From contig JAJYDK010000009.1 of NCBI GenBank assembly GCA_021777555.1, positions 1 through 64,000 on the forward strand: a stretch of DNA of 64,000 bases, written 5' to 3'. The position numbers and the translations under genes are program-made. Under the pieces are notes generated by a model. The model saw only the letters and a list, made by a program, of their open reading frames with translations. It was not told the origin of the DNA and did no database searches. Positions within the stretch are counted from its first letter, which is position 1. The number at the start of each line of letters is the position of its first letter. This document shows positions 1 to 64,000 of this stretch, one piece after another. Source of the stretch: Pseudomonadota bacterium. Its GTDB lineage: Bacteria > Pseudomonadota > Gammaproteobacteria > Steroidobacterales > Steroidobacteraceae.

Positions 1-942
1 CAATTCCACCCGTCCGCCGTAGGTATCGGAAGTGTTGTAGTTGTTCTTGAGCCAAGGCCCGACGGTGATGGCGCCGGCGCCGATCGGCGATCCGATGGCG
101 CATTGCCCCGTGTTTCCGCCCGGCCCGATCCCGCTCGCCTGGAGTGACCAGGTGGGGAATGTTCTCACGCCGTTGAAGATACAGCCATTGGCATCGGTGC
201 CGGCGACGTTGCTGATGAAACCACCGTGATGCACGTCCCAGCCGACCAGGCGGACGGCCGCGTTGGCCCACAGCGGAATATTGACAAAGCCCTGGATGAC
301 GTGCCCCGGGCCGCCGTCCTGGATGATGTTTTCCTGCAGATCGTAGCCGGCGGAGAACCTGGTCGGATCCGGCTTGTTGGTGATGATGCGCACCGCGCCG
401 GCCTCGGCGCTGGATCCAAACAGCGTTCCCTGCGGCCCTTCCAGCACCTCGATGCGGTTGATGTCGTACATGTGCTCCGGCACCACCCCGGTGATGGTGG
501 TGACCGGCTGCTGATCGAGATAGACGCCGACGCTCGGCTCGGATCCGGAGTGATTGCCGTCGCCGCCGCTCACCACGTCGCGGATGTAGATGATCGCGCC
601 ACCCGGCCCGCCATTATCGCCCTCGCCCTGGCTGCGCACGAACGTCACGGTCGGCGCCATCTTGACGTAGTCGTCGATGTTCGCGATGTTGAGCTGCCGC
701 ATCTCCTTGTTGTTGAACACCTCGACGCTGATCGGAACGTTCTGCAGGTTCTGCCGGATCTTCTGCGCGGTGATCACGATCGTCTGCAGGCCGCCGCCTC
801 CTGCCGTCTGGGCCTGGGCCGCGGACAGACCCGCGACGAGGGCCGCGAGCGGCACGCCCGCCCTCATGATCGTGCGAAGCGGCGTGGCCCTCTGTGTCCT
901 CGTCTGCTCGCGTAACAGCTTTCTACGTCGACTGCGCGTCAT
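1..942 (-). CDS. TonB-dependent receptor, N-terminal 314 residues (cut by window edge)
   Basis: This gene runs off the left edge, so only its first 314 codons are present and no stop is seen. The product starts with a basic stretch and a hydrophobic signal sequence (about residues 25-45, ending in SAAQA). A TonB-box-like segment follows (LQTIVITAQK, about 52-61), then a plug domain with the typical patterns PSVGVYLDQQPV and RIEVLEGPQGTLFGSSAEAG. These fit an outer-membrane gated porin that takes up a large substrate using TonB energy; the substrate cannot be told from the plug. The ATG start is preceded by GGGGAG six bases upstream. It lies 75 bp downstream of the TPR-sulfotransferase gene on the same strand and is probably co-transcribed with it. 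The SusC-type and siderophore classes cannot be separated here. Confidence 0.88.
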   Translation of the reverse strand, partial: MTRSRRRKLLREQTRTQRATPLRTIMRAGVPLAALVAGLSAAQAQTAGGGGLQTIVITAQKIRQNLQNVPISVEVFNNKEMRQLNIANIDDYVKMAPTVTFVRSQGEGDNGGPGGAIIYIRDVVSGGDGNHSGSEPSVGVYLDQQPVTTITGVVPEHMYDINRIEVLEGPQGTLFGSSAEAGAVRIITNKPDPTRFSAGYDLQENIIQDGGPGHVIQGFVNIPLWANAAVRLVGWDVHHGGFISNVAGTDANGCIFNGVRTFPTWSLQASGIGPGGNTGQCAIGSPIGAGAITVGPWLKNNYNTSDTYGGRVEL

Positions 943-1017
943 TGTTGACTCCCCGTTTTTAGAATGATCAATCTTGCAGGCACGACCCACCGACTCCGCC
1001 CGGCAGCGGGCAGGAGA

Positions 1018-2970
1018 TCAGCCAAAGTCCGGAACCCGTGGATATCCGGTCAGAACCTCTCCCAGGGCGCTCTTGAGCGGCCCGAGCCAGGGCTCGTAAT
1101 GGCGCCAACGCTCCACCCCGTCGCGATAAATCGGCTGGCGCACCTGTTCGGAACTTGCCGTGCGCACGGCCCGCTCGTTCTCGTAGAACCGCAGGCAGTC
1201 CGCGTGAAACGGCAGCCGGCAGTGATCGAGGAGTCGACGCACCTCGGTCTCGGTATTCTCGATCATGGCCTCGTAGTACACCCGATGCACCCGGCCCGGC
1301 GAGACCGCGTCGTAATGCGCCATGAGCTCGACGTAATCCCGGTAGTAGCGCCCGAGATCCTCGAGGCCATACGTGAACCATTGGCCGCGCGCGAAGTGCT
1401 GCTTGAAACACGAGAAGCAGCAGCCCACGGGATGGCGCCGCGCGTCGATGATCACGGCGTTCGGCAGAATGAGCTCGATCAGGCCGACGTACCAGAAATT
1501 GTTCGGCATCTTGTCGATGAAGAACGGCGCGTCGGTCTTGCGCACGATGCGGGTCTGCGCCAGGTACCGCTCGCCGAGGGAGCGAAGCTCCTCGCGCGTG
1601 AGCGATGCAACCCTCTCGAGATAAGACACGTCCTCCGGTCCGCGCTCCGGGCCGGCAAGCTCGCGGGCGAGCTTCGGCATCTCGGGCAACTCCATCGTTC
1701 CCTCGACGAGGGGGTGGCTCGCGAGGATCTGCTCGATCAGCGTCGAGCCGGCGCGCGGCAGGCCCACGATGAAAATCGGATCGGCGGCCTGAGCGCCCGC
1801 GCCGGCGCGCTCGCTCAGGAACTCCTTCGTGAACAGCCGCTTCGAGCCGCGCGCGAAGCGGGTATTCTCTTCCGCGTCGTAGCCGTGCACCCTGCGACGC
1901 AGGGCATTTCCCGCCGCGTAGTGCGCGAAGGATTCAGCGTAGGACGCCGAGTCCTCGAGCGCCTTGCCGAGGGCGAATTCGAAGTGCAGCCGGTCGTCGT
2001 CGGTCAGATCCGTGCGCGCGAGGGCCTGATGCAGGGCGAGCACATCTTGCTCGCTGAAGCGGAAAGTCTTGAGATTGGCGAGACTCCACCACGCTTCCCC
2101 CAGCCTCGGCTCGATGGACAAGGCGCGCCGATAGGCGCTGACGCTTTCCGGGATCCTGCCGGTCGTCTTGAGCGCGTGTCCGTAACTCAGCCACAACTTC
2201 GGCTGTTGCGGATATTGCGCGAGCACCGATCCGTACGCGGCGATCGAATCCGCGTAATTGCCGAGACTCGCCGAAATGGCGGCGTGCAGGCTGCGGTAGC
2301 CCGGATTGCCGGGCTCCTTCGCGAGCAGCCGCGCACACTGCTCCAGCGCCTCCGCGCCCCTGCCTTGTCGATTGAGCACCGTCGCATAGTTGTGGCGCGC
2401 CGCATCGAAGCCCGGTGCGAGCTGCAGGCAGCGCTCGAGAAGCGTCTGCGCCTCCCTGTAGCGAAGCTGGCGCGCAACCGCCTCGGCGAGCATGCGCAGC
2501 GCGGCCACGTCGGTCGGATGGCGCTCCAGATGCTCGCGCAGCAACTCCTCGGCCTCGGGGATGCGGTTGGCATTGAGCGCCGCGGCGGCCTCGCGCAGCC
2601 GAGGGTCCCGGGCGGCGGTCTTGATGTAGCGCGCGTAGGCGGCATCGGCCTCGGGCACATTGTCCAGGGCCGTCAACAGGTCGGCCAGCTCGAGCCACGC
2701 GGCCGGCATCGTCGGCTGCTCCTCGCACAACCGCCGCAGGACCTCGAGCGCGGCTTCGGTCTCACCGCATCTGCGGCGGGCCGCGCCGAGCAGCAACAGG
2801 GCCATGGGCTGTCGAGGGTCGTGTTGGAGGATGTCGGCGGCCTGGCCGGCCGCGAGCGCGGGCTCGGTCTCGAGCAGCCGGGTCGCGTGGCCGAGAGCGG
2901 TTTCCAGGGTGCCGAGCGCCGCGGAGGTATTCAAGCGCTCAGACCCGGGGCCCCGCGGCGCGGTGCGCAT
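1018..2970 (-). CDS. TPR-repeat sulfotransferase family protein
   Basis: The 650-residue product has two parts. Residues about 20-350 are tandem tetratricopeptide repeats (for example the unit around 60-90 with LLLLGAARRRCGETEAALEV). Residues about 395-650 are a sulfotransferase domain. Its PAPS 5'-phosphosulfate-binding loop is visible as IFIVGLPRAGSTLIEQIL (about 399-416), and a second conserved block is around 495-520 (IDKMPNNFWYVGLIELILPN). The family transfers sulfate or uses that fold on unknown acceptors; no substrate can be named. No signal peptide is obvious, so it is probably cytoplasmic. The start codon has GAGGG just upstream. This architecture is commonly found beside TonB-dependent receptors in alpha- and gammaproteobacteria, as it is here. 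Confidence 0.85.
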   Translation of the reverse strand: MRTAPRGPGSERLNTSAALGTLETALGHATRLLETEPALAAGQAADILQHDPRQPMALLLLGAARRRCGETEAALEVLRRLCEEQPTMPAAWLELADLLTALDNVPEADAAYARYIKTAARDPRLREAAAALNANRIPEAEELLREHLERHPTDVAALRMLAEAVARQLRYREAQTLLERCLQLAPGFDAARHNYATVLNRQGRGAEALEQCARLLAKEPGNPGYRSLHAAISASLGNYADSIAAYGSVLAQYPQQPKLWLSYGHALKTTGRIPESVSAYRRALSIEPRLGEAWWSLANLKTFRFSEQDVLALHQALARTDLTDDDRLHFEFALGKALEDSASYAESFAHYAAGNALRRRVHGYDAEENTRFARGSKRLFTKEFLSERAGAGAQAADPIFIVGLPRAGSTLIEQILASHPLVEGTMELPEMPKLARELAGPERGPEDVSYLERVASLTREELRSLGERYLAQTRIVRKTDAPFFIDKMPNNFWYVGLIELILPNAVIIDARRHPVGCCFSCFKQHFARGQWFTYGLEDLGRYYRDYVELMAHYDAVSPGRVHRVYYEAMIENTETEVRRLLDHCRLPFHADCLRFYENERAVRTASSEQVRQPIYRDGVERWRHYEPWLGPLKSALGEVLTGYPRVPDFG

Positions 2971-3303
2971 CCCTCGCTGCGCGGCGGGTCCGTGTTCGAC
3001 CGAATCTCGCGATGTCCGGACTCAGTGACAATGGATCGACACCCACACGTCAGGGGTCATTACGCGTCGCAACATCGGGCCCATGACCTCCATTGGCCAT
3101 GAGCGGACGTTGGCGTCGGTAACGCATGACACGTCTGCCCCCTATCGAGGCATGGTCACACATCTGGGCAAAAAATCAAGACGTCCGGGCCGGCCCCTCA
3201 TGACGAGTCTCCGCTTTGGCGCAAAATTCAATTCGATCTCGGACAGGGCCGCAAGGGTGCGCGACCTGCCGAATGTCCCCGGCGATGAGCTATGCTTGCC
3301 CGA
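2971..3303. promoter_or_regulatory. Divergent intergenic region, sulfotransferase/ddl
   Basis: This is about 330 bp without a convincing gene. It separates two divergently transcribed genes and so must hold both promoters. On the ddl side a -10-like box TATGCT (3291-3296) ends seven bases before the preferred ddl ATG. No strong -35 was seen. An AT-richer stretch with runs of A lies around 3170-3235. I see no repeat or hairpin that demands explanation. Confidence 0.5.
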
Positions 3304-4398
3304 ATGCAGAGCAAGACCCGGGTCGCCATCGTCTTTGGCGGCCAATCCACCGAGCACGAGATTTCCATCCTGTCGGCGCGCAACGTGCTCGCCGCCCTCG
3401 ACAGGTCGCGGTTCGAGCCGCTGTTGATCGGCATCGACAAGCAGGGGCGCTGGCTGCTGCAGGATGCCGCGCGGCTCCTCGAGAGCGCGCGCGACCCCCG
3501 CCTGGTGCGCATCGAGGCAGGCGCGCCCTTTCCGAGGGATCTGCTCGCGGCGGGCCCGGCGGCCGATGCCGCGGAACGCATCGATGTGATCTTCCCCGTT
3601 CTGCACGGGACCCTGGGCGAGGATGGCACCCTGCAGGGACTGTTCGAGATCGCAGGCATCCCTTACGTGGGCGCGGGGGTGCTCGGCTCGGCGATCGGCA
3701 TGGACAAGGACGTCGCCAAGCGTCTGCTGCGGGAAGCCGGTGTGGCGGTAACCGATTTCCTCACGCTGCGGATCGAGCGCTTCGAGGCCGATCCCCGCGG
3801 CGCGTGCGCCAGGCTCGCCTCCCTCGGGCTGCCGGTCTTCACCAAGCCGGCCAATGCCGGCTCCTCGGTCGGCATCCGCAAAGTGACCGACGCGGCGGGA
3901 CTCGAGGACGCGATCCGATTTGCGTTCCAGTTCGATACCAAGGTGCTGGTGGAGACCGCGGTGAGCGCCCGCGAGATCGAGCTGGGCGTCCTCGGGGGCA
4001 ATCCGCCCTCGGTGTCCGTCGCCGGGGAGATCGTGGTCCGCCATCCCGACGGCTTCTATTCCTATGACGCCAAGTACCTCGATGAGAGCAGCGCCCGCCT
4101 CGAGCTGCCGGCCCGCCTCAGCCCCGATGAGCTCACCCGCGCACAGGCGATGGCCGCCCGGGCCTTCGAGGTGCTCGAGTGTGAAGGCATGGCGCGGGTG
4201 GACCTGTTCCTGAAGCCGGACGGAACGCTGCTGGTCAACGAGATCAACACCATTCCGGGCTTCACCGCCATCTCCATGTATCCGAAGCTCTGGGCGCTTT
4301 CGGGGATTCCGCCCACGATGCTCATCAGCCGGCTCATCGACCTGGCGCTCGAACGCGGCCGGCGTCGCGCCGCCCTGCGACGCTCGCTCGGCACCTGA
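3304..4398 (+). CDS. ddl: D-alanine--D-alanine ligase
   Basis: The product joins two D-alanines with ATP hydrolysis to make the peptidoglycan terminal dipeptide in the cytoplasm. ATP-grasp family features are clear: VAIVFGGQSTEHEIS at the N-terminus, GTLGEDGTLQGLFE, the grasp segment FTKPANAGSSVGI, and the C-terminal metal and substrate block LVNEINTIPGFT. The sequence resembles the longer DdlA type. I chose the second in-frame ATG because it gives a 364-residue protein whose start (MQSKTRVAIVFGG) lines up with E. coli DdlA. The ATG at 3292 would add only four residues and overlaps the -10-like box. No Shine-Dalgarno sequence precedes the chosen ATG, so the mRNA may be leaderless. It stands apart from the mra/mur/fts cell wall cluster. 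The GST gene follows after 26 bp. Confidence 0.93.
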   Translation: MQSKTRVAIVFGGQSTEHEISILSARNVLAALDRSRFEPLLIGIDKQGRWLLQDAARLLESARDPRLVRIEAGAPFPRDLLAAGPAADAAERIDVIFPVLHGTLGEDGTLQGLFEIAGIPYVGAGVLGSAIGMDKDVAKRLLREAGVAVTDFLTLRIERFEADPRGACARLASLGLPVFTKPANAGSSVGIRKVTDAAGLEDAIRFAFQFDTKVLVETAVSAREIELGVLGGNPPSVSVAGEIVVRHPDGFYSYDAKYLDESSARLELPARLSPDELTRAQAMAARAFEVLECEGMARVDLFLKPDGTLLVNEINTIPGFTAISMYPKLWALSGIPPTMLISRLIDLALERGRRRAALRRSLGT

Positions 4399-4424
4399 GC
4401 CATCCCAATCGGAGATCACGCGCC

Positions 4425-5027
4425 ATGCAGATGTATTCGAGCCCCAGCTCCCCGTTCGCCCGCAAGGCCCGAGTGACCGCGCACGAGCTCGGGCTCGATG
4501 CGCGCATTACGCTCATCAACATCTCGCTCTCGCCCGTGAATCCGCATCAGGAGCTGCGCGCCCATAATCCGCTCGGCAAGCTCCCCGCGCTCATCACCGA
4601 CACGGGTGAGACGCTCTACGACTCTCCGGTCATCTGCGAGTATCTCGATGCGCTCGCCGGCGGCGGCCGCATCTTTCCGGCCTCCGGTCCGGCGCGCTGG
4701 ACGGCGCTGCGCCGTCAGGCGCTGGCCGATGGATTGACCGACGCCACGGTGCTCGTCCGATACGAGACCGCGGCACGCCCGACGACGCTTCAGTGGCAGC
4801 AGTGGATCGAAGGCCAGTTCCTCAAGGTGCGCACGGCTCTCGATGCGCTCGAGACCGAAGACCTCGGCGGCGCCTTCGACATCGGCGCCATCTCCGTGGC
4901 GTGCGCGCTGGGCTATCTCGATTTCAGGTTTCCCGAGGAACGCTGGCGAGAGACCCGCCCGCGCCTCGCGGCCTGGCATGCCGCGCTCAGCGAGCGGCCC
5001 TCGCTCGCCTCGAGCCGCCCCTCCTAG
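4425..5027 (+). CDS. Glutathione S-transferase family protein
   Basis: The 200-residue protein has the two-domain GST layout. It has an N-terminal thioredoxin-like domain (about 1-78) with SSPSSPFARKAR near the active-site helix, the cis-proline region NPLGKLPALITDTGETLYDS (cis-Pro after KL), and the glutathione gamma-glutamyl contact DSPVICEYLD. An all-helical C-terminal domain follows (about 85-195). It resembles the YibF-like group of bacterial GSTs, whose substrate is not established. It is probably cytoplasmic. It lies just downstream of ddl on the same strand and may be read through from it, and it converges on rdgC with a 15-bp gap. Confidence 0.85.
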   Translation: MQMYSSPSSPFARKARVTAHELGLDARITLINISLSPVNPHQELRAHNPLGKLPALITDTGETLYDSPVICEYLDALAGGGRIFPASGPARWTALRRQALADGLTDATVLVRYETAARPTTLQWQQWIEGQFLKVRTALDALETEDLGGAFDIGAISVACALGYLDFRFPEERWRETRPRLAAWHAALSERPSLASSRPS

Positions 5028-5042
5028 CGTCCAAGGGTCACC

Positions 5043-5954
5043 TCACGCCGCGGCGCGGTCGGCTTCGCCGTCCAACTCCCTGCACAGCTCCGACAGCAGC
5101 TTCGACAGCTCGCCCGCCATCACGGTGAAGTCGATGTCGAATTGCTCCACCGGATCGATCTCCTCGCCCTCGCCCTCCTTCTCCGGCGCGAGCTCGAGGA
5201 ATTCCAGGCGCTTGATCTGCAGCTTCTCCGTCAACACGAAAGACACGCGGCCGTTCCACGTCAACCCCAGCTGGGTGGGACGCTTGCCCGATGCCAGATG
5301 TCCGCGGATGTCCTTGCCCTCGAGGGAGTGGCGGCGATAGCGTATGGTCGCCTTGGCGGCGTCCGCCGACTGCAGCTCGAGATCCTGCTCGACCGAGAAC
5401 GGCCCCGCCGAGCCGCCCTGCGTGAGCCATGCGGCCATGCAGCCGCTCACCGAGCGCTGCACATCCAACGCCTGCACCGAGAGGCTCCCGAGCGTGTCGC
5501 GCAGGGTCTCGATGAGCTCTTCGGCGCGGGCGGCGCTGCCGGTGTCCACCACCAGCCAGCCTTTCGTCGGGTCGATCCAGGCCCGCGTCACCGTGCGCCG
5601 CGTGAACGCACGTGCGCGCAGCTCATCGGCAACCTGCATCTTCAACGCACGCATCTGCTGGCGTCCGACCGGAAAACCCTGGGACTCGGCCTGCTCGCGC
5701 GCACGCGCCTCGGCCTGTTGGCGGATGACCGAGGCCGGCAGGAGTTTCTGGTCGATGCCGAGCGCCAACAGATGCTGCCCGCCCACGGCGTGCAGCAGAC
5801 GCTCGGCGGGGCTCGCGGCGACCCAGCCGAGGCTGCGCATCTGCAGCGCACCGCACGGCTGCAGCGGGCGGCGCCCCAGCGCCTCTTCCAGATGGGCTGC
5901 GGACCCGTTCCAGTCCTCGGGCAGGCGATAGACGGTGAGATTCTTGAACCACAT
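5043..5954 (-). CDS. rdgC: Recombination-associated protein RdgC
   Basis: RdgC forms a ring-shaped dimer that binds duplex DNA and modulates RecA-dependent recombination and replication restart. The start MWFKNLTVYRLPEDW matches the family N-terminus. Further conserved segments are KMQVADELRARAFTR, the AWIDPTKGWLVVDT region and DFDIDFTVMAGEL-like residues at the C-terminus (FDIDFTVMAGELSKLLSEL). The length, 303 residues, equals that of E. coli RdgC. The open frame extends much further upstream, but I reject that extension because homology begins at MWFKN. A TATACT box lies about 23 bp upstream of the ATG. The gene is divergent from the EamA transporter. Confidence 0.93.
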   Translation of the reverse strand: MWFKNLTVYRLPEDWNGSAAHLEEALGRRPLQPCGALQMRSLGWVAASPAERLLHAVGGQHLLALGIDQKLLPASVIRQQAEARAREQAESQGFPVGRQQMRALKMQVADELRARAFTRRTVTRAWIDPTKGWLVVDTGSAARAEELIETLRDTLGSLSVQALDVQRSVSGCMAAWLTQGGSAGPFSVEQDLELQSADAAKATIRYRRHSLEGKDIRGHLASGKRPTQLGLTWNGRVSFVLTEKLQIKRLEFLELAPEKEGEGEEIDPVEQFDIDFTVMAGELSKLLSELCRELDGEADRAAA

Positions 5955-6059
5955 GATGATGATGCTCGGCGGGGTCGCGCAGTATAGCGGCCGGCGCCTC
6001 GCCGGTCCCGAGCCATGGCGCGGCTCGCGCCGGATCTCGAACTGCCGTAGCCTAGAGGA

Positions 6060-6950
6060 ATGAACGCGCGGACTTGGCTCGTGTTCGTGGCGCTCGGCAT
6101 CGTCTGGGGGATCCCGTACCTGTTCATCAAGCTCGCGGTGCGCGAGCTCTCCCCGTTCGATGTCGCCTGGGGTCGCATCACCCTCGCGGTCCTCATCCTG
6201 CTGCCGCTCGCATGGCAGCGGCGGGCGCTGCGGCCTCTGAGGGCTCACCTTGCGGCGGTCTGCGCCTTCGGACTGCTCGAGTTCGCGATCCCCTATACCC
6301 TTCTCGCCCTCTGCGAGCGCTGGATCCCCTCGTCCGTGGCCGGCATCCTGATCGCAGCCGTGCCGCTCACCATGGTGCCCATCTCGCACCTGTTCGGCGT
6401 GCACGAGCCGCTCGGACCGCGACGGCTCGGGGGCCTGCTGCTCGGCCTCGCGGGTGTCGCGACCCTGGTCGGATTCGGCACGGTGTCAGGATGGCGAGGC
6501 TGGGCGGGCGTCGCGTGCATGCTCATCATCACGGTTTGTTATGCCACGGGCCCGCTCGTCGTCCAGCGGCACCTTCACGCGGTGGATTCGGTCGGCTCCC
6601 TCGCCGGGAGTCTGCTCTTTGCCAGCGCACTGCTTCTCATCCCCGCCGCGCTCACCCTGCCCGGCCATGTGCCGAGCCGGCTCACGCTCGCCTCCATCGC
6701 CGTGCTCGGCGTCCTCTGCACCGGCTTGTCGATGATCGCGATGTTCTATCTCATCAAGCGTGCGGGGGCCGCCCGGACCTCTGTCGTCACCTACATCAAC
6801 CCCGCCGTCGCGGCGCTGCTCGGGGTGGTCGTGCTGCACGAGCGCCTCGGGTTCTCGGGGCTCGGTGGCCTCGTGCTGATTCTCTCGAGCTGCTGGCTCG
6901 CGACCCACGGCGGCCATCCGCCGCGCGCGCCGGCTATCGAGCCCGGCTGA
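6060..6950 (+). CDS. EamA/DMT-family membrane transporter
   Basis: The 296-residue protein is almost wholly hydrophobic and has about ten predicted membrane helices arranged as two EamA repeats (about residues 5-135 and 148-285). Family features include WGIPYLFIKLAVRELSPFD near the N-terminus and SVVTYINPAVAALLGVVVL with HERL in the last repeat. Members export metabolites or amino acids, but the substrate here is unknown. The inner membrane is the expected location. A TAGCCT box sits five bases before the ATG, so translation may begin on a leaderless or very short-leader transcript. It converges on the cyo operon. Confidence 0.85.
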   Translation: MNARTWLVFVALGIVWGIPYLFIKLAVRELSPFDVAWGRITLAVLILLPLAWQRRALRPLRAHLAAVCAFGLLEFAIPYTLLALCERWIPSSVAGILIAAVPLTMVPISHLFGVHEPLGPRRLGGLLLGLAGVATLVGFGTVSGWRGWAGVACMLIITVCYATGPLVVQRHLHAVDSVGSLAGSLLFASALLLIPAALTLPGHVPSRLTLASIAVLGVLCTGLSMIAMFYLIKRAGAARTSVVTYINPAVAALLGVVVLHERLGFSGLGGLVLILSSCWLATHGGHPPRAPAIEPG

Positions 6951-6980
6951 TCCCAGCCCCCCCTCCTCCAGATGCGACGA

Positions 6981-7012
6981 CGCCCGGGCCACCCTCGCGG
7001 GCGACCCGGGCG
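6981..7012. terminator. Bidirectional hairpin between eamA-like gene and cyoD
   Basis: An exact 8-bp inverted repeat (CGCCCGGG / CCCGGGCG) encloses a smaller CCC-TCGC-GGG stem. It sits between the convergent transporter and cyoD genes, as a terminator would. There is no T-run on either side, so its strength is uncertain. Confidence 0.55.
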
Positions 7013-7035
7013 CGCAGGTCCGCGCACGATGCCGG

Positions 7036-7422
7036 TCAGCGGACCCGGCCGTGCATCATCCCGGGCATCATGTTGAGGTAGAGGTGGTGCATGATCCAGA
7101 TGGAGCCGCCGAGGATGATGCCGACCACGATGGCGGTATAGATCAGGGCCACCAGGTTCCAGCGCTGCCCCTCGGAGCTGTTGACGTGCAGGAAATACAC
7201 GACGTGCACGATGATCTGCGCCATCGCGAAGCCCGCGATGAGCAGCGGCGTCCCCGCCACCGAGTGGCTCATCACCAGGGCAAACGGAATCGCCGTCAGG
7301 ATGATGGCCAGGAGGAACCCGACCATGTACTGCCTGTGGGTCGCGCCGTGCGCGCCGAGGTGTCCGCCGTGATTCCCATGCGGCGCGTGGTGACCGGCGA
7401 CCGCTTCATTCGCGACGTTCAT
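7036..7422 (-). CDS. cyoD: Cytochrome o ubiquinol oxidase subunit IV
   Basis: This is the small accessory subunit of the bo3-type quinol oxidase in the inner membrane. The 128-residue product has a His/Gly-rich N-terminal tail (residues about 10-30) and three membrane helices (about 33-52, 58-80, 92-112), with the family pattern FAMAQIIVHVVYFLHVN in the middle. It is the last gene of cyoABCD. Its ATG overlaps the cyoC stop codon as TGATG, indicating translational coupling. No cyoE (heme O synthase) follows; the next gene is convergent and unrelated. Confidence 0.93.
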   Translation of the reverse strand: MNVANEAVAGHHAPHGNHGGHLGAHGATHRQYMVGFLLAIILTAIPFALVMSHSVAGTPLLIAGFAMAQIIVHVVYFLHVNSSEGQRWNLVALIYTAIVVGIILGGSIWIMHHLYLNMMPGMMHGRVR

Positions 7423-8117
7423 CAGTGAGCCACTCCGAACAGGTAGACCAGGGAGAACACGCCCACCCAGATGATGTCGAGGAAGTGCCAGAACAGGCTC
7501 AGGCAGTTCAGGCGCGTCTGCGTGGAAGGCGTCAGACCCTTCTTCAGCACCGTCACCATCATCACGGCCATGAAAATGAGACCGCAGGTCACGTGCAGCC
7601 CGTGGGTCGCCACCAGCGTGAAGAAGCTCGAGAGGAACGCGCTGCGGCTCGGGCCGGCGCCGATCGCGACCAGATGCGCGAACTCGTGCACTTCCATGCC
7701 GACGAAGCCGAGGCCGAGGAGGAACGTCACCGCCAGCCAGCCGACCGTGGCGTTGCGCTGCTGGCGGTTCATGGCGAGCGTGGCGAGACCGCAGGTGAAG
7801 CTGCTGACGAGCAGGAACATCGTCTCGACCAATACGTACGGCAGCTCGAACAGGCTCTGCGGTGTGGGACCGCCCGCGGTGTGCCCGTGCAGCACCGAGT
7901 AGGTGGCGAACAGGCCCGAGAAGAGCAGGCAGTCGCTCATCAGATAGATCCAGAAGCCGAGCTGCGCCGTGGCGGCGGCATCGTGGTGATGCTCGACCTG
8001 GAAATCGACCGCGTCGTGACTCTGACGCAGGTCACGCAGCGCATCCGCCGCATGATCGGCATAACCCGGCCTCAGCGCCAGCGCGCCGTCGCGCATGATC
8101 ATCTGATCTGTCGACAT
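7422..8117 (-). CDS. cyoC: Cytochrome o ubiquinol oxidase subunit III
   Basis: This is a heme-copper oxidase subunit III, an inner-membrane protein of 231 residues with five predicted helices after a soluble N-terminal segment of about 45 residues. Conserved features include [30 protein letters not shown] (the conserved Glu-His pair) and [14 protein letters not shown]. It stabilizes subunit I and takes no direct part in catalysis. It lies three bases after cyoB and overlaps cyoD, as expected within the cyo operon. Confidence 0.94.
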
Positions 8118-8120
8118 GGT

Positions 8121-10094
8121 TTACAGGCTCCTCGCGTGCACACGCCCATGCAGGCCTTCGACCCGCCTCACCTCGTCGGCGCCGATGTGAAAGTCACGGT
8201 CGTCGTCGAAGGCGTGGCGAATCAAGGTCACGAGCACACCCGCCAGGCCGGCGATCGCCAGCCACCAGATGTGCCATACCATCGAGAAAGCGGTCACCAG
8301 GGCGAAGCCGGCCATGATGATGCCGGCCCCCTTGTTGCGCGGCATGTGGATCGGCACGAAGGTCGAGGCCGTAAGGTCCACGCCCCGCCGCTTCATGTCC
8401 CAGAACGCGTCGCGATCGCGAACCACCGGGATGCGCGCGAAGTTGTACGCCGGCGCCGGCGAAGGAATCGACCACTCGAGCGTGCGGCCATTCCAGGGGT
8501 CCCCGGTGAGGTCGCGGGTCCTCTCGCGCTGGCGGATGCTGACCACCACCTGCAGCAGCTGCAGGCCGATGCCCGCGAAGATGATGACGGAGCCGATCGC
8601 CGCCACGATGAACAGCGGGTGCCACGCGGCCACGTTGTAATGGTCCATGCGGCGGGTCGCGCCCATCATGCCGAGGATGTAGAGCGGCATGAAGGCGACA
8701 TAGAACCCGATGAACCAGCACCAGAAGGCCCACTTGCCGAGGCGCTCATTCAGCGGGAAGCCGAAGATCTTCGGCGCCCAGTAGGACAGGCCCGCGAACA
8801 CTCCGAACACCACGCCGCCGATGATGACGTTGTGGAAGTGCGCGACCAGGAACAGGCTGTTGTGCAGCACGAAATCCGCGGGCGGCTCGGAGAGCAGCAC
8901 GCCGGTCATGCCGCCGATCGTGAAGGTGATCATGAAACCGATGGTCCACAGCATCGGGGTGGTGAAGCGCACCCGGCCGCGATACATGGTGAACAGCCAG
9001 TTGAAGATCTTCACCCCCGTGGGCACGGCGATGATCATGGTGGTGATGCCGAAGAACGCGTTCACGTCCCCGCCGTTGCCCATGGTGAAGAAGTGGTGCA
9101 GCCACACCAGCATCGACAGCAGCGCGATCGTCATGGTGGCGTACACCATCGACGTATAGCCGAACAGGGGCTTTCCGGAGAAGGTCGGCACGATCTCCGA
9201 ATACACACCGAAGAGGGGCAGGATGAGGATGTAGACCTCCGGATGACCCCAGATCCAGATGAGGTTGAGATACATCATCGGATCGCCGCCGAAGCTATTG
9301 GTGAAGAAGTGCATTCCCAGGTAGCGGTCCACCGTGAGAAGCGCGAGCGTCACCGTCAGGATGGGGAACACCGCGACAATCAGGATGTTGGTGCAGAGCG
9401 CCGCCCAGGTGAACACCGGCATGCGCATCAGCGTCATGCCCGGCGCGCGCATCTTGAGAATGGTGGCGATGAAGTTGACCCCGGTGAGCGTCGTGCCGAT
9501 GCCCGAGATCTGCAGCGCCCAGATCCAGTAATCGACGCCGACGCCGGGACTGTAGTGCAGCTCGGACAGCGGCGGGTATGCGAGCCAGCCGGTGCGCGAG
9601 AAATTGCCGATCGCGAGCGACACGTTGAGGAGGATCGCGCCCGCCACCGTCAGCCACAGGCTCAGGTTGTTGAGGAACGGGAAGGCGACATCGCGCGCGC
9701 CGATCTGAAGCGGCAGGACGCAGTTCATCAGGCCGATGACCATCGGCATCGCCATGAAGAAGATCATGATGGTGCCGTGGGCGCTGAACACCTGGTCGAA
9801 GTGCTGGGGCGGCAGGTATCCCAGGTTGTGCCCGTAGGCGAGGGCCTGCTGCGAGCGCATCATGATCGCATCGGCGAAGCCGCGCAGCAGCATCACGCCG
9901 CCCACGATCAGGTACATGACGCCGATCTTCTTGTGGTCGACCGAGGTGAACCACTCGGTCCACAGGTACTTCCACTTGCCGAGGTAGGTCACGAGCGCCA
10001 GAACCGCGAGCACCGCGATCACCATGCCGGCGACCGCGCCCATGACGATCGGGTTGGTGTATGGAATAGCGCTGAGTGTCAGCTTACCGAACAT
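8121..10094 (-). CDS. cyoB: Cytochrome o ubiquinol oxidase subunit I
   Basis: This is the catalytic, proton-pumping subunit of the bo3 quinol oxidase, which reduces O2 to water with electrons from ubiquinol. All key residues fall at the same numbers as in E. coli CyoB: H106 and H421 (low-spin heme), H284, H333 and H334 (CuB), Y288 (cross-linked Tyr in WGHPEVYI, with E286), H419 (heme o), D135 (D-channel) and K362 (K-channel). R71, D75 and H98 of the quinol site are present (RGFAD, QHFD). The length, 657 residues, and about 15 helices are normal. Its ATG lies directly next to the cyoA stop codon. Confidence 0.97.
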
Positions 10095-10982
10095 TCACTT
10101 ACTCCCGCCGGCGCTCGCCACCATGCGGCCGGGCGCGAACTTGCCACCGACGATCTGGGGAAACAGGTGGGGCATCACCTGGGAGAAATACTCGACCGGA
10201 ACGTTCTCGCTCGGCTGATCGAGCGCGGTGTAGCCGGCGGCATCGAGCCTGTGCGGAGCGGCCTTCACCTTGGCGAGCCACTTGGCGTAGTCGCTTTGCG
10301 AGAGGACGCGCGCCTTGAAGGTCATGCCTGAGAAGCCGTCACCGCTGAAATTCGCCGAGATGCCCCGATACGTGCCGGGCTTGCTCGCCAGCAGGTTGAC
10401 CGCGGTCTGCATGTTGGCCATGGCGTAGATCTGGCTGCCGAGCCGCGGGATGAAGAACGAGTTCATGACCGTGGCGGAGGTGATGTGGAACACCACCGGC
10501 ACCCCGGCCGGCATGGCCACCTCGTTCACCGAGGCGACCCCCTGCTTCGGGTAGATGAACAGCCACTTCCAGTCCATCGCCACGGCATCGATGCGCACGG
10601 GTTTGACGGTCGAGGAGAGGGGCTTGAAGGGATCGAGCTCGTGCGAGGTCTTCCAGCAGATCGTGCCCAGGATGCCGATGATGAGAATGGGGATACTCCA
10701 CACCACCACCTCGATCTTCGTCGAGTGAGACCAGTTCGGCTGGTACTCGGCTTTTTCGTTGGAGGCCCGGTAGCGCCACGCGAACAGCAGAGTCATGACG
10801 ATGACCGGCACCACGACGAGCAGCATCAGAGCCGTGGCCGTGAGGATGATGGTGCGCTCCTGCTCGCCGATCGGACCGATCGGGTCGAGCAGCGCCCAGT
10901 GGCAACCGCCGAGCAGCAACGTCGCGGGTAGCGGCAGCAGCCGGTAGAATCGGGCGAACCAGGAGCGTTTAAGGCGATTCAT
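10095..10982 (-). CDS. cyoA: Cytochrome o ubiquinol oxidase subunit II (lipoprotein)
   Basis: The 295-residue subunit II has a lipoprotein signal ending in LLGGC (Cys27), two membrane helices (about 45-68 and 88-110) and a periplasmic cupredoxin domain (about 125-235). The CuA ligands of cytochrome c oxidases are absent: the loop around residues 183-215 contains no cysteine. This identifies a quinol oxidase. It is the first gene of cyoABCD. The 175-bp upstream region holds three phased heptamer repeats (listed separately). A regulator gene ends just beyond it on the same strand. Confidence 0.95.
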   Translation of the reverse strand: MNRLKRSWFARFYRLLPLPATLLLGGCHWALLDPIGPIGEQERTIILTATALMLLVVVPVIVMTLLFAWRYRASNEKAEYQPNWSHSTKIEVVVWSIPILIIGILGTICWKTSHELDPFKPLSSTVKPVRIDAVAMDWKWLFIYPKQGVASVNEVAMPAGVPVVFHITSATVMNSFFIPRLGSQIYAMANMQTAVNLLASKPGTYRGISANFSGDGFSGMTFKARVLSQSDYAKWLAKVKAAPHRLDAAGYTALDQPSENVPVEYFSQVMPHLFPQIVGGKFAPGRMVASAGGSK

Positions 10983-11055
10983 GATGGGTCGTCACGGGGC
11001 CTTTTTTTGACGGCGCGAGCATGAACCCACTCCTGCGGCAAATCCTTAGCCCTCC

Positions 11056-11082
11056 CTGAATCCCGCTTAATCTTTCTTAATC
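11056..11082 (-). promoter_or_regulatory. Three helically phased heptamer repeats upstream of cyoA
   Basis: On the plus strand the heptamers CTGAATC (11056-11062), CTTAATC (11066-11072) and CTTAATC (11076-11082) are separated by exact 10-bp steps with 3-bp spacers. On the cyoA coding strand they read GATTAAG, GATTAAG, GATTCAG. Tandem repeats one helical turn apart are typical of sites for OmpR/PhoB-type winged-helix proteins. They lie 74-100 bp before the cyoA ATG, a plausible activator position. The adjacent gene encodes a protein with just such a DNA-binding domain, which makes it the first candidate to bind here (inference). Confidence 0.6.
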
Positions 11083-11157
11083 GTCACTCTTTCATCACGC
11101 ATCGGCCTTGCTCCGCGCGCGCGGCTGTGGTTGGAGGGATCGAAATCGTGAGGCGCA

Positions 11158-13713
11158 TCACAACTCGAGCGCCTCTGACATCGCCTCGTCCTCCGTCCAG
11201 CGCGCGCCCGCCTCCATCAGCGCCGCCAGGCGCTCTCCGGGCATCGCGTGACGCAATCGCTCGAGAATGTCCGCTTGAATCTTGAGCTTGGCGGGACTTC
11301 GCCCGGCGAACTCGGAGGTGAAGAAGGCGTGCGCGTAACCGATGAACCGGGCGGCGCGCTCGAAGCGGTTCTGGCGGGCCGCGATGGCGGCAAGGTGCTG
11401 CATGCCTCCGGCGAGCAGCACCGCATCGAGCTCGCTCTCCTGCGCCAGGGGCAGCCCCTCGCGCAGCGCCGCGCTCGCCTCCTCGATCGCACCGCGGGCC
11501 ACCAGGTAGCCGGCGAGATTGCACAGCGCATGCCCCAGCATGCCCGTGCGGCGCGCGGTGCGGCACAGCGAGATCACCTCTCGCGCCAGCGAGATGGCCG
11601 CATCCACGTGACCCTCTGCGAATTCCACTTCGGCCTTGTAGATGAGCGCCCGCCACACCCAGAAATCCGCCTTCGAGTGCTCGCCCACCTCGAGCGACTT
11701 GTCGAGCAGGGCTCGGGCCGCGTTGTATTCCCCGGCCACGGTGCGCCCGATCGCGAGGTTGGTGAGGCACAGCGAGAAACTCTTCGGCTGGGCGGTCGCC
11801 GACAGCAGGGCGCAGGCCTCCTCCAGCGCCTCGAGGCCGAGCGACAGGGCGCCGGTGCGCACCAGATTCAGGCCGTAGAAGCTGAGCGCCCGTCCGAGCT
11901 CGAGCGGCTCGCCCGTCTCACGGAACAGCGCCACCGCGCGCCGCAGCGCCGGAACCGCGCGCCCTCGCGGCTCTCCGGTGGAGAGGAATCCGTACCCGTA
12001 CCACAGCTTCGCCTCGAGCGGCTTCGGCGTCTTGGGACCGAGGGCGCGGGTGGCCCGCTCCAGGCGCGCGCGCCCCTCCTGGACGCGAGACATGAGATAC
12101 CAGAGAAGATAGGAGGCCGAGGCCAGCTCGATACCGAGGACCGCATCGCCATCCGGACCGAACGCCCAGTCGAGCGCCACGCGGATGTTGTCGATCTCCG
12201 GCGCCTGGCCCTCGAGCCAGTGGACCGAGGGGGTGCGCTCCCAGAGCGTGAGCGCATCGCAGAGGTGCCCGTGGAAGTGCTGCGCGTGAAGGCGCGCCAA
12301 TGGACCGAACTCGCCGCTGTCGGCAAGTTTCTCCATGACGTAGGCGTGGGTGGTCTCGAGCAGACGATAGCGGCGCACGCCCCCGACCGTGTCGGCCACC
12401 ACCAGAGATTTGTCCACCAGCTCGGCGATTCGCCCGACCACCTCCCACTCCGGCAGCGCGGAGTCGGCCACCACGCTTCCGGCGGCCTCCAGGCTGAAGC
12501 TGCCCGCGAACACGGCCAGCCGCCGCAATACGATGCGGTCTGGCTCGGCGAGGAGCCTGTGGCTCCAGTCGAGCGTCGCGCGCAGCGTCTGGTGGCGAGG
12601 GAGCGCCGTGCGCCGCCCACCCGTGAGCACATGGAACCGCACGTCCAGCCGTTGCGCCAGGCCCTCGAGCCCGAGAGCCGCCGAGCGTGCCGCCGCCAAC
12701 TCGATGGCGAGCGGAATCCCATCGAGTCGCCGGCAGATCATCGCCACGGTCGCCGCGTTGCGCTCATCCAGGGCGAACTGAGGATCGGCGGCGCGAGCGC
12801 GGGCCACGAACAGACGCACCGCATCGTGGCGCTGGGCGGCGGCAAGCCCCCCGGCATCCTCCGCCGGAAACTCGAGCGGCCGCAGACGCAGGGTGCACTC
12901 GCCCTCGATCCCGAGCGGCTCCTGGCTGGTGGCGAGAATGCGCACCCGGGAGGCCGCATGCAGCAGCATCTCCGCTTCCCGGGCGGTCGCCTGGATCAGA
13001 TGCTCGCAATTGTCGAGCACCAGGAGCAATTGACGGCCACGAAGGGCGGCGGTGAGCCGCTCGGGGGTCCAATGGCCCGTGCCGCTCTGCAAGCCGAGCG
13101 CCGCGTGTATGGCGCTCGCGACGAGCTCCGGGTCGGTGAGCGGGGCGAGCTCCGCGAGCCACACGCCATCGGGGAACTCCTGCAAGGCATCACGCGCCGC
13201 CTCGAGAGCGAGGCGGGTCTTGCCGATGCCGCCGGTGCCCACCAGGGTCACCAGGCGATTGTGCCGCAGCAGCTCCCGCACGGTCGCGAGCTCGGTCTCG
13301 CGTCCGATGAAATCCGAGACGGCCGCCGGAAGGTTGGTGGGCGGCGCGGACACGCCCACCGCAGAGGCGGGGGCGCCTTCGCTGCCGTTCACCACCCGCA
13401 CCTCGCCGGTGAAGCGATAGCCGCGCAGCGGCACGGTGACGATGAGATTGCGATCCGCGCCGAGCGCCTTGCGCAAGGCCGAGATCTGCACCTGGATGTT
13501 GCTCTCCTCCACGACGATCCCGGGCCAGGCGCGGGCGAGGAGCTCCTCCTTGCTGACCAGCTCGCCGCCGGCCTCGATCAGGACCAGCAGGACGTCAAAA
13601 GCGCGAGATCCCAGCGGAACGGGCGTGTCATCGACACGCAGCTCTCGCTGGCGGGTGAGGATTCGATAGCGTCCGAACTCGAGGCAAGCCGAGCCCCGCG
13701 CAATACCATGCAT
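11158..13713 (-). CDS. Winged-helix / STAND ATPase / TPR transcriptional regulator
   Basis: The product (851 residues from the chosen ATG) has an N-terminal OmpR/CadC-type winged helix (about 8-105, with LGSRAFDVLLVLIEAGGELV and TVPLRGYRF). A STAND/NB-ARC ATPase follows, with Walker A GTGGIGKTRLALEAA (about 159-173), Walker B LLLVLDNCEH and the sensor ILATSQEPLGIEGE. The C-terminal half is helical and TPR-like (about 520-840). Such proteins hold a ligand-gated ATPase that releases the DNA-binding domain; the ligand is unknown. A longer frame starts 11 codons upstream but would overlap the divergent gph gene. The shorter ATG leaves a 20-bp divergent gap with a TATACT box eight bases before it. 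The neighbouring cyo operon is a possible target. Confidence 0.88.
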   Translation of the reverse strand: MHGIARGSACLEFGRYRILTRQRELRVDDTPVPLGSRAFDVLLVLIEAGGELVSKEELLARAWPGIVVEESNIQVQISALRKALGADRNLIVTVPLRGYRFTGEVRVVNGSEGAPASAVGVSAPPTNLPAAVSDFIGRETELATVRELLRHNRLVTLVGTGGIGKTRLALEAARDALQEFPDGVWLAELAPLTDPELVASAIHAALGLQSGTGHWTPERLTAALRGRQLLLVLDNCEHLIQATAREAEMLLHAASRVRILATSQEPLGIEGECTLRLRPLEFPAEDAGGLAAAQRHDAVRLFVARARAADPQFALDERNAATVAMICRRLDGIPLAIELAAARSAALGLEGLAQRLDVRFHVLTGGRRTALPRHQTLRATLDWSHRLLAEPDRIVLRRLAVFAGSFSLEAAGSVVADSALPEWEVVGRIAELVDKSLVVADTVGGVRRYRLLETTHAYVMEKLADSGEFGPLARLHAQHFHGHLCDALTLWERTPSVHWLEGQAPEIDNIRVALDWAFGPDGDAVLGIELASASYLLWYLMSRVQEGRARLERATRALGPKTPKPLEAKLWYGYGFLSTGEPRGRAVPALRRAVALFRETGEPLELGRALSFYGLNLVRTGALSLGLEALEEACALLSATAQPKSFSLCLTNLAIGRTVAGEYNAARALLDKSLEVGEHSKADFWVWRALIYKAEVEFAEGHVDAAISLAREVISLCRTARRTGMLGHALCNLAGYLVARGAIEEASAALREGLPLAQESELDAVLLAGGMQHLAAIAARQNRFERAARFIGYAHAFFTSEFAGRSPAKLKIQADILERLRHAMPGERLAALMEAGARWTEDEAMSEALEL

Positions 13714-13733
13714 GATCTGCGAGTATAGCGCCC
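13714..13733. promoter_or_regulatory. 20-bp divergent promoter with overlapping -10 boxes
   Basis: Only 20 bp separate the start codons of the STAND regulator (minus) and gph (plus). The plus strand has TATAGC at 13724-13729, four bases before the gph ATG. The minus strand has TATACT over 13727-13722, eight bases before the regulator ATG. The two boxes overlap in the near-symmetric core AGTATAGC. Neither gene has room for a normal leader or a Shine-Dalgarno site, so transcription from both would give leaderless or near-leaderless mRNAs. The -35 regions would lie inside the opposing genes. Confidence 0.55.
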
Positions 13734-14396
13734 ATGCGCCCCGCACTGATGATCTTCGACCTCGATGGCACCCTGATTGACAGCGCCGCGGACCTGGCGT
13801 ACGCCATCAACGCCATGCTCGCCGAGCTCGGCTGCGAGCCTCTGCCGCTCATCGAGATGCGCTCCATGGTGGGCGATGGCGTCGCGAAGCTCGTCACACG
13901 CGCCCTCGCCGCCCGGCACTGCGACCGGGCGGACCCCGCCGCGGCGCAGCGCTCGTTCCTGCGGCATTACGAATCCGAGCCGGTGCGCGCGACCGTGCCC
14001 TTCCGCGGAGCGCGCGCCGCGCTCGAGCGGCTGCGTGAGAGCGGTATTGCCCTCGCGGTATGCACCAACAAACCGGCGGGTCTCGCCGAAGTGATTCTCG
14101 ATCAGCTCGACCTGGCGAGGTATTTCACCCGGATCATCGGCGGGGACTCACTGCCGTTTCGAAAGCCAGACCCCAGGGTGCTCGGCGCCATCCTGCTCGA
14201 TTTCGACGTGGCGCCGGCATGCGCCCTGATGGTGGGGGACAGCGAGGTCGATGCCCTTGCCGCCCAGGGAGCGGGGATTGGGCTGCTGCTCATGACACAC
14301 GGTTACCGGCGCGGCCCGGTGAAGGACATTCCCTGCCTGGCCGCGCTCGATGAGTTCGCGCAACTGCCCGCCGCGGCGGGCGCGACTCAAGGCTGA
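13734..14396 (+). CDS. gph: Phosphoglycolate phosphatase (HAD family)
   Basis: The 220-residue HAD phosphatase has motif I FDLDGTLIDS (nucleophile Asp9, acid/base Asp11), motif II VCTNKP, motif III KPDP and motif IV MVGDSEVD. A helical cap lies between motifs I and II. The closest match in pattern is Gph, which removes 2-phosphoglycolate formed by DNA 3'-end repair. A related HAD role cannot be excluded. Its 3' end overlaps the convergent methyltransferase by 10 bp. No Shine-Dalgarno sequence is present (see the divergent promoter). Confidence 0.87.
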   Translation: MRPALMIFDLDGTLIDSAADLAYAINAMLAELGCEPLPLIEMRSMVGDGVAKLVTRALAARHCDRADPAAAQRSFLRHYESEPVRATVPFRGARAALERLRESGIALAVCTNKPAGLAEVILDQLDLARYFTRIIGGDSLPFRKPDPRVLGAILLDFDVAPACALMVGDSEVDALAAQGAGIGLLLMTHGYRRGPVKDIPCLAALDEFAQLPAAAGATQG

Positions 14397-15145
14397 CCGA
14401 AGAAGACGAGCGTCCGATACGGGAACAGGACCTCGCCGTTGCGCTGATGGCGCTCGAACAGCTGGCGCAACCCGGCCATCATCGGCTCATGCTGCGGGTT
14501 GCCGGGCTCGGGCGCGTAGGAAGAGGACATCAACCGGCCCTTGAGACCCTCGAAATCGAATATCTGCCGGTTGGCGAACACCGCGCGCCCGGGCGCGGCG
14601 CCGAAGAACTCGCGGATGCCCTCTTCCCGGGCCCGCAGGCTGCGCACCGTCTCGTACTCCGGCGCATGGCGCCGCAGCAGCTCATCATAGTCCGCGAGGA
14701 ACGGCGTGGGCTCCTCGGGCGCTTCGTTCCAGATGAGCGCCGCCCACCCCCCCTGCCTGAGGATGCGAAGCGCCTCGCTGCGCGCGCGGCCGGGATCGAA
14801 CCAATGGAAGGCCTGACCCGAGACCACCAGGCGGACACTGTGGGCATCGAGCGTGGTCGCCTCTGCCGTGCCCGCCACGCTCACGAAGCCGCGCCGCGCG
14901 CCGAGCAGTCTCTGCGCAGCGGCGCGCATCCCGGAGTTGGGCTCGACCGCAAACACCTCGGCGCCCGCATCGAGCAGCAGGGCTGTCAGGATGCCGGTGC
15001 CGGAGCCGAGATCGGCGACCTTGGCCTGCGGCAGCAGATCACAGCGATCCCGCAACAGATCGATCGCCTCGGAAGGATACCCGGGCCGGTATTTGACGTA
15101 GTCATCGACGCGGCTCGAGAAGCGCAGGGTCGAGTCAAGGGCCAT
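14387..15145 (-). CDS. SAM-dependent methyltransferase (class I)
   Basis: The 252-residue protein is a class I methyltransferase with motif I VADLGSGTGILTALLLDAG (about residues 43-61), the acidic end of strand beta2 (FAVEPNSGMR) and a motif-IV region RLVVSGQAFHWFDP. The pattern LRFSSRVDDYVKYRPGYP at the N-terminus is common in a family of uncharacterized proteobacterial and yeast-like methyltransferases. The substrate is unknown. Its location is cytoplasmic. GAGG lies upstream of the ATG. It converges on gph and is divergent from the phosphatase gene, with a palindromic site between. Confidence 0.82.
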   Translation of the reverse strand: MALDSTLRFSSRVDDYVKYRPGYPSEAIDLLRDRCDLLPQAKVADLGSGTGILTALLLDAGAEVFAVEPNSGMRAAAQRLLGARRGFVSVAGTAEATTLDAHSVRLVVSGQAFHWFDPGRARSEALRILRQGGWAALIWNEAPEEPTPFLADYDELLRRHAPEYETVRSLRAREEGIREFFGAAPGRAVFANRQIFDFEGLKGRLMSSSYAPEPGNPQHEPMMAGLRQLFERHQRNGEVLFPYRTLVFFGQP

Positions 15146-15215
15146 TGGGATCCTCGGATGAGCGACTGCGCGCCCGCGAAGGATGCTGACTCATCCGGGA
15201 CGAGGCGCGACGGGC

Positions 15216-15237
15216 GAAGTGTACTCGATTACACTTC
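15216..15237. promoter_or_regulatory. Perfect 8-6-8 inverted repeat, candidate operator
   Basis: GAAGTGTA (15216-15223) and TACACTTC (15230-15237) form a perfect inverted repeat around a 6-bp spacer, in the 118-bp gap between two divergent genes. Half-sites 14 bp centre to centre are typical of a dimeric HTH repressor such as a TetR or GntR type. The arms are AT-richer than the surroundings. No regulator gene is adjacent, so the binding protein would be encoded elsewhere. Start-to-start the site lies 71 bp before the methyltransferase and 27 bp before the phosphatase. Confidence 0.55.
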
Positions 15238-15263
15238 CGCGCAAGACTTGGGAGGCTCACCGG

Positions 15264-15986
15264 ATGGATGATTGCGACCGCGTGCTCGATTTCCCGGCGC
15301 TGCTCAACGCCCGGGATCTCGGCGGCCATGCCACCGTGGATGGCGGACTCACCCGCCACCGCTCGCTGCTGCGCTCCGATGATCTTGCGCAGCTGACACC
15401 AGACGGGCTGACCGCACTGGCCGATTACGGGGTGAAGACGGTGCTCGACCTGCGCTGGCCGGAGGAGATCGAGCTCTGGCCAAGCCCGGCGCCGCGGATT
15501 CCCGGACTGCGCTACGAGTGGGTGTCGCTCCTCGCCGAAAGTCCCTCGAGGTGGCGTGAGCTCGGCGGCGGGTGCGCCAAGGAACAGTGGAAGTGCGCCG
15601 TCCTCGAGCACTTGAGGCCGCAACTGCGCGAGGCGCTCGGCATCATCGCCGCGGCCCCTCGAGGACCACTGCTCTTTCATTGTGTCGCCGGAAAGGACCG
15701 CACGGGACTCATGGCGGCGGTGCTGTTGGCATTGGCCGACACCGTGCCGGAGGCCATCGCCGCCGATTACGCGGCCAGCACCGAATGTCTGCGCGAGGCG
15801 TATCTCGAGCGCTATGCCGACGGCGACCCCGAGGCCATCATCGAGGCCGTACGCTGTCCCGAGGCGGGGGTGTACAACATGCTGGGCTATCTCGAGACCC
15901 AGGGCGGCGTGCGCGCCTATCTGCGGGCCATCGGACTCGGCGCAGCCGAGATCGGGCAACTGCGCGCCCGATTGCGCGCCGGCTGA
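15264..15986 (+). CDS. Tyrosine-protein phosphatase-like protein
   Basis: The 240-residue product belongs to the Y_phosphatase3-type family. The catalytic P-loop HCVAGKDRTG (Cys-x5-Arg) lies around residues 138-147, and the N-terminal family block NARDLGGHATVDGGLTRH is at about 14-31. The general acid is expected in the LDLRWPEE region. Such enzymes dephosphorylate tyrosine or phosphoinositides; the target here is unknown. I chose the ATG with GGGAGG eight bases upstream, 27 codons into a longer open frame. The chosen start also leaves the palindrome in non-coding DNA. Confidence 0.85.
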   Translation: MDDCDRVLDFPALLNARDLGGHATVDGGLTRHRSLLRSDDLAQLTPDGLTALADYGVKTVLDLRWPEEIELWPSPAPRIPGLRYEWVSLLAESPSRWRELGGGCAKEQWKCAVLEHLRPQLREALGIIAAAPRGPLLFHCVAGKDRTGLMAAVLLALADTVPEAIAADYAASTECLREAYLERYADGDPEAIIEAVRCPEAGVYNMLGYLETQGGVRAYLRAIGLGAAEIGQLRARLRAG

Positions 15987-16020
15987 AAAAATCCGCCGCG
16001 GTGCTCGTTCCACCCGGCCC

Positions 16021-16055
16021 GGTTCAGAGTAGGTTCAGCGCGGCGGGGCGATACT
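16021..16055 (+). promoter_or_regulatory. Candidate activator-dependent promoter of the structured RNA
   Basis: Two copies of GGTTCAG start at 16021 and 16032, an 11-bp period. They are followed by a -10-like GATACT at 16050-16055. The second repeat lies where the -35 would be, and no good -35 hexamer is visible, as in promoters that depend on an activator. The expected start, about seven bases after the -10, is A16062, which is also the first base of the long stem described in the next entry. Confidence 0.4.
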
Positions 16056-16061
16056 GTCCCC

Positions 16062-16160
16062 ACACCGGTTGAGAGCGGTCCCCGGACGGCGCAATTTCCC
16101 CCGTGCGCATCAATTTGGACTCGTCCAGGATTAGGCCGCTTCAACCGGTGTATTATTTTG
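16062..16160 (+). ncRNA. Candidate structured small RNA (about 100 nt)
   Basis: ACACCGGTTGA (16062-16072) pairs perfectly with TCAACCGGTGT (16141-16151). After a single bulged G, AGCGG (16074-16078) pairs with CCGCT (16136-16140), and a G-U and a C-G pair extend it. This gives an 18-bp closing stem around a loop of about 53 nt. Inside are two possible small stems: GCGCA/TGCGC (16089-16093 / 16104-16108) and TGGA-CTCG-TCCA (16116-16127). The stem is followed by a U-rich tail, TATTATTTT. It lies in a convergent gap, so it is not a leader of either neighbour. It could instead be a terminator of the phosphatase mRNA or a protein-binding DNA element. I recognise no known RNA family. Confidence 0.4.
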
Positions 16161-16218
16161 AGGCCCACGCGCATGGCGCGCGACTGACGGGGCGCGCATG
16201 TGAGCCCCGCACGGGAAA

Positions 16219-16290
16219 CCGGCCCTTCGGGCCGGAATAGAAGACCCCTACCGAATCCGCGGCGTGCCGGGGAGGACCCCTCCCCGGCAC
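16219..16290 (-). terminator. Two tandem perfect hairpins after the lipoprotein gene
   Basis: The nearer hairpin has a 12-bp perfect stem with a 3-nt loop (16264-16275 / 16279-16290; arms GTGCCGGGGAGG and CCTCCCCGGCAC). The farther one has a 7-bp perfect stem, CCGGCCC-TTC-GGGCCGG (16219-16235), followed on the minus strand by TTTCCC. They lie 18-90 bp past the stop codon of the minus-strand lipoprotein gene and would terminate it. They may also stop plus-strand transcription. Another imperfect GC stem (about 16170-16202) makes the whole gap highly structured. Confidence 0.65.
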
Positions 16291-16307
16291 CGCAGCAACT
16301 CTCCCGA

Positions 16308-17009
16308 TTACTCCGTCGGCTGCGGCTGGAAAACCACCTTCGTCGTCCACTGCGACACGCCCGGCATATTGGTGGTGATCACCAGGTTCGCCTGCGCATT
16401 GCGGTCCTTCGATGCCAGCACGACCGGAGTCTTCGCATTGCACGGCGCATCGATCGGGAAGGTGCTCACGATGTGGATCATCTTGGCGGACTCCACATCG
16501 GCCTTGCTCTGACTGACCGGTTCGATCTTCGCGCCGGTGATCTGCGTGTCCGCCGCCATGACGAACTTGTAGGGCACGTTACCCTGCCACAGACCCTTCA
16601 GCGGCTTACCCGAGGTATCGATGGCCGCCTGCTCGGTCAGCGGCGGCGGGGTCAGCTGAACCATGATGGGCTGTGCCGGGAACAGCTTCTGCCGGGTCGC
16701 CACGCCCTGCAGCCTCCAGACCGCCAGGTACTGCAGCGGGAAGCTGGCCGTGCAGCTCACCGGAAGCATGGTATGGAAGTTCGCGCCCGAAGCGTCGGGT
16801 TTCAGCTCGACCTTCTTGCCGCCAGCCACATCGAACAGATAGATCGGCGTGCTCACCATGGCCCCGGAGGTCACGGACGCCGTGATCGGGTACATGCCGA
16901 TATCCGGATTGACCTGAAAGTGATCCGGGGTTTTGTTCTGCACCTGCACGCTGCAGCCCGCCAGGACCAGCGTCGCCACCCCACACGTGAGCCTGAATGC
17001 TTGCCGCAT
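16308..17009 (-). CDS. Putative lipoprotein of unknown function
   Basis: The 233-residue product begins with a lipoprotein signal (hydrophobic residues 8-17, lipobox LAGC, Cys19). The rest is hydrophilic and beta-rich in appearance, with three further cysteines (in PVSCTASF and DAPCNAK among others) that could form a disulfide in the periplasm. I recognise no domain. Residue 20 (Ser) does not suggest inner-membrane retention, so an outer-membrane anchor is likely. AGGGGG precedes the ATG. A possible promoter, TTGCCA-N17-CATACG, lies about 25-55 bp upstream. It is a single-gene unit bounded by hairpins. Confidence 0.65.
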   Translation of the reverse strand: MRQAFRLTCGVATLVLAGCSVQVQNKTPDHFQVNPDIGMYPITASVTSGAMVSTPIYLFDVAGGKKVELKPDASGANFHTMLPVSCTASFPLQYLAVWRLQGVATRQKLFPAQPIMVQLTPPPLTEQAAIDTSGKPLKGLWQGNVPYKFVMAADTQITGAKIEPVSQSKADVESAKMIHIVSTFPIDAPCNAKTPVVLASKDRNAQANLVITTNMPGVSQWTTKVVFQPQPTE

Positions 17010-17127
17010 GTCGCCCCCTTGATAAATCGCAACCGTATGAATGGAAAAGATTAGTTTGGCAAGTTATGCCGTGTGTGACAAGTCTCGCCGCAGCCCGGGC
17101 GCCCGATGCGCCGCCGGCACGAACAAA

Positions 17128-17165
17128 GGCCGGGAGTCCCGCGAAGTCCTCGGGGACACCCGGCC
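17128..17165 (-). terminator. Terminator of the small SANT-like gene
   Basis: GGCCGGG (17128-17134) pairs with CCCGGCC (17159-17165), and inside it GTCCC pairs with GGGAC after one A-A mismatch. On the minus strand the stem is followed by TTTGTTC, a fair intrinsic terminator tail. It lies 20 bp past the stop codon. Confidence 0.65.
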
Positions 17166-17184
17166 CTGATACGGCGCCTCGAGC

Positions 17185-17397
17185 TTACTTCTTCTTGGCG
17201 GTCTTGCGCGCGCCGGCCCGCTTGGCGGCACGGAAGGAAATTCCGGCTCGCATGGCCTTCTGCTGGACCGCCGCCGGGGTGCGCCCGAGCTTCTTCGCGA
17301 CCTCGGTGGTCGGCGTGCCCGCCTTCGCGAGCGCCTTCAAGGTCTTCAGCTCACTGGCGCTCCAGGAGGAGCCGTCGTTCGGAGGACGTTTCGCCAT
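17185..17397 (-). CDS. Small SANT/Myb-like DNA-binding protein with basic tail
   Basis: The 70-residue product has a SANT/Myb-like helix-turn-helix (about 10-50; WSASELKTLKALAKAGTPT followed by EVAKKLGRTPAAVQQKA). A C-terminal tail rich in Lys, Arg and Ala (RAAKRAGARKTAKKK) resembles the tails of histone-like proteins. It probably binds DNA; the target is unknown. A longer frame begins at a TTG five codons upstream. I chose the ATG because GGAG lies nine bases before it. The gene has its own strong promoter and terminator, so it is monocistronic. Similar small proteins are widespread but uncharacterized in proteobacteria. Confidence 0.75.
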   Translation of the reverse strand: MAKRPPNDGSSWSASELKTLKALAKAGTPTTEVAKKLGRTPAAVQQKAMRAGISFRAAKRAGARKTAKKK

Positions 17398-17441
17398 TAC
17401 AAGATACTCCAAAATACACCCAACTACAGGGTTCGCGCCGG

Positions 17442-17470
17442 ATCATACACGTTTTTGGACGTCAGTCCAA
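17442..17470 (-). promoter_or_regulatory. Strong sigma70-type promoter with palindrome over the -35
   Basis: On the minus strand TTGGAC (17470-17465) and TATGAT (17447-17442) are separated by exactly 17 bp. The -35 hexamer is the left arm of a perfect inverted repeat, TTGGAC-TGAC-GTCCAA (17470-17455). A dimeric protein bound there would block RNA polymerase. The promoter drives the small SANT-like gene with a leader of about 38 nt, and autoregulation is one possibility. This is the best consensus promoter I saw in the window. Confidence 0.75.
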
Positions 17471-17552
17471 CTTGTAATTGATATGTTGTAGTGAGTGTTC
17501 CACGACGGGTCATCGCGGATGTTGCCGGTCAGGCGTCAGGCGGGGATCGGAC

Positions 17553-17583
17553 GACGGCCTCGCCCGCAGCGCGGGGCCGTCGC
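17553..17583 (-). terminator. Hairpin after ahcY
   Basis: CGACGGCC (17553-17560) and GGCCGTCG (17576-17583) are perfect 8-bp arms around a GC-rich loop, 14 bp past the ahcY stop codon. No T-run follows on the minus strand, so it may act in Rho-dependent or mRNA-stabilizing fashion. Confidence 0.5.
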
Positions 17584-17596
17584 CGAAGATGCCGTG

Positions 17597-19018
17597 TCAG
17601 TAACGGTACTGATCGGACTTGTAGGGACCGGCGCGGTCCACACCGATGTAGCGAGCCTGCTCCTCGGTGAGTTCGGTCAGCTCGGCGTTGAACTTCGTCA
17701 ACTGCAGCCGGGCGACCTTCTCATCGAGATGCTTGGGCAGCACATACACCCCCACGGGGTATCTGCCGGGGTTGGCGTAGAGCTCGACCTGGGCCAGGGT
17801 CTGGTTGGCGAAACTCGAGCTCATCACATAGCTCGGATGTCCCGTGGCGCAACCCAGGTTCACCAGCCGCCCCTCGGCGAGCAGGATCAGGCGCTTGCCG
17901 TCGGGGAATATCACGTGATCGACCTGGGGTTTGATGTTCTCCCAGGAATAGCGCTTCAGGCCCGCCACGTCGATCTCGTTGTCGAAGTGCCCGATGTTGC
18001 ACACGATGACGTTATGCTTCATGCGCCGCATGTGCTCGTGAGTGATCACATGGAAGTTCCCCGTGGCGGTCACGAAGAGATCGGCCTTGTCGGCCGCGTA
18101 CTCCAGGGTCACCACCCGAAAACCCTCCATCGCCGCCTGCAGGGCGCAGATCGGATCGACCTCGGTCACCCAGACCTGGGCGGCGAGAGCGCGCAACGCC
18201 TGGGCGCACCCCTTGCCCACGTCCCCGTAGCCGCACACCACGGCGATCTTGCCGGCGATCATCACGTCGGTGGCACGTTTGATGCCGTCCACCAGCGACT
18301 CCCGGCATCCGTACAGGTTGTCGAACTTGCTCTTTGTCACCGAATCGTTGACGTTGATGGCGGGGAAGGCGAGGCTGCCCTCCTTGGCCATCTGATACAG
18401 GCGCTTGACGCCCGTGGTGGTCTCCTCGGTCACGCCCTTGATGTGGCCGATGCGGGCGGAATACCATTTCGGGTCGGCGTTCAGCTTGGCCCGGATGGCC
18501 GCAAACAGCGCCGCCTCCTCCTCGCTCGCGGGCTTGGCGATGACGCCCGGATCGGTCTCGGCGCGCACCCCGAGGTGCATCAGCAGCGTCGCATCCCCGC
18601 CGTCATCGAGGATCATGTTGGTGAAAAGGCCCTGCGGCCACTCGAAGATACGGTGGGTGTAGTCCCAGTAATCCTCGAGCGACTCCCCCTTCCACGCGAA
18701 TACCGGGGTGCCGGTGGCGGCGATCGCGGCCGCCGCATGGTCCTGGGTGGAGAAGATGTTGCAGGAGGCCCAGCGCACCCGCGCCCCGAGCGCCTGCAGC
18801 GTCTCGATGAGCACCGCGGTCTGGATGGTCATGTGGAGCGAGCCGCTGATCAAGGCTCCGGCGAGGGGCTGCCGGGGCGCGTATTCCTCGCGAATGGCCA
18901 TCAGCCCCGGCATCTCGGTCTCGGCGATCTGGATCTCCTTGCGACCCCAGCCCGCGAGCGCGAGATCGGCGACCTTGCAATCGGTGGGACCGGTGGCCGG
19001 TTTCAGTGTGGCGTTCAT
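17597..19018 (-). CDS. ahcY: Adenosylhomocysteinase (SAH hydrolase)
   Basis: The enzyme splits S-adenosylhomocysteine into adenosine and homocysteine, which relieves product inhibition of methyltransferases. The 473-residue protein has the NAD-binding motif [19 protein letters not shown], the substrate block [20 protein letters not shown] and the characteristic C-terminus [13 protein letters not shown] that contributes to the neighbouring subunit's NAD site. It is cytoplasmic and expected to be a tetramer. GGAG precedes the ATG. An SAH riboswitch lies immediately upstream, so translation or transcription should rise when SAH builds up. metK and adenosine kinase are upstream on the same strand, which completes the methyl cycle locally. 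Confidence 0.97.
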
Positions 19019-19042
19019 GGTTTGATGACTCCGATGGATTCA

Positions 19043-19138
19043 GTGAGCGCCGTATGGACAGTACGCGCGTGCCGTCCGAGCCTGGCAGGTGGCGGGCGCT
19101 GAAAGCCCGGCCGGCCTGTCGCAACGCTCCTCGGAGGG
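19043..19138 (-). ncRNA. SAH riboswitch in the ahcY leader
   Basis: The ahcY leader contains the conserved SAH-riboswitch sequence TCCGAGGAGCGTTGCGAC and GCCAGGCTCGGA. P1 is TCCGAG (19135-19130) with CTCGGA (19080-19075). The pseudoknot pairs GAGCG (19129-19125) with CGCTC (19049-19045), inside ACGGCGCTCAC. A middle GC-rich helix lies between. The class is known to bind S-adenosylhomocysteine tightly, to discriminate against SAM and to switch on ahcY in proteobacteria. The ribosome-binding GGAG is only a few bases past the pseudoknot, so control may be at translation initiation. The mechanism is inference; the identity is strongly supported by the conserved core. Confidence 0.92.
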
Positions 19139-19174
19139 CGCGTTTCCACCGCACCGCTGCGGTGTGTGCTATTG

Positions 19175-19207
19175 GGCGCGGCGGGCGACCCGATCGCCCG
19201 CCGCGCC
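19175..19207 (-). terminator. Hairpin between metK and the SAH riboswitch
   Basis: A perfect 14-bp stem (GGCGCGGCGGGCGA / TCGCCCGCCGCGCC) with a 5-nt loop lies 39 bp past the metK stop. It should terminate or pause metK transcription, so ahcY is probably transcribed at least partly from its own promoter ahead of the riboswitch. There is no T-run. Confidence 0.65.
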
Positions 19208-19245
19208 GGATTCCTCGGGCGGCCCCCGCCGGGACCGCCCCGTGC

Positions 19246-20418
19246 TCAGGCCGCCTTCAGGCCCTTCGCGGCCGCCGCCAGCGCCTCGGCCCGATCGGTC
19301 CGCTCCCAGGTGAATTCGGGCTCGGTGCGCCCGAAATGCCCGTAGGCCGCGGTCTTCTGGTAGATCGGGCGCGCGAGGTCGAGCATCCGGCGCAGACCAT
19401 AGGGCGTGAGATCGAAATGCTTGCGCACCAACTGCGTCAGCTGCTCGCGCGAGAAGCGGCTCGTGCCGAAGGCCTCCACCATGATGGAAGTCGGCTCGGC
19501 CACCCCGATGGCATAGGACACCTGCACCTCGCAGCGCTGCGCAAGTCCCGCCGCCACGATGTTCTTGGCCACGTAGCGCGCCGCGTACGCCGCGGAACGG
19601 TCCACCTTCGAGGGGTCCTTGCCCGAGAAGGCGCCGCCGCCATGGCGGGCATAACCGCCGTAGGTGTCGACGATGATCTTGCGCCCGGTGAGACCGCAAT
19701 CGCCCACGGGTCCGCCGATGACGAACCGGCCGGTGGGGTTGATGTGGAACTGTGTCTCCCTGCCCACCCATTCCTTGGGCAGCACGGGCTTCAGGATCTC
19801 CTCCATCACCGCCTCGCGCAGCGTCTCGGTGGCGACATCCGGGCCGTGCTGGGTGGACAGCACCACGGCCTCGAGCCCCACGGGCTTGTCGTCCTCGTAG
19901 CGCAGCGTCACTTGGCTCTTGGCATCGGGGCGCAGCCAGGGAAGCCGTCCGGATTTTCTGACCTCGGCCTGGCGCTTGACCAGCCGGTGCGCGAGCGTGA
20001 TGGGGGCCGGCATCAGCACATCGGTCTCGTTGGTCGCATAGCCGAACATCAGGCCCTGATCGCCCGCGCCCTGCTCGCGCTCGTCCTGGCGATCCACGCC
20101 CTGCGCGATATCGGGGGACTGCTTGCCGATGATGTTCAGCACACCGCAGCTCGCCCCGTCGAAGCCCATCTCGGAGGAGTTGTAGCCGATGTCGAGGACG
20201 GTCTTGCGCACCAGGGTCTCCACGTCCACCCAGGTGGAGGTGGTCACCTCGCCGCCGAGAATGACGACACCGGTCTTCACCATCGTCTCGCACGCGACGC
20301 GTCCTCTGGGATCCTCCGCGAGGATCGCATCCAGCACCGCGTCCGATATCTGGTCGGCCACCTTGTCCGGATGGCCCTCGGAGACGGATTCGGAGGTAAA
20401 GAGATAACGATTGGTCAT
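19246..20418 (-). CDS. metK: S-adenosylmethionine synthetase
   Basis: MetK makes SAM from methionine and ATP. The 390-residue protein shows the N-terminal [19 protein letters not shown], the loop [15 protein letters not shown], and the phosphate-binding block [19 protein letters not shown]. All lie at the usual positions for the bacterial enzyme, and the length is normal. It is cytoplasmic and acts as a tetramer. Its start overlaps the end of the adenosine kinase gene by four bases (ATGA), which suggests translational coupling. ahcY follows after a hairpin and a riboswitch. Confidence 0.97.
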
Positions 20419-21467
20419 CGGTCGGTTCCCGTGGCTTGAGCGTGAGACAAATCCTGTGCGCCTGCGGCGCCGAAGGCGGAGCGGGCCGCGGCCTCGCCGA
20501 AGCTCCCGGCCAGCCGCTGCGCAATCTCTTCACGAGACACGCGGTGATTCTGCGTGCCCCGAGACTCGATCTTGATGGCGCCCATGACGGCGGCGATGCG
20601 CCCCGTGGTCTGCCAGTCGAGGCCGCGCAGCAAACCGTAGAGGAGTCCCGCGCGGTACGCATCGCCGCAGCCTGTCGGGTCCACCACGGCATCCACCCTG
20701 GCGCAGGGGATGTCCATGCGGCCTTCTTTGGTGTGGATGCTCGAGCCCTTGGCGCCGCGTGTCACGATGAGCGCGGCCACGCGCTCACAGACCTCGCGCT
20801 CGCTCCAACCGGTCTTCTGCTCGAGGAGCCGCCATTCGTAATCGTTCACCGCGACCCAGCTCGCCTGCTCCACGAAGCGCTTGAGATCGGCCCCGTCGAA
20901 CATCGGCAGCCCCTGCCCCGGATCGAAAAGAAACGGGATGCCGGCGGCGGCGAACTGCGCCGCGTGGGACACCATGCCGTCCCGCCCATCGGGGGCGACC
21001 ACCCCGAGCGCGATCCCGCCGGCATCGCTCACCCGGTTCAGGTGCGAGTGTTGCATCGCCCCCGGATGAAACGCGGTGATCTGATTGTCATCGAGGTCGG
21101 TGGTGATGAATGCCTGGGCGGTGAGCTCGGAGTCGACGACCCGCACGTGATCGAGGGGCACGCCGACCTCGGTCAACCACTCGCGGTACGGGTCGAAATC
21201 CCGGCCCACGGTCGCCATCGGGCAGCCGGCATCGCCGAGGAGGCGCATGTTGTAGGCGATGTTGCCCGCGCAGCCGCCGAACTCCCGGCGCAGCTGCGGC
21301 ACCAGGAAGGCGACGTTGAGGATGTGGATCTGCTCGGGAAGGATATGGTCGCGGAAACGGCCGTCGAACCGCATGATGGCATCGAACGCCACCGAGCCGC
21401 AGATCAGGGTCTTGCCGGGGCTGTCACTCGCGCGTGACACCCCTCCGGCCGGGAAATTCTGTGTCAT
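20415..21467 (-). CDS. PfkB-family kinase, probable adenosine kinase
   Basis: The 350-residue ribokinase-fold protein has the N-terminal block [15 protein letters not shown], the glycine pair region [17 protein letters not shown] and the C-terminal PfkB signature [17 protein letters not shown] with the catalytic Asp. PfkB enzymes phosphorylate many alcohols. The overlap with metK and the nearby ahcY make adenosine the likely substrate, since removing adenosine pulls SAH hydrolysis forward (inference from context). It is cytoplasmic. A TACGAT box sits five bases before the ATG, and no Shine-Dalgarno site is visible. The gene lies about 100 bp after fdsD on the same strand. Confidence 0.8.
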
Positions 21468-21567
21468 GCCAGATCGTACGCAAGGATTGAATTTCGAATA
21501 TTAGCGCATGCCGCCTCCAAACTCCAGGCGTCGCGCGGCCAAGCCCCGGATTCGCCACGGGATATCG

Positions 21568-21795
21568 CTACTGTCGGGAATCGGCGGCGAGCAGCGCAAC
21601 GGCCTGCCGCGCCAGATCGGTGAGCCCCTCGCCATGCTCCTTCTCGTAGTAGGTGACGATCTGGTGCCGCATGCGCGGCTCCCAGAAGCGCCTCAGGTGC
21701 GTGGCGACGTCGTTCGCGGCCTGCGGCGGCGCCGACTCGGTCGCGAAGAACATGCTGATCTCGTTGGCCATCTTGACGAGCAGTTCGATGTTCAT
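21568..21795 (-). CDS. fdsD: NAD-dependent formate dehydrogenase subunit delta
   Basis: The 75-residue product matches FdsD-type small subunits: MNIELLVKMANEISMFFATE at the start, then DVATHLRRFWEPRMRHQIV. The delta subunit is needed for assembly or activity of the soluble formate dehydrogenase; its exact role is unclear. It is the last gene of the fds cluster, 34 bp after fdhD. Confidence 0.88.
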   Translation of the reverse strand: MNIELLVKMANEISMFFATESAPPQAANDVATHLRRFWEPRMRHQIVTYYEKEHGEGLTDLARQAVALLAADSRQ

Positions 21796-21829
21796 AACTT
21801 CAGGTCATCCGGGGATGGAGTGCAGGGAT

Positions 21830-22696
21830 TCAGGCGTCTTCGCTCACTCGCCGCGCGTGTGCGTACACCACGTGCTGACGCTCCCTTGCGAACGCCACCA
21901 GTGTCATGCCCGCGCGCTCGGCGAGACGCACCGCGAGGGCGGTCGGCGCGGAGAGCGCCACGAGGAAGGTGATGCCCACCGCGGCGCTCTTCTGGATCAT
22001 CTCGTAGCTCGCACGGCTGGTCAGCAGCAGCAAGCCGCTCGAGAAGTCAGCGCCCGATCGCACCCGCGCGCCGATGAGTTTGTCGAGCGCGTTGTGCCTG
22101 CCGACATCCTCGCGGACGAGCTCGATCCCGCGCCCCGGTGAAACCCAGGCCGCCGCGTGCACACTTCCGGTGCGTGCGTTGAGCGGCTGCAGCTTCGCGA
22201 GCTGCGCGATGGCCGAGTGCAGCTCGCCGGCCGTCACCGTCGGGCCATGCCCCACCGGTTTCACCGCCCGGATGGCCTGCTCGGCGCTCTCCACGCCGCA
22301 CAGGCCGCAGCCCGTGCGGCCGGTGAGCCGCCGCCGCTGCTCGAGGAGCGCCGAGAAGCGCTCCCAGGCGACGCTGATGCGCACCTCCGCGGTCTCGGCC
22401 CCGAAACGGACCTCCACCTCGTGGATCTCCCGCGCATCCTCGACCAGACCCTCGCTCAGCGTGAATCCGACCCCGAAGTCCTCGAGATCGGCCGGGGTGG
22501 CGAGCATCACACCATGCGGCACGCCGTGATAGACGAGGGCGACCGGCAGCTCCTCGGCCACCTGGTCGCGCTCCTGTCGGAATTCGCCCGAGCGCCAGCG
22601 CCCGACATCGACTTCGGCGAACGCCTGCGGCGTGTCCGCCAGAGTGGCGCCTGGTTCCATGGCGGTGCGCTGCGGCCCCGGCGCGGGCTCAGGCAT
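21830..22696 (-). CDS. fdhD: Formate dehydrogenase sulfurtransferase FdhD
   Basis: FdhD passes sulfur from IscS to the molybdenum cofactor so that formate dehydrogenase becomes active. Conserved features are the cysteine loop GRTGCGLCGVES, the block GSVHAAAWV and the pattern EDVGRHNALDKLIG. LLLLTSRASYEMIQKSA is near the C-terminus. I chose the ATG that overlaps the end of fdsA by eight bases, which gives 288 residues. A later ATG (22663) would also leave the conserved domain intact. The location within the fds cluster agrees with its role. Confidence 0.92.
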   Translation of the reverse strand: MPEPAPGPQRTAMEPGATLADTPQAFAEVDVGRWRSGEFRQERDQVAEELPVALVYHGVPHGVMLATPADLEDFGVGFTLSEGLVEDAREIHEVEVRFGAETAEVRISVAWERFSALLEQRRRLTGRTGCGLCGVESAEQAIRAVKPVGHGPTVTAGELHSAIAQLAKLQPLNARTGSVHAAAWVSPGRGIELVREDVGRHNALDKLIGARVRSGADFSSGLLLLTSRASYEMIQKSAAVGITFLVALSAPTALAVRLAERAGMTLVAFARERQHVVYAHARRVSEDA

Positions 22697-25547
22697 GCGC
22701 CGGATCGCGGGCGCGCGCCGAAGCCCCATGCTGTGAGCGCTCCTGCGAAGCCCGCTCGCGCCAGGCGTCCGCCTGGCTCACCCGTACCACCTGCACGGCG
22801 GTCACCTTGTACTCCGGGCAGTTGGTCGCCCAGTCGGAGTTCTCCGTGGTGACGATGTTCGCCTGGGTCTGGGGGAAATGGAACGTCGTGTAGATGACCC
22901 CGGGGGCGATGCGCTCGCTGATCCTCGCGCGCAGCACCGTCTCCCCCGAGCGGCTGGTCATTCCCACCCAGTCGCCATCGGCGATCCCGCGCACTTCGGC
23001 ATCGTGCGGATGGATCTCGAGCAGATCCTCCGTATGCCACCGCACGTTCTCCGTGCGGCGCGTCTGCGCCCCGACGTTGTACTGCGAAAGGATGCGTCCG
23101 GTGGTGAGGATCAGCGGGAACCGGCTGGTCACCCGCTCGCTGGTTGGCACGTACTCGGTGATGTAGAAGCGCCCTTTGCCGCGCACGAACTGATGCACGT
23201 GCATCGTCGGAGTGCCCTCGGGCGCCGCCTCGTTGCAGGGCCACTGGATGCTGCCGAGCCGGTCGAGCTTCTCGTAGGAGACGCCGGCGAAGGTCGGGGT
23301 CAGGCGGGCGATCTCGTCCATGATTTCCGAGGGATGCAGGTACCGCATCGGATAGCCCAGCGCGTTCGAGAGGAGCATGGTCACCTGCCAGTCCTCGTAG
23401 CCGGCGCGCGGCGGCATCACCTTGCGGACGCGGGAGATGCGCCGCTCGGCATTGGTGAAGGTACCGTCCTTCTCGAGGAACGATGACCCCGGCAGGAATA
23501 TGTGAGCGTACCGGGCGGTCTCGTTGAGGAACAGGTCCTGCACGATCACGCACTCCATCGCAGCCAGCGCGCTCGTGACATGGTGAGTGTTCGGATCGGA
23601 CTGCAGGATGTCCTCGCCCTGCACGTAGAGCGCGCGGAATGTGCCATCGAGCGCCGCCTCGAACATGTTCGGGATGCGCAGCCCCGGCTCCGGCTCGAGC
23701 TTCACGCCCCAGGCCTGCTCGAACTCGCCCCGCACCACCGGGTCCGACACGTGCCGGTATCCGGTGAACTCGTGCGGGAACGAGCCCATGTCGCACGATC
23801 CCTGGACATTGTTCTGGCCCCGCAGGGGGTTGACCCCGACGCCCTCGCGCCCGAGGTTCCCCGTGGCCATGGCGAGATTCGCGAGCGCCATGACCGCCGT
23901 CGATCCCTGGCTGTGCTCGGTCACGCCCAGACCGTAGTAGATCGCGCCGTTGCCGCCCGTGGCATACAGGCGCGCCGCGCGGCGCACCCACTCCGCGGGC
24001 ACTCCAGTCACTTCGGCCATGGCCTCCGGCGAGTGGCGCGCATCGGCCACGAAGGCCTTCCAACGCTGATAGGACGGAGCCTCGCAGCGCTCGGCGACGT
24101 AGTCCTCCTTGGTCAACCCCTCGGTCACGATCACGTGCGCGAGCGCATCGAGCATCGCGACGTTGGTGCCAGGCTTGAGCTGCAGGTGGATATCCGCAGC
24201 GATGTGAGGAGTGCGCACCAGGCTGATGGCGCGCGGGTCGACGACGATGAGTTTCGCGCCCTGGCGAATGCGCTGCTTCAGCTGTGAGCCGAACACCGGA
24301 TGGGCGTCGGTGGGATTGGCGCCGATCACCAGGATGACATCGGCCTCGTTCACCGAGGTGAACGCCTGCGTGCCGGCGGACTCTCCCAAGGTGCTCTTCA
24401 ATCCATATCCGGTCGGGGAATGGCACACACGCGCGCAGGTATCGACATTGTTGGTGCCGAACGCGGCGCGCACCAGCTTCTGCACCAGGAACGTCTCCTC
24501 GTTCGAGCAGCGCGAGGAGGTGATGCCGCCCACCGAATCGCGGCCGTATTTCCCCTGCACACGGCGGATCTCGCTCGCCGCGTAGCCGATCGCCTCCTCC
24601 CAGGACACCACGCGCCACTCATCGTGGATGCTCTTGCGCAGCATGGGCTTCAGCTGCCGCTCCGCATGGGTGGCATAGCCGTAGGCGAAGCGCCCCTTGA
24701 CGCAGGCGTGTCCGTGGTTGGCGTCACCGTCGCGGTTGGGCACCATGCGCACCACTTCGGTCGCCGCGCCGCTGCCGCGCACTTCGGCCTTGAAGCTACA
24801 GCCCACGCCGCAGTAGGCGCAGGTGGTGGTGATGGCGCGCTCGGCCTGACCGAGCCCGATGAGCGATTTCTCCGTGAGCGCAGCGGTCGGACAGGCCTCG
24901 ACGCAGGCGCCGCACGAGACGCACTCGGACTCGAGGAACGGCTCGTCCTGGCTCGCGGAGATCTTGGAGTCGAGGCCGCGGCCCTGCACCGTGAGAGCGA
25001 AGGTGCCCTGGATCTCCTCGCAGGCGCGCACGCAGCGCGAGCAGACGATGCAGTACTGCGAGTCGAACACGAAGTAAGGATTGCTGGCATCGGCCTGCGG
25101 CGGTCGCTGCCGGCCGGGCTCGTAGGTCGTGTGCGTGAGGCCCACCCGGGCGGCGACGCTCTCGAGCTCGCAGTGCCCTTTGGCCGGGGAATCCGCCCAC
25201 TCGGAGGGCTGATCCGAGAGATACAGGTCGAGAACGCCGCGGCGCAGCGCCTGGAGCTTCTCCGATTCCGTGCGGATCTTCATGCCCGCGGCGACGGTGG
25301 TCGTGCAGGATGCGGGGTAGCCCTTGCGCCCCTCGATTTCGACCAGGCACATGCGGCATGAGCCGAACGCCTTCAGGGAGTCGGTGGCGCAGAGCTTGGG
25401 CACCTCGGCCCCGGCGAGGGAGGCGGCCCGCATGATGGAGGTGCCCTCGGGCACCGTCACGCTGCGGCCGTCGATCTCCACCGTGACGGGCGCCGCCCCA
25501 TCGGGGGGCGCGGGGGTGCCTGAATCCCGGTAGTCAATCGCAAACAT
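22689..25547 (-). CDS. fdsA: NAD-dependent formate dehydrogenase subunit alpha (Mo/W-bis-PGD)
   Basis: This is the catalytic subunit, which oxidizes formate to CO2. An N-terminal [2Fe-2S] ferredoxin domain carries Cys53, 64, 67 and 81. Two [4Fe-4S] clusters follow (C166/169/172/176 and C209/212/215/219), then the molybdopterin domain's own [4Fe-4S] cluster (C243/246/250/282) and the catalytic Cys375-His376 in ARVCHSPTG (Cys, not selenocysteine). In related FdsA/NuoG-type proteins a His-Cys3 [4Fe-4S] site lies at about 111-126. Here the segment reads SDQPSEWADSPAKGHC, so His and two Cys are replaced by Gln113, Trp117 and Ser120, and only Cys126 remains. That cluster is therefore probably absent. 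GGAGG precedes the ATG. The length, 952 residues, is normal. Confidence 0.95.
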   Translation of the reverse strand: MFAIDYRDSGTPAPPDGAAPVTVEIDGRSVTVPEGTSIMRAASLAGAEVPKLCATDSLKAFGSCRMCLVEIEGRKGYPASCTTTVAAGMKIRTESEKLQALRRGVLDLYLSDQPSEWADSPAKGHCELESVAARVGLTHTTYEPGRQRPPQADASNPYFVFDSQYCIVCSRCVRACEEIQGTFALTVQGRGLDSKISASQDEPFLESECVSCGACVEACPTAALTEKSLIGLGQAERAITTTCAYCGVGCSFKAEVRGSGAATEVVRMVPNRDGDANHGHACVKGRFAYGYATHAERQLKPMLRKSIHDEWRVVSWEEAIGYAASEIRRVQGKYGRDSVGGITSSRCSNEETFLVQKLVRAAFGTNNVDTCARVCHSPTGYGLKSTLGESAGTQAFTSVNEADVILVIGANPTDAHPVFGSQLKQRIRQGAKLIVVDPRAISLVRTPHIAADIHLQLKPGTNVAMLDALAHVIVTEGLTKEDYVAERCEAPSYQRWKAFVADARHSPEAMAEVTGVPAEWVRRAARLYATGGNGAIYYGLGVTEHSQGSTAVMALANLAMATGNLGREGVGVNPLRGQNNVQGSCDMGSFPHEFTGYRHVSDPVVRGEFEQAWGVKLEPEPGLRIPNMFEAALDGTFRALYVQGEDILQSDPNTHHVTSALAAMECVIVQDLFLNETARYAHIFLPGSSFLEKDGTFTNAERRISRVRKVMPPRAGYEDWQVTMLLSNALGYPMRYLHPSEIMDEIARLTPTFAGVSYEKLDRLGSIQWPCNEAAPEGTPTMHVHQFVRGKGRFYITEYVPTSERVTSRFPLILTTGRILSQYNVGAQTRRTENVRWHTEDLLEIHPHDAEVRGIADGDWVGMTSRSGETVLRARISERIAPGVIYTTFHFPQTQANIVTTENSDWATNCPEYKVTAVQVVRVSQADAWRERASQERSQHGASARARDPAHA

Positions 25548-25573
25548 GTCTATCGCCTCCGGCGAAAGGTTCT

Positions 25574-25623
25574 ACGGGGTTTGCGCAGACCGCAAACCCC
25601 GCACACACAGCGGCGCGAAGCGC
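25574..25623 (-). repeat. Two perfect hairpins between fdsB and fdsA
   Basis: An 11-bp perfect inverted repeat (CGGGGTTTGCG / CGCAAACCCCG, 25574-25584 / 25590-25600) and a second short stem (GGCGC-GAA-GCGCC, 25611-25623) lie in the 94-bp gap between the fdsB stop and the fdsA start. They are inside an operon, so partial termination, mRNA processing or protection of the upstream message are the likely roles. No T-run is present. Confidence 0.65.
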
Positions 25624-25641
25624 CGGTAAGATTGCCCTTCG

Positions 25642-27195
25642 TCAACTCGATACCCTCGCGAGGAAATCCCCGCGGAAGTGCTTGAGCGCGCTCTGCACCG
25701 GGAACGGCGCCATGCCGCCGAGGCCGCACAGCGACCCCTGCACCATCACCTCGCACAATTCCTCGAGCCTCGCGACCTGCCGTTGCGGGTCCTCGCCCGC
25801 GAGAATCCGCTCGACGATCTCCACGCCGCGCGTCGAGCCGATCCGGCACGGCGTGCACTTGCCGCAGGACTCGATCGCGCAGAACTCCATCGCATAGCGC
25901 GCCATACGGGCCATGTCGACCGTGTCGTCGAAGGCGACGATCCCGCCGTGGCCCAGCATCGCGCCGATGCCGGCGAGGGCTTCATAGTCGATCAGCGTGT
26001 CGAATTGCGAGGCTGGCACGTAGGCCCCGAGCGGCCCACCGATCTGCACTGCGCGGATCGGGCGGCCCGATGCCGAGCCCCCGCCGTACTCGTAGAGGAG
26101 CTCGCGCAGGCTGAGGCCGAATGCCCGCTCGACGAGTCCGCCACGCTTGATGTTGCCGGCGAGTTGGATCGGCAGGGTGCCGCGCGACTTGCCGGCGCCG
26201 TAGCCGGCATAGAAGTCCGCGCCCTGATGCACGATGACCGGCACCGTCGCGAGCGTGACGACGTTGTTGACGATGGTCGGGCGGCCGAACAGTCCCTTGA
26301 CGGCCGGCAGCGGCGGACGCACGCGCACCTCGCCCCGCCGGCCCTCCAGGCTCTCGAGCATCGAGGTCTCTTCCCCGCAGATGTACGCCCCCGCGCCCAG
26401 GCGCACCTCGAGATCGAAGCGCTTGCCGCTGCCCATGACATCCGCGCCGAGACAGCGGGCCTCGTACGCGCGTGCGATGGCCTGCCTCAGGATCCGATGC
26501 GCGTGGGGATACTCGGCGCGCAGATAGATGTAGCCCTGGGTGGCGCCGGTGGCGATCCCGGCGATCGTCATGCCCTCGATGAGGCTGAGCGGATCACCCT
26601 CCATCAGCATCCGGTCGGCGAAGGTGCCCGAATCCCCCTCGTCGGCGTTGCAGGTCACGTATTTCTGTCCGGCGGGCTGCTCGAACACCGTCTTCCACTT
26701 GATGCCGGTCGGGAAAGCCGCTCCACCGCGCCCGCGCAGGCCCGATCGGGTGACCGTCTCGATGATCTCCCGGGGACTCACGGACAACGCACGCCGCAGG
26801 CCCTGGTAGCCGCCGCGCTCCATGTAGTCGGACACGCTGAGCGGATCGATGAGCCCGACCCGTGCGAAGGTCAGCCGTTGCTGACTGGCGAACCAGGGCA
26901 TGGCCTGCGCCTCGCCCTGTCGCAGCCGGTGGGCGGCGCCTTCGAGCCAGCCGGCCTCGAACAGGCCGGGCACATCGGCCGCGCTCACCGGGCCATAGGC
27001 GACCCGGCCGCGCGCGGTGGCCACTTCCACCAGCGGCTCGAGCCAGTAGGCCCCGCGCGAGCCATTGCGCACGACCTGCACGCCGACCTGCCGGCGCGCG
27101 GCCTCAGCAGCGATCGCGCGGCAGACGGCCTCGGCGCCAAGCGACAGCGCCCCGGCATCGGCGGGGACGTACACCAGTGTCTGCGCGGCCGTCAC
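25642..27195 (-). CDS. fdsB: NAD-dependent formate dehydrogenase subunit beta (FMN, NADH site)
   Basis: This is the diaphorase subunit, which passes electrons from formate to NAD+. The 517-residue protein has an N-terminal thioredoxin-like part (about 1-110). A NuoF-like domain follows with the glycine-rich FMN/NADH loop GLRGRGGAAFPTG and the block YVTCNADEGDSGTF, then the SLBB-type region. A C-terminal [4Fe-4S] site is formed by SCGKCTPCRIG plus the later Cys in GSLCGLGG. The start is GTG, overlapping the fdsG stop codon as GTGA. A longer frame upstream lies inside fdsG and is rejected. Confidence 0.95.
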   Translation of the reverse strand: MTAAQTLVYVPADAGALSLGAEAVCRAIAAEAARRQVGVQVVRNGSRGAYWLEPLVEVATARGRVAYGPVSAADVPGLFEAGWLEGAAHRLRQGEAQAMPWFASQQRLTFARVGLIDPLSVSDYMERGGYQGLRRALSVSPREIIETVTRSGLRGRGGAAFPTGIKWKTVFEQPAGQKYVTCNADEGDSGTFADRMLMEGDPLSLIEGMTIAGIATGATQGYIYLRAEYPHAHRILRQAIARAYEARCLGADVMGSGKRFDLEVRLGAGAYICGEETSMLESLEGRRGEVRVRPPLPAVKGLFGRPTIVNNVVTLATVPVIVHQGADFYAGYGAGKSRGTLPIQLAGNIKRGGLVERAFGLSLRELLYEYGGGSASGRPIRAVQIGGPLGAYVPASQFDTLIDYEALAGIGAMLGHGGIVAFDDTVDMARMARYAMEFCAIESCGKCTPCRIGSTRGVEIVERILAGEDPQRQVARLEELCEVMVQGSLCGLGGMAPFPVQSALKHFRGDFLARVSS

Positions 27196-27692
27196 GGGCC
27201 CTCCGGGGAATGCTCCAGGATGTGATCGGTCTCGGCGATGAGCGCATCGAAGCGCTCGGGCGTGACTCGGCCGTGCAGCTGCCCGTCGATCATCACCGCG
27301 GGCGAACAGGCGCAATTGCCCAGGCAATACACCGGCTCGAGCGAGAACCGCCCATCAGGAGTGCTTTCATGAAATTCCACGCCCAGCCGCTTTCGCGCGT
27401 GGTCGGCGAGCGCCTCGCCTCCCAGCGCCTGGCACGACTCGGCTCGGCACACCTGCACCACGTGCCTGCCGGGCTCAGCGCTGCGGAAGTAATGATAGAA
27501 CGTGACCACGCCGTGCACGTCGGCGCGGGAGAGATTCAAGCCCTCGGCCACCAGGGGAATCGCCTCCCGCGGCACGTAGCCGAGAGCTGCCTGGATGGCG
27601 TGCAGCACCTCGAGCAACGGCCCCGGGCGGCCTTTGAACTCCGCCACGATGCGCCCGACGACATCACGCTGTTCCGAAGAGAGCGTCTGCAT
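27192..27692 (-). CDS. fdsG: NAD-dependent formate dehydrogenase subunit gamma (NuoE-like)
   Basis: This is a small electron-transfer subunit of 166 residues with a thioredoxin-like [2Fe-2S] domain. The four ligands are Cys82, Cys87, Cys123 and Cys127 (VCRAESC and YCLGNC). The N-terminal helical part (LEVLHAIQAALGYVP) is typical of NuoE/FdsG proteins. It is the first gene of the fds cluster. A TATACT box ends nine bases before its ATG, so the message has almost no leader; GGCGG in that gap could serve as a weak ribosome site. Confidence 0.93.
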   Translation of the reverse strand: MQTLSSEQRDVVGRIVAEFKGRPGPLLEVLHAIQAALGYVPREAIPLVAEGLNLSRADVHGVVTFYHYFRSAEPGRHVVQVCRAESCQALGGEALADHARKRLGVEFHESTPDGRFSLEPVYCLGNCACSPAVMIDGQLHGRVTPERFDALIAETDHILEHSPEGP

Positions 27693-27836
27693 ACGACCGC
27701 CAGTATACGGCTTGCCGATGGCCGGCTCGCGGCACGGGCGGCCGATGGTCGCAATTGTTCAGGTACTGTTCGATTTTTGGCACGTGCACCGCCGCGCTCG
27801 GCCGGTGCCTGAAGCCCGGCCTGAGGAAACCCGCGC

Positions 27837-27855
27837 GCGGCGCATCGCGCGCCGC
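27837..27855 (-). terminator. Hairpin after fghA
   Basis: GCGGCGC-ATCGC-GCGCCGC forms a perfect 7-bp stem six bases past the fghA stop codon. GGGTTTCC follows on the minus strand. Together with the separate -10 before fdsG it suggests that fghA and fds are at least partly independent units. Confidence 0.5.
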
Positions 27856-27860
27856 CGGCA

Positions 27861-28721
27861 CTACCCCTTGAGGAGACCCGCGTGATGCCGAAGGTGCTCC
27901 TCGATGAAGCTCGAGATGCAGTAATAACCGTGGTCGTAGCCCTCGTGACGGCGCAGCGTCAGCCGCAGCCCCGACTTGCGGCATGCCTCCTCCAACAGGT
28001 GCGGATGCAGCTGCATCGGCAGGAACTGGTCGGCGAGTCCCTGGTCCACCAGGATCGGCGGGCGGCTGGCCGCATCCGTCACGGCGGCCGCGAGCTGGGT
28101 GGCATCGTAGGCGGCCCATTTGCCGCGATCGGGGCCGAGATAGCCGGTGAAGGCCTTCTCGCCCCAGGGACACTGGCTCGGGGCGCAGACCGGTGCGAAT
28201 GCCGATACCGAGCGATAGCGGTCTGGATTGCGCAGGGCGATCACGAGCGCGCCGTGACCGCCCATGGAATGGCCCAGGATGCCGGTACGGTCCGGGTCCG
28301 CGGGGAAATGCCCCTCGATGATCGAGCGCAGCTCCTGCGTGACATAGGTGTACATGCGATAGTGGCGCGACCAGGGCTCCTGCGTCGCATCGACGTAGAA
28401 CCCCGCTCCCACGCCGAAATCCCACGAGTCGCTCTCGCCCGGCAGGTTGAGCCCGCGTGGACTGGTGTCGGGGGTGACCAGCATCAATCCGAGCTCGGCC
28501 GCCACGCGCTGCGCGCCGGCCTTGATCATGAACGTCTCCTCGGTGCAGGTCAGGCCCGCCAGGCAGTAGAGCACGGGCACCCGCCCGCTCGTGGCGCGGG
28601 GCGGCGTGAACACCGCGAACCGCATGGGGCACGCGGTGCTGACGGCCTCGTGGCGGTAGAAGCCCACCGAGCCGCCGAAGCAACGGTGCTGACTGATGAC
28701 CTCGAAGGGTTGGGCGGCCAT
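27861..28721 (-). CDS. fghA: S-formylglutathione hydrolase
   Basis: The enzyme hydrolyses S-formylglutathione to formate and glutathione, the second step of glutathione-dependent formaldehyde oxidation. The 286-residue alpha/beta hydrolase has the nucleophile elbow GHSMGGHGA (Ser152), the oxyanion region YCLAGLTCTEETF, Asp in LVDQGLADQFLP and His in HEGYDHGYY. The length is normal for FghA/esterase D. The formate produced would feed the adjacent NAD-linked formate dehydrogenase. No glutathione-dependent formaldehyde dehydrogenase is in the window. A TATAAG -10 (28762-28757) and GAGAGG before the ATG define its own promoter and ribosome site. Confidence 0.93.
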   Translation of the reverse strand: MAAQPFEVISQHRCFGGSVGFYRHEAVSTACPMRFAVFTPPRATSGRVPVLYCLAGLTCTEETFMIKAGAQRVAAELGLMLVTPDTSPRGLNLPGESDSWDFGVGAGFYVDATQEPWSRHYRMYTYVTQELRSIIEGHFPADPDRTGILGHSMGGHGALVIALRNPDRYRSVSAFAPVCAPSQCPWGEKAFTGYLGPDRGKWAAYDATQLAAAVTDAASRPPILVDQGLADQFLPMQLHPHLLEEACRKSGLRLTLRRHEGYDHGYYCISSFIEEHLRHHAGLLKG

Positions 28722-28822
28722 GATGTTTCCTCTCCGTGCCTCACGCGGGGAGTCGACTTATACCGCGCGGTCAATCGGCAGTCATTGCCTCGCTCGGGTC
28801 CTTGCGGCAAGGCCGGGATTGT

Positions 28823-28853
28823 GCGCCGAGCGCGGCACAGGCGCGCTCGGCGC
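28823..28853 (-). terminator. Terminator hairpin after the efflux lipoprotein gene
   Basis: A perfect 12-bp stem (GCGCCGAGCGCG / CGCGCTCGGCGC) with a 7-nt loop lies 15 bp beyond the stop codon of the minus-strand outer-membrane efflux gene and upstream of the fghA promoter. Confidence 0.65.
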
Positions 28854-28867
28854 GGGGACCGCCGCGC

Positions 28868-30406
28868 TCAATCGCCCGCGGCGGAACCGCCGGCCGGGCG
28901 GGCGGGCGCGGTCGCCTGCCAGCCGCCCCCGAGCGCCTGATAGAGATGCACCAGGTCGGCCGACACGGCGGTGCGGGCCTGCGCGAGCGAGAGCTCCGAC
29001 TGCTGCTCGGTCCGCTCCGCATCGAGCACCGCGATGAAGCTGGACACTCCGCTCTGATAGCGCTGGCGGGCGAGACTCAAGGCGCTGCGGCTCGCCGTCA
29101 CGGCGGCCTGCAGGGACACCTGCCTCGCCTGGTCGGCTCCGTAGGCGGCCATGGCGTCCTCGACCTGGGTCAGCGCCGTCACGACGGTGCGTGCATAGAC
29201 GACCGCCGCCTCCTTGGCCTGCAACCGCTTGAGGTGGACCGTCGCGCGGATCCGCCCTCCCTCGAAGATCGGCAGGTTGATCTGCGGCCCGATGGCGCCG
29301 AAGCGACTGGCCGCCTGGATGAGCGAGCCGAATCGCTCCGCCTGGAACCCTCCCGCTGCCGTGAGCGTCACGCTCGGGAAGTACTCGGAGATCGCGATAC
29401 CGATCTGCTCGGTGGCGGCATGCAGTTGCGCCTCCGCTTCGCGGATATCCGGACGGCGGCGCAGCAGCTGCGAGGGGAGCCCGATCGGCACGACCGGCGG
29501 CACCGGCGGCACCGGGCGCGACTCGGCAAGCTCATGCCGCAAGGCTTCCGGGGGCTTGTCCATGAGCTCCCCCAATTGATTGATGTCGAGGGTGATCGCC
29601 TGCCGGACGAGCGGCAGCTGCGCGCGGGTCGTGTTGAACTCCGCCGAGGCGTTCTGGACGTCGAGGTCGGAGGTCAGCCCCGCCTTGTACCTGTCCTGCG
29701 TCAGCTTGAGGATGCCTCGCTCCGTGGCGAGGCTGCGCTGCAGAATGGACAGGCTCAGCTGCTCGCCGCGCAGGCTGATGTAGGTCTGCGCGACGGTGCT
29801 CACCATGGTCAGCAATACCTCGCGCGCGCTGTCCACCGCCGCCTGCGTGCGCGCATCGGCGGCCGCGATCCCACGCCGCGTGGCGCCAAACAGATCGAGT
29901 TCCCAGGAGGCCCCGAGACCGAGCTGGGCCTGGTTGTATGGGTTGGTGATGAGCGCGGCGAGAGCCGGATCGCCGCGCAGCGCGCCGGCGAAGCCGCCGC
30001 TGAACAGGACACCGTTCGGCGTGTTGGTGCTGATCCGCTGGCGCGCCCACGACGCGTTGGCCGAGAGACTCGGCCAGAGTCCCCCGAACAGCACCTGCGC
30101 CTCGGCCTGCGCCTCCTCGATGCGCAGCGCCGCCTGGCGCACATCGAGGTTCTGCGCGGCGGACTCGTCGACGAGGGAGGTGAGCTGCGGATCCTTGAAA
30201 TCCGACCACCAGGCGAGCGGCTGCGGCTCGCGCGCGCTCACGCGCGAGCGGCCCTCATGGCCATTGCGCTCGGCGGTCGCCGACCAGTGCGCGGGCACAT
30301 TGGGCTTGGGCTTCACGAAATTCGGGCCCACGGCGCAGCTCGAGACCAGCAGGGCGAGGGGAACGGCCGCCAGGGGCAGGGCCGATATCGAAAAAGCGCG
30401 AGGCAT
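28868..30406 (-). CDS. Outer-membrane efflux lipoprotein (TolC/OprM-like, NodT family)
   Basis: The 512-residue protein has a lipobox (LVSSC, Cys24), the NodT-type start CAVGPNFVKPKPNVPAHW and two outer-membrane-factor repeats (about 70-280 and 290-490) made of long helices with beta-strand inserts. It forms a trimeric channel from the outer membrane into the periplasm that drains an inner-membrane pump. No intact pump or adaptor gene is next to it. Upstream there is only the C-terminal remnant of an ABC-2 permease, so it may be orphaned or serve a pump encoded elsewhere. AGGGAA lies upstream of the ATG. Confidence 0.9.
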   Translation of the reverse strand: MPRAFSISALPLAAVPLALLVSSCAVGPNFVKPKPNVPAHWSATAERNGHEGRSRVSAREPQPLAWWSDFKDPQLTSLVDESAAQNLDVRQAALRIEEAQAEAQVLFGGLWPSLSANASWARQRISTNTPNGVLFSGGFAGALRGDPALAALITNPYNQAQLGLGASWELDLFGATRRGIAAADARTQAAVDSAREVLLTMVSTVAQTYISLRGEQLSLSILQRSLATERGILKLTQDRYKAGLTSDLDVQNASAEFNTTRAQLPLVRQAITLDINQLGELMDKPPEALRHELAESRPVPPVPPVVPIGLPSQLLRRRPDIREAEAQLHAATEQIGIAISEYFPSVTLTAAGGFQAERFGSLIQAASRFGAIGPQINLPIFEGGRIRATVHLKRLQAKEAAVVYARTVVTALTQVEDAMAAYGADQARQVSLQAAVTASRSALSLARQRYQSGVSSFIAVLDAERTEQQSELSLAQARTAVSADLVHLYQALGGGWQATAPARPAGGSAAGD

Positions 30407-30430
30407 ACGGGGTTCCCTATTCGGTGTCGA

Positions 30431-30613
30431 TCACTGCAAACGACGGCGGCACATCCGGGAGGCTGCGCTCCGGCCGCGCCCGACGGTCACCACGAGCGGG
30501 CGGATGTCCGGCCACGAGAGCGCGAGGGCCGTGCCCTGCAGACAAACCCGCTCCGCGATCGACATAGCGTAACGCAGCGGATTGACCAGCGTGAAGTATC
30601 GCAGCAGCGGGGC
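30431..30613 (-). pseudogene. C-terminal remnant of an ABC-2 type transporter permease
   Basis: The minus-strand frame that stops 24 bp before the efflux gene encodes about 60 residues resembling the end of YhhJ/YbhR-type ABC-2 permeases: RYFTLVNPLRYAMSIAERV, then LQGTALALSWPDIRPL, then a basic end RMCRRRLQ. The last membrane helix is degraded (VVTVGRGRSAASR is too polar). Nothing further upstream looks like a permease, ATPase or adaptor. In many genomes such permeases precede a NodT-type lipoprotein in one operon, so a deletion that removed most of the operon is likely. The call rests on pattern recognition of a short segment. Confidence 0.55.
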
Positions 30614-30756
30614 GGACGCCTCGTCTCTCTGAAGACAGATCCCCGGCGGCGCATCGAGCCGAGCCCCGGGCGGACCCTGCCGGGGGCCTGCCCTCGATGA
30701 CAGCCGGCCGTCGACCGGGGTACGATCACCGCACTTCAGTCCATGGACCGTCCGCC
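30614..30756. promoter_or_regulatory. Intergenic region between permease remnant and iclR-type gene
   Basis: Together with the remnant this makes about 350 bp without an intact gene. A TACGAT box (30721-30726) lies about 30 bp before the chosen GTG of the regulator and may be its -10. I see no palindrome of the kind an IclR protein would bind, and no promoter that clearly serves the minus strand. Confidence 0.4.
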
Positions 30757-31608
30757 GTGCCGCGCCCCAAAGGGTCGCCGAAGCGTCCCACCGCGTCCAA
30801 CGCATCCCGCATCACCCCGCTCGCCGATCCCGGCAACGGCCTGTTTCGTGCCGGTGACCCGGACTTCATGACGTCCCTCGCCCGCGGCCTGCACGTGATC
30901 CGCGCCTTCGCCGGCACGGACCGGCGGCTGAGCATCGCCGACGTCAGCCGCGCGACCGGGCTGACACGCGCGGTGGTACGCCGTTGCCTGTACACCCTGC
31001 GCGAGCTCGGGTATGCCGCGATGGACGGTCACGCCTACTTTCTGCAGCCGAGAATCCTCAGCCTCGGCTACGCCTACCTGTCCACCGCCCCGATCGCCAT
31101 CGCGGCCCAACCGGTGCTGAAGGAGCTCAGCGAGCGGATCGGGGAGGCGACCACGGTGGCGGTGCTCGATGAGGGCTCCGTGGTCTATGTTGCGAGGGCT
31201 TCGACCCAACGCATCATGTCCGTGACCCTCGGCGTCGGCAGCCGCCTGCCGGCCTACTGCACGGCCCTGGGGCGTGCGCTGCTCGCGAGCCTGCCTCCAG
31301 AGCAGGCGGCCGGCGAGCTGTCGCGGGCCGAGCTCGTGCCGCACACCAAATTCACGGTGACGTCCCGCCAGCGGCTCGCCGAAATCCTGGCGCAGGTGCG
31401 CGTGGACGGCTATGCCCTGAATGACCAGGAGCTCGAGATCGGCCTGCGATCGATCGCCGTACCCGTACGCAACGTCGTGGACCACACGGTGGCGGCGATG
31501 AATGTGAGCGCCCAGGCCTCGCGGCTCTCCCGCCGCGAACTGATCGACAACGCACTGCCGCAGTTGCGGGCCGCCGCCGAACGGCTGGGTGGCCAGCTCG
31601 CCCCGTAG
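30757..31608 (+). CDS. IclR-family transcriptional regulator
   Basis: The protein has an N-terminal winged helix-turn-helix (about 38-100; LSIADVSRATGLTRAVVRR) and a C-terminal IclR effector domain (about 115-280; VYVARASTQRIMSVTLGVGS, YCTALGRALLASLP). The sequence SLARGLHVIRAFAG is typical of the PcaR/PobR branch that controls aromatic catabolism, but no such genes are nearby, so the effector is unknown. The start is uncertain. I chose the GTG that gives 283 residues. An ATG at 30868 would begin at MTSLARGLHV and keep both domains. Confidence 0.83.
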   Translation: MPRPKGSPKRPTASNASRITPLADPGNGLFRAGDPDFMTSLARGLHVIRAFAGTDRRLSIADVSRATGLTRAVVRRCLYTLRELGYAAMDGHAYFLQPRILSLGYAYLSTAPIAIAAQPVLKELSERIGEATTVAVLDEGSVVYVARASTQRIMSVTLGVGSRLPAYCTALGRALLASLPPEQAAGELSRAELVPHTKFTVTSRQRLAEILAQVRVDGYALNDQELEIGLRSIAVPVRNVVDHTVAAMNVSAQASRLSRRELIDNALPQLRAAAERLGGQLAP

Positions 31609-31620
31609 CGTCCGTTCCCC

Positions 31621-31657
31621 GCGCGACTGCGCCGCGCTCCCTCGAGCGCAGTCGCGC
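31621..31657 (+). terminator. Terminator hairpin after the iclR-type gene
   Basis: A perfect 12-bp stem (GCGCGACTGCGC / GCGCAGTCGCGC) with a 13-nt loop lies 13 bp past the stop codon. It precedes the rhomboid gene's own -10 box. Confidence 0.65.
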
Positions 31658-31686
31658 TCCGCACGCATGGCGGGTAGACTTCACGG

Positions 31687-32286
31687 ATGTTCCGCTCGCT
31701 CACACCGGCCGTAAAAGGCCTGCTCATCGCAAACTTCGCCGTGTTCCTGCTCGAGCAGGTGGCCTTGAATCCCATCCTGCGCCTGTTCGCGCTCTGGCCG
31801 CTCGGCCCGATGTTCCGCCCCTGGCAGATCGTCTCCTATGCGTTCCTCCATGGGGGCTGGCTGCACATCTTCTTCAACATGTTCGCGGTGTTCATGTTCG
31901 CGCCGGCGCTCGAGCAGTTCTGGGGCGCGCGGCGCTTCCTCCTGTTCTATTTCGTCTGCGTCATCGCGGCCGCCCTCACGCAGCTCGCCGTGCAGCACGC
32001 CACCGGCAACGGCGAGCCGACGATCGGCGCCTCCGGCGGCATCTTCGGCGTGCTGCTCGCCTTCGCCGTGCTGTTCCCCCGCGCGCGGCTGCTGTTGCTG
32101 CTGCCGCCCATTCCGATGCCGGCCTGGCTGTTTGTCTCGATCTACGCGGTGCTCGAGCTCTTCTTCGGTGTCACCGGCACCGAGGCCGGCATCGCCCACT
32201 TCGCCCATCTCGGGGGCATGCTCGGCGGCGCGCTGATGATGCTCTACTGGCGCGCCCGCGACGGCGGGTGGCATCCGCGCCGCTAG
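31687..32286 (+). CDS. Rhomboid-family intramembrane serine protease
   Basis: The 199-residue membrane protein has six predicted helices. The catalytic dyad is Ser116 in GASGGIFG and His174 in AHFAHLGG, and the loop-1 region contains the typical YAFLHGGWLHIFFNM. Rhomboids cleave single-pass membrane proteins within the bilayer; the substrate is unknown. TAGACT ends six bases before the ATG and no Shine-Dalgarno sequence is visible, so the transcript may be leaderless. A short perfect stem (32305-32311 / 32321-32327) follows the gene and may terminate it before the ABC cluster. Confidence 0.92.
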   Translation: MFRSLTPAVKGLLIANFAVFLLEQVALNPILRLFALWPLGPMFRPWQIVSYAFLHGGWLHIFFNMFAVFMFAPALEQFWGARRFLLFYFVCVIAAALTQLAVQHATGNGEPTIGASGGIFGVLLAFAVLFPRARLLLLLPPIPMPAWLFVSIYAVLELFFGVTGTEAGIAHFAHLGGMLGGALMMLYWRARDGGWHPRR

Positions 32287-32304
32287 CCCCGCCCCGGATG
32301 CGTT

Positions 32305-32327
32305 CCGGTCGCGAGCGCCTCGACCGG
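32305..32327 (+). terminator. Hairpin after the rhomboid gene
   Basis: CCGGTCG and CGACCGG form a perfect 7-bp stem around a 9-nt loop, 18 bp past the stop codon and 70 bp before the ABC ATPase gene. No T-run is present. Confidence 0.4.
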
Positions 32328-32397
32328 CGCGCCGATGTTGCGGGCTCGGGAACTTTTCTCGCCCGGCTGCATCTATCGCAACCTGTGGAGGGCCGAC

Positions 32398-33321
<924 letters not shown>

Positions 33322-33340
33322 CGAATCAACGGGGACCGAC

Positions 33341-34075
33341 ATGCGCAACGTGGGCTTGATCCTGCGCCGCGAGCTCGCGAGCTATTTCGCGACACCGCTG
33401 GCGTACGTATTCATTCTGATCTTCCTCGTGCTGGCCAATGCCTTCACGTTCTATCTGGGCGATTTCTACCAGCGGGGCCAGGCGGACCTGCAGCCGTTCT
33501 TCGCCTTCCATCCATGGCTGTACCTGTTCCTCATCCCCGCCCTCTCGATGCGGCTGTGGGCCGAGGAGCGAGCCTCCGGCAGCATCGAGCTGCTGATGAC
33601 ACTGCCGGTCAGGGTCTGGGAGGCGGTGCTCGGCAAGTATCTCGCCGCCTGGCTGTTCACCGCGCTCGCCCTCGCGCTCACCTTCCCGATCTGGATCACC
33701 GTCAACTACCTGGGCAGCCCCGACAACGGCGTCATCGTCGCCTCCTATCTCGGGAGTCTGCTGCTCGCCGGTGGCTTTCTGGCGGTCGGCTCGTGCATGT
33801 CCGCGCTCACCCGCAGTCAGGTGGTGGCCTTCATTCTCGGAGTCGTCGCCTGTTTCGTGCTGCTGCTCGCCGGCTATCCGCTGGTGATCAACGCCTTCCA
33901 GGGGTGGGCGCCGCACGCGCTCATCGAAACGGTCGCCTCGCTGTCCTTCCTGACGCATTTCCAGTCGATCACCCGCGGCGTCCTGCAGGCGCGTGATGTC
34001 CTTTACTTCGCGATGCTCATCGCGTTCTTCCTCTTTACCACCGCGGTCGCGCTCGACCTGCGCAAGGCGGAGTGA
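33341..34075 (+). CDS. ABC-2 type permease (GldF-like)
   Basis: The 244-residue inner-membrane protein has about six helices, beginning with a short cytoplasmic segment and ILRRELASYFATPLAYVFIL. The conserved cytoplasmic loop LWAEERASGSIELLMTLPV after helix 2 is the hallmark of this ABC-2 permease group. It pairs with the ATPase 19 bp upstream. It lies 6 bp before the GldG-like gene, so the genes form one operon. Confidence 0.9.
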   Translation: MRNVGLILRRELASYFATPLAYVFILIFLVLANAFTFYLGDFYQRGQADLQPFFAFHPWLYLFLIPALSMRLWAEERASGSIELLMTLPVRVWEAVLGKYLAAWLFTALALALTFPIWITVNYLGSPDNGVIVASYLGSLLLAGGFLAVGSCMSALTRSQVVAFILGVVACFVLLLAGYPLVINAFQGWAPHALIETVASLSFLTHFQSITRGVLQARDVLYFAMLIAFFLFTTAVALDLRKAE

Positions 34076-34081
34076 GGCATC

Positions 34082-35950
34082 ATGACCAAACGCATGAGAC
34101 TCGGCCGATCCGGCCTGGGCTGGGGAGCGGTCGCGGCGCTCGGGGTGCTGCTGATCGGCCTGACCGTCATATTCGACTACGCGCTCAGGGGCTGGCAGCT
34201 CGATCTGACCCAGAACCACCTGTACACGCTCTCCCCCGGCACCCGGCGGATCCTGAAGAGCATCCACGAGCCGATCGATCTTTATTTCTTCTACTCGAGC
34301 AGGGCGGCGGAGAACATGCCGCAGATCCGCCCGTATGGCGATCACGTGCGTGACTTCCTCGAGCAGCTCGCGCGCGAGGCCGATGGCAAGATCCGCCTGC
34401 ACGTCATCGACCCGCAGCCGTACTCGGTCGCGGAAGACCGCGCCGCCGAGCTCGGCGTGACCTCCGCGCCGCTCGATGCCGCGGGCAGCAAGTTCTATTT
34501 CGGGCTCGCGGGCACCAACTCCACGAGTGGGCAGCAGGCGATTCCGTTCTTCGACCCGGCCAAACAGCGCTTCCTCGAGTACGACGTCGCCAAGCTGATC
34601 TATGAGCTTGCGCATCCGCACAAGCCCATCGTCGAGTGGTACTCGAGCCTGCCCATGTCGGGTGGCTACAACCCCCAGAGCGGCCAGATGAGCCCGCCCT
34701 GGGTCGTGTACAGCCAGGCCGCCCAGCTCTACCACCTGCGCACGCTGAGTCCCGGCGCCACCGCCATCCCGGCGGACACGCGGGTTCTGGTGCTCGCCGA
34801 CCCGGGAAACCTCCCGCCCGCCACGCGCTTCGCCATCGATCAGTATGCTCTGCGCGGCGGTCACATCATCGCCTTCGTCGACCCCGCGACCCAGGCCGCC
34901 GGACCCGGCACGCCCCCGGCCGGATCCCAGCTTTCGGGGCTGCTTGCGACCTGGGGCGTGCACTTCGACCCGTCCAAGGTCATCGCCGACCGCAGCCTCG
35001 CGCTCTCGGTCTCGGGACCGGGCGGGGCGCCGACCGAGGATCCGGCCTTCCTCGGCCTGAGCCGCGACAACATGTCGCAGCATGATGTCATCACCGCGGG
35101 CCTCTCCAACATCAATCTCGCCACCGCAGGCGCCTTGAGCCCCATCAAGGGCGCGACGACGAAGTTCGAGCCGCTTCTGTGGTCGAGCAAAGACGCCGAA
35201 CCCGTGCCCGCCGGGCAGTTCACCCTGCCGACGCAGCCGGCCAACCTGCTCGAGGGCTTCTCTCCCACCGGCAAGCGCTACACGCTGGCCGCGCGCGTCA
35301 CGGGCATGGTGAAGACCGCCTATCCCGACGGGCCTCCCAAAGGCGTAACACTCTCCGCGGGCGATACCGAGCTCAAGGCATCCACCCGGCCGCTGCACCT
35401 CGTGGTGTTTGCCGATGCCGACATGCTCTCCGACTACCTCTGGGTCCGGCAGATGAATCTGTTCGGCCAGACGATCTCGCAGGCCATGGCGAGCAACGGC
35501 AACCTGGTGCTCAATGCGCTCGATGACCTCGCCGGCAGCAACGACCTGATCAGCGTGCGCGGCAAGGCGGGCTTCACGCGGCCGTTCACCCGCGTCGCAG
35601 CGCTACGCCGCGTGGCGGAGGCCCATTACCGCGCCGAGCAGGCGCAGCTCAAACAGCAGCTGCAGCACACGGAGCAGCAGCTGACGCTGCTGCAATCGAA
35701 GCGAAGCAACAAGTCGACGCTCATCCTGACACCGGCCCAGGCGCAGCAGATCCGGCACTTCGAGGCGGAGCGGGTCACCATCCGCAAGCGCCTGCGCGCC
35801 GTGCAGGCCGGTCTCGTGCGCAGCATCAACCGGCTCGGCACCGAGCTGAAGGCCATCAACATCATCATCGTGCCGGGCATCTTCGCGCTCTGCGCCCTGT
35901 TGGGCACCGCCTGGCGCAGGCGGCGCCGCTCAACCTCCCAACCGCGGTGA
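34082..35950 (+). CDS. GldG-like ABC transporter auxiliary protein
   Basis: The 622-residue protein has an N-terminal membrane anchor (about 14-38), a long extracytoplasmic part with the family pattern WQLDLTQNHLYTLSPGTR near its start, a predicted coiled coil at about 515-560 (AQLKQQLQHTEQQLTLLQSK) and a C-terminal helix (about 590-612) followed by a basic tail. GldG proteins accompany GldA/GldF. In Bacteroidota they are needed for gliding, but in proteobacteria their task is not established. The 3' end overlaps the next gene by four bases (GTGA). Confidence 0.87.
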   Translation: MTKRMRLGRSGLGWGAVAALGVLLIGLTVIFDYALRGWQLDLTQNHLYTLSPGTRRILKSIHEPIDLYFFYSSRAAENMPQIRPYGDHVRDFLEQLAREADGKIRLHVIDPQPYSVAEDRAAELGVTSAPLDAAGSKFYFGLAGTNSTSGQQAIPFFDPAKQRFLEYDVAKLIYELAHPHKPIVEWYSSLPMSGGYNPQSGQMSPPWVVYSQAAQLYHLRTLSPGATAIPADTRVLVLADPGNLPPATRFAIDQYALRGGHIIAFVDPATQAAGPGTPPAGSQLSGLLATWGVHFDPSKVIADRSLALSVSGPGGAPTEDPAFLGLSRDNMSQHDVITAGLSNINLATAGALSPIKGATTKFEPLLWSSKDAEPVPAGQFTLPTQPANLLEGFSPTGKRYTLAARVTGMVKTAYPDGPPKGVTLSAGDTELKASTRPLHLVVFADADMLSDYLWVRQMNLFGQTISQAMASNGNLVLNALDDLAGSNDLISVRGKAGFTRPFTRVAALRRVAEAHYRAEQAQLKQQLQHTEQQLTLLQSKRSNKSTLILTPAQAQQIRHFEAERVTIRKRLRAVQAGLVRSINRLGTELKAINIIIVPGIFALCALLGTAWRRRRRSTSQPR

Positions 35951-36978
35951 CTGAAATGACCCAACGCCATCTCGGATACCTGCTCATTGCGAGCGTCGCC
36001 GTTCTCGGGCTCGCGGCCTGGGTCGTCCATCACGGCCGGCCGCGCGCCGAGTCGGCCGGCGCAGCGGTCCTGCCGGGCCTCACGGCCGCACTCAACGAGG
36101 TGACCGAAGTGCGCCTGAGTGGCGCGGGAGGCGCGCACACCACCATCGACAAGGGCGCGAAACGCTGGATCGTGCGCGAGCGTGGCTATCCGGCCGATAC
36201 CGGCAAGCTGCGCAAGCTCCTCATCGATCTCGGCAACCTCGAGAGCGTGGCGCGCAAGACCCGCCTGGCGCGGAATTATCCGATCCTCGGCGTCGAGAAT
36301 GTGACCTCGCCGAAGGCAAGCGGGGCGCGCATCGATGTCGTGACGCCCGGGAAGACCTGGTCGCTGATCGTCGGTCATTCGGCGGACGGCAACGAGTGCT
36401 ACGTGCGCCTCGTCGGCCACAAGCAGAGCCTGCTCGCCTCGCCCCTCGTGATGGTGAACGTAAAGTCGTCCCAGTGGCTGGCCCCGGTCATCGTCGATCT
36501 CGAGCGAAGCCGGGTCAGCCGGATCGAGGAACGCCCGGAGCAGGGACCGGGATTCGTTGTCTTTCGCGCCAAGACGGGCCAGAGCCATTTCACCGTCGAC
36601 GGCATTCCCCGCGGCCGCAAGCTCCAGAGCCCGGATGCGGCCGACGACATGGCGAGCGCGCTATCGAACCTGACGCTGAGCGACGTGCGCCAGGCCACCC
36701 CGCCTCCCAAAGACACCCGCTTCTCCCACGCCCGCTTCAGGACCTTCGGCGGCCTCGAGATCGATGTCGAGGGATACCAGGCCGGCAAGGGCGGCAAGCA
36801 CTTCATCGAGGTGGCGGCAAGCGGCGATGGCCCAAAGGCGGGCCCCGAGGCCGCGCGCATCAACGCCCGGGTGCACGGCTGGGCCTATCGGATACCCGAC
36901 TATCGCTACCAGGAGATCTTCCAGCCCATCTCGGGACTCCTTGCACCCCTGCCACAGCACGGCAAACCGCGCAAGTAA
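35947..36978 (+). CDS. DUF4340 domain protein
   Basis: The 343-residue protein has one N-terminal membrane helix (about 8-24) and an extracytoplasmic region with repeated beta-rich segments of DUF4340 type (LNEVTEVRLSGAGGAHTTI; WIVRERGYPADTGKLRKLL). The GTG start overlaps the GldG-like stop codon; an ATG three codons later is an alternative. The fixed company of DUF4340 with GldA/F/G genes suggests a cell-envelope complex. Function is unknown. Confidence 0.82.
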   Translation: MTEMTQRHLGYLLIASVAVLGLAAWVVHHGRPRAESAGAAVLPGLTAALNEVTEVRLSGAGGAHTTIDKGAKRWIVRERGYPADTGKLRKLLIDLGNLESVARKTRLARNYPILGVENVTSPKASGARIDVVTPGKTWSLIVGHSADGNECYVRLVGHKQSLLASPLVMVNVKSSQWLAPVIVDLERSRVSRIEERPEQGPGFVVFRAKTGQSHFTVDGIPRGRKLQSPDAADDMASALSNLTLSDVRQATPPPKDTRFSHARFRTFGGLEIDVEGYQAGKGGKHFIEVAASGDGPKAGPEAARINARVHGWAYRIPDYRYQEIFQPISGLLAPLPQHGKPRK

Positions 36979-36998
36979 TCCGGCGAATCCCCGGCGGC

Positions 36999-37040
36999 GG
37001 GGCGCTCCGCCCGCGCAATCGAGCGCGGGCGGAGCGCCCC
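36999..37040. terminator. 18-bp perfect bidirectional terminator stem
   Basis: The arms (36999-37016 and 37023-37040) are perfectly complementary over 18 bp around the loop AATCGA. The structure lies between the convergent DUF4340 and lptG genes, and its right end touches the lptG stop codon. It is the longest perfect stem I found in the window. Confidence 0.75.
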
Positions 37041-38113
37041 TACACGCGACTCGCCCTCGCGAGAAGGAGCATCGTGACGGTGCCCAGCAGCGCGGTCGGG
37101 AGCCACGCCAGGATGACCGGGTTGAGGTGAAACACGACGGCGCCGCTTTCGATCAGGCGCTGCAGCAGGAAGAACGCGATCCCGATCGCCAGTCCGAGCA
37201 GCGTCCTCGTGCCCGCCCCGGCCGAGCGCATCGAGCCCAGCACGAATGGCACCGCGAGCAGCACCGAGAAGGCGATCGCCACCGTGCGCGCGATCTTCGA
37301 CCAGAACGCGAACACGTACTGACCGGCGTCCACCGAATTGGCGTGCAGGTAGCTGATGAGATTCCAAAGCGAGCGCAGCGTCATCTGCTCCGGATCCTGG
37401 ACCGCGAAGCCGAGAAAGCCCGCTGACACGTTGGAGTTCAACACCTTCTCCCCCGGCTGACGCGCGATCACGCGGTTGCCATCGAAGCGCGATGCCGCGT
37501 ACCCGCCCAGCAGCCACCTGTGGTGGCCCGCGGCCGTCGCCCGCGCCGCCCGCCCGATGGACAGCAGCTGATGCTGCGGCGAGAGCTCGAACACCTGCAT
37601 GCCTGCGAACTGCCGCGAGCTCGACTGGCGCGCCACGTTGAGGATCAGGTCCCCGTCGCGCACCCACGCTCCGGTGCCGCCGCCGAAGCTGATGGTGTCG
37701 TACTGGCTGAAAGCGCGCTGCTGGTTGGCCGCCTCCTGCAGCTGCGGCGCCACGAACTCCCCGACCACCGCCTCGATGGCCATGAGCAGACCCGCGGCGA
37801 TGAGCGCCGCGCCGCACAGGCGAGCCACCGATATGCCCGTGGCGCGGATCACGGTGATCTCGCTCCCGCGCGCCAGGGCCCCGAGCCCGATGAGCGAGCC
37901 GATCAGAGCCGAGATCGGCAGCATTTGATAGGCGGACTGCGGAAGGTTGAGCGCCGTGAACCACAGGGCACCGACCAGCGTGTAGTGGCCGACTCCGATG
38001 GCTCTCTGCTGGCTGATGAAGACGACCAATCCCCCGAGCACCAGCAGCACCATCATGACCAGCAGCACCGATCCGAGGATGGTGCGCACGATGTAACGAT
38101 CGAGGATGCTCAT
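37040..38113 (-). CDS. lptG: LPS export permease LptG
   Basis: LptG and LptF form the membrane part of LptB2FG, which extracts lipopolysaccharide from the inner membrane. The 357-residue protein begins MSILDRYIVRTILGSVL, has six helices in two groups of three (about 12-120 and 268-350) and a periplasmic beta-jellyroll domain between them. I chose the ATG that overlaps the lptF stop (ATGA). The open frame continues 44 codons upstream inside lptF and is rejected. Confidence 0.93.
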   Translation of the reverse strand: MSILDRYIVRTILGSVLLVMMVLLVLGGLVVFISQQRAIGVGHYTLVGALWFTALNLPQSAYQMLPISALIGSLIGLGALARGSEITVIRATGISVARLCGAALIAAGLLMAIEAVVGEFVAPQLQEAANQQRAFSQYDTISFGGGTGAWVRDGDLILNVARQSSSRQFAGMQVFELSPQHQLLSIGRAARATAAGHHRWLLGGYAASRFDGNRVIARQPGEKVLNSNVSAGFLGFAVQDPEQMTLRSLWNLISYLHANSVDAGQYVFAFWSKIARTVAIAFSVLLAVPFVLGSMRSAGAGTRTLLGLAIGIAFFLLQRLIESGAVVFHLNPVILAWLPTALLGTVTMLLLARASRV

Positions 38114-39201
38114 GCCGAGACCGGCCGATATCGCAGGCGCTGCGCCGCCGCCGGTCCCACGGCGAGCGCGAGCGCGAGCAGCACGACCGCGATGTGCGTC
38201 CACCACAATCCGAGTCCCACCGGAATCGTTCCGCGGGCGATCCACGTCTCACCCGCCGTGAGCAGGTTCGAATACACCACGTACACCACCACCGCGAGCC
38301 AGATGCGCGCGTACCGGCCTTGGCGCGGATCGAGCTTCGAGAGCGGCAAGGCCACGACGGCGAGCACGAAACACATCAGCGGCAATGCGATCCGCCATTG
38401 GAGCTTTGCCTGACTCCGCGGATCAGGCGAGGCGAACAGCGCGGAGCTCGGCTGCGCGTCGAGATCCGTGATCGCGCTCGCCTCGGGGGGCATGCGGATC
38501 GGCACGGTGTGCTCGGCAAAGCGCATGATGCGGAACTCGGGACTCCCCGGCACGCCTTCGAAGCGCTCGCCGCGGTAGAGCTCGATCGTCTGCGTCTTAC
38601 CGTCCGCCGAGACCGTGTGCCGCGCCTCGCTCGCGAGCGCCACCTCCACCACCGGACCCTGGGTCCGCTCGACGAAGACATCGCCGAGCGTGCCATCGGG
38701 CCGGACCTTCTCCGCGTAGACCACCGCGTTGCCGCCGCCGAAGGCGCGGAACTGCCCGGCCTGAAGGGGCGCGAACTGACCCGCCCGGACCGCCTCGTTG
38801 CGCAAGGCGAGCGCCTGATGGGTGGCCGAGGGTGCCAGCACCAGGGTGACCACCCCCAGCGCGGCCGCCACGAGCAGTCCGAGGAGAATCACCGGCGTGT
38901 AGAAAATGGCCGGGCGCACCCCGCAGGCGAGCGCCGCCGCCATCTCGCTGTCGTGGTAGAGCCTCCCGAACGCCCACACGATGCCGAGCAGCAGACCCAT
39001 CGGAGCGACGAGGCTCACGTACTGGAGCACACCCAGGTAGATGAGCCGCAGGATCACCCCTGCGGGAAACTGGCTGGCTGCGGCGCGCTCGAGCACCGCG
39101 GAGACCTCGAAGGCCATGAGAATGACGAGCAGCACGCTCATCATGAGCAGCCAGGCCGTGACGACCTCGCGCAGAACATACCGTCCGAGAATTTTCCCCA
39201 C
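38110..39201 (-). CDS. lptF: LPS export permease LptF
   Basis: The 363-residue partner of LptG begins with ILGRYVLREVVTAWLLMMSVLL and has the same layout: three helices, a periplasmic domain (about 130-265) and three helices. The coupling-helix region LYHDSEMAAALACGV is well conserved. The start is GTG, with GGAG nine bases upstream. It is divergent from pepA, which is the usual gammaproteobacterial arrangement. Confidence 0.94.
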   Translation of the reverse strand: MGKILGRYVLREVVTAWLLMMSVLLVILMAFEVSAVLERAAASQFPAGVILRLIYLGVLQYVSLVAPMGLLLGIVWAFGRLYHDSEMAAALACGVRPAIFYTPVILLGLLVAAALGVVTLVLAPSATHQALALRNEAVRAGQFAPLQAGQFRAFGGGNAVVYAEKVRPDGTLGDVFVERTQGPVVEVALASEARHTVSADGKTQTIELYRGERFEGVPGSPEFRIMRFAEHTVPIRMPPEASAITDLDAQPSSALFASPDPRSQAKLQWRIALPLMCFVLAVVALPLSKLDPRQGRYARIWLAVVVYVVYSNLLTAGETWIARGTIPVGLGLWWTHIAVVLLALALAVGPAAAQRLRYRPVSA

Positions 39202-39400
39202 TCGATGGAGACTCCTGAATCCCCGCCGGATCGCCGGCTTGAGTTAAACTGGAAGGACGCGCCCGCCTCCCGCACTCAACACGCGGTGGCGCGAGGCGCC
39301 CGTCAAGATAAAGCAGCGGACGGCGCAGCTCAATGGCTCGCCCCGGCCGCGTCAAAAAGGGTTCTCCGGCCAGAGTCCGGGAATTTGAGAGAGGTTCGCA

Positions 39401-40894
39401 ATGCGGTTCGATACCTGGAGCAAGGGCATTGCCACGCTTGCCGTGGACTGCCTCGTCGTGGGCGTTTTCGAGGACGGGGAGCTCACCGCGGCAGCGCGCG
39501 GCGTCGATGAGGCCGCCGGCGGGCGGTTGAAGAAGCTCATCTCGCGCGGAGATTTCCCTGGGCGCGCCGCCGAGACACTGCTCGTGGGCGATCTTCCCGG
39601 TCTCACCGCCTCGCGGGTGCTGCTCGCGGGTCTCGGACCCCGCAAGGCGTTCGGGCGGAAACCCTGGCGCAAGGCCTGGGCGGCCGCCGTGGCGGCGCTC
39701 GCCAAGACGGGCATCGCCAGCGTCGCGGTCGCACTCGAGCGCCCGGACGCCGGAGAGCTCGAGGACTACTACTTCGGCCGGGCCGTCGCGGAAATCGCAG
39801 GCTCGGGCCTCTATCGCGTCAACGACCTGAAGACCGGCAGGAAGCCCAAGCCCCCCGCCCTCGATCGGGTGCTCGCCGGCCCCGTGTCCAAGAGCTCGGC
39901 CGGCGAAGTGGCGCGCGGTCTCGCACACGGACAGGCGATCTCGCAGGCCGCCCGGATACAGCGGGACCTGGCCAACCTGCCGGGCAATATCTGCACGCCG
40001 CGATATCTCGCGGAGCAGGCTCGCGCGCTCACCAGGACGCATCGCTCGCTGCGGGTGCGCGTTCTCGATGAGCCGGCGATCCGGCGCGAGAAGATGGGCT
40101 GCCTGCTCGCAGTCGCCCAGGGGAGCAACGAGCCCCCGCGGGTGGTGGTGCTCGAGCACCGGGGTGGCAAGCCGGGCCAGGCGCCGGTGGTGCTCGTCGG
40201 CAAGGGCGTGACCTTCGACTCCGGGGGCATCTCCATCAAGCCCTCGGCGGAGATGGACGAGATGAAGTACGACATGAGCGGAGCGGCCGCCGTGATCGCC
40301 GCCCTCTCGCTGATGTCGCAACTGCGGGCGCCGCTCAATGTGGTGGGGATCATCGCCGCCGTGGAGAACATGCCCGACGGCAAGGCCATCAAACCCGGCG
40401 ACATCGTGAAGAGCGCATCGGGTCAGAGCGTGGAGATCCTCAACACGGACGCGGAAGGCCGGCTCATCCTGTGCGACGTGCTGCACTACTCGCGTCGCTT
40501 CAAACCCGCAGCGGTCCTCGACATGGCCACGCTCACGGGCGCATGCGTCATCGCTCTCGGCCATCACCATACGGGGGTGCTGGGCAATGACGAGGCGTTG
40601 ATCCGCGAGATCATCGATGCGGGAGTGCGCGCCGATGATCGCGCCTGGCCGCTGCCGCTCACCGAAGAATATACCGAGCAGCTCAAGAGCAATTTCGCCG
40701 ACTTCGCCAATATCGGCGGGCGCGATGGCGGCACCATCACCGCTGCGGCCTTCCTCGGCAAGTTCACTCAGGGCATGTCGTGGGCGCATCTCGACATCGC
40801 GGGCACCGCCTGGCAGGGCGGAGCGAAAAAAGGCAGCACGGGACGCCCCACGCCGCTGCTCGCGGATTTCCTCATCCGCCGCGCGGGACTTTGA
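39401..40894 (+). CDS. pepA: Leucyl aminopeptidase
   Basis: This is a M17 family aminopeptidase that removes N-terminal residues from peptides and in several gammaproteobacteria also binds DNA for site-specific recombination. The 497-residue protein has the two-metal site segments GKGVTFDSGGISIKPS, the block KYDMSGAAAVI and the signature NTDAEGRLIL. The N-terminal macro-like domain spans about residues 1-170. GAGAGG precedes the ATG. holC follows after 7 bp. Confidence 0.96.
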   Translation: MRFDTWSKGIATLAVDCLVVGVFEDGELTAAARGVDEAAGGRLKKLISRGDFPGRAAETLLVGDLPGLTASRVLLAGLGPRKAFGRKPWRKAWAAAVAALAKTGIASVAVALERPDAGELEDYYFGRAVAEIAGSGLYRVNDLKTGRKPKPPALDRVLAGPVSKSSAGEVARGLAHGQAISQAARIQRDLANLPGNICTPRYLAEQARALTRTHRSLRVRVLDEPAIRREKMGCLLAVAQGSNEPPRVVVLEHRGGKPGQAPVVLVGKGVTFDSGGISIKPSAEMDEMKYDMSGAAAVIAALSLMSQLRAPLNVVGIIAAVENMPDGKAIKPGDIVKSASGQSVEILNTDAEGRLILCDVLHYSRRFKPAAVLDMATLTGACVIALGHHHTGVLGNDEALIREIIDAGVRADDRAWPLPLTEEYTEQLKSNFADFANIGGRDGGTITAAAFLGKFTQGMSWAHLDIAGTAWQGGAKKGSTGRPTPLLADFLIRRAGL

Positions 40895-40901
40895 GACCCG
40901 C

Positions 40902-41330
40902 GTGCGGGTCGACTTCTACGTGCTTGCGCAAGCATCGGCGGCGGCGCGCCTCGCGGTCGCCTGCCGCATCGCGGAGAAGGCCTACCTGGCCTCGCAGAGC
41001 GTCCTGATCTGGCATACCGATCGCGCCGAGCTCGAGGCGCTCGATGAGCGGCTGTGGACTTTTTCCGATACGAGCTTCGTGCCTCACGAGTGGCTCGGCG
41101 CCGGTGCGCAGGCGCCGGTGCTGCTCGGCATGGAAGCGCCGGCGGGGCCGGTGCAGGTGCTGATCCAGCTCGGCCTCCTGACCGAGCCGCCGCCGTTCCT
41201 CGAGCGCGTCGCGCGGGTCGCGGAGATCATCGACGGCGAGCCCTCGCGCCGCGACGCCGGCCGCGCACGCTTCAAGGCGTACCGCCAGATGGGACTCTCC
41301 CCTGGCACGCACAATCTGCAGGCGCCGTGA
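40902..41330 (+). CDS. holC: DNA polymerase III subunit chi
   Basis: The chi subunit links the clamp loader to single-stranded DNA-binding protein. The 142-residue product has the family start VDFYVLAQASAAARLAVACR, the block LWTFSDTSFVPHEW and the C-terminal RFKAYRQMGL. It opens with GTG shortly after the pepA stop. The large frame that runs in from pepA is spurious upstream of this point. The order pepA-holC-valS is standard. Confidence 0.92.
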   Translation: MRVDFYVLAQASAAARLAVACRIAEKAYLASQSVLIWHTDRAELEALDERLWTFSDTSFVPHEWLGAGAQAPVLLGMEAPAGPVQVLIQLGLLTEPPPFLERVARVAEIIDGEPSRRDAGRARFKAYRQMGLSPGTHNLQAP

Positions 41331-41341
41331 CCGTATAATCG
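41329..41341 (+). promoter_or_regulatory. Consensus -10 box before valS
   Basis: A perfect TATAAT occurs within CCGTATAATCG at the end of holC, about 40 bp before the valS ATG. The -35 region is poor. It would give valS its own promoter with a leader of roughly 40 nt; no T-box or other riboswitch was seen in it. Confidence 0.5.
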
Positions 41342-41383
41342 TCGGACATCCTGATTCAATCACCCGCAGCGATCCTTACATCC

Positions 41384-44164
41384 ATGGAAAAAGTGTACGC
41401 GCCGCACGCGCTCGAGCAGCGGATCTACGAGCGGTGGGAGAGGAACGGCTGGTTCGCCCCGAGCGGCCGCGGCACCTCTTTCTGCATCATGATCCCCCCG
41501 CCCAATGTGACCGGGACGCTGCACATGGGGCATGCGTTCAACCACACGCTCATGGACACCCTGACGCGTTATCACCGCATGCGGGGCGATGACACGCTGT
41601 GGCAGCCGGGCACCGATCATGCGGGCATCGCGACCCAGATGGTGGTCGAGCGGCAGCTCGAGGCGCAGGGCACGCGGCGCACGGATCTCGGCCGCGAGGC
41701 CTTCCTCGAGAAAGTCTGGCAGTGGAAGGCACACTCCGGCGGCGCCATGGCCGGCCAGATGCGCCGGCTCGGCGATTCGGTGGATTGGACGCGCGACCGT
41801 TTCACCATGGATGCGGGCCTGTCGCGGGCGGTGATCGAAGTGTTCGTGCGCCTGCACGAGGAGGGGCTGATCTACCGCGGCAAGCGCCTGGTCAACTGGG
41901 ATCCGGTGCTGCTCACGGCGTTGTCCGATCTCGAGGTGCAGAGCGAGGAGGAAGAAGGCCATCTGTGGCACCTCCGTTACCCCCTTGAGGACGGCTCGGG
42001 TCACGTGGTGGTCGCCACCACGCGGCCCGAAACCATGTTGGGTGACACCGCGGTGGCCGTCAATCCGGATGACGGGCGCTACAGGCACCTGGTCGGAAAG
42101 CAGCTGCGCCTGCCGCTCGCGGAGCGCTCCATCCCCATCATTGCCGACACGTATGTCGATGCCGCATTCGGCTCGGGCTGCGTGAAGATCACGCCGGCAC
42201 ACGACTTCAACGACTACGAGATCGGCAGCCGGCACGGACTCGCGCAGATCAACATCTTCACGCCCCGCGCCGCGCTCAACGACAACGTGCCGGAACGCTT
42301 CCGGGGTCTGGACCGTTTCGAGGCGAGGCAGCGCGTGCTCGCCGAGCTCGAGGCCGCCGGACTGCTCGAGCGGACCGAGAAACACAAGCTGGTGGTGCCG
42401 CGGGGGGATCGCTCAGGGGCCATCCTCGAGCCCTATCTCACCGATCAGTGGTATGTGAGGATCGCGCCGCTCGCCGAGCCCGCGATCGCGGCGGTCGAGA
42501 GCGGCCGCACCCGCTTCGTGCCGGAGAGCTGGGCCAGGACCTACTTCGAGTGGATGCGCAACATCAAGGACTGGTGCATCAGCCGCCAGTTGTGGTGGGG
42601 TCACCGCATCCCGGCGTGGTATGACGGCCAGGGCAATGTCTACGTGGGACGGAACGAAGCCGAGGTACGCGCCAGACACAACCTCACCCCCGATGACCCA
42701 CTGCGCCAGGACGAGGACGTGCTCGACACCTGGTTCTCCTCGGCGCTCTGGCCATTCTCCACCCTCGGCTGGCCGGACCCGACTCCCGAGCTCTCCCGGT
42801 ACTATCCGACGACGCTGCTCCTCACGGGCTTCGACATCATCTTCTTCTGGGTCGCCCGCATGATGATGATGGGCCTGAAGTTCATGGGCGATGTGCCGTT
42901 TCGCGACGTGTACATCCATGGCCTGATCCGCGACGAGCATGGCGAGAAGATGTCGAAGTCCAAGGGCAACGTCATCGACCCGCTCGACATCGTCGATGGC
43001 ATCGACCTCGAATCCCTGGTGGCCAAGCGCACCAGCGGCCTGATGCAGCCGCAGATGAAGGCCCGGATCGAGAAGAACACGCGCAAGGAGTATCCCGACG
43101 GCATCGCCCCCCACGGCACGGACGCGCTGCGCTTCACCTTCGCCGCCCTCGCCTCCCCGAGCCGCGACATCCGTTTCGACCTCGGGCGCGTGGCCGGCTA
43201 CCGCAACTTCTGCAACAAGCTGTGGAACGCGGCCCGTTTCGTGGCCATGGTGTGCGAAGACCCGGCGGGGGCCGCAGCCGCGGCGGGCGGACCCGTGGAG
43301 CTCTCGGTGGCCGACCGGTGGATCCGTTCGCGCTTCGGGCGGATGCTCGCCACGGTGGAAAAGTCGCTCACCGACTACCGCTTCGATTACGCCGCGAGCG
43401 CACTGTATGAGTTCACCTGGCACGAGTTCTGCGACTGGTACCTCGAGCTCACCAAGCCGGTGCTGCAATCGGGGTCGGCCACGGAGGCCGCCAAACGCGG
43501 CACCCGCGGCACTCTGGTGGACATTCTCGAAGCGCTGCAGCGCGCCCTGCACCCCATCATGCCCTTCATCACCGAGGAGATCTGGCAGCGCGCCGCGCCG
43601 CTCGCCGGCCGCGCCGGCCCCACGGTGATGCTGGCGCCCTACCCGCTGCCCGAAGCGTTCCCCGCGGACGAGGCGAGTGAGCGCGAAGTCGCCTGGATCC
43701 AGGCGCTCATCCTCGCGGTGCGCCAGATCCGCGGTGAGATGAACATCAACCCCTCCAAGCGCATCCCGGTGCTGCTGCAGGGCGCATCCGCCGAGGACCG
43801 TGCCTGTCTCGCAAGCCACCGGCCCTACCTCGAGCGACTGGCCGGCATCGACTCGATCACCGTGTTGGATGCAAACGAGACCGCGCCGCAGTCGGCCACC
43901 GCGCTCGTGGGCGAACTGACGGTGCTGGTGCCGATGGCCGGACTCATCGATGCGGGCGCCGAGGCGGATCGCCTGCACAAGCTCCTCGCCCGAGCCGAGG
44001 CGGACCTCGGCAAGGTCCGCGCTCGCCTCGCCAACCAGAGCTTCGTCGCCAACGCCCCCGCCGCGGTGGTCGAGACCGAACGGGCCCGCCAGGGCGAGCT
44101 CGAGCGCACCACCGCCAGCCTCACCACCCAGCTCGAGCGGGTGCGGGAGCTGCTCAAGCCCTAG
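41384..44164 (+). CDS. valS: Valyl-tRNA synthetase
   Basis: This is a class I tRNA synthetase of 926 residues. The HIGH-type motif is HMGH in [15 protein letters not shown] (about residues 41-55), the KMSKS motif lies in [10 protein letters not shown], and the editing domain sits between them. The C-terminal arm is a coiled coil ([20 protein letters not shown]). All domains are full length. It converges on prfC with a 30-bp gap. Confidence 0.97.
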
Positions 44165-44194
44165 GTGGTCGATCTCGCGGCCGCTGCCGGCGCG

Positions 44195-45781
44195 CTATGC
44201 GGCGTGCTCGCGCGTCTCGCGGAAGGTGATGTCGGGCCAGCGCTCCAGCGTGAGCTGCAGGTTGACGCGCGAAGGAGCGAGGTAGACCGGAGCGCCGCTG
44301 TGATCCAGCGCGAGGTGCTCGTACGCGCGGCTGCGGAACTCCGCGAGCTTGCGCGGATCGGCGGCATCGATCCAGCGGGCGGTGTGCACGTTCACCGGCT
44401 CGAACACGCAGCTCACCCCGTACTCGTCCTGCAGGCGAAACGCCACCACCTCGAACTGCAGCGGACCGACCGCGCCGAGGATCTGGTCATTGTTGCGCAG
44501 CGGCTTGAACAGCTGCGTCGCCCCCTCCTCGCACAGCTGCGAGAGTCCCTTCTGCAGCGCCTTCATCTTCAGCGGATCCTTGAGCACCGCGCGCCGGAAG
44601 ATCTCGGGGGCGAAGTTGGGAATGCCGGTGAAGGCGAGCCGCTCACCCTCGGTGAAGGTATCCCCGATGTTGATCGTGCCGTGATTGTGCAGGCCGATGA
44701 TGTCTCCCGCGTAGGCCTCTTCGGCATGCTCGCGCTCGGAGGCCATGAAAGTGAGCGCATCGGCCACCCGCACCTCCTTGCCGAGCCGCGTGTGAAAGAG
44801 GCGCATGCCGCGCGTATAACGGCCCGAGCACAGGCGCATGAAAGCGATGCGATCGCGATGCCCCGGGTCCATGTTGGCCTGGATCTTGAACACGAAGCCG
44901 GTGAGCCGCTCCTCGAGCGGCTCGACCCGCCGCTCCCGCGCGATGCGCGCCAGGGGGCCGGGCGCATGGCGCGTGAAGGAGGCGAGCAGCTCCTCCACTC
45001 CGAAATTGTTGATGGCCGAGCCGAAGAACACCGGGGTCTGGCGGCCCGAGCGGTAGGCCTGCGGGTCGAAGACTTCGGTGGCGCCACGGACCAGCTCGAT
45101 CTCCTCGCGCACCGCGGCGAGATCCTCACCCAGGAACTCGCGCGCCTCGGGGCTCCCGAGCCCTTCGATGATCTGGTTCTCCCCCACCCGGCCGCGCTCG
45201 CCGGCGAGGTAGGCGTAGATCCGATCCTCGAGCAGGTGATAGATGCCGCGCAGGGCGCGTCCCATGCCGACCGGCCAGGTCACGGGCGCCGTGCGGATGC
45301 CGAGCACGCTCTCGATCTCATCGAGAAGCTCGATCGGCGCACGCCCCTCGCGATCGAGCTTGTTGATGAAGGTCATGATGGGCGTATCGCGCAGCCGGCA
45401 GACCTCCATCAACTTGATGGTGCGCTCCTCCACGCCCTTGGCGCAGTCGATCACCATCAGCGCCGAGTCCACGGCGGTGAGCGTGCGATAGGTGTCCTCC
45501 GAGAAGTCCTCGTGGCCCGGGGTGTCGAGCAGGTTCACGATGCAATCCCGGTACGGAAACTGCATCACCGAGGACGTCACGGAAATTCCACGCTGCTGCT
45601 CGAGACGCATCCAGTCGGAGGTGGCGTGGCGGGCCGCCTTGCGGCCCTTGACGGTGCCGGCCATCTGGATGGCGCCGCCGAACAGCAGCAGCTTCTCGGT
45701 GAGCGTGGTCTTGCCCGCATCGGGGTGCGAAATGATCGCAAACGTCCGCCGCCGGCGGATTTCGGCAGTCACATCAGTCAT
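44195..45781 (-). CDS. prfC: Peptide chain release factor 3
   Basis: RF3 is a translational GTPase that removes RF1/RF2 after termination. The 528-residue protein has the G1 loop [15 protein letters not shown], the switch II region [14 protein letters not shown] and the NKLDREGR G4 motif, followed by two beta-barrel domains. It is the last gene of a minus-strand run pssA - uracil-DNA glycosylase - rimI - prfC. Confidence 0.96.
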
Positions 45782-45793
45782 TAAACGAAATGC

Positions 45794-46294
45794 TCAGCTA
45801 TTGGGGGCGCAGCGGGTGCGCAGGGTCAACTTCAGCACGCAGGCGTCCTCCCGGCCACCGGTCGCCTGGTAGTAGCCGCGGCGCATGCCGATCTGCTGGA
45901 AGCCGAGCGTGCGGTACAGGCGCAGCGCCGCGGCATTGGACGGGCGGACTTCGAGAAAGGCGTCCGTCATGCCCGCCGAGGCGCCGCGATCGAGCAGGTG
46001 TTCGAGCATATGACGGCCAAGCCCACGGCAACGGTATTTTTCGGCGATGCACAGATTGAGCACGTGCATCTCCCCTGCCCCCATGCTCATCACGCCGTAG
46101 CCTGCGACCTGGCTTTGCACCGCGAGCACGCGGCACACATACCCGACCCGCAGGCAGTCTCGGAATATACCCTCGCTCCACGGGAACGCATAGGACGCTC
46201 GCTCAATGGCGAACACATCCTCGAGATCCACCTCGGTCATCGCGCGGATCTGCGCCGTGGGGAGCGATTTGAGCAGCTCAGGTGCGGTCGCCAT
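45794..46294 (-). CDS. rimI: Ribosomal protein S18 alanine N-acetyltransferase
   Basis: This is a GNAT acetyltransferase of 166 residues. The acetyl-CoA loop is EKYRCRGLGRHMLEHLL, and the family C-terminal block is FLEVRPSNAAALRLYRTLGF with IGMRRGYYQ. RimI acetylates the N-terminus of S18. Its start overlaps the end of the glycosylase gene by 17 bp. An internal ATG (46240, MTEVDLEDVF) would also keep the domain and cannot be excluded. Confidence 0.9.
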   Translation of the reverse strand: MATAPELLKSLPTAQIRAMTEVDLEDVFAIERASYAFPWSEGIFRDCLRVGYVCRVLAVQSQVAGYGVMSMGAGEMHVLNLCIAEKYRCRGLGRHMLEHLLDRGASAGMTDAFLEVRPSNAAALRLYRTLGFQQIGMRRGYYQATGGREDACVLKLTLRTRCAPNS

Positions 46295-47006
46295 CGATCT
46301 GTGCCATCACGCCGCGTGCGAACTTCAGATCCTCCCACGCCTTGCGCTTATCCGCCGGCGAGCGCAGGAGATAAGCGGGATGATACGTCACCACGAGAGG
46401 CGTGTTGCGCTCCCCGAAATGATGCACGCCGCCGCGCAGCCGGGCGAGCGGCGCATCGCTCGAGAGCAGGGTCTGGGCGGCGATGCGGCCGACGGCGAGC
46501 AGCAGCTTCGGGCGCACCAGCTCAATCTGCCGGTGCAGGTAGGGCAGGCATGCGGCGACCTCCTCGGGCTTGGGGTCGCGATTGCCCGGCGGACGACTCT
46601 TCAGAATATTGGCGATATAGACGTTCGCGCCGCGGCTCAATCCAATCGCGCGCAGCATGGCATCGAGCAGCTGCCCGGCCCGGCCGACGAAGGGCTCCCC
46701 CCGCCGATCCTCCTCGGCGCCCGGCGCCTCCCCGATGACCATCCAGTTCGCCTCTCGGTTGCCGACCCCGAGAACGCCCTGGGTGCGGCTCTCATGCAGG
46801 GGGCACCTGGCGCAGTCGCGCACTTCGCTCCACAGGGCCTGCCACCTCGCGTCGACTGAATGGCCGTCCGAGGCGGTGGCGCCCGCATCCGCCGGGACCG
46901 GTACGGGCGCCGCCTCGGACTGCGGTCCCCCCTCGGGGGGGTGGCGCGGCACCCACAGCTCGATTCCGATCGCACGCAGGTACTCGGCGCGAGCCGCGCG
47001 GTCCAT
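46278..47006 (-). CDS. Family 4/5-type uracil-DNA glycosylase with altered Fe-S ligand
   Basis: The 242-residue protein removes uracil from DNA. Motif 1 is [19 protein letters not shown] and the second motif is TYHPAYLLR. In this family a [4Fe-4S] cluster is held by CxxC and by two further Cys 16 residues apart. Here the CxxC (Cys65, Cys68) and the last Cys (Cys153) are present, but the third position is Ser137, in LKSRPPGNR instead of the usual KCRPPGNR. I chose the ATG that overlaps the pssA stop codon (TGATG), with AGAGG upstream. A start 19 codons earlier is possible. rimI follows. Confidence 0.88.
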
Positions 47007-47848
47007 CAGCCACGCCTCTCGCGGAATGGCCTCCGGCGGCGCCGGAACCGACGCCAGATCCACACGATCGGCGCAGATAGCGCATAGATTCCGAATATTG
47101 CCAGCAGAAGCAGCGATGGATCGCTGGCGATCAGCACGATGGCCAGGAGCACCAGGAGCAGGTAGATGAAGCGGACCGGCCCCTCCAGATTGATCTTCTT
47201 GAAGCTGAAATAGCTGAACCGGCTGACCATGAGCGCACCGGCCAGCGCCGTGACGGTGAAGGCGATGATGAGTCCGGTGAGTCCGGGCTCATGCCACTGG
47301 CTGGAGAGCCAGATGAACCCCGCGACCGTCGCTGCGGCGGACGGGCTCGGCAGCCCCTCGAAGTAGCGCTTGTCCACCACGGTGGTGCGAACATTGAACC
47401 GCGCGAGCCGCAGGGCGGCCGAGGCGGCGTAGAAAAAGCACGCGAGCCACCCGAAACGCCCCCAGGCCCGGCCGTACTCGGCGATCCGGACCACGCCCCA
47501 CTGGTAGGCGACGATGGCCGGGGCGAGGCCGAAGGCGACCATGTCGGAAAGACTGTCGTATTCCTTGCCGAAGGCGGTCTCGGTATGGGTCAGACGGGCG
47601 ATCCGTCCATCGAGCGAATCGAAAATCATCGCGATGAACACCGCCATGCCGGCGGGCGCGAAGTGCTTGTCGATGGCCGCGACGATGGCATAGAACCCCG
47701 AGAACAGGGTGCCGGTGGTCAGCAGGTTCGGCAGCAGATAAATGCCCCTGCGCGGGTTCGGGGTGTGCTCGCCCCCGGCCTCAGGCGGGGCGCTCGTCGA
47801 ATTAGGGCTTGCGGACATGTCGGGGGCTTCCGGTCGGCGGAACATCAC
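47006..47848 (-). CDS. pssA: CDP-diacylglycerol--serine O-phosphatidyltransferase
   Basis: This is a membrane-bound enzyme that makes phosphatidylserine, the precursor of phosphatidylethanolamine. The CDP-alcohol phosphotransferase motif appears as [20 protein letters not shown] followed by [12 protein letters not shown] (D-x2-DG-x2-AR-...-G-x3-D-x3-D). About eight helices are predicted, starting at [19 protein letters not shown]. The length is 280 residues from the first ATG. An ATG ten codons later (47818), preceded by GGAAG, may be the true start. Confidence 0.93.
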
Positions 47849-47922
47849 GCGCCGCGGCGCATCTTAGCAGCTCGCGCTCTCCTGTTATGATGGCGGCTTC
47901 TTTGTCCCACAAGACCCGCGCC

Positions 47923-49635
47923 ATGAGGCTTTCGCAGTATCCCATCCAGACCACCAAGGAAACCCCGGCCGAGGCTGAGATCGTCAGCCACCAGCTCATG
48001 CTGCGCGCGGGACTCATCCGCCGCCTCTCCTCGGGCCTGTACAGCTGGCTGCCGATGGGCCTGCGGACCCTGCGCAAGGCCGAGGCCATCATCCGCGAGG
48101 AGATGAACCGGGCGGGCGCCCTCGAGCTGCTGATGCCCGTGGTCCAGCCGGCGGAGCTGTGGCAGGAATCCGGCCGCTGGAAGGAATACGGCCCGGAGCT
48201 GCTGCGCCTGAAGGACCGCCACCAGCGCGACTTCGTCGCGGGCCCCACGCACGAGGAGGTCATCACCGACATCGCGCGCCGGGAGCTCAAGAGCTACCGC
48301 CAGCTCCCGGTGAACTTCTATCAGGTCCAGACCAAATTCCGCGACGAGATCCGGCCGCGTTTCGGGGTGATGCGCGCACGCGAGTTCATCATGAAGGACG
48401 CCTACTCCTTCCACGCCGATGCGGCCTCGCTCGAGCAGGGCTACCGTCTCATGCACGAGGCCTACACTCGGATCTTCACCCGCATGGGGCTGCAATTTCG
48501 CGCCGTGAAGGCCGACTCCGGCCCGATCGGCGGCGACGTCTCGCAGGAGTTCCATGTGCTCGCCGCCTCGGGCGAGGACGCCATCGTGTTCTCGGACGCG
48601 GACGAATACGCCGCCAACATGGAGGCCGCCGCCGCCCTGCCCCCGCGTGAGCCGCGCCCGGCGCCCCGCGAATCACTGGCCAGGATTGCGACGCCGGGGG
48701 CCAAGACCATCGAGGCGCTGGCGGGGCTGCTGAAGATCGAGCCCTCGCGCTGCCTGAAGACACTGCTCGTCGAGGGCGAGGGCGAGAATGAGGTCGTGGC
48801 GCTGCTCGTCCGGGGCGATCACGAGTTGAATGCCACCAAGGCGCAGCGGCTGCCCGGAGTGGCGAGCCCGTTTCGCATGGCGGACGCCGAGCGCATCCAG
48901 CGTGCCACCGGAGCGCAGGTCGGGTACATCGGCCCGCTCGGTCTCAAGTGCCGCATCTATGCGGACCATGCCGCCCTCGCGGTCGCCGATTTCGTCTGCG
49001 GCGCCAACGAGAAGGACATGCACCTCACGGGGGTCAACTGGGACCGCGACGTGCAGGGCTACGTTGCCGCGGACATCCGCAATGTCGTCGAAGGCGATCC
49101 GAGCCCGAGCGGCAAGGGCGCACTCAAGCTTGCCCGCGGCATCGAGGTCGGCCACATCTTCCAGCTCGGCCGCAAGTACAGCGAAAAGATGCACGCCGCG
49201 GTGCTCGATGAATCGGGCCAGGAAGTCACCGTCCACATGGGCTGCTACGGCATCGGTGTGACGCGCGTCGTGGCGGCGGCCATCGAGCAGAACCATGATG
49301 AGCGCGGCATCCTCTGGCCGGAGCCGCTGGCGCCGTTCAAGGTCGTATTGGTGGCCCTCGGCCAGCAGAAATCCGCCGAGGTGCGCGAGCGGGCCGAGCG
49401 ACTCTATGCCGAGCTCACCGGCGCGGGCATCGAAGTCCTCTTCGATGATCGCGACGCGCGTCCCGGCGTGAAGTTCGCCGACGCGGAGCTGCTTGGTATC
49501 CCGCACCGGCTGGTCGTCGCCGAGCGTGGCCTGGCGGCGGGCCGGCTCGAGTACCGGCACCGCAGAGACAGCGAGAGTGTGGAGTTTCCCGTTGATGAGG
49601 CGCTCGCATTCCTCAAGGACCGTCTGGGCCGCTAA
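47923..49635 (+). CDS. proS: Prolyl-tRNA synthetase
   Basis: This is a class II synthetase of 570 residues of the bacterial type, with an inserted editing domain (about 225-405). Motif 2 is [17 protein letters not shown], and motif 3 is [17 protein letters not shown]. The C-terminal anticodon-binding domain starts around residue 475. The start [19 protein letters not shown] aligns with E. coli ProS, so the longer upstream frame is rejected. TATGAT about 30 bp upstream is a likely -10. The 3' end overlaps the transglycosylase gene. Confidence 0.96.
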
Positions 49636-50248
49636 GCCGGCCCGGCTCGCCCTCGCAACGCTGACTCTGGCCCTGCTCGGCGCCGGCTGGGCCGCACCCG
49701 CTCACGCCTACGGCCAGCGCGATCCGGCGCTCGCGCCCATCGTCAAGAAGGCGATCTCGCACGCGCAATGCTTCATGGACCGCTTCGATGCCGCGGTGTG
49801 GTACACCCTCATGGAGCCGCGGCTCGTACGATACGTGCCGAAGCCCGCCGAGCGGTTGAGCATCCTGAAGCAGGTGTACTGCGTGACGCACGAGCCCGGC
49901 GCGGCGCGGCTGCCGCCGGGGTTGGTGCTGGCCGTCATGCAGGTCGAGAGCGATTTCAACCGCTGGGCGGTCTCATCGAGCGGCGCGGTGGGACTGATGC
50001 AGGTGATGCCCTTCTGGCCGGAACACCTGGGGATGAAGGGCTACCAGCTGGTGGGCGTCGCGCCCAACATCCGCATGGGCTGCGCGATCCTGCGCTACTA
50101 CCTCGGCGTCACCCACGACAACGTGCGGCTCGCGCTGGAAGAGTACAACGGCAGCGTGGGGCATCATCATTACCCCGATCGCGTGCTCATCGCCTGGGAG
50201 AACTGGAACGGCGCGGACGATCTGGGTTTCGCCGACGCGAAACGTTAG
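49595..50248 (+). CDS. Lytic transglycosylase (SLT domain)
   Basis: The 217-residue protein has a signal peptide ([21 protein letters not shown], about 18-38) and a C-terminal SLT domain with the catalytic Glu in [20 protein letters not shown] and the block [14 protein letters not shown]. The YNGS segment appears as LEEYNGSVG. It cleaves peptidoglycan strands in the periplasm. The ATG lies inside the end of proS (41-bp overlap) with GGAG ten bases upstream. It converges on acyP with a four-base overlap. Confidence 0.9.
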
Positions 50249-50520
50249 CGGGCGTGGAATCCCACCGGTGGCTCGCGCAGGTGCTGGGGCGCCTCGGCCA
50301 CCTCCACCGCGGCGACCTTGGAGGCCGTAGAGCCCGTCCACAACCACTCGACGAACGCGCTCACCGCCACCTCTTCCCCGCAGACGAGCACCTCCACGCG
50401 CCCGTCCAGGAGGTTCTTCGCATAACCGTGCACGCCGAGCTCGGCCGCACGATGGGCGCACGTGGCCCGATAAAACACGCCCTGGACACGGCCGGACACC
50501 AGGCACTTCTTGCAGACCAT
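50245..50520 (-). CDS. acyP: Acylphosphatase
   Basis: The 91-residue protein has the phosphate loop GRVQGVFYR with the catalytic Arg, and the catalytic Asn in GYAKNLLDGRVEVL. It hydrolyses acyl phosphates in the cytoplasm. It is divergent from wrbA across only 28 bp. TATATT ends seven bases before its ATG and no Shine-Dalgarno site is present. Confidence 0.93.
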   Translation of the reverse strand: MVCKKCLVSGRVQGVFYRATCAHRAAELGVHGYAKNLLDGRVEVLVCGEEVAVSAFVEWLWTGSTASKVAAVEVAEAPQHLREPPVGFHAR

Positions 50521-50539
50521 GGAGAGAAATATACCCTAG

Positions 50540-51142
<603 letters not shown>

Positions 51143-51150
51143 TCCGCCGT

Positions 51151-51846
51151 CTAACGCGGCTCGAGCCGCGCCAACACCTCGCGGATGAACGGCACCGTCA
51201 GGCGCCGCTGGGCGGCGAGGGCCGCCTCATCGAGCGTATCGAGCAACCCATAGAGCCGGCGCATGTCGCGCGGAAACCGCCGCTGAAGCCAGCGCACCGT
51301 CTCCTGAGGCAGCTCGAGCCCGCGCAGCCGCGCGCGCAGCTGCAGCGCCTGGTGCTGCTCGCTCTCATCGAGCGGGCGCAGCTGAAAGACCGCCGCGGCC
51401 GCGCACCTCGAGGCGAGATCCGGGAGCGACCACCCGAGCAGCGCCGGCGGTACGCGCGCGGCGAGCAGCAGCGACCCGCCGCTCTCGGCGAACTCCCGCA
51501 GCACGGTAAAGAGCGCCCGCTCCCATTCCCGGCGGCCCACCACGCTCTCGAGATCATCGACGCACAGACAGCTGAGTTGCGGCAGGCCCTCGAGCACCTC
51601 CACACCGAGCGCGGCGAGCTCACCCAGCGGCACGAAGCCGCTGCGCCGCGACTGCCCGGCGGCCGCGCAGACGGCCTGCAGCAGATGGGTCTTGCCGGAG
51701 CCCTCCGCGCCGCAGAGCCAGGTGAGGCCCGCCTCCCCGGCCGCGGCCCGGCGCGCATGCTCCAAGGCCTGCGCGTTGCCCGCGGGCAGGAAGCTCTCGA
51801 ATACGGCCCGGTCGGGGAGTCGGACCCCAAGCGGAAGCTGATGCAT
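51151..51846 (-). CDS. hda: DnaA regulatory inactivator Hda
   Basis: Hda is a DnaA-like AAA+ protein that, with the sliding clamp, triggers ATP hydrolysis on DnaA after initiation. The 231-residue product has an N-terminal clamp-binding-like QLPLGVRL, Walker A CGAEGSGKTHLLQAV, Walker B LSCLCVDDLE and the DnaA-type sensor region. No DNA-binding domain IV is present, as expected. It is the last gene after DUF2066 and the pgsA-like gene, in the usual order. Confidence 0.92.
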   Translation of the reverse strand: MHQLPLGVRLPDRAVFESFLPAGNAQALEHARRAAAGEAGLTWLCGAEGSGKTHLLQAVCAAAGQSRRSGFVPLGELAALGVEVLEGLPQLSCLCVDDLESVVGRREWERALFTVLREFAESGGSLLLAARVPPALLGWSLPDLASRCAAAAVFQLRPLDESEQHQALQLRARLRGLELPQETVRWLQRRFPRDMRRLYGLLDTLDEAALAAQRRLTVPFIREVLARLEPR

Positions 51847-51855
51847 GCGCGCGCC

Positions 51856-52413
51856 TCAGCCCGCCCGCGCCCGCTGCGGCGCCACCCAGGCCCTGCGAGT
51901 GAAGGTCGCAACGTAGTCGAGCCCCGAGAGGGCCGTGGTCAGGAGCACGATGAGCGCCAACGCACGCAGCACTCCGGTCGGCGGGAAGAGAAATGCCGCC
52001 CCGAGCATGACCGCGGCGAGATACAGCAGCTGGGTCCCGGTGTTGACCTTGCTGATGAGGGTCGGACGGCCGCGCAGCGGCCCGAACCACAGACGGTAGA
52101 TGAGCGCGCCGAGGGCGATCATGACATCGCGCGCCACCGCCGCGGCGGTCACCCACCAGGGCACCAGGTCGAGCCAGGCGGACTCCACGAACACGATGAC
52201 CAGCAACAGCTTGTCCGCCGCCGGATCCAACACCTTGCCGAGCTCGGAGGTCCAGTTGTAGCGCTTGGCGAGAAACCCGTCCAGGCCGTCGGAGACCGCC
52301 GCGATCACGAACAGGACGAGCGCCAGATCGTAGCGCCCCGAGCGCAGCAGGCTCGCGATCGGCCAGATCAGCGCCAGGCGGACCAGACAGATGAGATTGG
52401 GAATGTGCCGCAC
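51856..52413 (-). CDS. CDP-alcohol phosphatidyltransferase, PgsA-like
   Basis: The 185-residue membrane protein has the family motif DGLDGFLAKRYNWTSELGK followed by VLDPAADK (D-x2-DG-x2-A-x-R pattern, Lys replacing the first part of AR as in many PgsA-like proteins). About five helices are predicted. It probably makes phosphatidylglycerophosphate or a related lipid in the inner membrane. The short length and position next to hda match a second PgsA-like gene common in Gammaproteobacteria. The substrate is inferred. Confidence 0.87.
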   Translation of the reverse strand: MRHIPNLICLVRLALIWPIASLLRSGRYDLALVLFVIAAVSDGLDGFLAKRYNWTSELGKVLDPAADKLLLVIVFVESAWLDLVPWWVTAAAVARDVMIALGALIYRLWFGPLRGRPTLISKVNTGTQLLYLAAVMLGAAFLFPPTGVLRALALIVLLTTALSGLDYVATFTRRAWVAPQRARAG

Positions 52414-52416
52414 GGC

Positions 52417-53577
52417 TCAGTGCGCGGCGGGTGTGGTCGCCGGCGGTGTCGCGGGTGGCGCCGCGGCGGCCGGGCCCGGAAGGTAGCGGTACACGAGCGC
52501 CCCGTCTTCCGCCTGCCCCTGCGCGGGCGAGAAATGCGGCGAGGTGGCGAGCATGCGGGCCACCGTCGCCGAGCCCCCCTCGGCCCGCAGATCGAATACG
52601 GCGGTGTTGCCACGAACCTCGCTGACGCCGGCGCGGCTCACCCCCGGCATCGCTTGGAGCATCAGCTCGATGTGGGCGTAATCCGCCAGGCTCGAAACCC
52701 CTTCGATCCGCACCCTCGCCTCACTCAGGCCATCGCCTCCCGAAACGGCGGGCGGCGCGAGCAGATCCACCGTGCCGTCTATCCCGGCGGTGAGCGGGCC
52801 GGTGAAGCTGCGGCGCAGGAACGGAGTGATCAACGTCCATTGCCACTGAGGCGCGTCGGACGGGACGGAAGGTGGCGGAGCACCGCTGCCCTGCCCCGGG
52901 GGCGCGGACACGGCGGGCGGGCCGGCGGCCTGGGGTGCTCCATTCGCCGCCTGCTGAGGCGTCGATGCAGGGGCTGCGGCGGGCGCCGGCGGCTGACCGA
53001 CGAGCAGCTGCTCCGCCCCGAAGCGGTGCACGAGCGCGAGCAGAGCGTTCTGCGCGAGGAGCTGGCCACTGGAATCGGTGACCGGCAGCGGCATGATGCT
53101 GATGGGCAGGCCTCGGGCCTGGGCGGCCTGCTCCAGAGCGGCGTGATCGGCCTCGTAGTCGGCCTGGTCGGGCATGGGACTCAGCACGATGAGCGTGAAG
53201 GGGCGGTCGGCGCTCCAGACGCTGCGTCCGAGGCCAGTGATCGCGCGGTCGACCTCCGCTCCGTTGAACGCCACCTGCAGCTCCCCTTGCGGACCGCGCT
53301 GGTAGTTCACGACGTACTTCGGCGCCTGGGCCACGAGCGATGCGAACACCGGATCGGTGGCCGATTCCGGGTGGCCGGTGGCCCGCACCAATGCGGCGCG
53401 CATCGCCTGTTGCAGCGCCGGCGCGGACTGGCCGCTCACGTCGACCACGAATACCGGGACGCGGCGGGCCGCCCGGCACAGGACCGGCAGCGCGGCACAG
53501 GAGAGAACCAGAAGGGCGAGCCGGAGAGGACGGAGGGCGGTGGGCTTGGCGGCTGGCATCCGATCGAGTGTTTGCAT
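52417..53577 (-). CDS. DUF2066 domain protein, periplasmic
   Basis: The 386-residue protein has a signal-like N-terminus ([19 protein letters not shown]) and the DUF2066 region (about 35-180; [20 protein letters not shown]). A Pro/Ala-rich linker lies around 195-240, followed by a second conserved region to the end. Its function is unknown. The gene is nearly always beside purM and hda in this group, as here. I chose the ATG 12 codons into the frame, because the longer version would cover the predicted -10 box. The ribosome site is weak (GGCGGG). Confidence 0.78.
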
Positions 53578-53600
53578 CCCGCCACGGCGCCGGGCGGAAA

Positions 53601-53611
53601 GGTACAATACC
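53601..53611. promoter_or_regulatory. Overlapping divergent -10 boxes, DUF2066/purM
   Basis: The symmetric GGTACAATACC holds TACAAT (plus strand, 53603-53608) for purM and TATTGT (minus strand, 53609-53604) for the DUF2066 gene. Predicted leaders are about 45 nt for purM and about 20 nt for DUF2066. No PurR-type operator was recognised in the gap. Confidence 0.5.
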
Positions 53612-53660
53612 ATACACGCGTGTGCCGCACGGCGGCCGCTCCATCCTCGAAAGTGATTGC

Positions 53661-54698
53661 ATGACAGAAGGGAAAACAGGCCGCGGCATGACCTACCGCG
53701 ACGCGGGTGTCGATATCGACGCCGGCGACGAGCTCGTCGAGCGCATCAAGCCGCATGTGGCGCGCACGCGCCGGCCCGAGGTGCTGGCCGGCATCGGCGG
53801 TTTCGGCGCGCTGGTGGAGCTGCCGCCCGGCTACCGGCGACCGGTGCTGGTCTCGGGCACCGATGGGGTCGGCACCAAGCTGCGCCTGGCCATCGATACG
53901 GGCCACCACGACACGATCGGCATCGATTTGGTGGCGATGTGCGCCAATGACATCGTCGTGCAGGGCGCCGAGCCGCTTTTCTTCCTCGACTACTACGCCA
54001 CCGGCAAGCTCCGGGTGGATGTGGCCGAGGCGGTGATCCGCGGCATCGTGGAAGGCTGCAGCCAGGCGGGCGCCGCACTGGTGGGCGGCGAGACGGCCGA
54101 GATGCCCGGCATGTACCACGGCGACGATTACGACCTGGCCGGCTTCTGCGTGGGCGTGGTGGAAAAGGATGCCATCATCGATGGCACCACCATCCGCCCC
54201 GGCGATGCGGTGATCGGGCTCGCCTCCTCCGGGCCGCACTCGAATGGCTACTCGCTCATCCGGCGCCTGATCGCCTCGAGCGGAGCCGACAGCCGCACCC
54301 GGGTCGAGGGCACGCCGCTGTTCGAGCGGCTGCTCACCCCCACCCGCATTTATGTCAAGCCGCTTCTGGCGCTGGCGCAGACCCTGCCCGTGCATGCGCT
54401 CGCCCACATCACCGGCGGCGGCCTCACGGACAACATTCCGCGAGTGCTGCCGGAGGGCCTGGAGGCGGTGCTCGAGCGGCGCCGCTGGCCCGAGGACCCG
54501 GTGTTCGAGTGGATCCGCCGGACCGGCAACATCGATCCCGCGGAGATGTACCGCACCTTCAACTGCGGCATCGGGATGGTGGTCATCGTGCCGCAGCAGC
54601 ATGCCGAGCAGGCGCTCGAATTCCTCGCCGCACGCGGCGAGACCGCACGGATCATTGGGGAGATCCGCACGGGCACCCGCGGCGCCGTCATCGAGTGA
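53661..54698 (+). CDS. purM: Phosphoribosylformylglycinamidine cyclo-ligase
   Basis: AIR synthetase is the fifth step of purine synthesis and uses ATP. The 345-residue protein has [19 protein letters not shown] at the start, the conserved [21 protein letters not shown] and [11 protein letters not shown] blocks and [13 protein letters not shown] near the C-terminus. It aligns end to end with E. coli PurM from the chosen ATG. The purN GTG overlaps its stop codon, so the pair is translationally coupled. Confidence 0.97.
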
Positions 54699-55360
54699 GC
54701 CGCGCGCCCCTTAAGATCGCGGTGCTCATCTCGGGGCACGGCTCCAACATGGCGGCTATCGCCCGTGAGTGCCGCGAAGGGCGATTGAACGCGCGCATCG
54801 GCATCGTGCTCTCGGACCGGCCCGGCGTAGCGGGCCTCGACACCGCACGCGCGATGGGGATCGAGGCGCGCGCCATACCCTGGCAGGGGGCCGCGCAACG
54901 GGGGGTGTTCGAGCGTTCGCTCGAGGCGGCCCTGGCCGAGGTGAAGCCCGATCTCATCGTCCTCGCGGGCTTCATGCGCATTCTCTCGCCGCAGTTCGTG
55001 GCGTCGCACGCCGGACGGATCCTGAACATCCATCCCTCGCTGCTGCCGAAATACACCGGGCTCCATACCCACCGCAGAGCGCTCGAGGCGGGCGAGCGTG
55101 AGCATGGCGCCAGCGTGCACTTCGTGACTGCGGAACTCGATGGCGGCCCCCTCGTGCTGCAGTCGCGGGTCCCGGTCCGTTCCGAGGACACCGAGCAGAG
55201 CCTGTCAGCCCGGGTTCAGAAGACCGAGCACATCATTTATCCTCGCGTCATCGGATGGCTGGCCGAGGGACGGCTCACCTGGCGGCAGGACCGCCCGTGG
55301 CTCGATGGCCACCCGCTCCTTGACCCGGTGGTGGAGGATTTCAGTGCGGATCGGAACTGA
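54695..55360 (+). CDS. purN: Phosphoribosylglycinamide formyltransferase
   Basis: GAR transformylase uses 10-formyltetrahydrofolate in the third purine step. The 221-residue protein has the N-terminal [12 protein letters not shown], the active-site block [18 protein letters not shown] (Asn-x-His) and the catalytic Asp in [11 protein letters not shown]. The GTG start overlaps the purM stop codon (GTGA). The following gene overlaps its end by 17 bp. Confidence 0.95.
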
Positions 55361-56081
55361 CACAGTGCGCCGCGGCGCCTTGGGCCTCGCCCTGCTGCTC
55401 GCCACCGCGGCCACGCTCTGCCGCGCGGACGCTGCGTCCCCGCCCGCAACGCCGCCGACCTTCGTCGCAAAGTACTCCGTCGCCTGGCATGGCATCACCG
55501 CGGGCACCTCGACCCTGACGCTCGCCGAGACTTCGCCCGGGCAGTACCGCTACACCTCCGAGGATCACGCGAGCGGACTGTTCAAGCTGTTCATCCGCCG
55601 CGCCATCCAGCAGGAAAGCCGCTTCAGGGTCACCAACGGAGAGGTCCAGCCGCTGAGCTTCCGGGCCGAGGGCAATGGCCCGACCGAGGAAGTGACCTTC
55701 AACTGGACCTCCGGACGGGTGACCGGCACCGCCAAGGGCAAGCCCCTGGACCTGAAACTCGAGCCCGGCACCCAGGACCCGGGATCGGTGCAGATCGCGC
55801 TGATGCTGGCCTTTCTCGAAGGGCATCCCCCCTCGAGCTTCTGGATGCTCAACACGGATGTGATCAACCAGTTCGAGTTCGAGCCGAAGGGCAAGGCGAC
55901 GCTCGACACCCCGCTCGGACCCGTGCAGACACGCCTCTACACCAGCCACCACGCCGGAGCGCGCCGCACCACCTACATGTGGCTCGCCCCCTCGCTCGAT
56001 TACCTGCCGGCGCGCCTCGAGCAGCGTCGCGGCAACGACGTGCTGTTCGCGCTCAACATCCTCGCCTACAGGAAGCAGTAG
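55344..56081 (+). CDS. DUF3108 domain protein, periplasmic
   Basis: The 245-residue product has a signal peptide (LGLALLLATAATLCRADA) and a DUF3108 domain (about 35-240): FVAKYSVAWHGITAGTSTLT, a SGLFKLFIRR region and the C-terminal LEQRRGNDVLFALNIL. The family is beta-rich and periplasmic, and it usually follows purN in this group; its function is unknown. I chose the GTG with GGAGG six bases upstream, which overlaps purN. A second GTG seven codons later is possible. Confidence 0.85.
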   Translation: MRIGTDTVRRGALGLALLLATAATLCRADAASPPATPPTFVAKYSVAWHGITAGTSTLTLAETSPGQYRYTSEDHASGLFKLFIRRAIQQESRFRVTNGEVQPLSFRAEGNGPTEEVTFNWTSGRVTGTAKGKPLDLKLEPGTQDPGSVQIALMLAFLEGHPPSSFWMLNTDVINQFEFEPKGKATLDTPLGPVQTRLYTSHHAGARRTTYMWLAPSLDYLPARLEQRRGNDVLFALNILAYRKQ

Positions 56082-56105
56082 GGACAGCGCGCCGCGCCCC
56101 GAGCG

Positions 56106-57800
56106 TCAGGTCTTGGGCAGCGTCACGCCCCGCTGCCCTTGGTACTTGCCGCCCCGGTCCCTGTAGGAGGTCGCGCACACCTCGTCCGACTCGAAGAACA
56201 GCATCTGCGCCACGCCCTCGTTGGCGTAGATCTTCGCCGGGAGCGGCGTGGTGTTGGAGAACTCCAGCGTGACGTGCCCCTCCCATTCCGGCTCCAAGGG
56301 CGTCACGTTCACGATGATGCCGCAATTGCGGACGAAGACACCTGCCTCGAGTGCGAAATTGCCAGCCTCCGGAACCGTCAAACAATAGACGTCGTGCTCG
56401 CCGGGCAACTCTCTGATCGCAGCGACCTTGTGATTTCGGTAGGCAGGAGTGCCTCGAAAGCCCGCAAGCACTTGTGGGAATCGGCGGAAAACCGAACGGT
56501 CGCAGTGCAGCAGCGCCGCCGCGCCACGGATGGAGCCCGTTTCGTCGAGCGCAGAACGCGCGCGGTCCGCAGTGATTTCATCCCGCAATTTGATCCGCCG
56601 CGCGATCTCGGCCTGCCTTTGTCGCCGCGTCCCATCGTCAGCGGCCCATGCGCGCATCATTCGCTGTGCGTGCCTTTCCCGCTCGGCCGGATCCGCGAAT
56701 CTCCTGAACATCGCGCCGCGATGAGCCTCTCGTGTGACATCACTCTGATTTCGCCGAGCCTCCATGAGGCGTGCGCGGACAGCGGCGTACCGCTCACTGC
56801 CCCAGAAGGCATAGGCGCGCGCGCTCTGCACTGCCGCAAAGTGCGCTCGCCACTCGGGGTTCAGCGCACGGCGCGCGAGCGCATCGCGGATGGCGGCGCC
56901 GTGCTCCTCTGGACTGAACGCTTCTCCGTAGTTCGCCTCGTTATGCAGCCTAATGTGATCGGACGCCGCCATCCTGATCAGGTTCGTCGGCCGATTGTTG
57001 CGGCGATTAAAAACCATGTGATGCCGATGGGTACCGGAAGTGTCCGAATAAATGGCGTGTCTCAGATTCCATTCATCGGCAAGGCGATGCGTCGCATGCA
57101 TGTACCCGTCGATCGGCTGATACACCGTCTCGTAGCCCCTGACGAGGTCGCGGTAGAGGGGCATCAGCGCGTCGCCCGGACGGAGTGTCTGAGCTTCGGC
57201 CATCCGGCCATCGCGGCGCATGAACTGGTGATCCGCCGTGGCATGGATGCGCCGCCCATCGTCCAGCTCGATCTCGAGCAGCGAGTCACGCCCGATATAT
57301 CGGGGCACATCGAGCAGGGACACGATCAACCGACCATTCGGCCCGATGCTGTAGCCCCAAAAGAGTTCGCCGGAATCGTGGCGGCGCGCCATTTCCTCTA
57401 GCGTCGGCGCGGTGCCGTCCACCAACGCCACACGCGTGTCTCCGCGGAAACACCTCGCATAGGTCGACTTGCCGAGACAGACAGTGAGCACGCTGCGTGG
57501 AATCCGGAAGTACTCCACGGTGCGCGCCAGCGCAAAGGAATTCGGTGGAATCACGCATACATCTGACTTGAGATCCACGAAACTCTTCTCGTCGAAAGCC
57601 TTCGGATCGACGATGGTGGAGTTGATGTTGGTGAAGATCTTGAATTCATCCGCACAGCGGACGTCGTAACCGTAGCTCGACGTACCGTAGGAGACGATCT
57701 TGTGGCCATCGACGTAGCGAACCTGCTCGGCCGCGAACGGCTCGATCATACCGTGATCGCGCGCCATACGACGGATCCAGTGGTCTGATTTGATGCTCAT
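56106..57800 (-). CDS. dcd: dCTP deaminase interrupted by an in-frame HNH intein
   Basis: Dcd deaminates dCTP to dUTP for thymidylate synthesis. The N-extein (residues 1-116) runs from [20 protein letters not shown] to LGKSTYAR, and the C-extein (493-564) from [20 protein letters not shown], with the catalytic Glu in TLEFSN, to the end. Joined, they give a normal 188-residue enzyme. Between them is a 376-residue intein (separate entry). It is inserted directly after the catalytic Arg of GKSTYAR (equivalent to Arg115 of E. coli Dcd, in RSSLAR), so the unspliced protein should be inactive. TATCAT ends six bases before the ATG and no Shine-Dalgarno site is seen. The open frame continues 27 codons upstream but is not conserved. 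mrp lies upstream. Confidence 0.95.
56325..57452 (-). mobile_element. HNH-endonuclease intein within dCTP deaminase
   Basis: Precursor residues 117-492 form a Hint domain with an inserted nuclease. Block A is CFRGDTRV (Cys117), block B is TADH (Thr188-His191), block F is [15 protein letters not shown] and block G is GVFVRN (Asn492), followed by the +1 Cys of the extein. The penultimate residue is Arg491 instead of the usual His, and the block F Asp is replaced by Cys. The HNH nuclease is at about 255-290 ([17 protein letters not shown] and DHIRLH). A helical region follows at about 395-450, with a helix-turn-helix-like [20 protein letters not shown] that may help recognise the homing site. 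The DNA looks less GC-rich than the exteins. All elements for splicing and homing appear intact. Confidence 0.93.
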
Positions 57801-57940
57801 CGGACAATGATACTCTCGGCAAGAAAAACATCGAGGTCCACCCCTCCCTACGTGCGAATCGCACGCGAAAATCAGGGGCACCCAAACACATCATGCCGGA
57901 CTTCGCGGCCACCGCGAGGCGCGCGACGGAGCTTCGTACG

Positions 57941-59050
57941 TCACTTCTTCTCTACGACGATCTTGGGGAAAACACCGCTGTGATCGAGCGGCCGCAGTGC
58001 GAGCGCTCCGGCCGTGCGCCGCGCCATATCGAGATAGGCTCGCGCGCGCGGCGAGTCGGGAGCGGCGATCACCGTCGGCTGTCCGCCGTCGGCCTCCTCC
58101 CGGATGCGCACATCGAGCGGCAGCTCACCGAGGAGCCTCACGCCGTACTGCGCGGCCATGCGGGCGCCGCCGCCCTCGCCGAAGATATGCTCGGCGTGCC
58201 CGCACTTCGAGCACACGTGCACGCTCATGTTCTCCACGATGCCGAGCACCGGCACCGAGACCTTCTCGAACATCTTCAGTCCCTTGCTCGCGTCCGAGAG
58301 CGCAATGTCCTGGGGTGTCGTCACGATCACCGCGCCCGCCACGGGCACCTTCTGCGCGAGGGTGAGCTGAATGTCGCCCGTGCCCGGGGGCATGTCGACC
58401 ACGAGATAATCGAGCTCGCCCCACTGGGTCTGGGACAGAAGTTGGCTCAACGCCTGAGTGACCATCGGGCCGCGCCACACCATGGGCTGGTCGGCGTCCA
58501 CGAGAAAACCGATGGACATGGCCGCCACGCCGTGTTTCTTCAGCGGCTCGATGTGCTTGCCGTCGGGCGAGACGGGCCGCTCGCCCGCGAGACCGAGCAT
58601 CAGCGGCTGGCTGGGTCCGTAGATGTCCGCGTCCAGCACCCCGACCCGCGCCCCCTGGCGGGCCCAGGCGAGGGCCAGATTGGCCGCCACCGTGGACTTG
58701 CCCACCCCGCCCTTGCCGGAGGCGACGGCGACGATGTTCTTGATCTTCCCGAGCGGCTGCAGGGGCCTCTGCACCGCATGCGCCCGGATCTGCGATTCCA
58801 CCGTGACGCGCACCGACTCGGCATGCCCGGCCGAGCGCAAGTGCTTCTCGATCTGCTCAGCCAGCTCCTCCTGGTAACCCCCGACCGGGAAGCCGAGGAC
58901 GATTCGGGCGGCATAGCCCCCCTCCACCGCCGTCAGCCCGCGCAGCGCGCCGGCCTCACGCAGCGTCTGGTGCAGATACGGGTCGGCGTAGGACTCGATC
59001 GTCGAGCGCAGACCGTCCAGAATGGGATCGTCGGCAGAATCTTCGGCCAT
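57941..59050 (-). CDS. mrp: Mrp/ApbC-family iron-sulfur cluster carrier ATPase
   Basis: The 369-residue cytoplasmic protein has an N-terminal MIP18-like domain (about 8-95). A P-loop NTPase follows, with the deviant Walker A VASGKGGVGKSTVAANLAL, the switch VVDMPPGTGD and the cluster-binding CxxC in VHVCSKCGHAE. It holds and delivers Fe-S clusters. I chose the internal ATG (MAEDSADDPILDGL) with AAGG before it, because a -10-like TATGCT lies over the upstream start. It lies 140 bp before dcd on the same strand, a common pairing. Confidence 0.92.
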   Translation of the reverse strand: MAEDSADDPILDGLRSTIESYADPYLHQTLREAGALRGLTAVEGGYAARIVLGFPVGGYQEELAEQIEKHLRSAGHAESVRVTVESQIRAHAVQRPLQPLGKIKNIVAVASGKGGVGKSTVAANLALAWARQGARVGVLDADIYGPSQPLMLGLAGERPVSPDGKHIEPLKKHGVAAMSIGFLVDADQPMVWRGPMVTQALSQLLSQTQWGELDYLVVDMPPGTGDIQLTLAQKVPVAGAVIVTTPQDIALSDASKGLKMFEKVSVPVLGIVENMSVHVCSKCGHAEHIFGEGGGARMAAQYGVRLLGELPLDVRIREEADGGQPTVIAAPDSPRARAYLDMARRTAGALALRPLDHSGVFPKIVVEKK

Positions 59051-59297
59051 GGGACCTTGCAGCGCGGCGGCAGTGGCGAGGGGGAGCATATTCTAGTGGC
59101 TCGATCGGCAATACGCATGGGCGAGCTGCGGCAGAGTGCCGCCGCCCCGGCTATGGCATACTTCCCGCACGTCCCCGCAGAGCCCTCAGAAACTCGAGCC
59201 CGGTGACCCGGGAGCAGCCCAGGTCGTTCCGCGGCATCAGGGAGCAACGAAGCGGGGCTCACGGGGGAAGCAGCGGAGTGCCTCGGCAGATCGGCTG

Positions 59298-61673
59298 ATG
59301 AGTTTTTTCACCAATGTGCGCGCCGACCGGTTGATCACCGGCATCCGGTCATCGGCGGACCCGGCGAGCGCGGACACCCAAAAATCCATCGCGCGCCTGA
59401 AGGACTTGGGTCCGGGCGCCATCGGCCCGATCCTGGCGGCCCTCCCCGAAGCGGACAAGAACGCCACGCTCGCCCTGGTGGAGGTGCTGGCGCACCTGGT
59501 GGGCCCGAAGACCTTCCCCCAATACGTGCAGGGACTGGTCGAAGGCAGTCCGCGGGTGGTCGCCGGCATCGGCTGGGCCCTCACCAGCAGCCGCAATTTC
59601 CCGCCGCAGCTGCTCCTGGATGCGCTGGCCACCCCCGGGGTCGCCAAATCCAAGGTGCTCGAGGTCATCGCAGCCCACAAGTCGCGCTTCACGGTGCGCG
59701 AGCTGCTGAATGCCGCCTACACGCAGGAGCCGAACGAGAAGGCCGCGCTGTTTCGCATCATCGGGGAGCTGGCCGGCCCGAGCGTCCTGCCCGAGCTCAT
59801 CCAGCGCCTGCACGGCAAGGACCCCATCGCGCGCGTTCACATCATCAACGTTCTCGCTCGCTTCAGCACGCCGGAGGTGCACCTCGCCCTGCAGAGCCTG
59901 CTGACGGACCCCAACAAGCTGATCCGCGGGGCCACCCTCTCGGCGTTGCAGCGCATGGACGGGGCGATCGACGTCGAGAAGGTCTGCCAGCTGCTGAAAG
60001 ACCCCGAGATCGAGGTCCAGAACAAGGCGGTCGACGTCGTCATCAAGGCGAACGACCCGGAGACCATCCGCTACCTGATCGAGGTACTCAAGGACGAGAG
60101 CGAGGGCGCCCGGCGGGCGGCGGTCGAGGTGCTGAACGAAGTCGGCGACGCCAAGTCGGTGAAGCACCTGCTCGGTGCGCTCAAGGACAGCGACTGGTGG
60201 GTGCGCTCGCGGGCGGCCGACGCCCTCGGCAAGATCGGCGGTCCACGGGTCATCGACGCGGTGCTGCAGCTCGTCAAGGACAAGGAGGAGGACATCCGCC
60301 GCGCCGCCATCGAGATCCTGAATCAGACCAAGGACGAGCGCGCCGTCGAGTCGCTCATCCAGGCCACCCGCGATCCGGACTGGTGGGTGAGCGAGCGCGC
60401 GGTCGATGCGCTCGCGGAAATCGGCAGCAAGCGGGCCGTGCCCCGGCTGCTCGAGATGCTCAAGGAGAGCAAGCCCAAGGCCATGCCGATCGTGGTGCGC
60501 GCCCTCGGCAAGCTCGGCGATGCGCAACTTGCCACCACGCTCATGCCGCTGCTCGGCAGGCCCGAGCGGGAGCTGCGGATCGAGGTCATGCAGGCGCTCG
60601 CCCATGTGGCCGATGCGCCGAGCGCCGAGTCCGTGCGCACGCAGCTCAAGGCGCAGGCGAGCACCGCCGATCAGACGATCGCGCGCGCCGCCGAGGCGGC
60701 CCTCGCCGATCTCGAGCGGCGCCTGGCGGGTGGCCCCGCGACCTCGGAAATCATCCTGCCGCAATCCCCGCTGCCGCCCGCGGTGGGGCCCGAGGCGGCG
60801 CGGGCGGGCGCGAAGGAAACGGCCGCGCTCGACATCCAGACCCTCAAGCCCGGGGACATCCTCGAAGGCCGCTACAAGTACCTCGACCGCATCGGCAAGG
60901 GCGCCTTCGGCACCGTGCTGCTGATGGAGGACACGGTGGTCGATGAGCGGCTGATCCTGAAGTTCCTCAATCCCAATGTGGCGACGGACGAAGAGGTGAT
61001 GAAGCGCTTCGTCCACGAGCTGCGCTACTCGCGCAAGATCACCCACCACAACGTCATCCGCATCTACGACTTCCTTTTCATCCAGGGCAATTACGCCATC
61101 TCCATGGAGTACTTTCCCTCGCACACCCTCGGGAGCGAGATCACCGGGGAGAAGCCCCTGCCGCTGAAGCGTGCGCTGCAGTTCGGCATCGACATCTGCA
61201 CCGGCATGGTGGTTGCCCACCAGGCGGGCATCGTGCACCGCGACCTCAAGCCCGCGAATGTGCTGATCAACCAGGAGGGGCTGCTCAAGATCGTCGATTT
61301 CGGTGTGGCCGCCGCACAGCGCGAGAGCGAGACCCAGCTCACCCGCACCGGCTACGTGATCGGCTCGCCGAAGTACATGGCGCCCGAGCAGATCCTCGGC
61401 AAGCGGGTCGATGAGCGCGCCGACATCTACGCCCTCGGCGTCATCCTCTACGAAATGCTCACCGGCACCCCGCCCTACTCGCGCGGCGACCACATGTCGG
61501 TCATGTATCAGCACGTGCAGGGCAAGGCCCGCCCGCCCCAGGAGATCAACCCGGCCCTGCCGCCCGGCCTCTCGGATATGATCATGCGCGCCATGGCGGT
61601 CGATAAGGCCAAGCGCTTCCAGAACATGGGCGAGGTGCGCATGGCGCTCGAGAGGTATCTGAGGAGCGCCTGA
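59298..61673 (+). CDS. HEAT-repeat protein fused to a Ser/Thr protein kinase
   Basis: The 791-residue protein has about twelve HEAT/PBS-lyase-type repeats (roughly residues 20-470; for example DSDWWVRSRAADALGKIG and DPDWWVSERAVDALAEIG) and a Pro/Ala linker. A full Hanks-type kinase follows (about 523-791): glycine loop IGKGAFGTVLL, catalytic Lys in LILKFLN, HRDLKPANV, DFGVA and the APEQ segment. No membrane helix is visible, so it is probably cytoplasmic. The adjacent pilT-type genes, 123 and 1248 bp downstream on the same strand, suggest a link with type IV pili or twitching. The chosen ATG (MSFFTNVRADRL) has only a weak ribosome site. The frame upstream is not repeat-like. Confidence 0.9.
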   Translation: MSFFTNVRADRLITGIRSSADPASADTQKSIARLKDLGPGAIGPILAALPEADKNATLALVEVLAHLVGPKTFPQYVQGLVEGSPRVVAGIGWALTSSRNFPPQLLLDALATPGVAKSKVLEVIAAHKSRFTVRELLNAAYTQEPNEKAALFRIIGELAGPSVLPELIQRLHGKDPIARVHIINVLARFSTPEVHLALQSLLTDPNKLIRGATLSALQRMDGAIDVEKVCQLLKDPEIEVQNKAVDVVIKANDPETIRYLIEVLKDESEGARRAAVEVLNEVGDAKSVKHLLGALKDSDWWVRSRAADALGKIGGPRVIDAVLQLVKDKEEDIRRAAIEILNQTKDERAVESLIQATRDPDWWVSERAVDALAEIGSKRAVPRLLEMLKESKPKAMPIVVRALGKLGDAQLATTLMPLLGRPERELRIEVMQALAHVADAPSAESVRTQLKAQASTADQTIARAAEAALADLERRLAGGPATSEIILPQSPLPPAVGPEAARAGAKETAALDIQTLKPGDILEGRYKYLDRIGKGAFGTVLLMEDTVVDERLILKFLNPNVATDEEVMKRFVHELRYSRKITHHNVIRIYDFLFIQGNYAISMEYFPSHTLGSEITGEKPLPLKRALQFGIDICTGMVVAHQAGIVHRDLKPANVLINQEGLLKIVDFGVAAAQRESETQLTRTGYVIGSPKYMAPEQILGKRVDERADIYALGVILYEMLTGTPPYSRGDHMSVMYQHVQGKARPPQEINPALPPGLSDMIMRAMAVDKAKRFQNMGEVRMALERYLRSA

Positions 61674-61796
61674 GGCCGCCCGCCGCCGCCAGAGGACCCG
61701 CGAGCGTGTGCCAGCTCAAATTTTCAAGCGCAAGCGGTTGATTTCTCCGGGATCCTGGCGCGAAAGTACGGCCTCGACCCGGCAGGAGAGCTCGTT

Positions 61797-62900
61797 TTGG
61801 CCCGTATCGATGCCTTCTTGAAGCTCGGCGTGCAGCAGGGCTGCTCGGACGTGCACCTCGCCGTCGGCGTGCCCCCGATGCTGCGCATGCACGGGGATCT
61901 GCTGCCCATCAAGTTCCGCGACCTGCGCGCCTCGGAGCTCGAAGGCTACGTGGTCGAGATCCTCACGCCCTCGCAATCCGAGCGCTTCTCCGCCGGCAGC
62001 GATCTGGACTTTTCCTACGTATCCGCCGACGGCGGACGCTTCCGCGTCAATGTCTTCCGCAAGGAAACCGGCATCGGCGCCACCTTCCGCACCATTCCCT
62101 CGCAAGTGCCCTCGCTCTCCCAGATGGGCCTGCCACCGGCGCTCGAGAAGCTCTGCGACCACCACCAGGGGATGATCCTGGTCACGGGCGCGACCGGCAC
62201 GGGCAAATCGACCACGCTCGCGGCGATGATCGATCACCTGAATCAGACCCGCAAACTCAACATCATCACCCTGGAGGATCCGATCGAGGTGGTGCACCGC
62301 AGCAAGATGAGCCAGGTCATCCAGCGGGAGCTCGGCACCCATATCCCGAGCTTCGCCGAAGGCGTGCGGGCCGCCATGCGCGAGGACCCGGATGTGATCC
62401 TGGTCGGCGAAATGCGTGATGCGGAGACGATCTCCATGGCCATGACCGCCGCCGAGACCGGCCACCTCGTCTTCGGCACGCTGCACACGACGAGCGCCGT
62501 CAAGACCATCGACCGCATCATCGACGCTCTGCCGATCGAGCAGCGCGAACAGACCAAGAGCTTCCTGTCGCAGAGTCTGCTCGCGGTGGTCACGCAGGTG
62601 CTGGTGAAGACGCCCGACGGCCACGGCCGCAGGGCGGTCTGCGAGATCATGGTGATGACTCGGGCGATCGCCAAGCTCATCCAGATGGACCAGACATTCC
62701 AGATCCCGAGCCTGGTGCAGACCAACCGCGACCTCGGAATGCAGCTGCTCGACCAGGCGCTGCTTGCGGCGATCACCGCCCGGGAGATCGATCCCGAGCA
62801 CGCTTACAGTTACGCCACCGACAAGCGTCCGTTCCAGAAGTACGTCACGGACGTCGAACTGCTTCCCAAGACCGAGACGGCCCCCGCGCCGGGCGCGTAG
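61797..62900 (+). CDS. PilT-type pilus retraction ATPase (first copy)
   Basis: The 367-residue AAA+-like secretion ATPase has Walker A GATGTGKSTTLAAMID (about 122-137), the Asp box ITLEDPIE, Walker B DPDVILVGEMRD and the His box TGHLVFGTLHTTSA. The C-terminal end (LGMQLLDQALLAAI, then DPEHAYSYATDKRPFQKYV) is of a PilT variant that differs from the classical AIRNLIRE form. It would depolymerize the pilus at the inner membrane. The start is TTG, preceded by AGGAGAG seven bases upstream. Confidence 0.9.
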   Translation: MARIDAFLKLGVQQGCSDVHLAVGVPPMLRMHGDLLPIKFRDLRASELEGYVVEILTPSQSERFSAGSDLDFSYVSADGGRFRVNVFRKETGIGATFRTIPSQVPSLSQMGLPPALEKLCDHHQGMILVTGATGTGKSTTLAAMIDHLNQTRKLNIITLEDPIEVVHRSKMSQVIQRELGTHIPSFAEGVRAAMREDPDVILVGEMRDAETISMAMTAAETGHLVFGTLHTTSAVKTIDRIIDALPIEQREQTKSFLSQSLLAVVTQVLVKTPDGHGRRAVCEIMVMTRAIAKLIQMDQTFQIPSLVQTNRDLGMQLLDQALLAAITAREIDPEHAYSYATDKRPFQKYVTDVELLPKTETAPAPGA

Positions 62901-62921
62901 GGATCATCCAGGGGCTCCCGC

Positions 62922-63983
62922 ATGGCGACCATCGATACCTTCCTGCTCGAGGTGCTGCAGCGACGCGGCTCGGACCTGCACTTCATCGCAGGCGAGCCGC
63001 CGCGCATCCGCCTGTTCGGCGAACTGATGCCGCTCAAGGACCAGCCGCTCGGCCAGGAATTCGTGAAGCAGACCCTCTATGAGATCCTGCCGAAGCTCGC
63101 CGCCGAGCGCTTCGAGTCGAAGGACGGAGCCGACTTCGCCTACACCATCCCGGAGGTTGGGCGCTTCCGGGTCAACGTGATGCGGCAGTTGAACGGCATG
63201 GGGGCGGTGCTGCGGGCCATACCCTCGAGGGCGCTCACCCTCGATCAGCTCGGCCTGCCCGAGGCGGTGCGCGCACTCTGCCGCGCCAGCAACGGGCTGG
63301 TGCTGGTCACCGGAAAGACCGGCTCGGGCAAGTCGACGACACTCGCCGCAATGATCGATGACATCAACGCGCGCGAGAAGGGCCACATCCTCACCATCGA
63401 AGATCCGATCGAATTCGTGCACCAGCGCAGGAACTGCCTGATCAGCCAACGTGAGATCGGCGTGCACAGCTCGAGCTTTGCAGCGGCGCTGCACTCCGCC
63501 CTCCGCGAGGATCCCGATGTCATTCTCGTCGGCGAATTGCGCGATCTCGAGACGATGAGCATCGCGGTGACCGCGGCCGAGACCGGCATCCTCGTCATGG
63601 GCACGCTGCACACCAACGGGGCCGCGCAGACCGTGGACCGCATGGTCAACGTATTCCCCTCGGACAAGCAGTCGCACGTGCGCGGGATGCTCTCGACCTC
63701 GCTTCGCGGGGTGGTCTCGCAACAGCTGCTGCGGCGCGCCGACGGCGAGGGCCGGGTCGCCGCCCTGGAGATCCTCATCAATACGCCCGCGGCGGCGAGC
63801 CTCATCCGCCAGGGCAAGCTCGACCAGCTCGAGAACGTCATGCAGTCGGGGGCCCAGTTCGGCATGCGCACCATGGACAGCGCCATCCAACAGCTGCTCG
63901 AGCAGCGGCTCGTCACGGGCGAGGAGTCCTACCAGAAGGCCATCAACAAGGGGAAATTCGAGGCCCTGAGGGGCGAGGCGTAG
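62922..63983 (+). CDS. PilT/PilU-type pilus retraction ATPase (second copy)
   Basis: The 353-residue paralog has Walker A GKTGSGKSTTLAAMIDDIN, Asp box ILTIEDPIEFVH, Walker B DPDVILVGELRD and His box TGILVMGTLHTNGA. It differs from the upstream copy in the C-terminus (AASLIRQGKLDQLENVMQ), which is nearer to the classical PilT pattern. Two retraction ATPases in a row recall PilT-PilU pairs, but which is which cannot be decided here. It begins 21 bp after the first copy with an ATG and ends 17 bp before the window edge. Confidence 0.9.
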   Translation: MATIDTFLLEVLQRRGSDLHFIAGEPPRIRLFGELMPLKDQPLGQEFVKQTLYEILPKLAAERFESKDGADFAYTIPEVGRFRVNVMRQLNGMGAVLRAIPSRALTLDQLGLPEAVRALCRASNGLVLVTGKTGSGKSTTLAAMIDDINAREKGHILTIEDPIEFVHQRRNCLISQREIGVHSSSFAAALHSALREDPDVILVGELRDLETMSIAVTAAETGILVMGTLHTNGAAQTVDRMVNVFPSDKQSHVRGMLSTSLRGVVSQQLLRRADGEGRVAALEILINTPAAASLIRQGKLDQLENVMQSGAQFGMRTMDSAIQQLLEQRLVTGEESYQKAINKGKFEALRGEA

Positions 63984-64000
63984 CGGAGCTCCACGGCCGG

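Follow-up and report, generated by a model that had tools for sequence, protein, structure and literature searches.

A predicted cis-splicing intein with an HNH endonuclease region in the dCTP deaminase gene of a Steroidobacteraceae bacterium

The dCTP deaminase gene (dcd) of a Steroidobacteraceae bacterium (assembly GCA_021777555.1, contig JAJYDK010000009.1) carries a 376-residue in-frame insert that is best explained as a class-1-type cis-splicing intein. To the full account, which includes an HNH homing origin and the history of the element in its family, we give a probability of roughly 93%. The gene lies in the window, by which we mean the whole stretch of 64,000 nucleotides that was analysed. 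Here, we show the anatomy and reading frame of the element, its conservation and distribution, its pattern of selection and the Hint fold predicted for it; that the protein encoded in the window splices and cuts DNA is inferred.

An in-frame Hint insert in the catalytic loop of Dcd

The dcd precursor, 564 residues including the intein, is encoded on the minus strand (56106..57800), and its frame runs from 57800 to 56106 without an internal stop. The intein (C117–N492 of the precursor; 56325..57452, minus strand) separates an N-extein of residues 1–116, ending in GKSTYAR (57453..57800, minus strand), from a C-extein of residues 493–564 that starts with CGIIVN and thus provides a Cys at position +1 (56109..56324, minus strand). 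Both exteins were delimited by translation and by alignment to 4dhk, a solved dCTP deaminase that aligns end to end with the flanks of the insert (E = 1.2e-101), its two matches meeting at Arg-Cys. Together, the exteins form an intact Dcd, matching TIGR02274 with 137.8 bits (cut-off 92.8, E = 3e-40) as members of the dCTP deaminase family do, and relatives with empty alleles exist. The size, position and flanks of the insert given in a preliminary description of this DNA, as well as its placement in a conserved active-site loop, are borne out by these data. In line with the E. coli enzyme, the catalytic Arg and Ser are assigned to one extein and the catalytic Glu to the other. An assembly artefact or chance as the source of the insert was rejected, because many genomes have the insert at the identical codon.

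The insert alone matches PF14890 (E = 6.5e-14). In the window's Dcd, Pfam Intein_splicing (E = 1.9e-13) and NCBIfam intein_Nterm (4e-8) both score above their cut-offs, and intein_Cterm does so marginally (15.7 bits, cut-off 15.6). The N-terminal Hint part (intein residues 1–110; 57123..57452, minus strand) contains an 11-residue block and block B (TADH), and the C-terminal part (residues 340–376; 56325..56435, minus strand) contains a 17-residue block and block G (GVFVRN). Alignment supports both parts, as does the structure model, which reaches a pLDDT of 67–94 per ten-residue block over intein residues 1–100, and the Foldseek and VIA matches listed for the intein model are Hint-type proteins. 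The residues of a class 1 intein are present: the nucleophile C117 at position 1, the terminal N492 and the +1 C493, in combination with the TxxH of block B and the Hint fold. Block F has a Cys (Cys357; 56382-56384, minus strand) where the consensus is Asp, and all 41 tabulated alleles share it. Block G ends in Arg-Asn and not in His-Asn. A penultimate His is usual in block G but not universal, and is no defining feature, so the assignment of the insert to the inteins is not withdrawn. Among the 32 family alleles, 19 have this His and 13, the window's included, lack it; the intein of cyanophage CL131 (see below) has Lys there.

Splicing would take place after translation, through an acyl shift, a branched intermediate and Asn cyclisation, with Cys1 of the intein, its terminal Asn492 and the +1 Cys493 as the reacting residues. 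The products would be an intein of 43 kDa and a dCTP deaminase of 21 kDa, and the catalytic loop of the latter would be whole only once ligated. The computed masses (21.2 kDa for ligated Dcd and 43.0 kDa for the intein) are close to the 21 and 42 kDa first predicted.

The HNH region and its decay among alleles

Between the Hint parts lie an HNH region (intein residues 111–181; 56910..57122, minus strand) and the helical tail of the endonuclease part (residues 182–339; 56436..56909, minus strand), which forms helices in the model and is wholly or partly deleted in short alleles. The HNH motif, a 17-residue stretch followed further on by DHIRLHN, occupies 56937-57029. No Pfam match to the window's own HNH was found at E up to 1; the region was recognised through alignment to relatives, 5/12 aligned members having HNH_3 matches. 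One position of the motif stands out: HHxD reads HHMV, with Val147 of the intein (57012-57014, minus strand) replacing the conserved Asp. This Asp is found in 17 of the 19 alleles bearing the HRHH/IHHKD motif, the exceptions being the window and L115, which has Gly in a motif cut by a deletion. The other seven tabulated positions are kept (His, His, Asn, Asn, Asn, His, His). Confidence in the structure model is low over the HNH part (pLDDT ~30–56 per block), too low for conclusions. The original claim that the intein is complete, with its Hint blocks and an HNH region, is supported, and 'full-length' is true of its size. It needs refining at block G and in the missing Pfam match for HNH, and the non-conservative Asp-to-Val change makes an active homing nuclease in the window's allele doubtful.

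Most family alleles have gone further. None of the 32 contains a stop, and all keep Cys1, the TxxH of block B, HDV(Y/F)CL in block F and the terminal Asn. Only 6/32 are 375–376 residues long; the other 26, of 190–307 residues, have internal deletions in the endonuclease part. Two of them (L020, L114) keep the HNH motif with much of the tail gone, in four (L019, L021, L071, L074) the HNH region persists in damaged form, and in the shortest almost nothing is left of HNH or tail. Among the long alleles, L070, L111, L112 and L113 keep all eight tabulated motif positions, and the full-length relative L018 has Ser for a motif Asn. Outside the family set, the full motif is found in 9/9 tabulated alleles (one of them, L002, without family placement), a tally that leaves out L003 for its frame break, L007, L011, L014, L015 and L016, whose contigs equal those of family loci in length, as well as L010 and L013, whose inteins are identical to those of L114 and L075, respectively.

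Selection differs between these alleles. Comparing the window with L018, Nei–Gojobori dN/dS is 0.04 for the N-terminal Hint part, 0.07 for HNH, 0.13 for the tail and 0.05 for the C-terminal Hint part, ratios that are rough because synonymous changes between the two are near saturation (pS ~0.6). Among the pairs of L018, L019 and L021, the same method gives 0.70–1.60 for HNH and 0.62–1.84 for the tail, against 0.10–0.45 for Hint. We see about even odds that the window encodes a splicing-competent intein whose HNH part is already inactive, so that the element would no longer move and would stand at the beginning of the decay that its relatives display. HHMV is peculiar to the window among the motif-bearing alleles, an HNH_3 match is missing where some aligned members have one, deletions are frequent in the family, and full-length L018 combines its Ser with the HNH and tail ratios of its trio; against this, the window's HNH still shows a dN/dS of 0.07–0.13 relative to L018, L070 and L113, so most of its HNH history was constrained, and seven motif positions are intact. 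In the preferred account, the HNH part would be a present or recent homing endonuclease by which the element spreads to dcd alleles that are still empty at this position.

Frame disruptions of the Hint blocks in relatives, which the preliminary description had named as evidence against an intein, occur at only one of 16 loci and in none of the family alleles. This locus, L003 (a Burkholderiaceae MAG), has a frame break within block F of its C-terminal Hint part; the similar L012 is intact, and both a sequencing error and real decay are possible. This break, the Arg in block G, the Val in HNH, the low-confidence HNH model and the rough dN/dS values are the points that weigh against the preferred account.

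Distribution, known relatives and history of the intein

A contig scan of genomes returned 15 loci, with the insert after the STYAR of dcd in all of them, including records from Burkholderiales, Methylobacter, Planctomycetota, Fimbriiglobus and Chloroflexaceae. IMG/VR contributed one locus, L017, where a contig classed as viral holds a dcd with an HNH intein of 317 residues. Among phage records, 11 matches were obtained; three of them (CL131 and two SP-15 records) span 80% or more of the query, and only CL131 among these three is annotated as dCTP deaminase. In Bacillus phage SP-15 (L068, 3001-4131), a hypothetical protein whose gene lacks a dcd annotation matches the intein over its whole length (24.8% identity). 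Plasmids yielded a single partial match, in a gyrB. Counting the window's own genome, the intein is present in 1/398 genomes of a phylum sample (the window's own), in 19/296 genomes of the order, all from the window's family, and in 32/217 genomes of the family. Alleles with and without the intein stand side by side at the same site, as had been anticipated: among 36 same-genus relatives, 11 carry it, 11 have a dcd contiguous across the site (ten whole, one from residue 50 on), three have Dcd fragments that stop short of the site, and 11 have no Dcd match, several of these being incomplete. Four same-genus genomes (G005, G019, G021, G025) have weak intein matches only, that of G005 lying in a DnaB-like helicase by reading.

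Both the insertion site and the kind of intein are already known, and the window is an ordinary member of the group, contrary to the earlier suggestion that the site might be unreported. According to passages of PMC6293099, the dCTP deaminase of cyanophage vB_AphaS-CL131 (gp069) contains an intein, and they report its excision, SDS-PAGE after expression in E. coli having revealed a protein with the size of the joined exteins. In the CL131 gene (L067), the intein lies between GKSTYAR and CGIIAN, the same point as in the window. The two share the host protein, the site (GKSTYAR^CGII), the succession of Hint, HNH and tail, and a 72-residue C-extein; they differ in that the CL131 intein is only 30.4% identical, sits in a phage gene, has 352 residues by reading and keeps its HHKD motif intact. 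The same passages, citing MacGregor 2013, mention such ('intron-containing') dCTP deaminases in two bacteria, one from Proteobacteria and one from Chloroflexi, which, as described there, match the window's Dcd in bearing an intein and in being bacterial. No further dcd intein reports were recognised in a literature search that included other enzyme names; in the passages retrieved, the intein of PMC7412058 is in a terminase and those of PMC5371798 are in DNA polymerase. The best named model over the whole insert is that of the RtcB-family inteins (NCBIfam NF052663; E = 5.5e-34), matched by 12/12 aligned members, although the host protein differs and the 118 bits are far below the whole-protein cut-off of 1050.

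A tree of Dcd DNA was built from 79 rows, of which 29 carry this intein alone, 3 carry it together with a second, upstream intein, 12 carry just the upstream one and 35 are empty, the last comprising 30 hand-picked family members and 5 outgroup rows, one of them on the wrong side. The tree needs at least 18 state changes of the HNH-type intein, and well-supported branches force 10 (rows with it alone), a count that cannot separate gain from loss; the intein label is still clustered (4/500 shuffles as low). Transfer within the family is opposed by the correlation of Dcd and Hint DNA distances (Mantel r 0.73, 0/2000 permutations as high, n = 32) and by the finding that intein distance is at or below Dcd distance in 0/496 pairs, the latter being a weak test because the intein evolves faster than Dcd. 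In the nearest relative of the window (G022), the site is empty, and identity over the compared stretches is 89.7% and 92.5%. No co-conversion dip relative to G022 was found at the site, DNA identity being 0.85–0.98 per 100 bp along the compared stretch, and a recent acquisition by homing in the window is unsupported accordingly. Transfer from an unsampled donor into the window is possible. We read these patterns as mostly vertical descent within the family, in the course of which the nuclease decayed repeatedly and the intein was lost or regained several times. In the preferred account, the intein would be inherited mostly vertically, its endonuclease decaying repeatedly and selection on dcd holding splicing, with some lineages empty.

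Dependence on splicing, a second site and the value of the allele series

The window's genome (97.4% complete) contains one full dcd. A second dcd was rejected: the third TIGR02274 match in the genome (E = 2.9e-7) reads as an ordinary dUTPase, by eye and not by profile. The ComEB dCMP deaminase model has no match in this genome, with matches in 8/14 control genomes. The proposal that dUTP supply depends on splicing is plausible on these grounds, and an unspliced precursor would probably cut that supply. Dcd may nevertheless be replaceable, given the 11 of 36 same-genus genomes without a Dcd match. These are G032, G036 and nine others, two of them listed at 97% completeness.

This possible dispensability and the atypical penultimate intein residue would fit a pseudogenised dcd, in which splicing of the insert has ceased and Dcd has lost its function or been replaced. 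We hold this to be highly improbable: the frame is open, the exteins are intact with a dN/dS of 0.01 between the window and L018, the genome has no match to a ComEB-type dCMP deaminase, and the CL131 relative is reported, in the same passages on gp069 (PMC6293099), to excise despite its own atypical penultimate residue. The insert could also be retained because splicing regulates dUTP/dTTP supply, for instance through oxidation of Cys1, Cys357 and the +1 Cys. The single full dcd, which makes the pathway likely splicing-dependent, the persistence of inteins without a full endonuclease in most family alleles, purifying selection on the splicing core and the redox-sensitive intein described for mycobacterial DnaB (in passages of PMC6195587) are in line with such a role. 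Yet a need for Dcd would by itself lead to such selection, and the 11 same-genus genomes with an empty dcd site argue against an essential regulatory role. We consider this explanation very unlikely.

The second Dcd intein lies five codons upstream (LGK^STYAR), has 370–411 residues and occurs in 15/217 family genomes, alone in 12 of them (L082-L084, L086-L091, L093-L095). One upstream intein was scanned and matches Intein_splicing (9.4e-23) and LAGLIDADG_3 (1.7e-19). In three genomes from three genus groups (G001, with L085/L028; G680, with L092/L074; G693, with L013/L081/L075), dcd holds both the LAGLIDADG-type and the unrelated HNH-type intein or its remnant, separated only by the extein STYAR. 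By simple arithmetic from 15 and 32 of 217 genomes, about two such genomes are expected by chance, so finding three is not unusual. The upstream intein had no match in 398 phylum genomes, in a search without a positive control. Other long open frames of the family contain weaker matches to it (27–52% identity); one such frame, L029, is a DnaB-like helicase by reading. Close insertion sites within one gene, full and mini-inteins and frequent gain and loss are also described for haloarchaeal MCM inteins in passages of PMC10643990; the MCM inteins differ in having LAGLIDADG nucleases and tree conflicts that show between-species transfer, whereas intein and host distances mostly agree in the window's family. 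Genes with several inteins in the literature passages are MCM and DnaB, with no Dcd case among them. One could go further and see the catalytic loop of this family's Dcd as a two-site intein hotspot for unrelated HNH and LAGLIDADG nucleases, with insertion points 15 bp apart, some lineages holding both while a five-residue STYAR extein survives two splicings, and nuclease-less inteins persisting because splicing gates dUTP/dTTP supply; all of this jointly is unlikely.

As far as the passages go, one phage, with reported excision, was known to carry a dcd intein at this position, and bacteria were mentioned in passing. What is new is the two-site arrangement in relatives, with a second intein five codons away, and a dense series within a single family at one site, from empty alleles through full, damaged and partly deleted HNH inteins to minimal ones of 190–200 residues. 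With this series, the homing cycle of invasion, decay and loss becomes open to direct tests, as does the question of whether splicing can gate nucleotide supply, and inteins shortened by nature are at hand.
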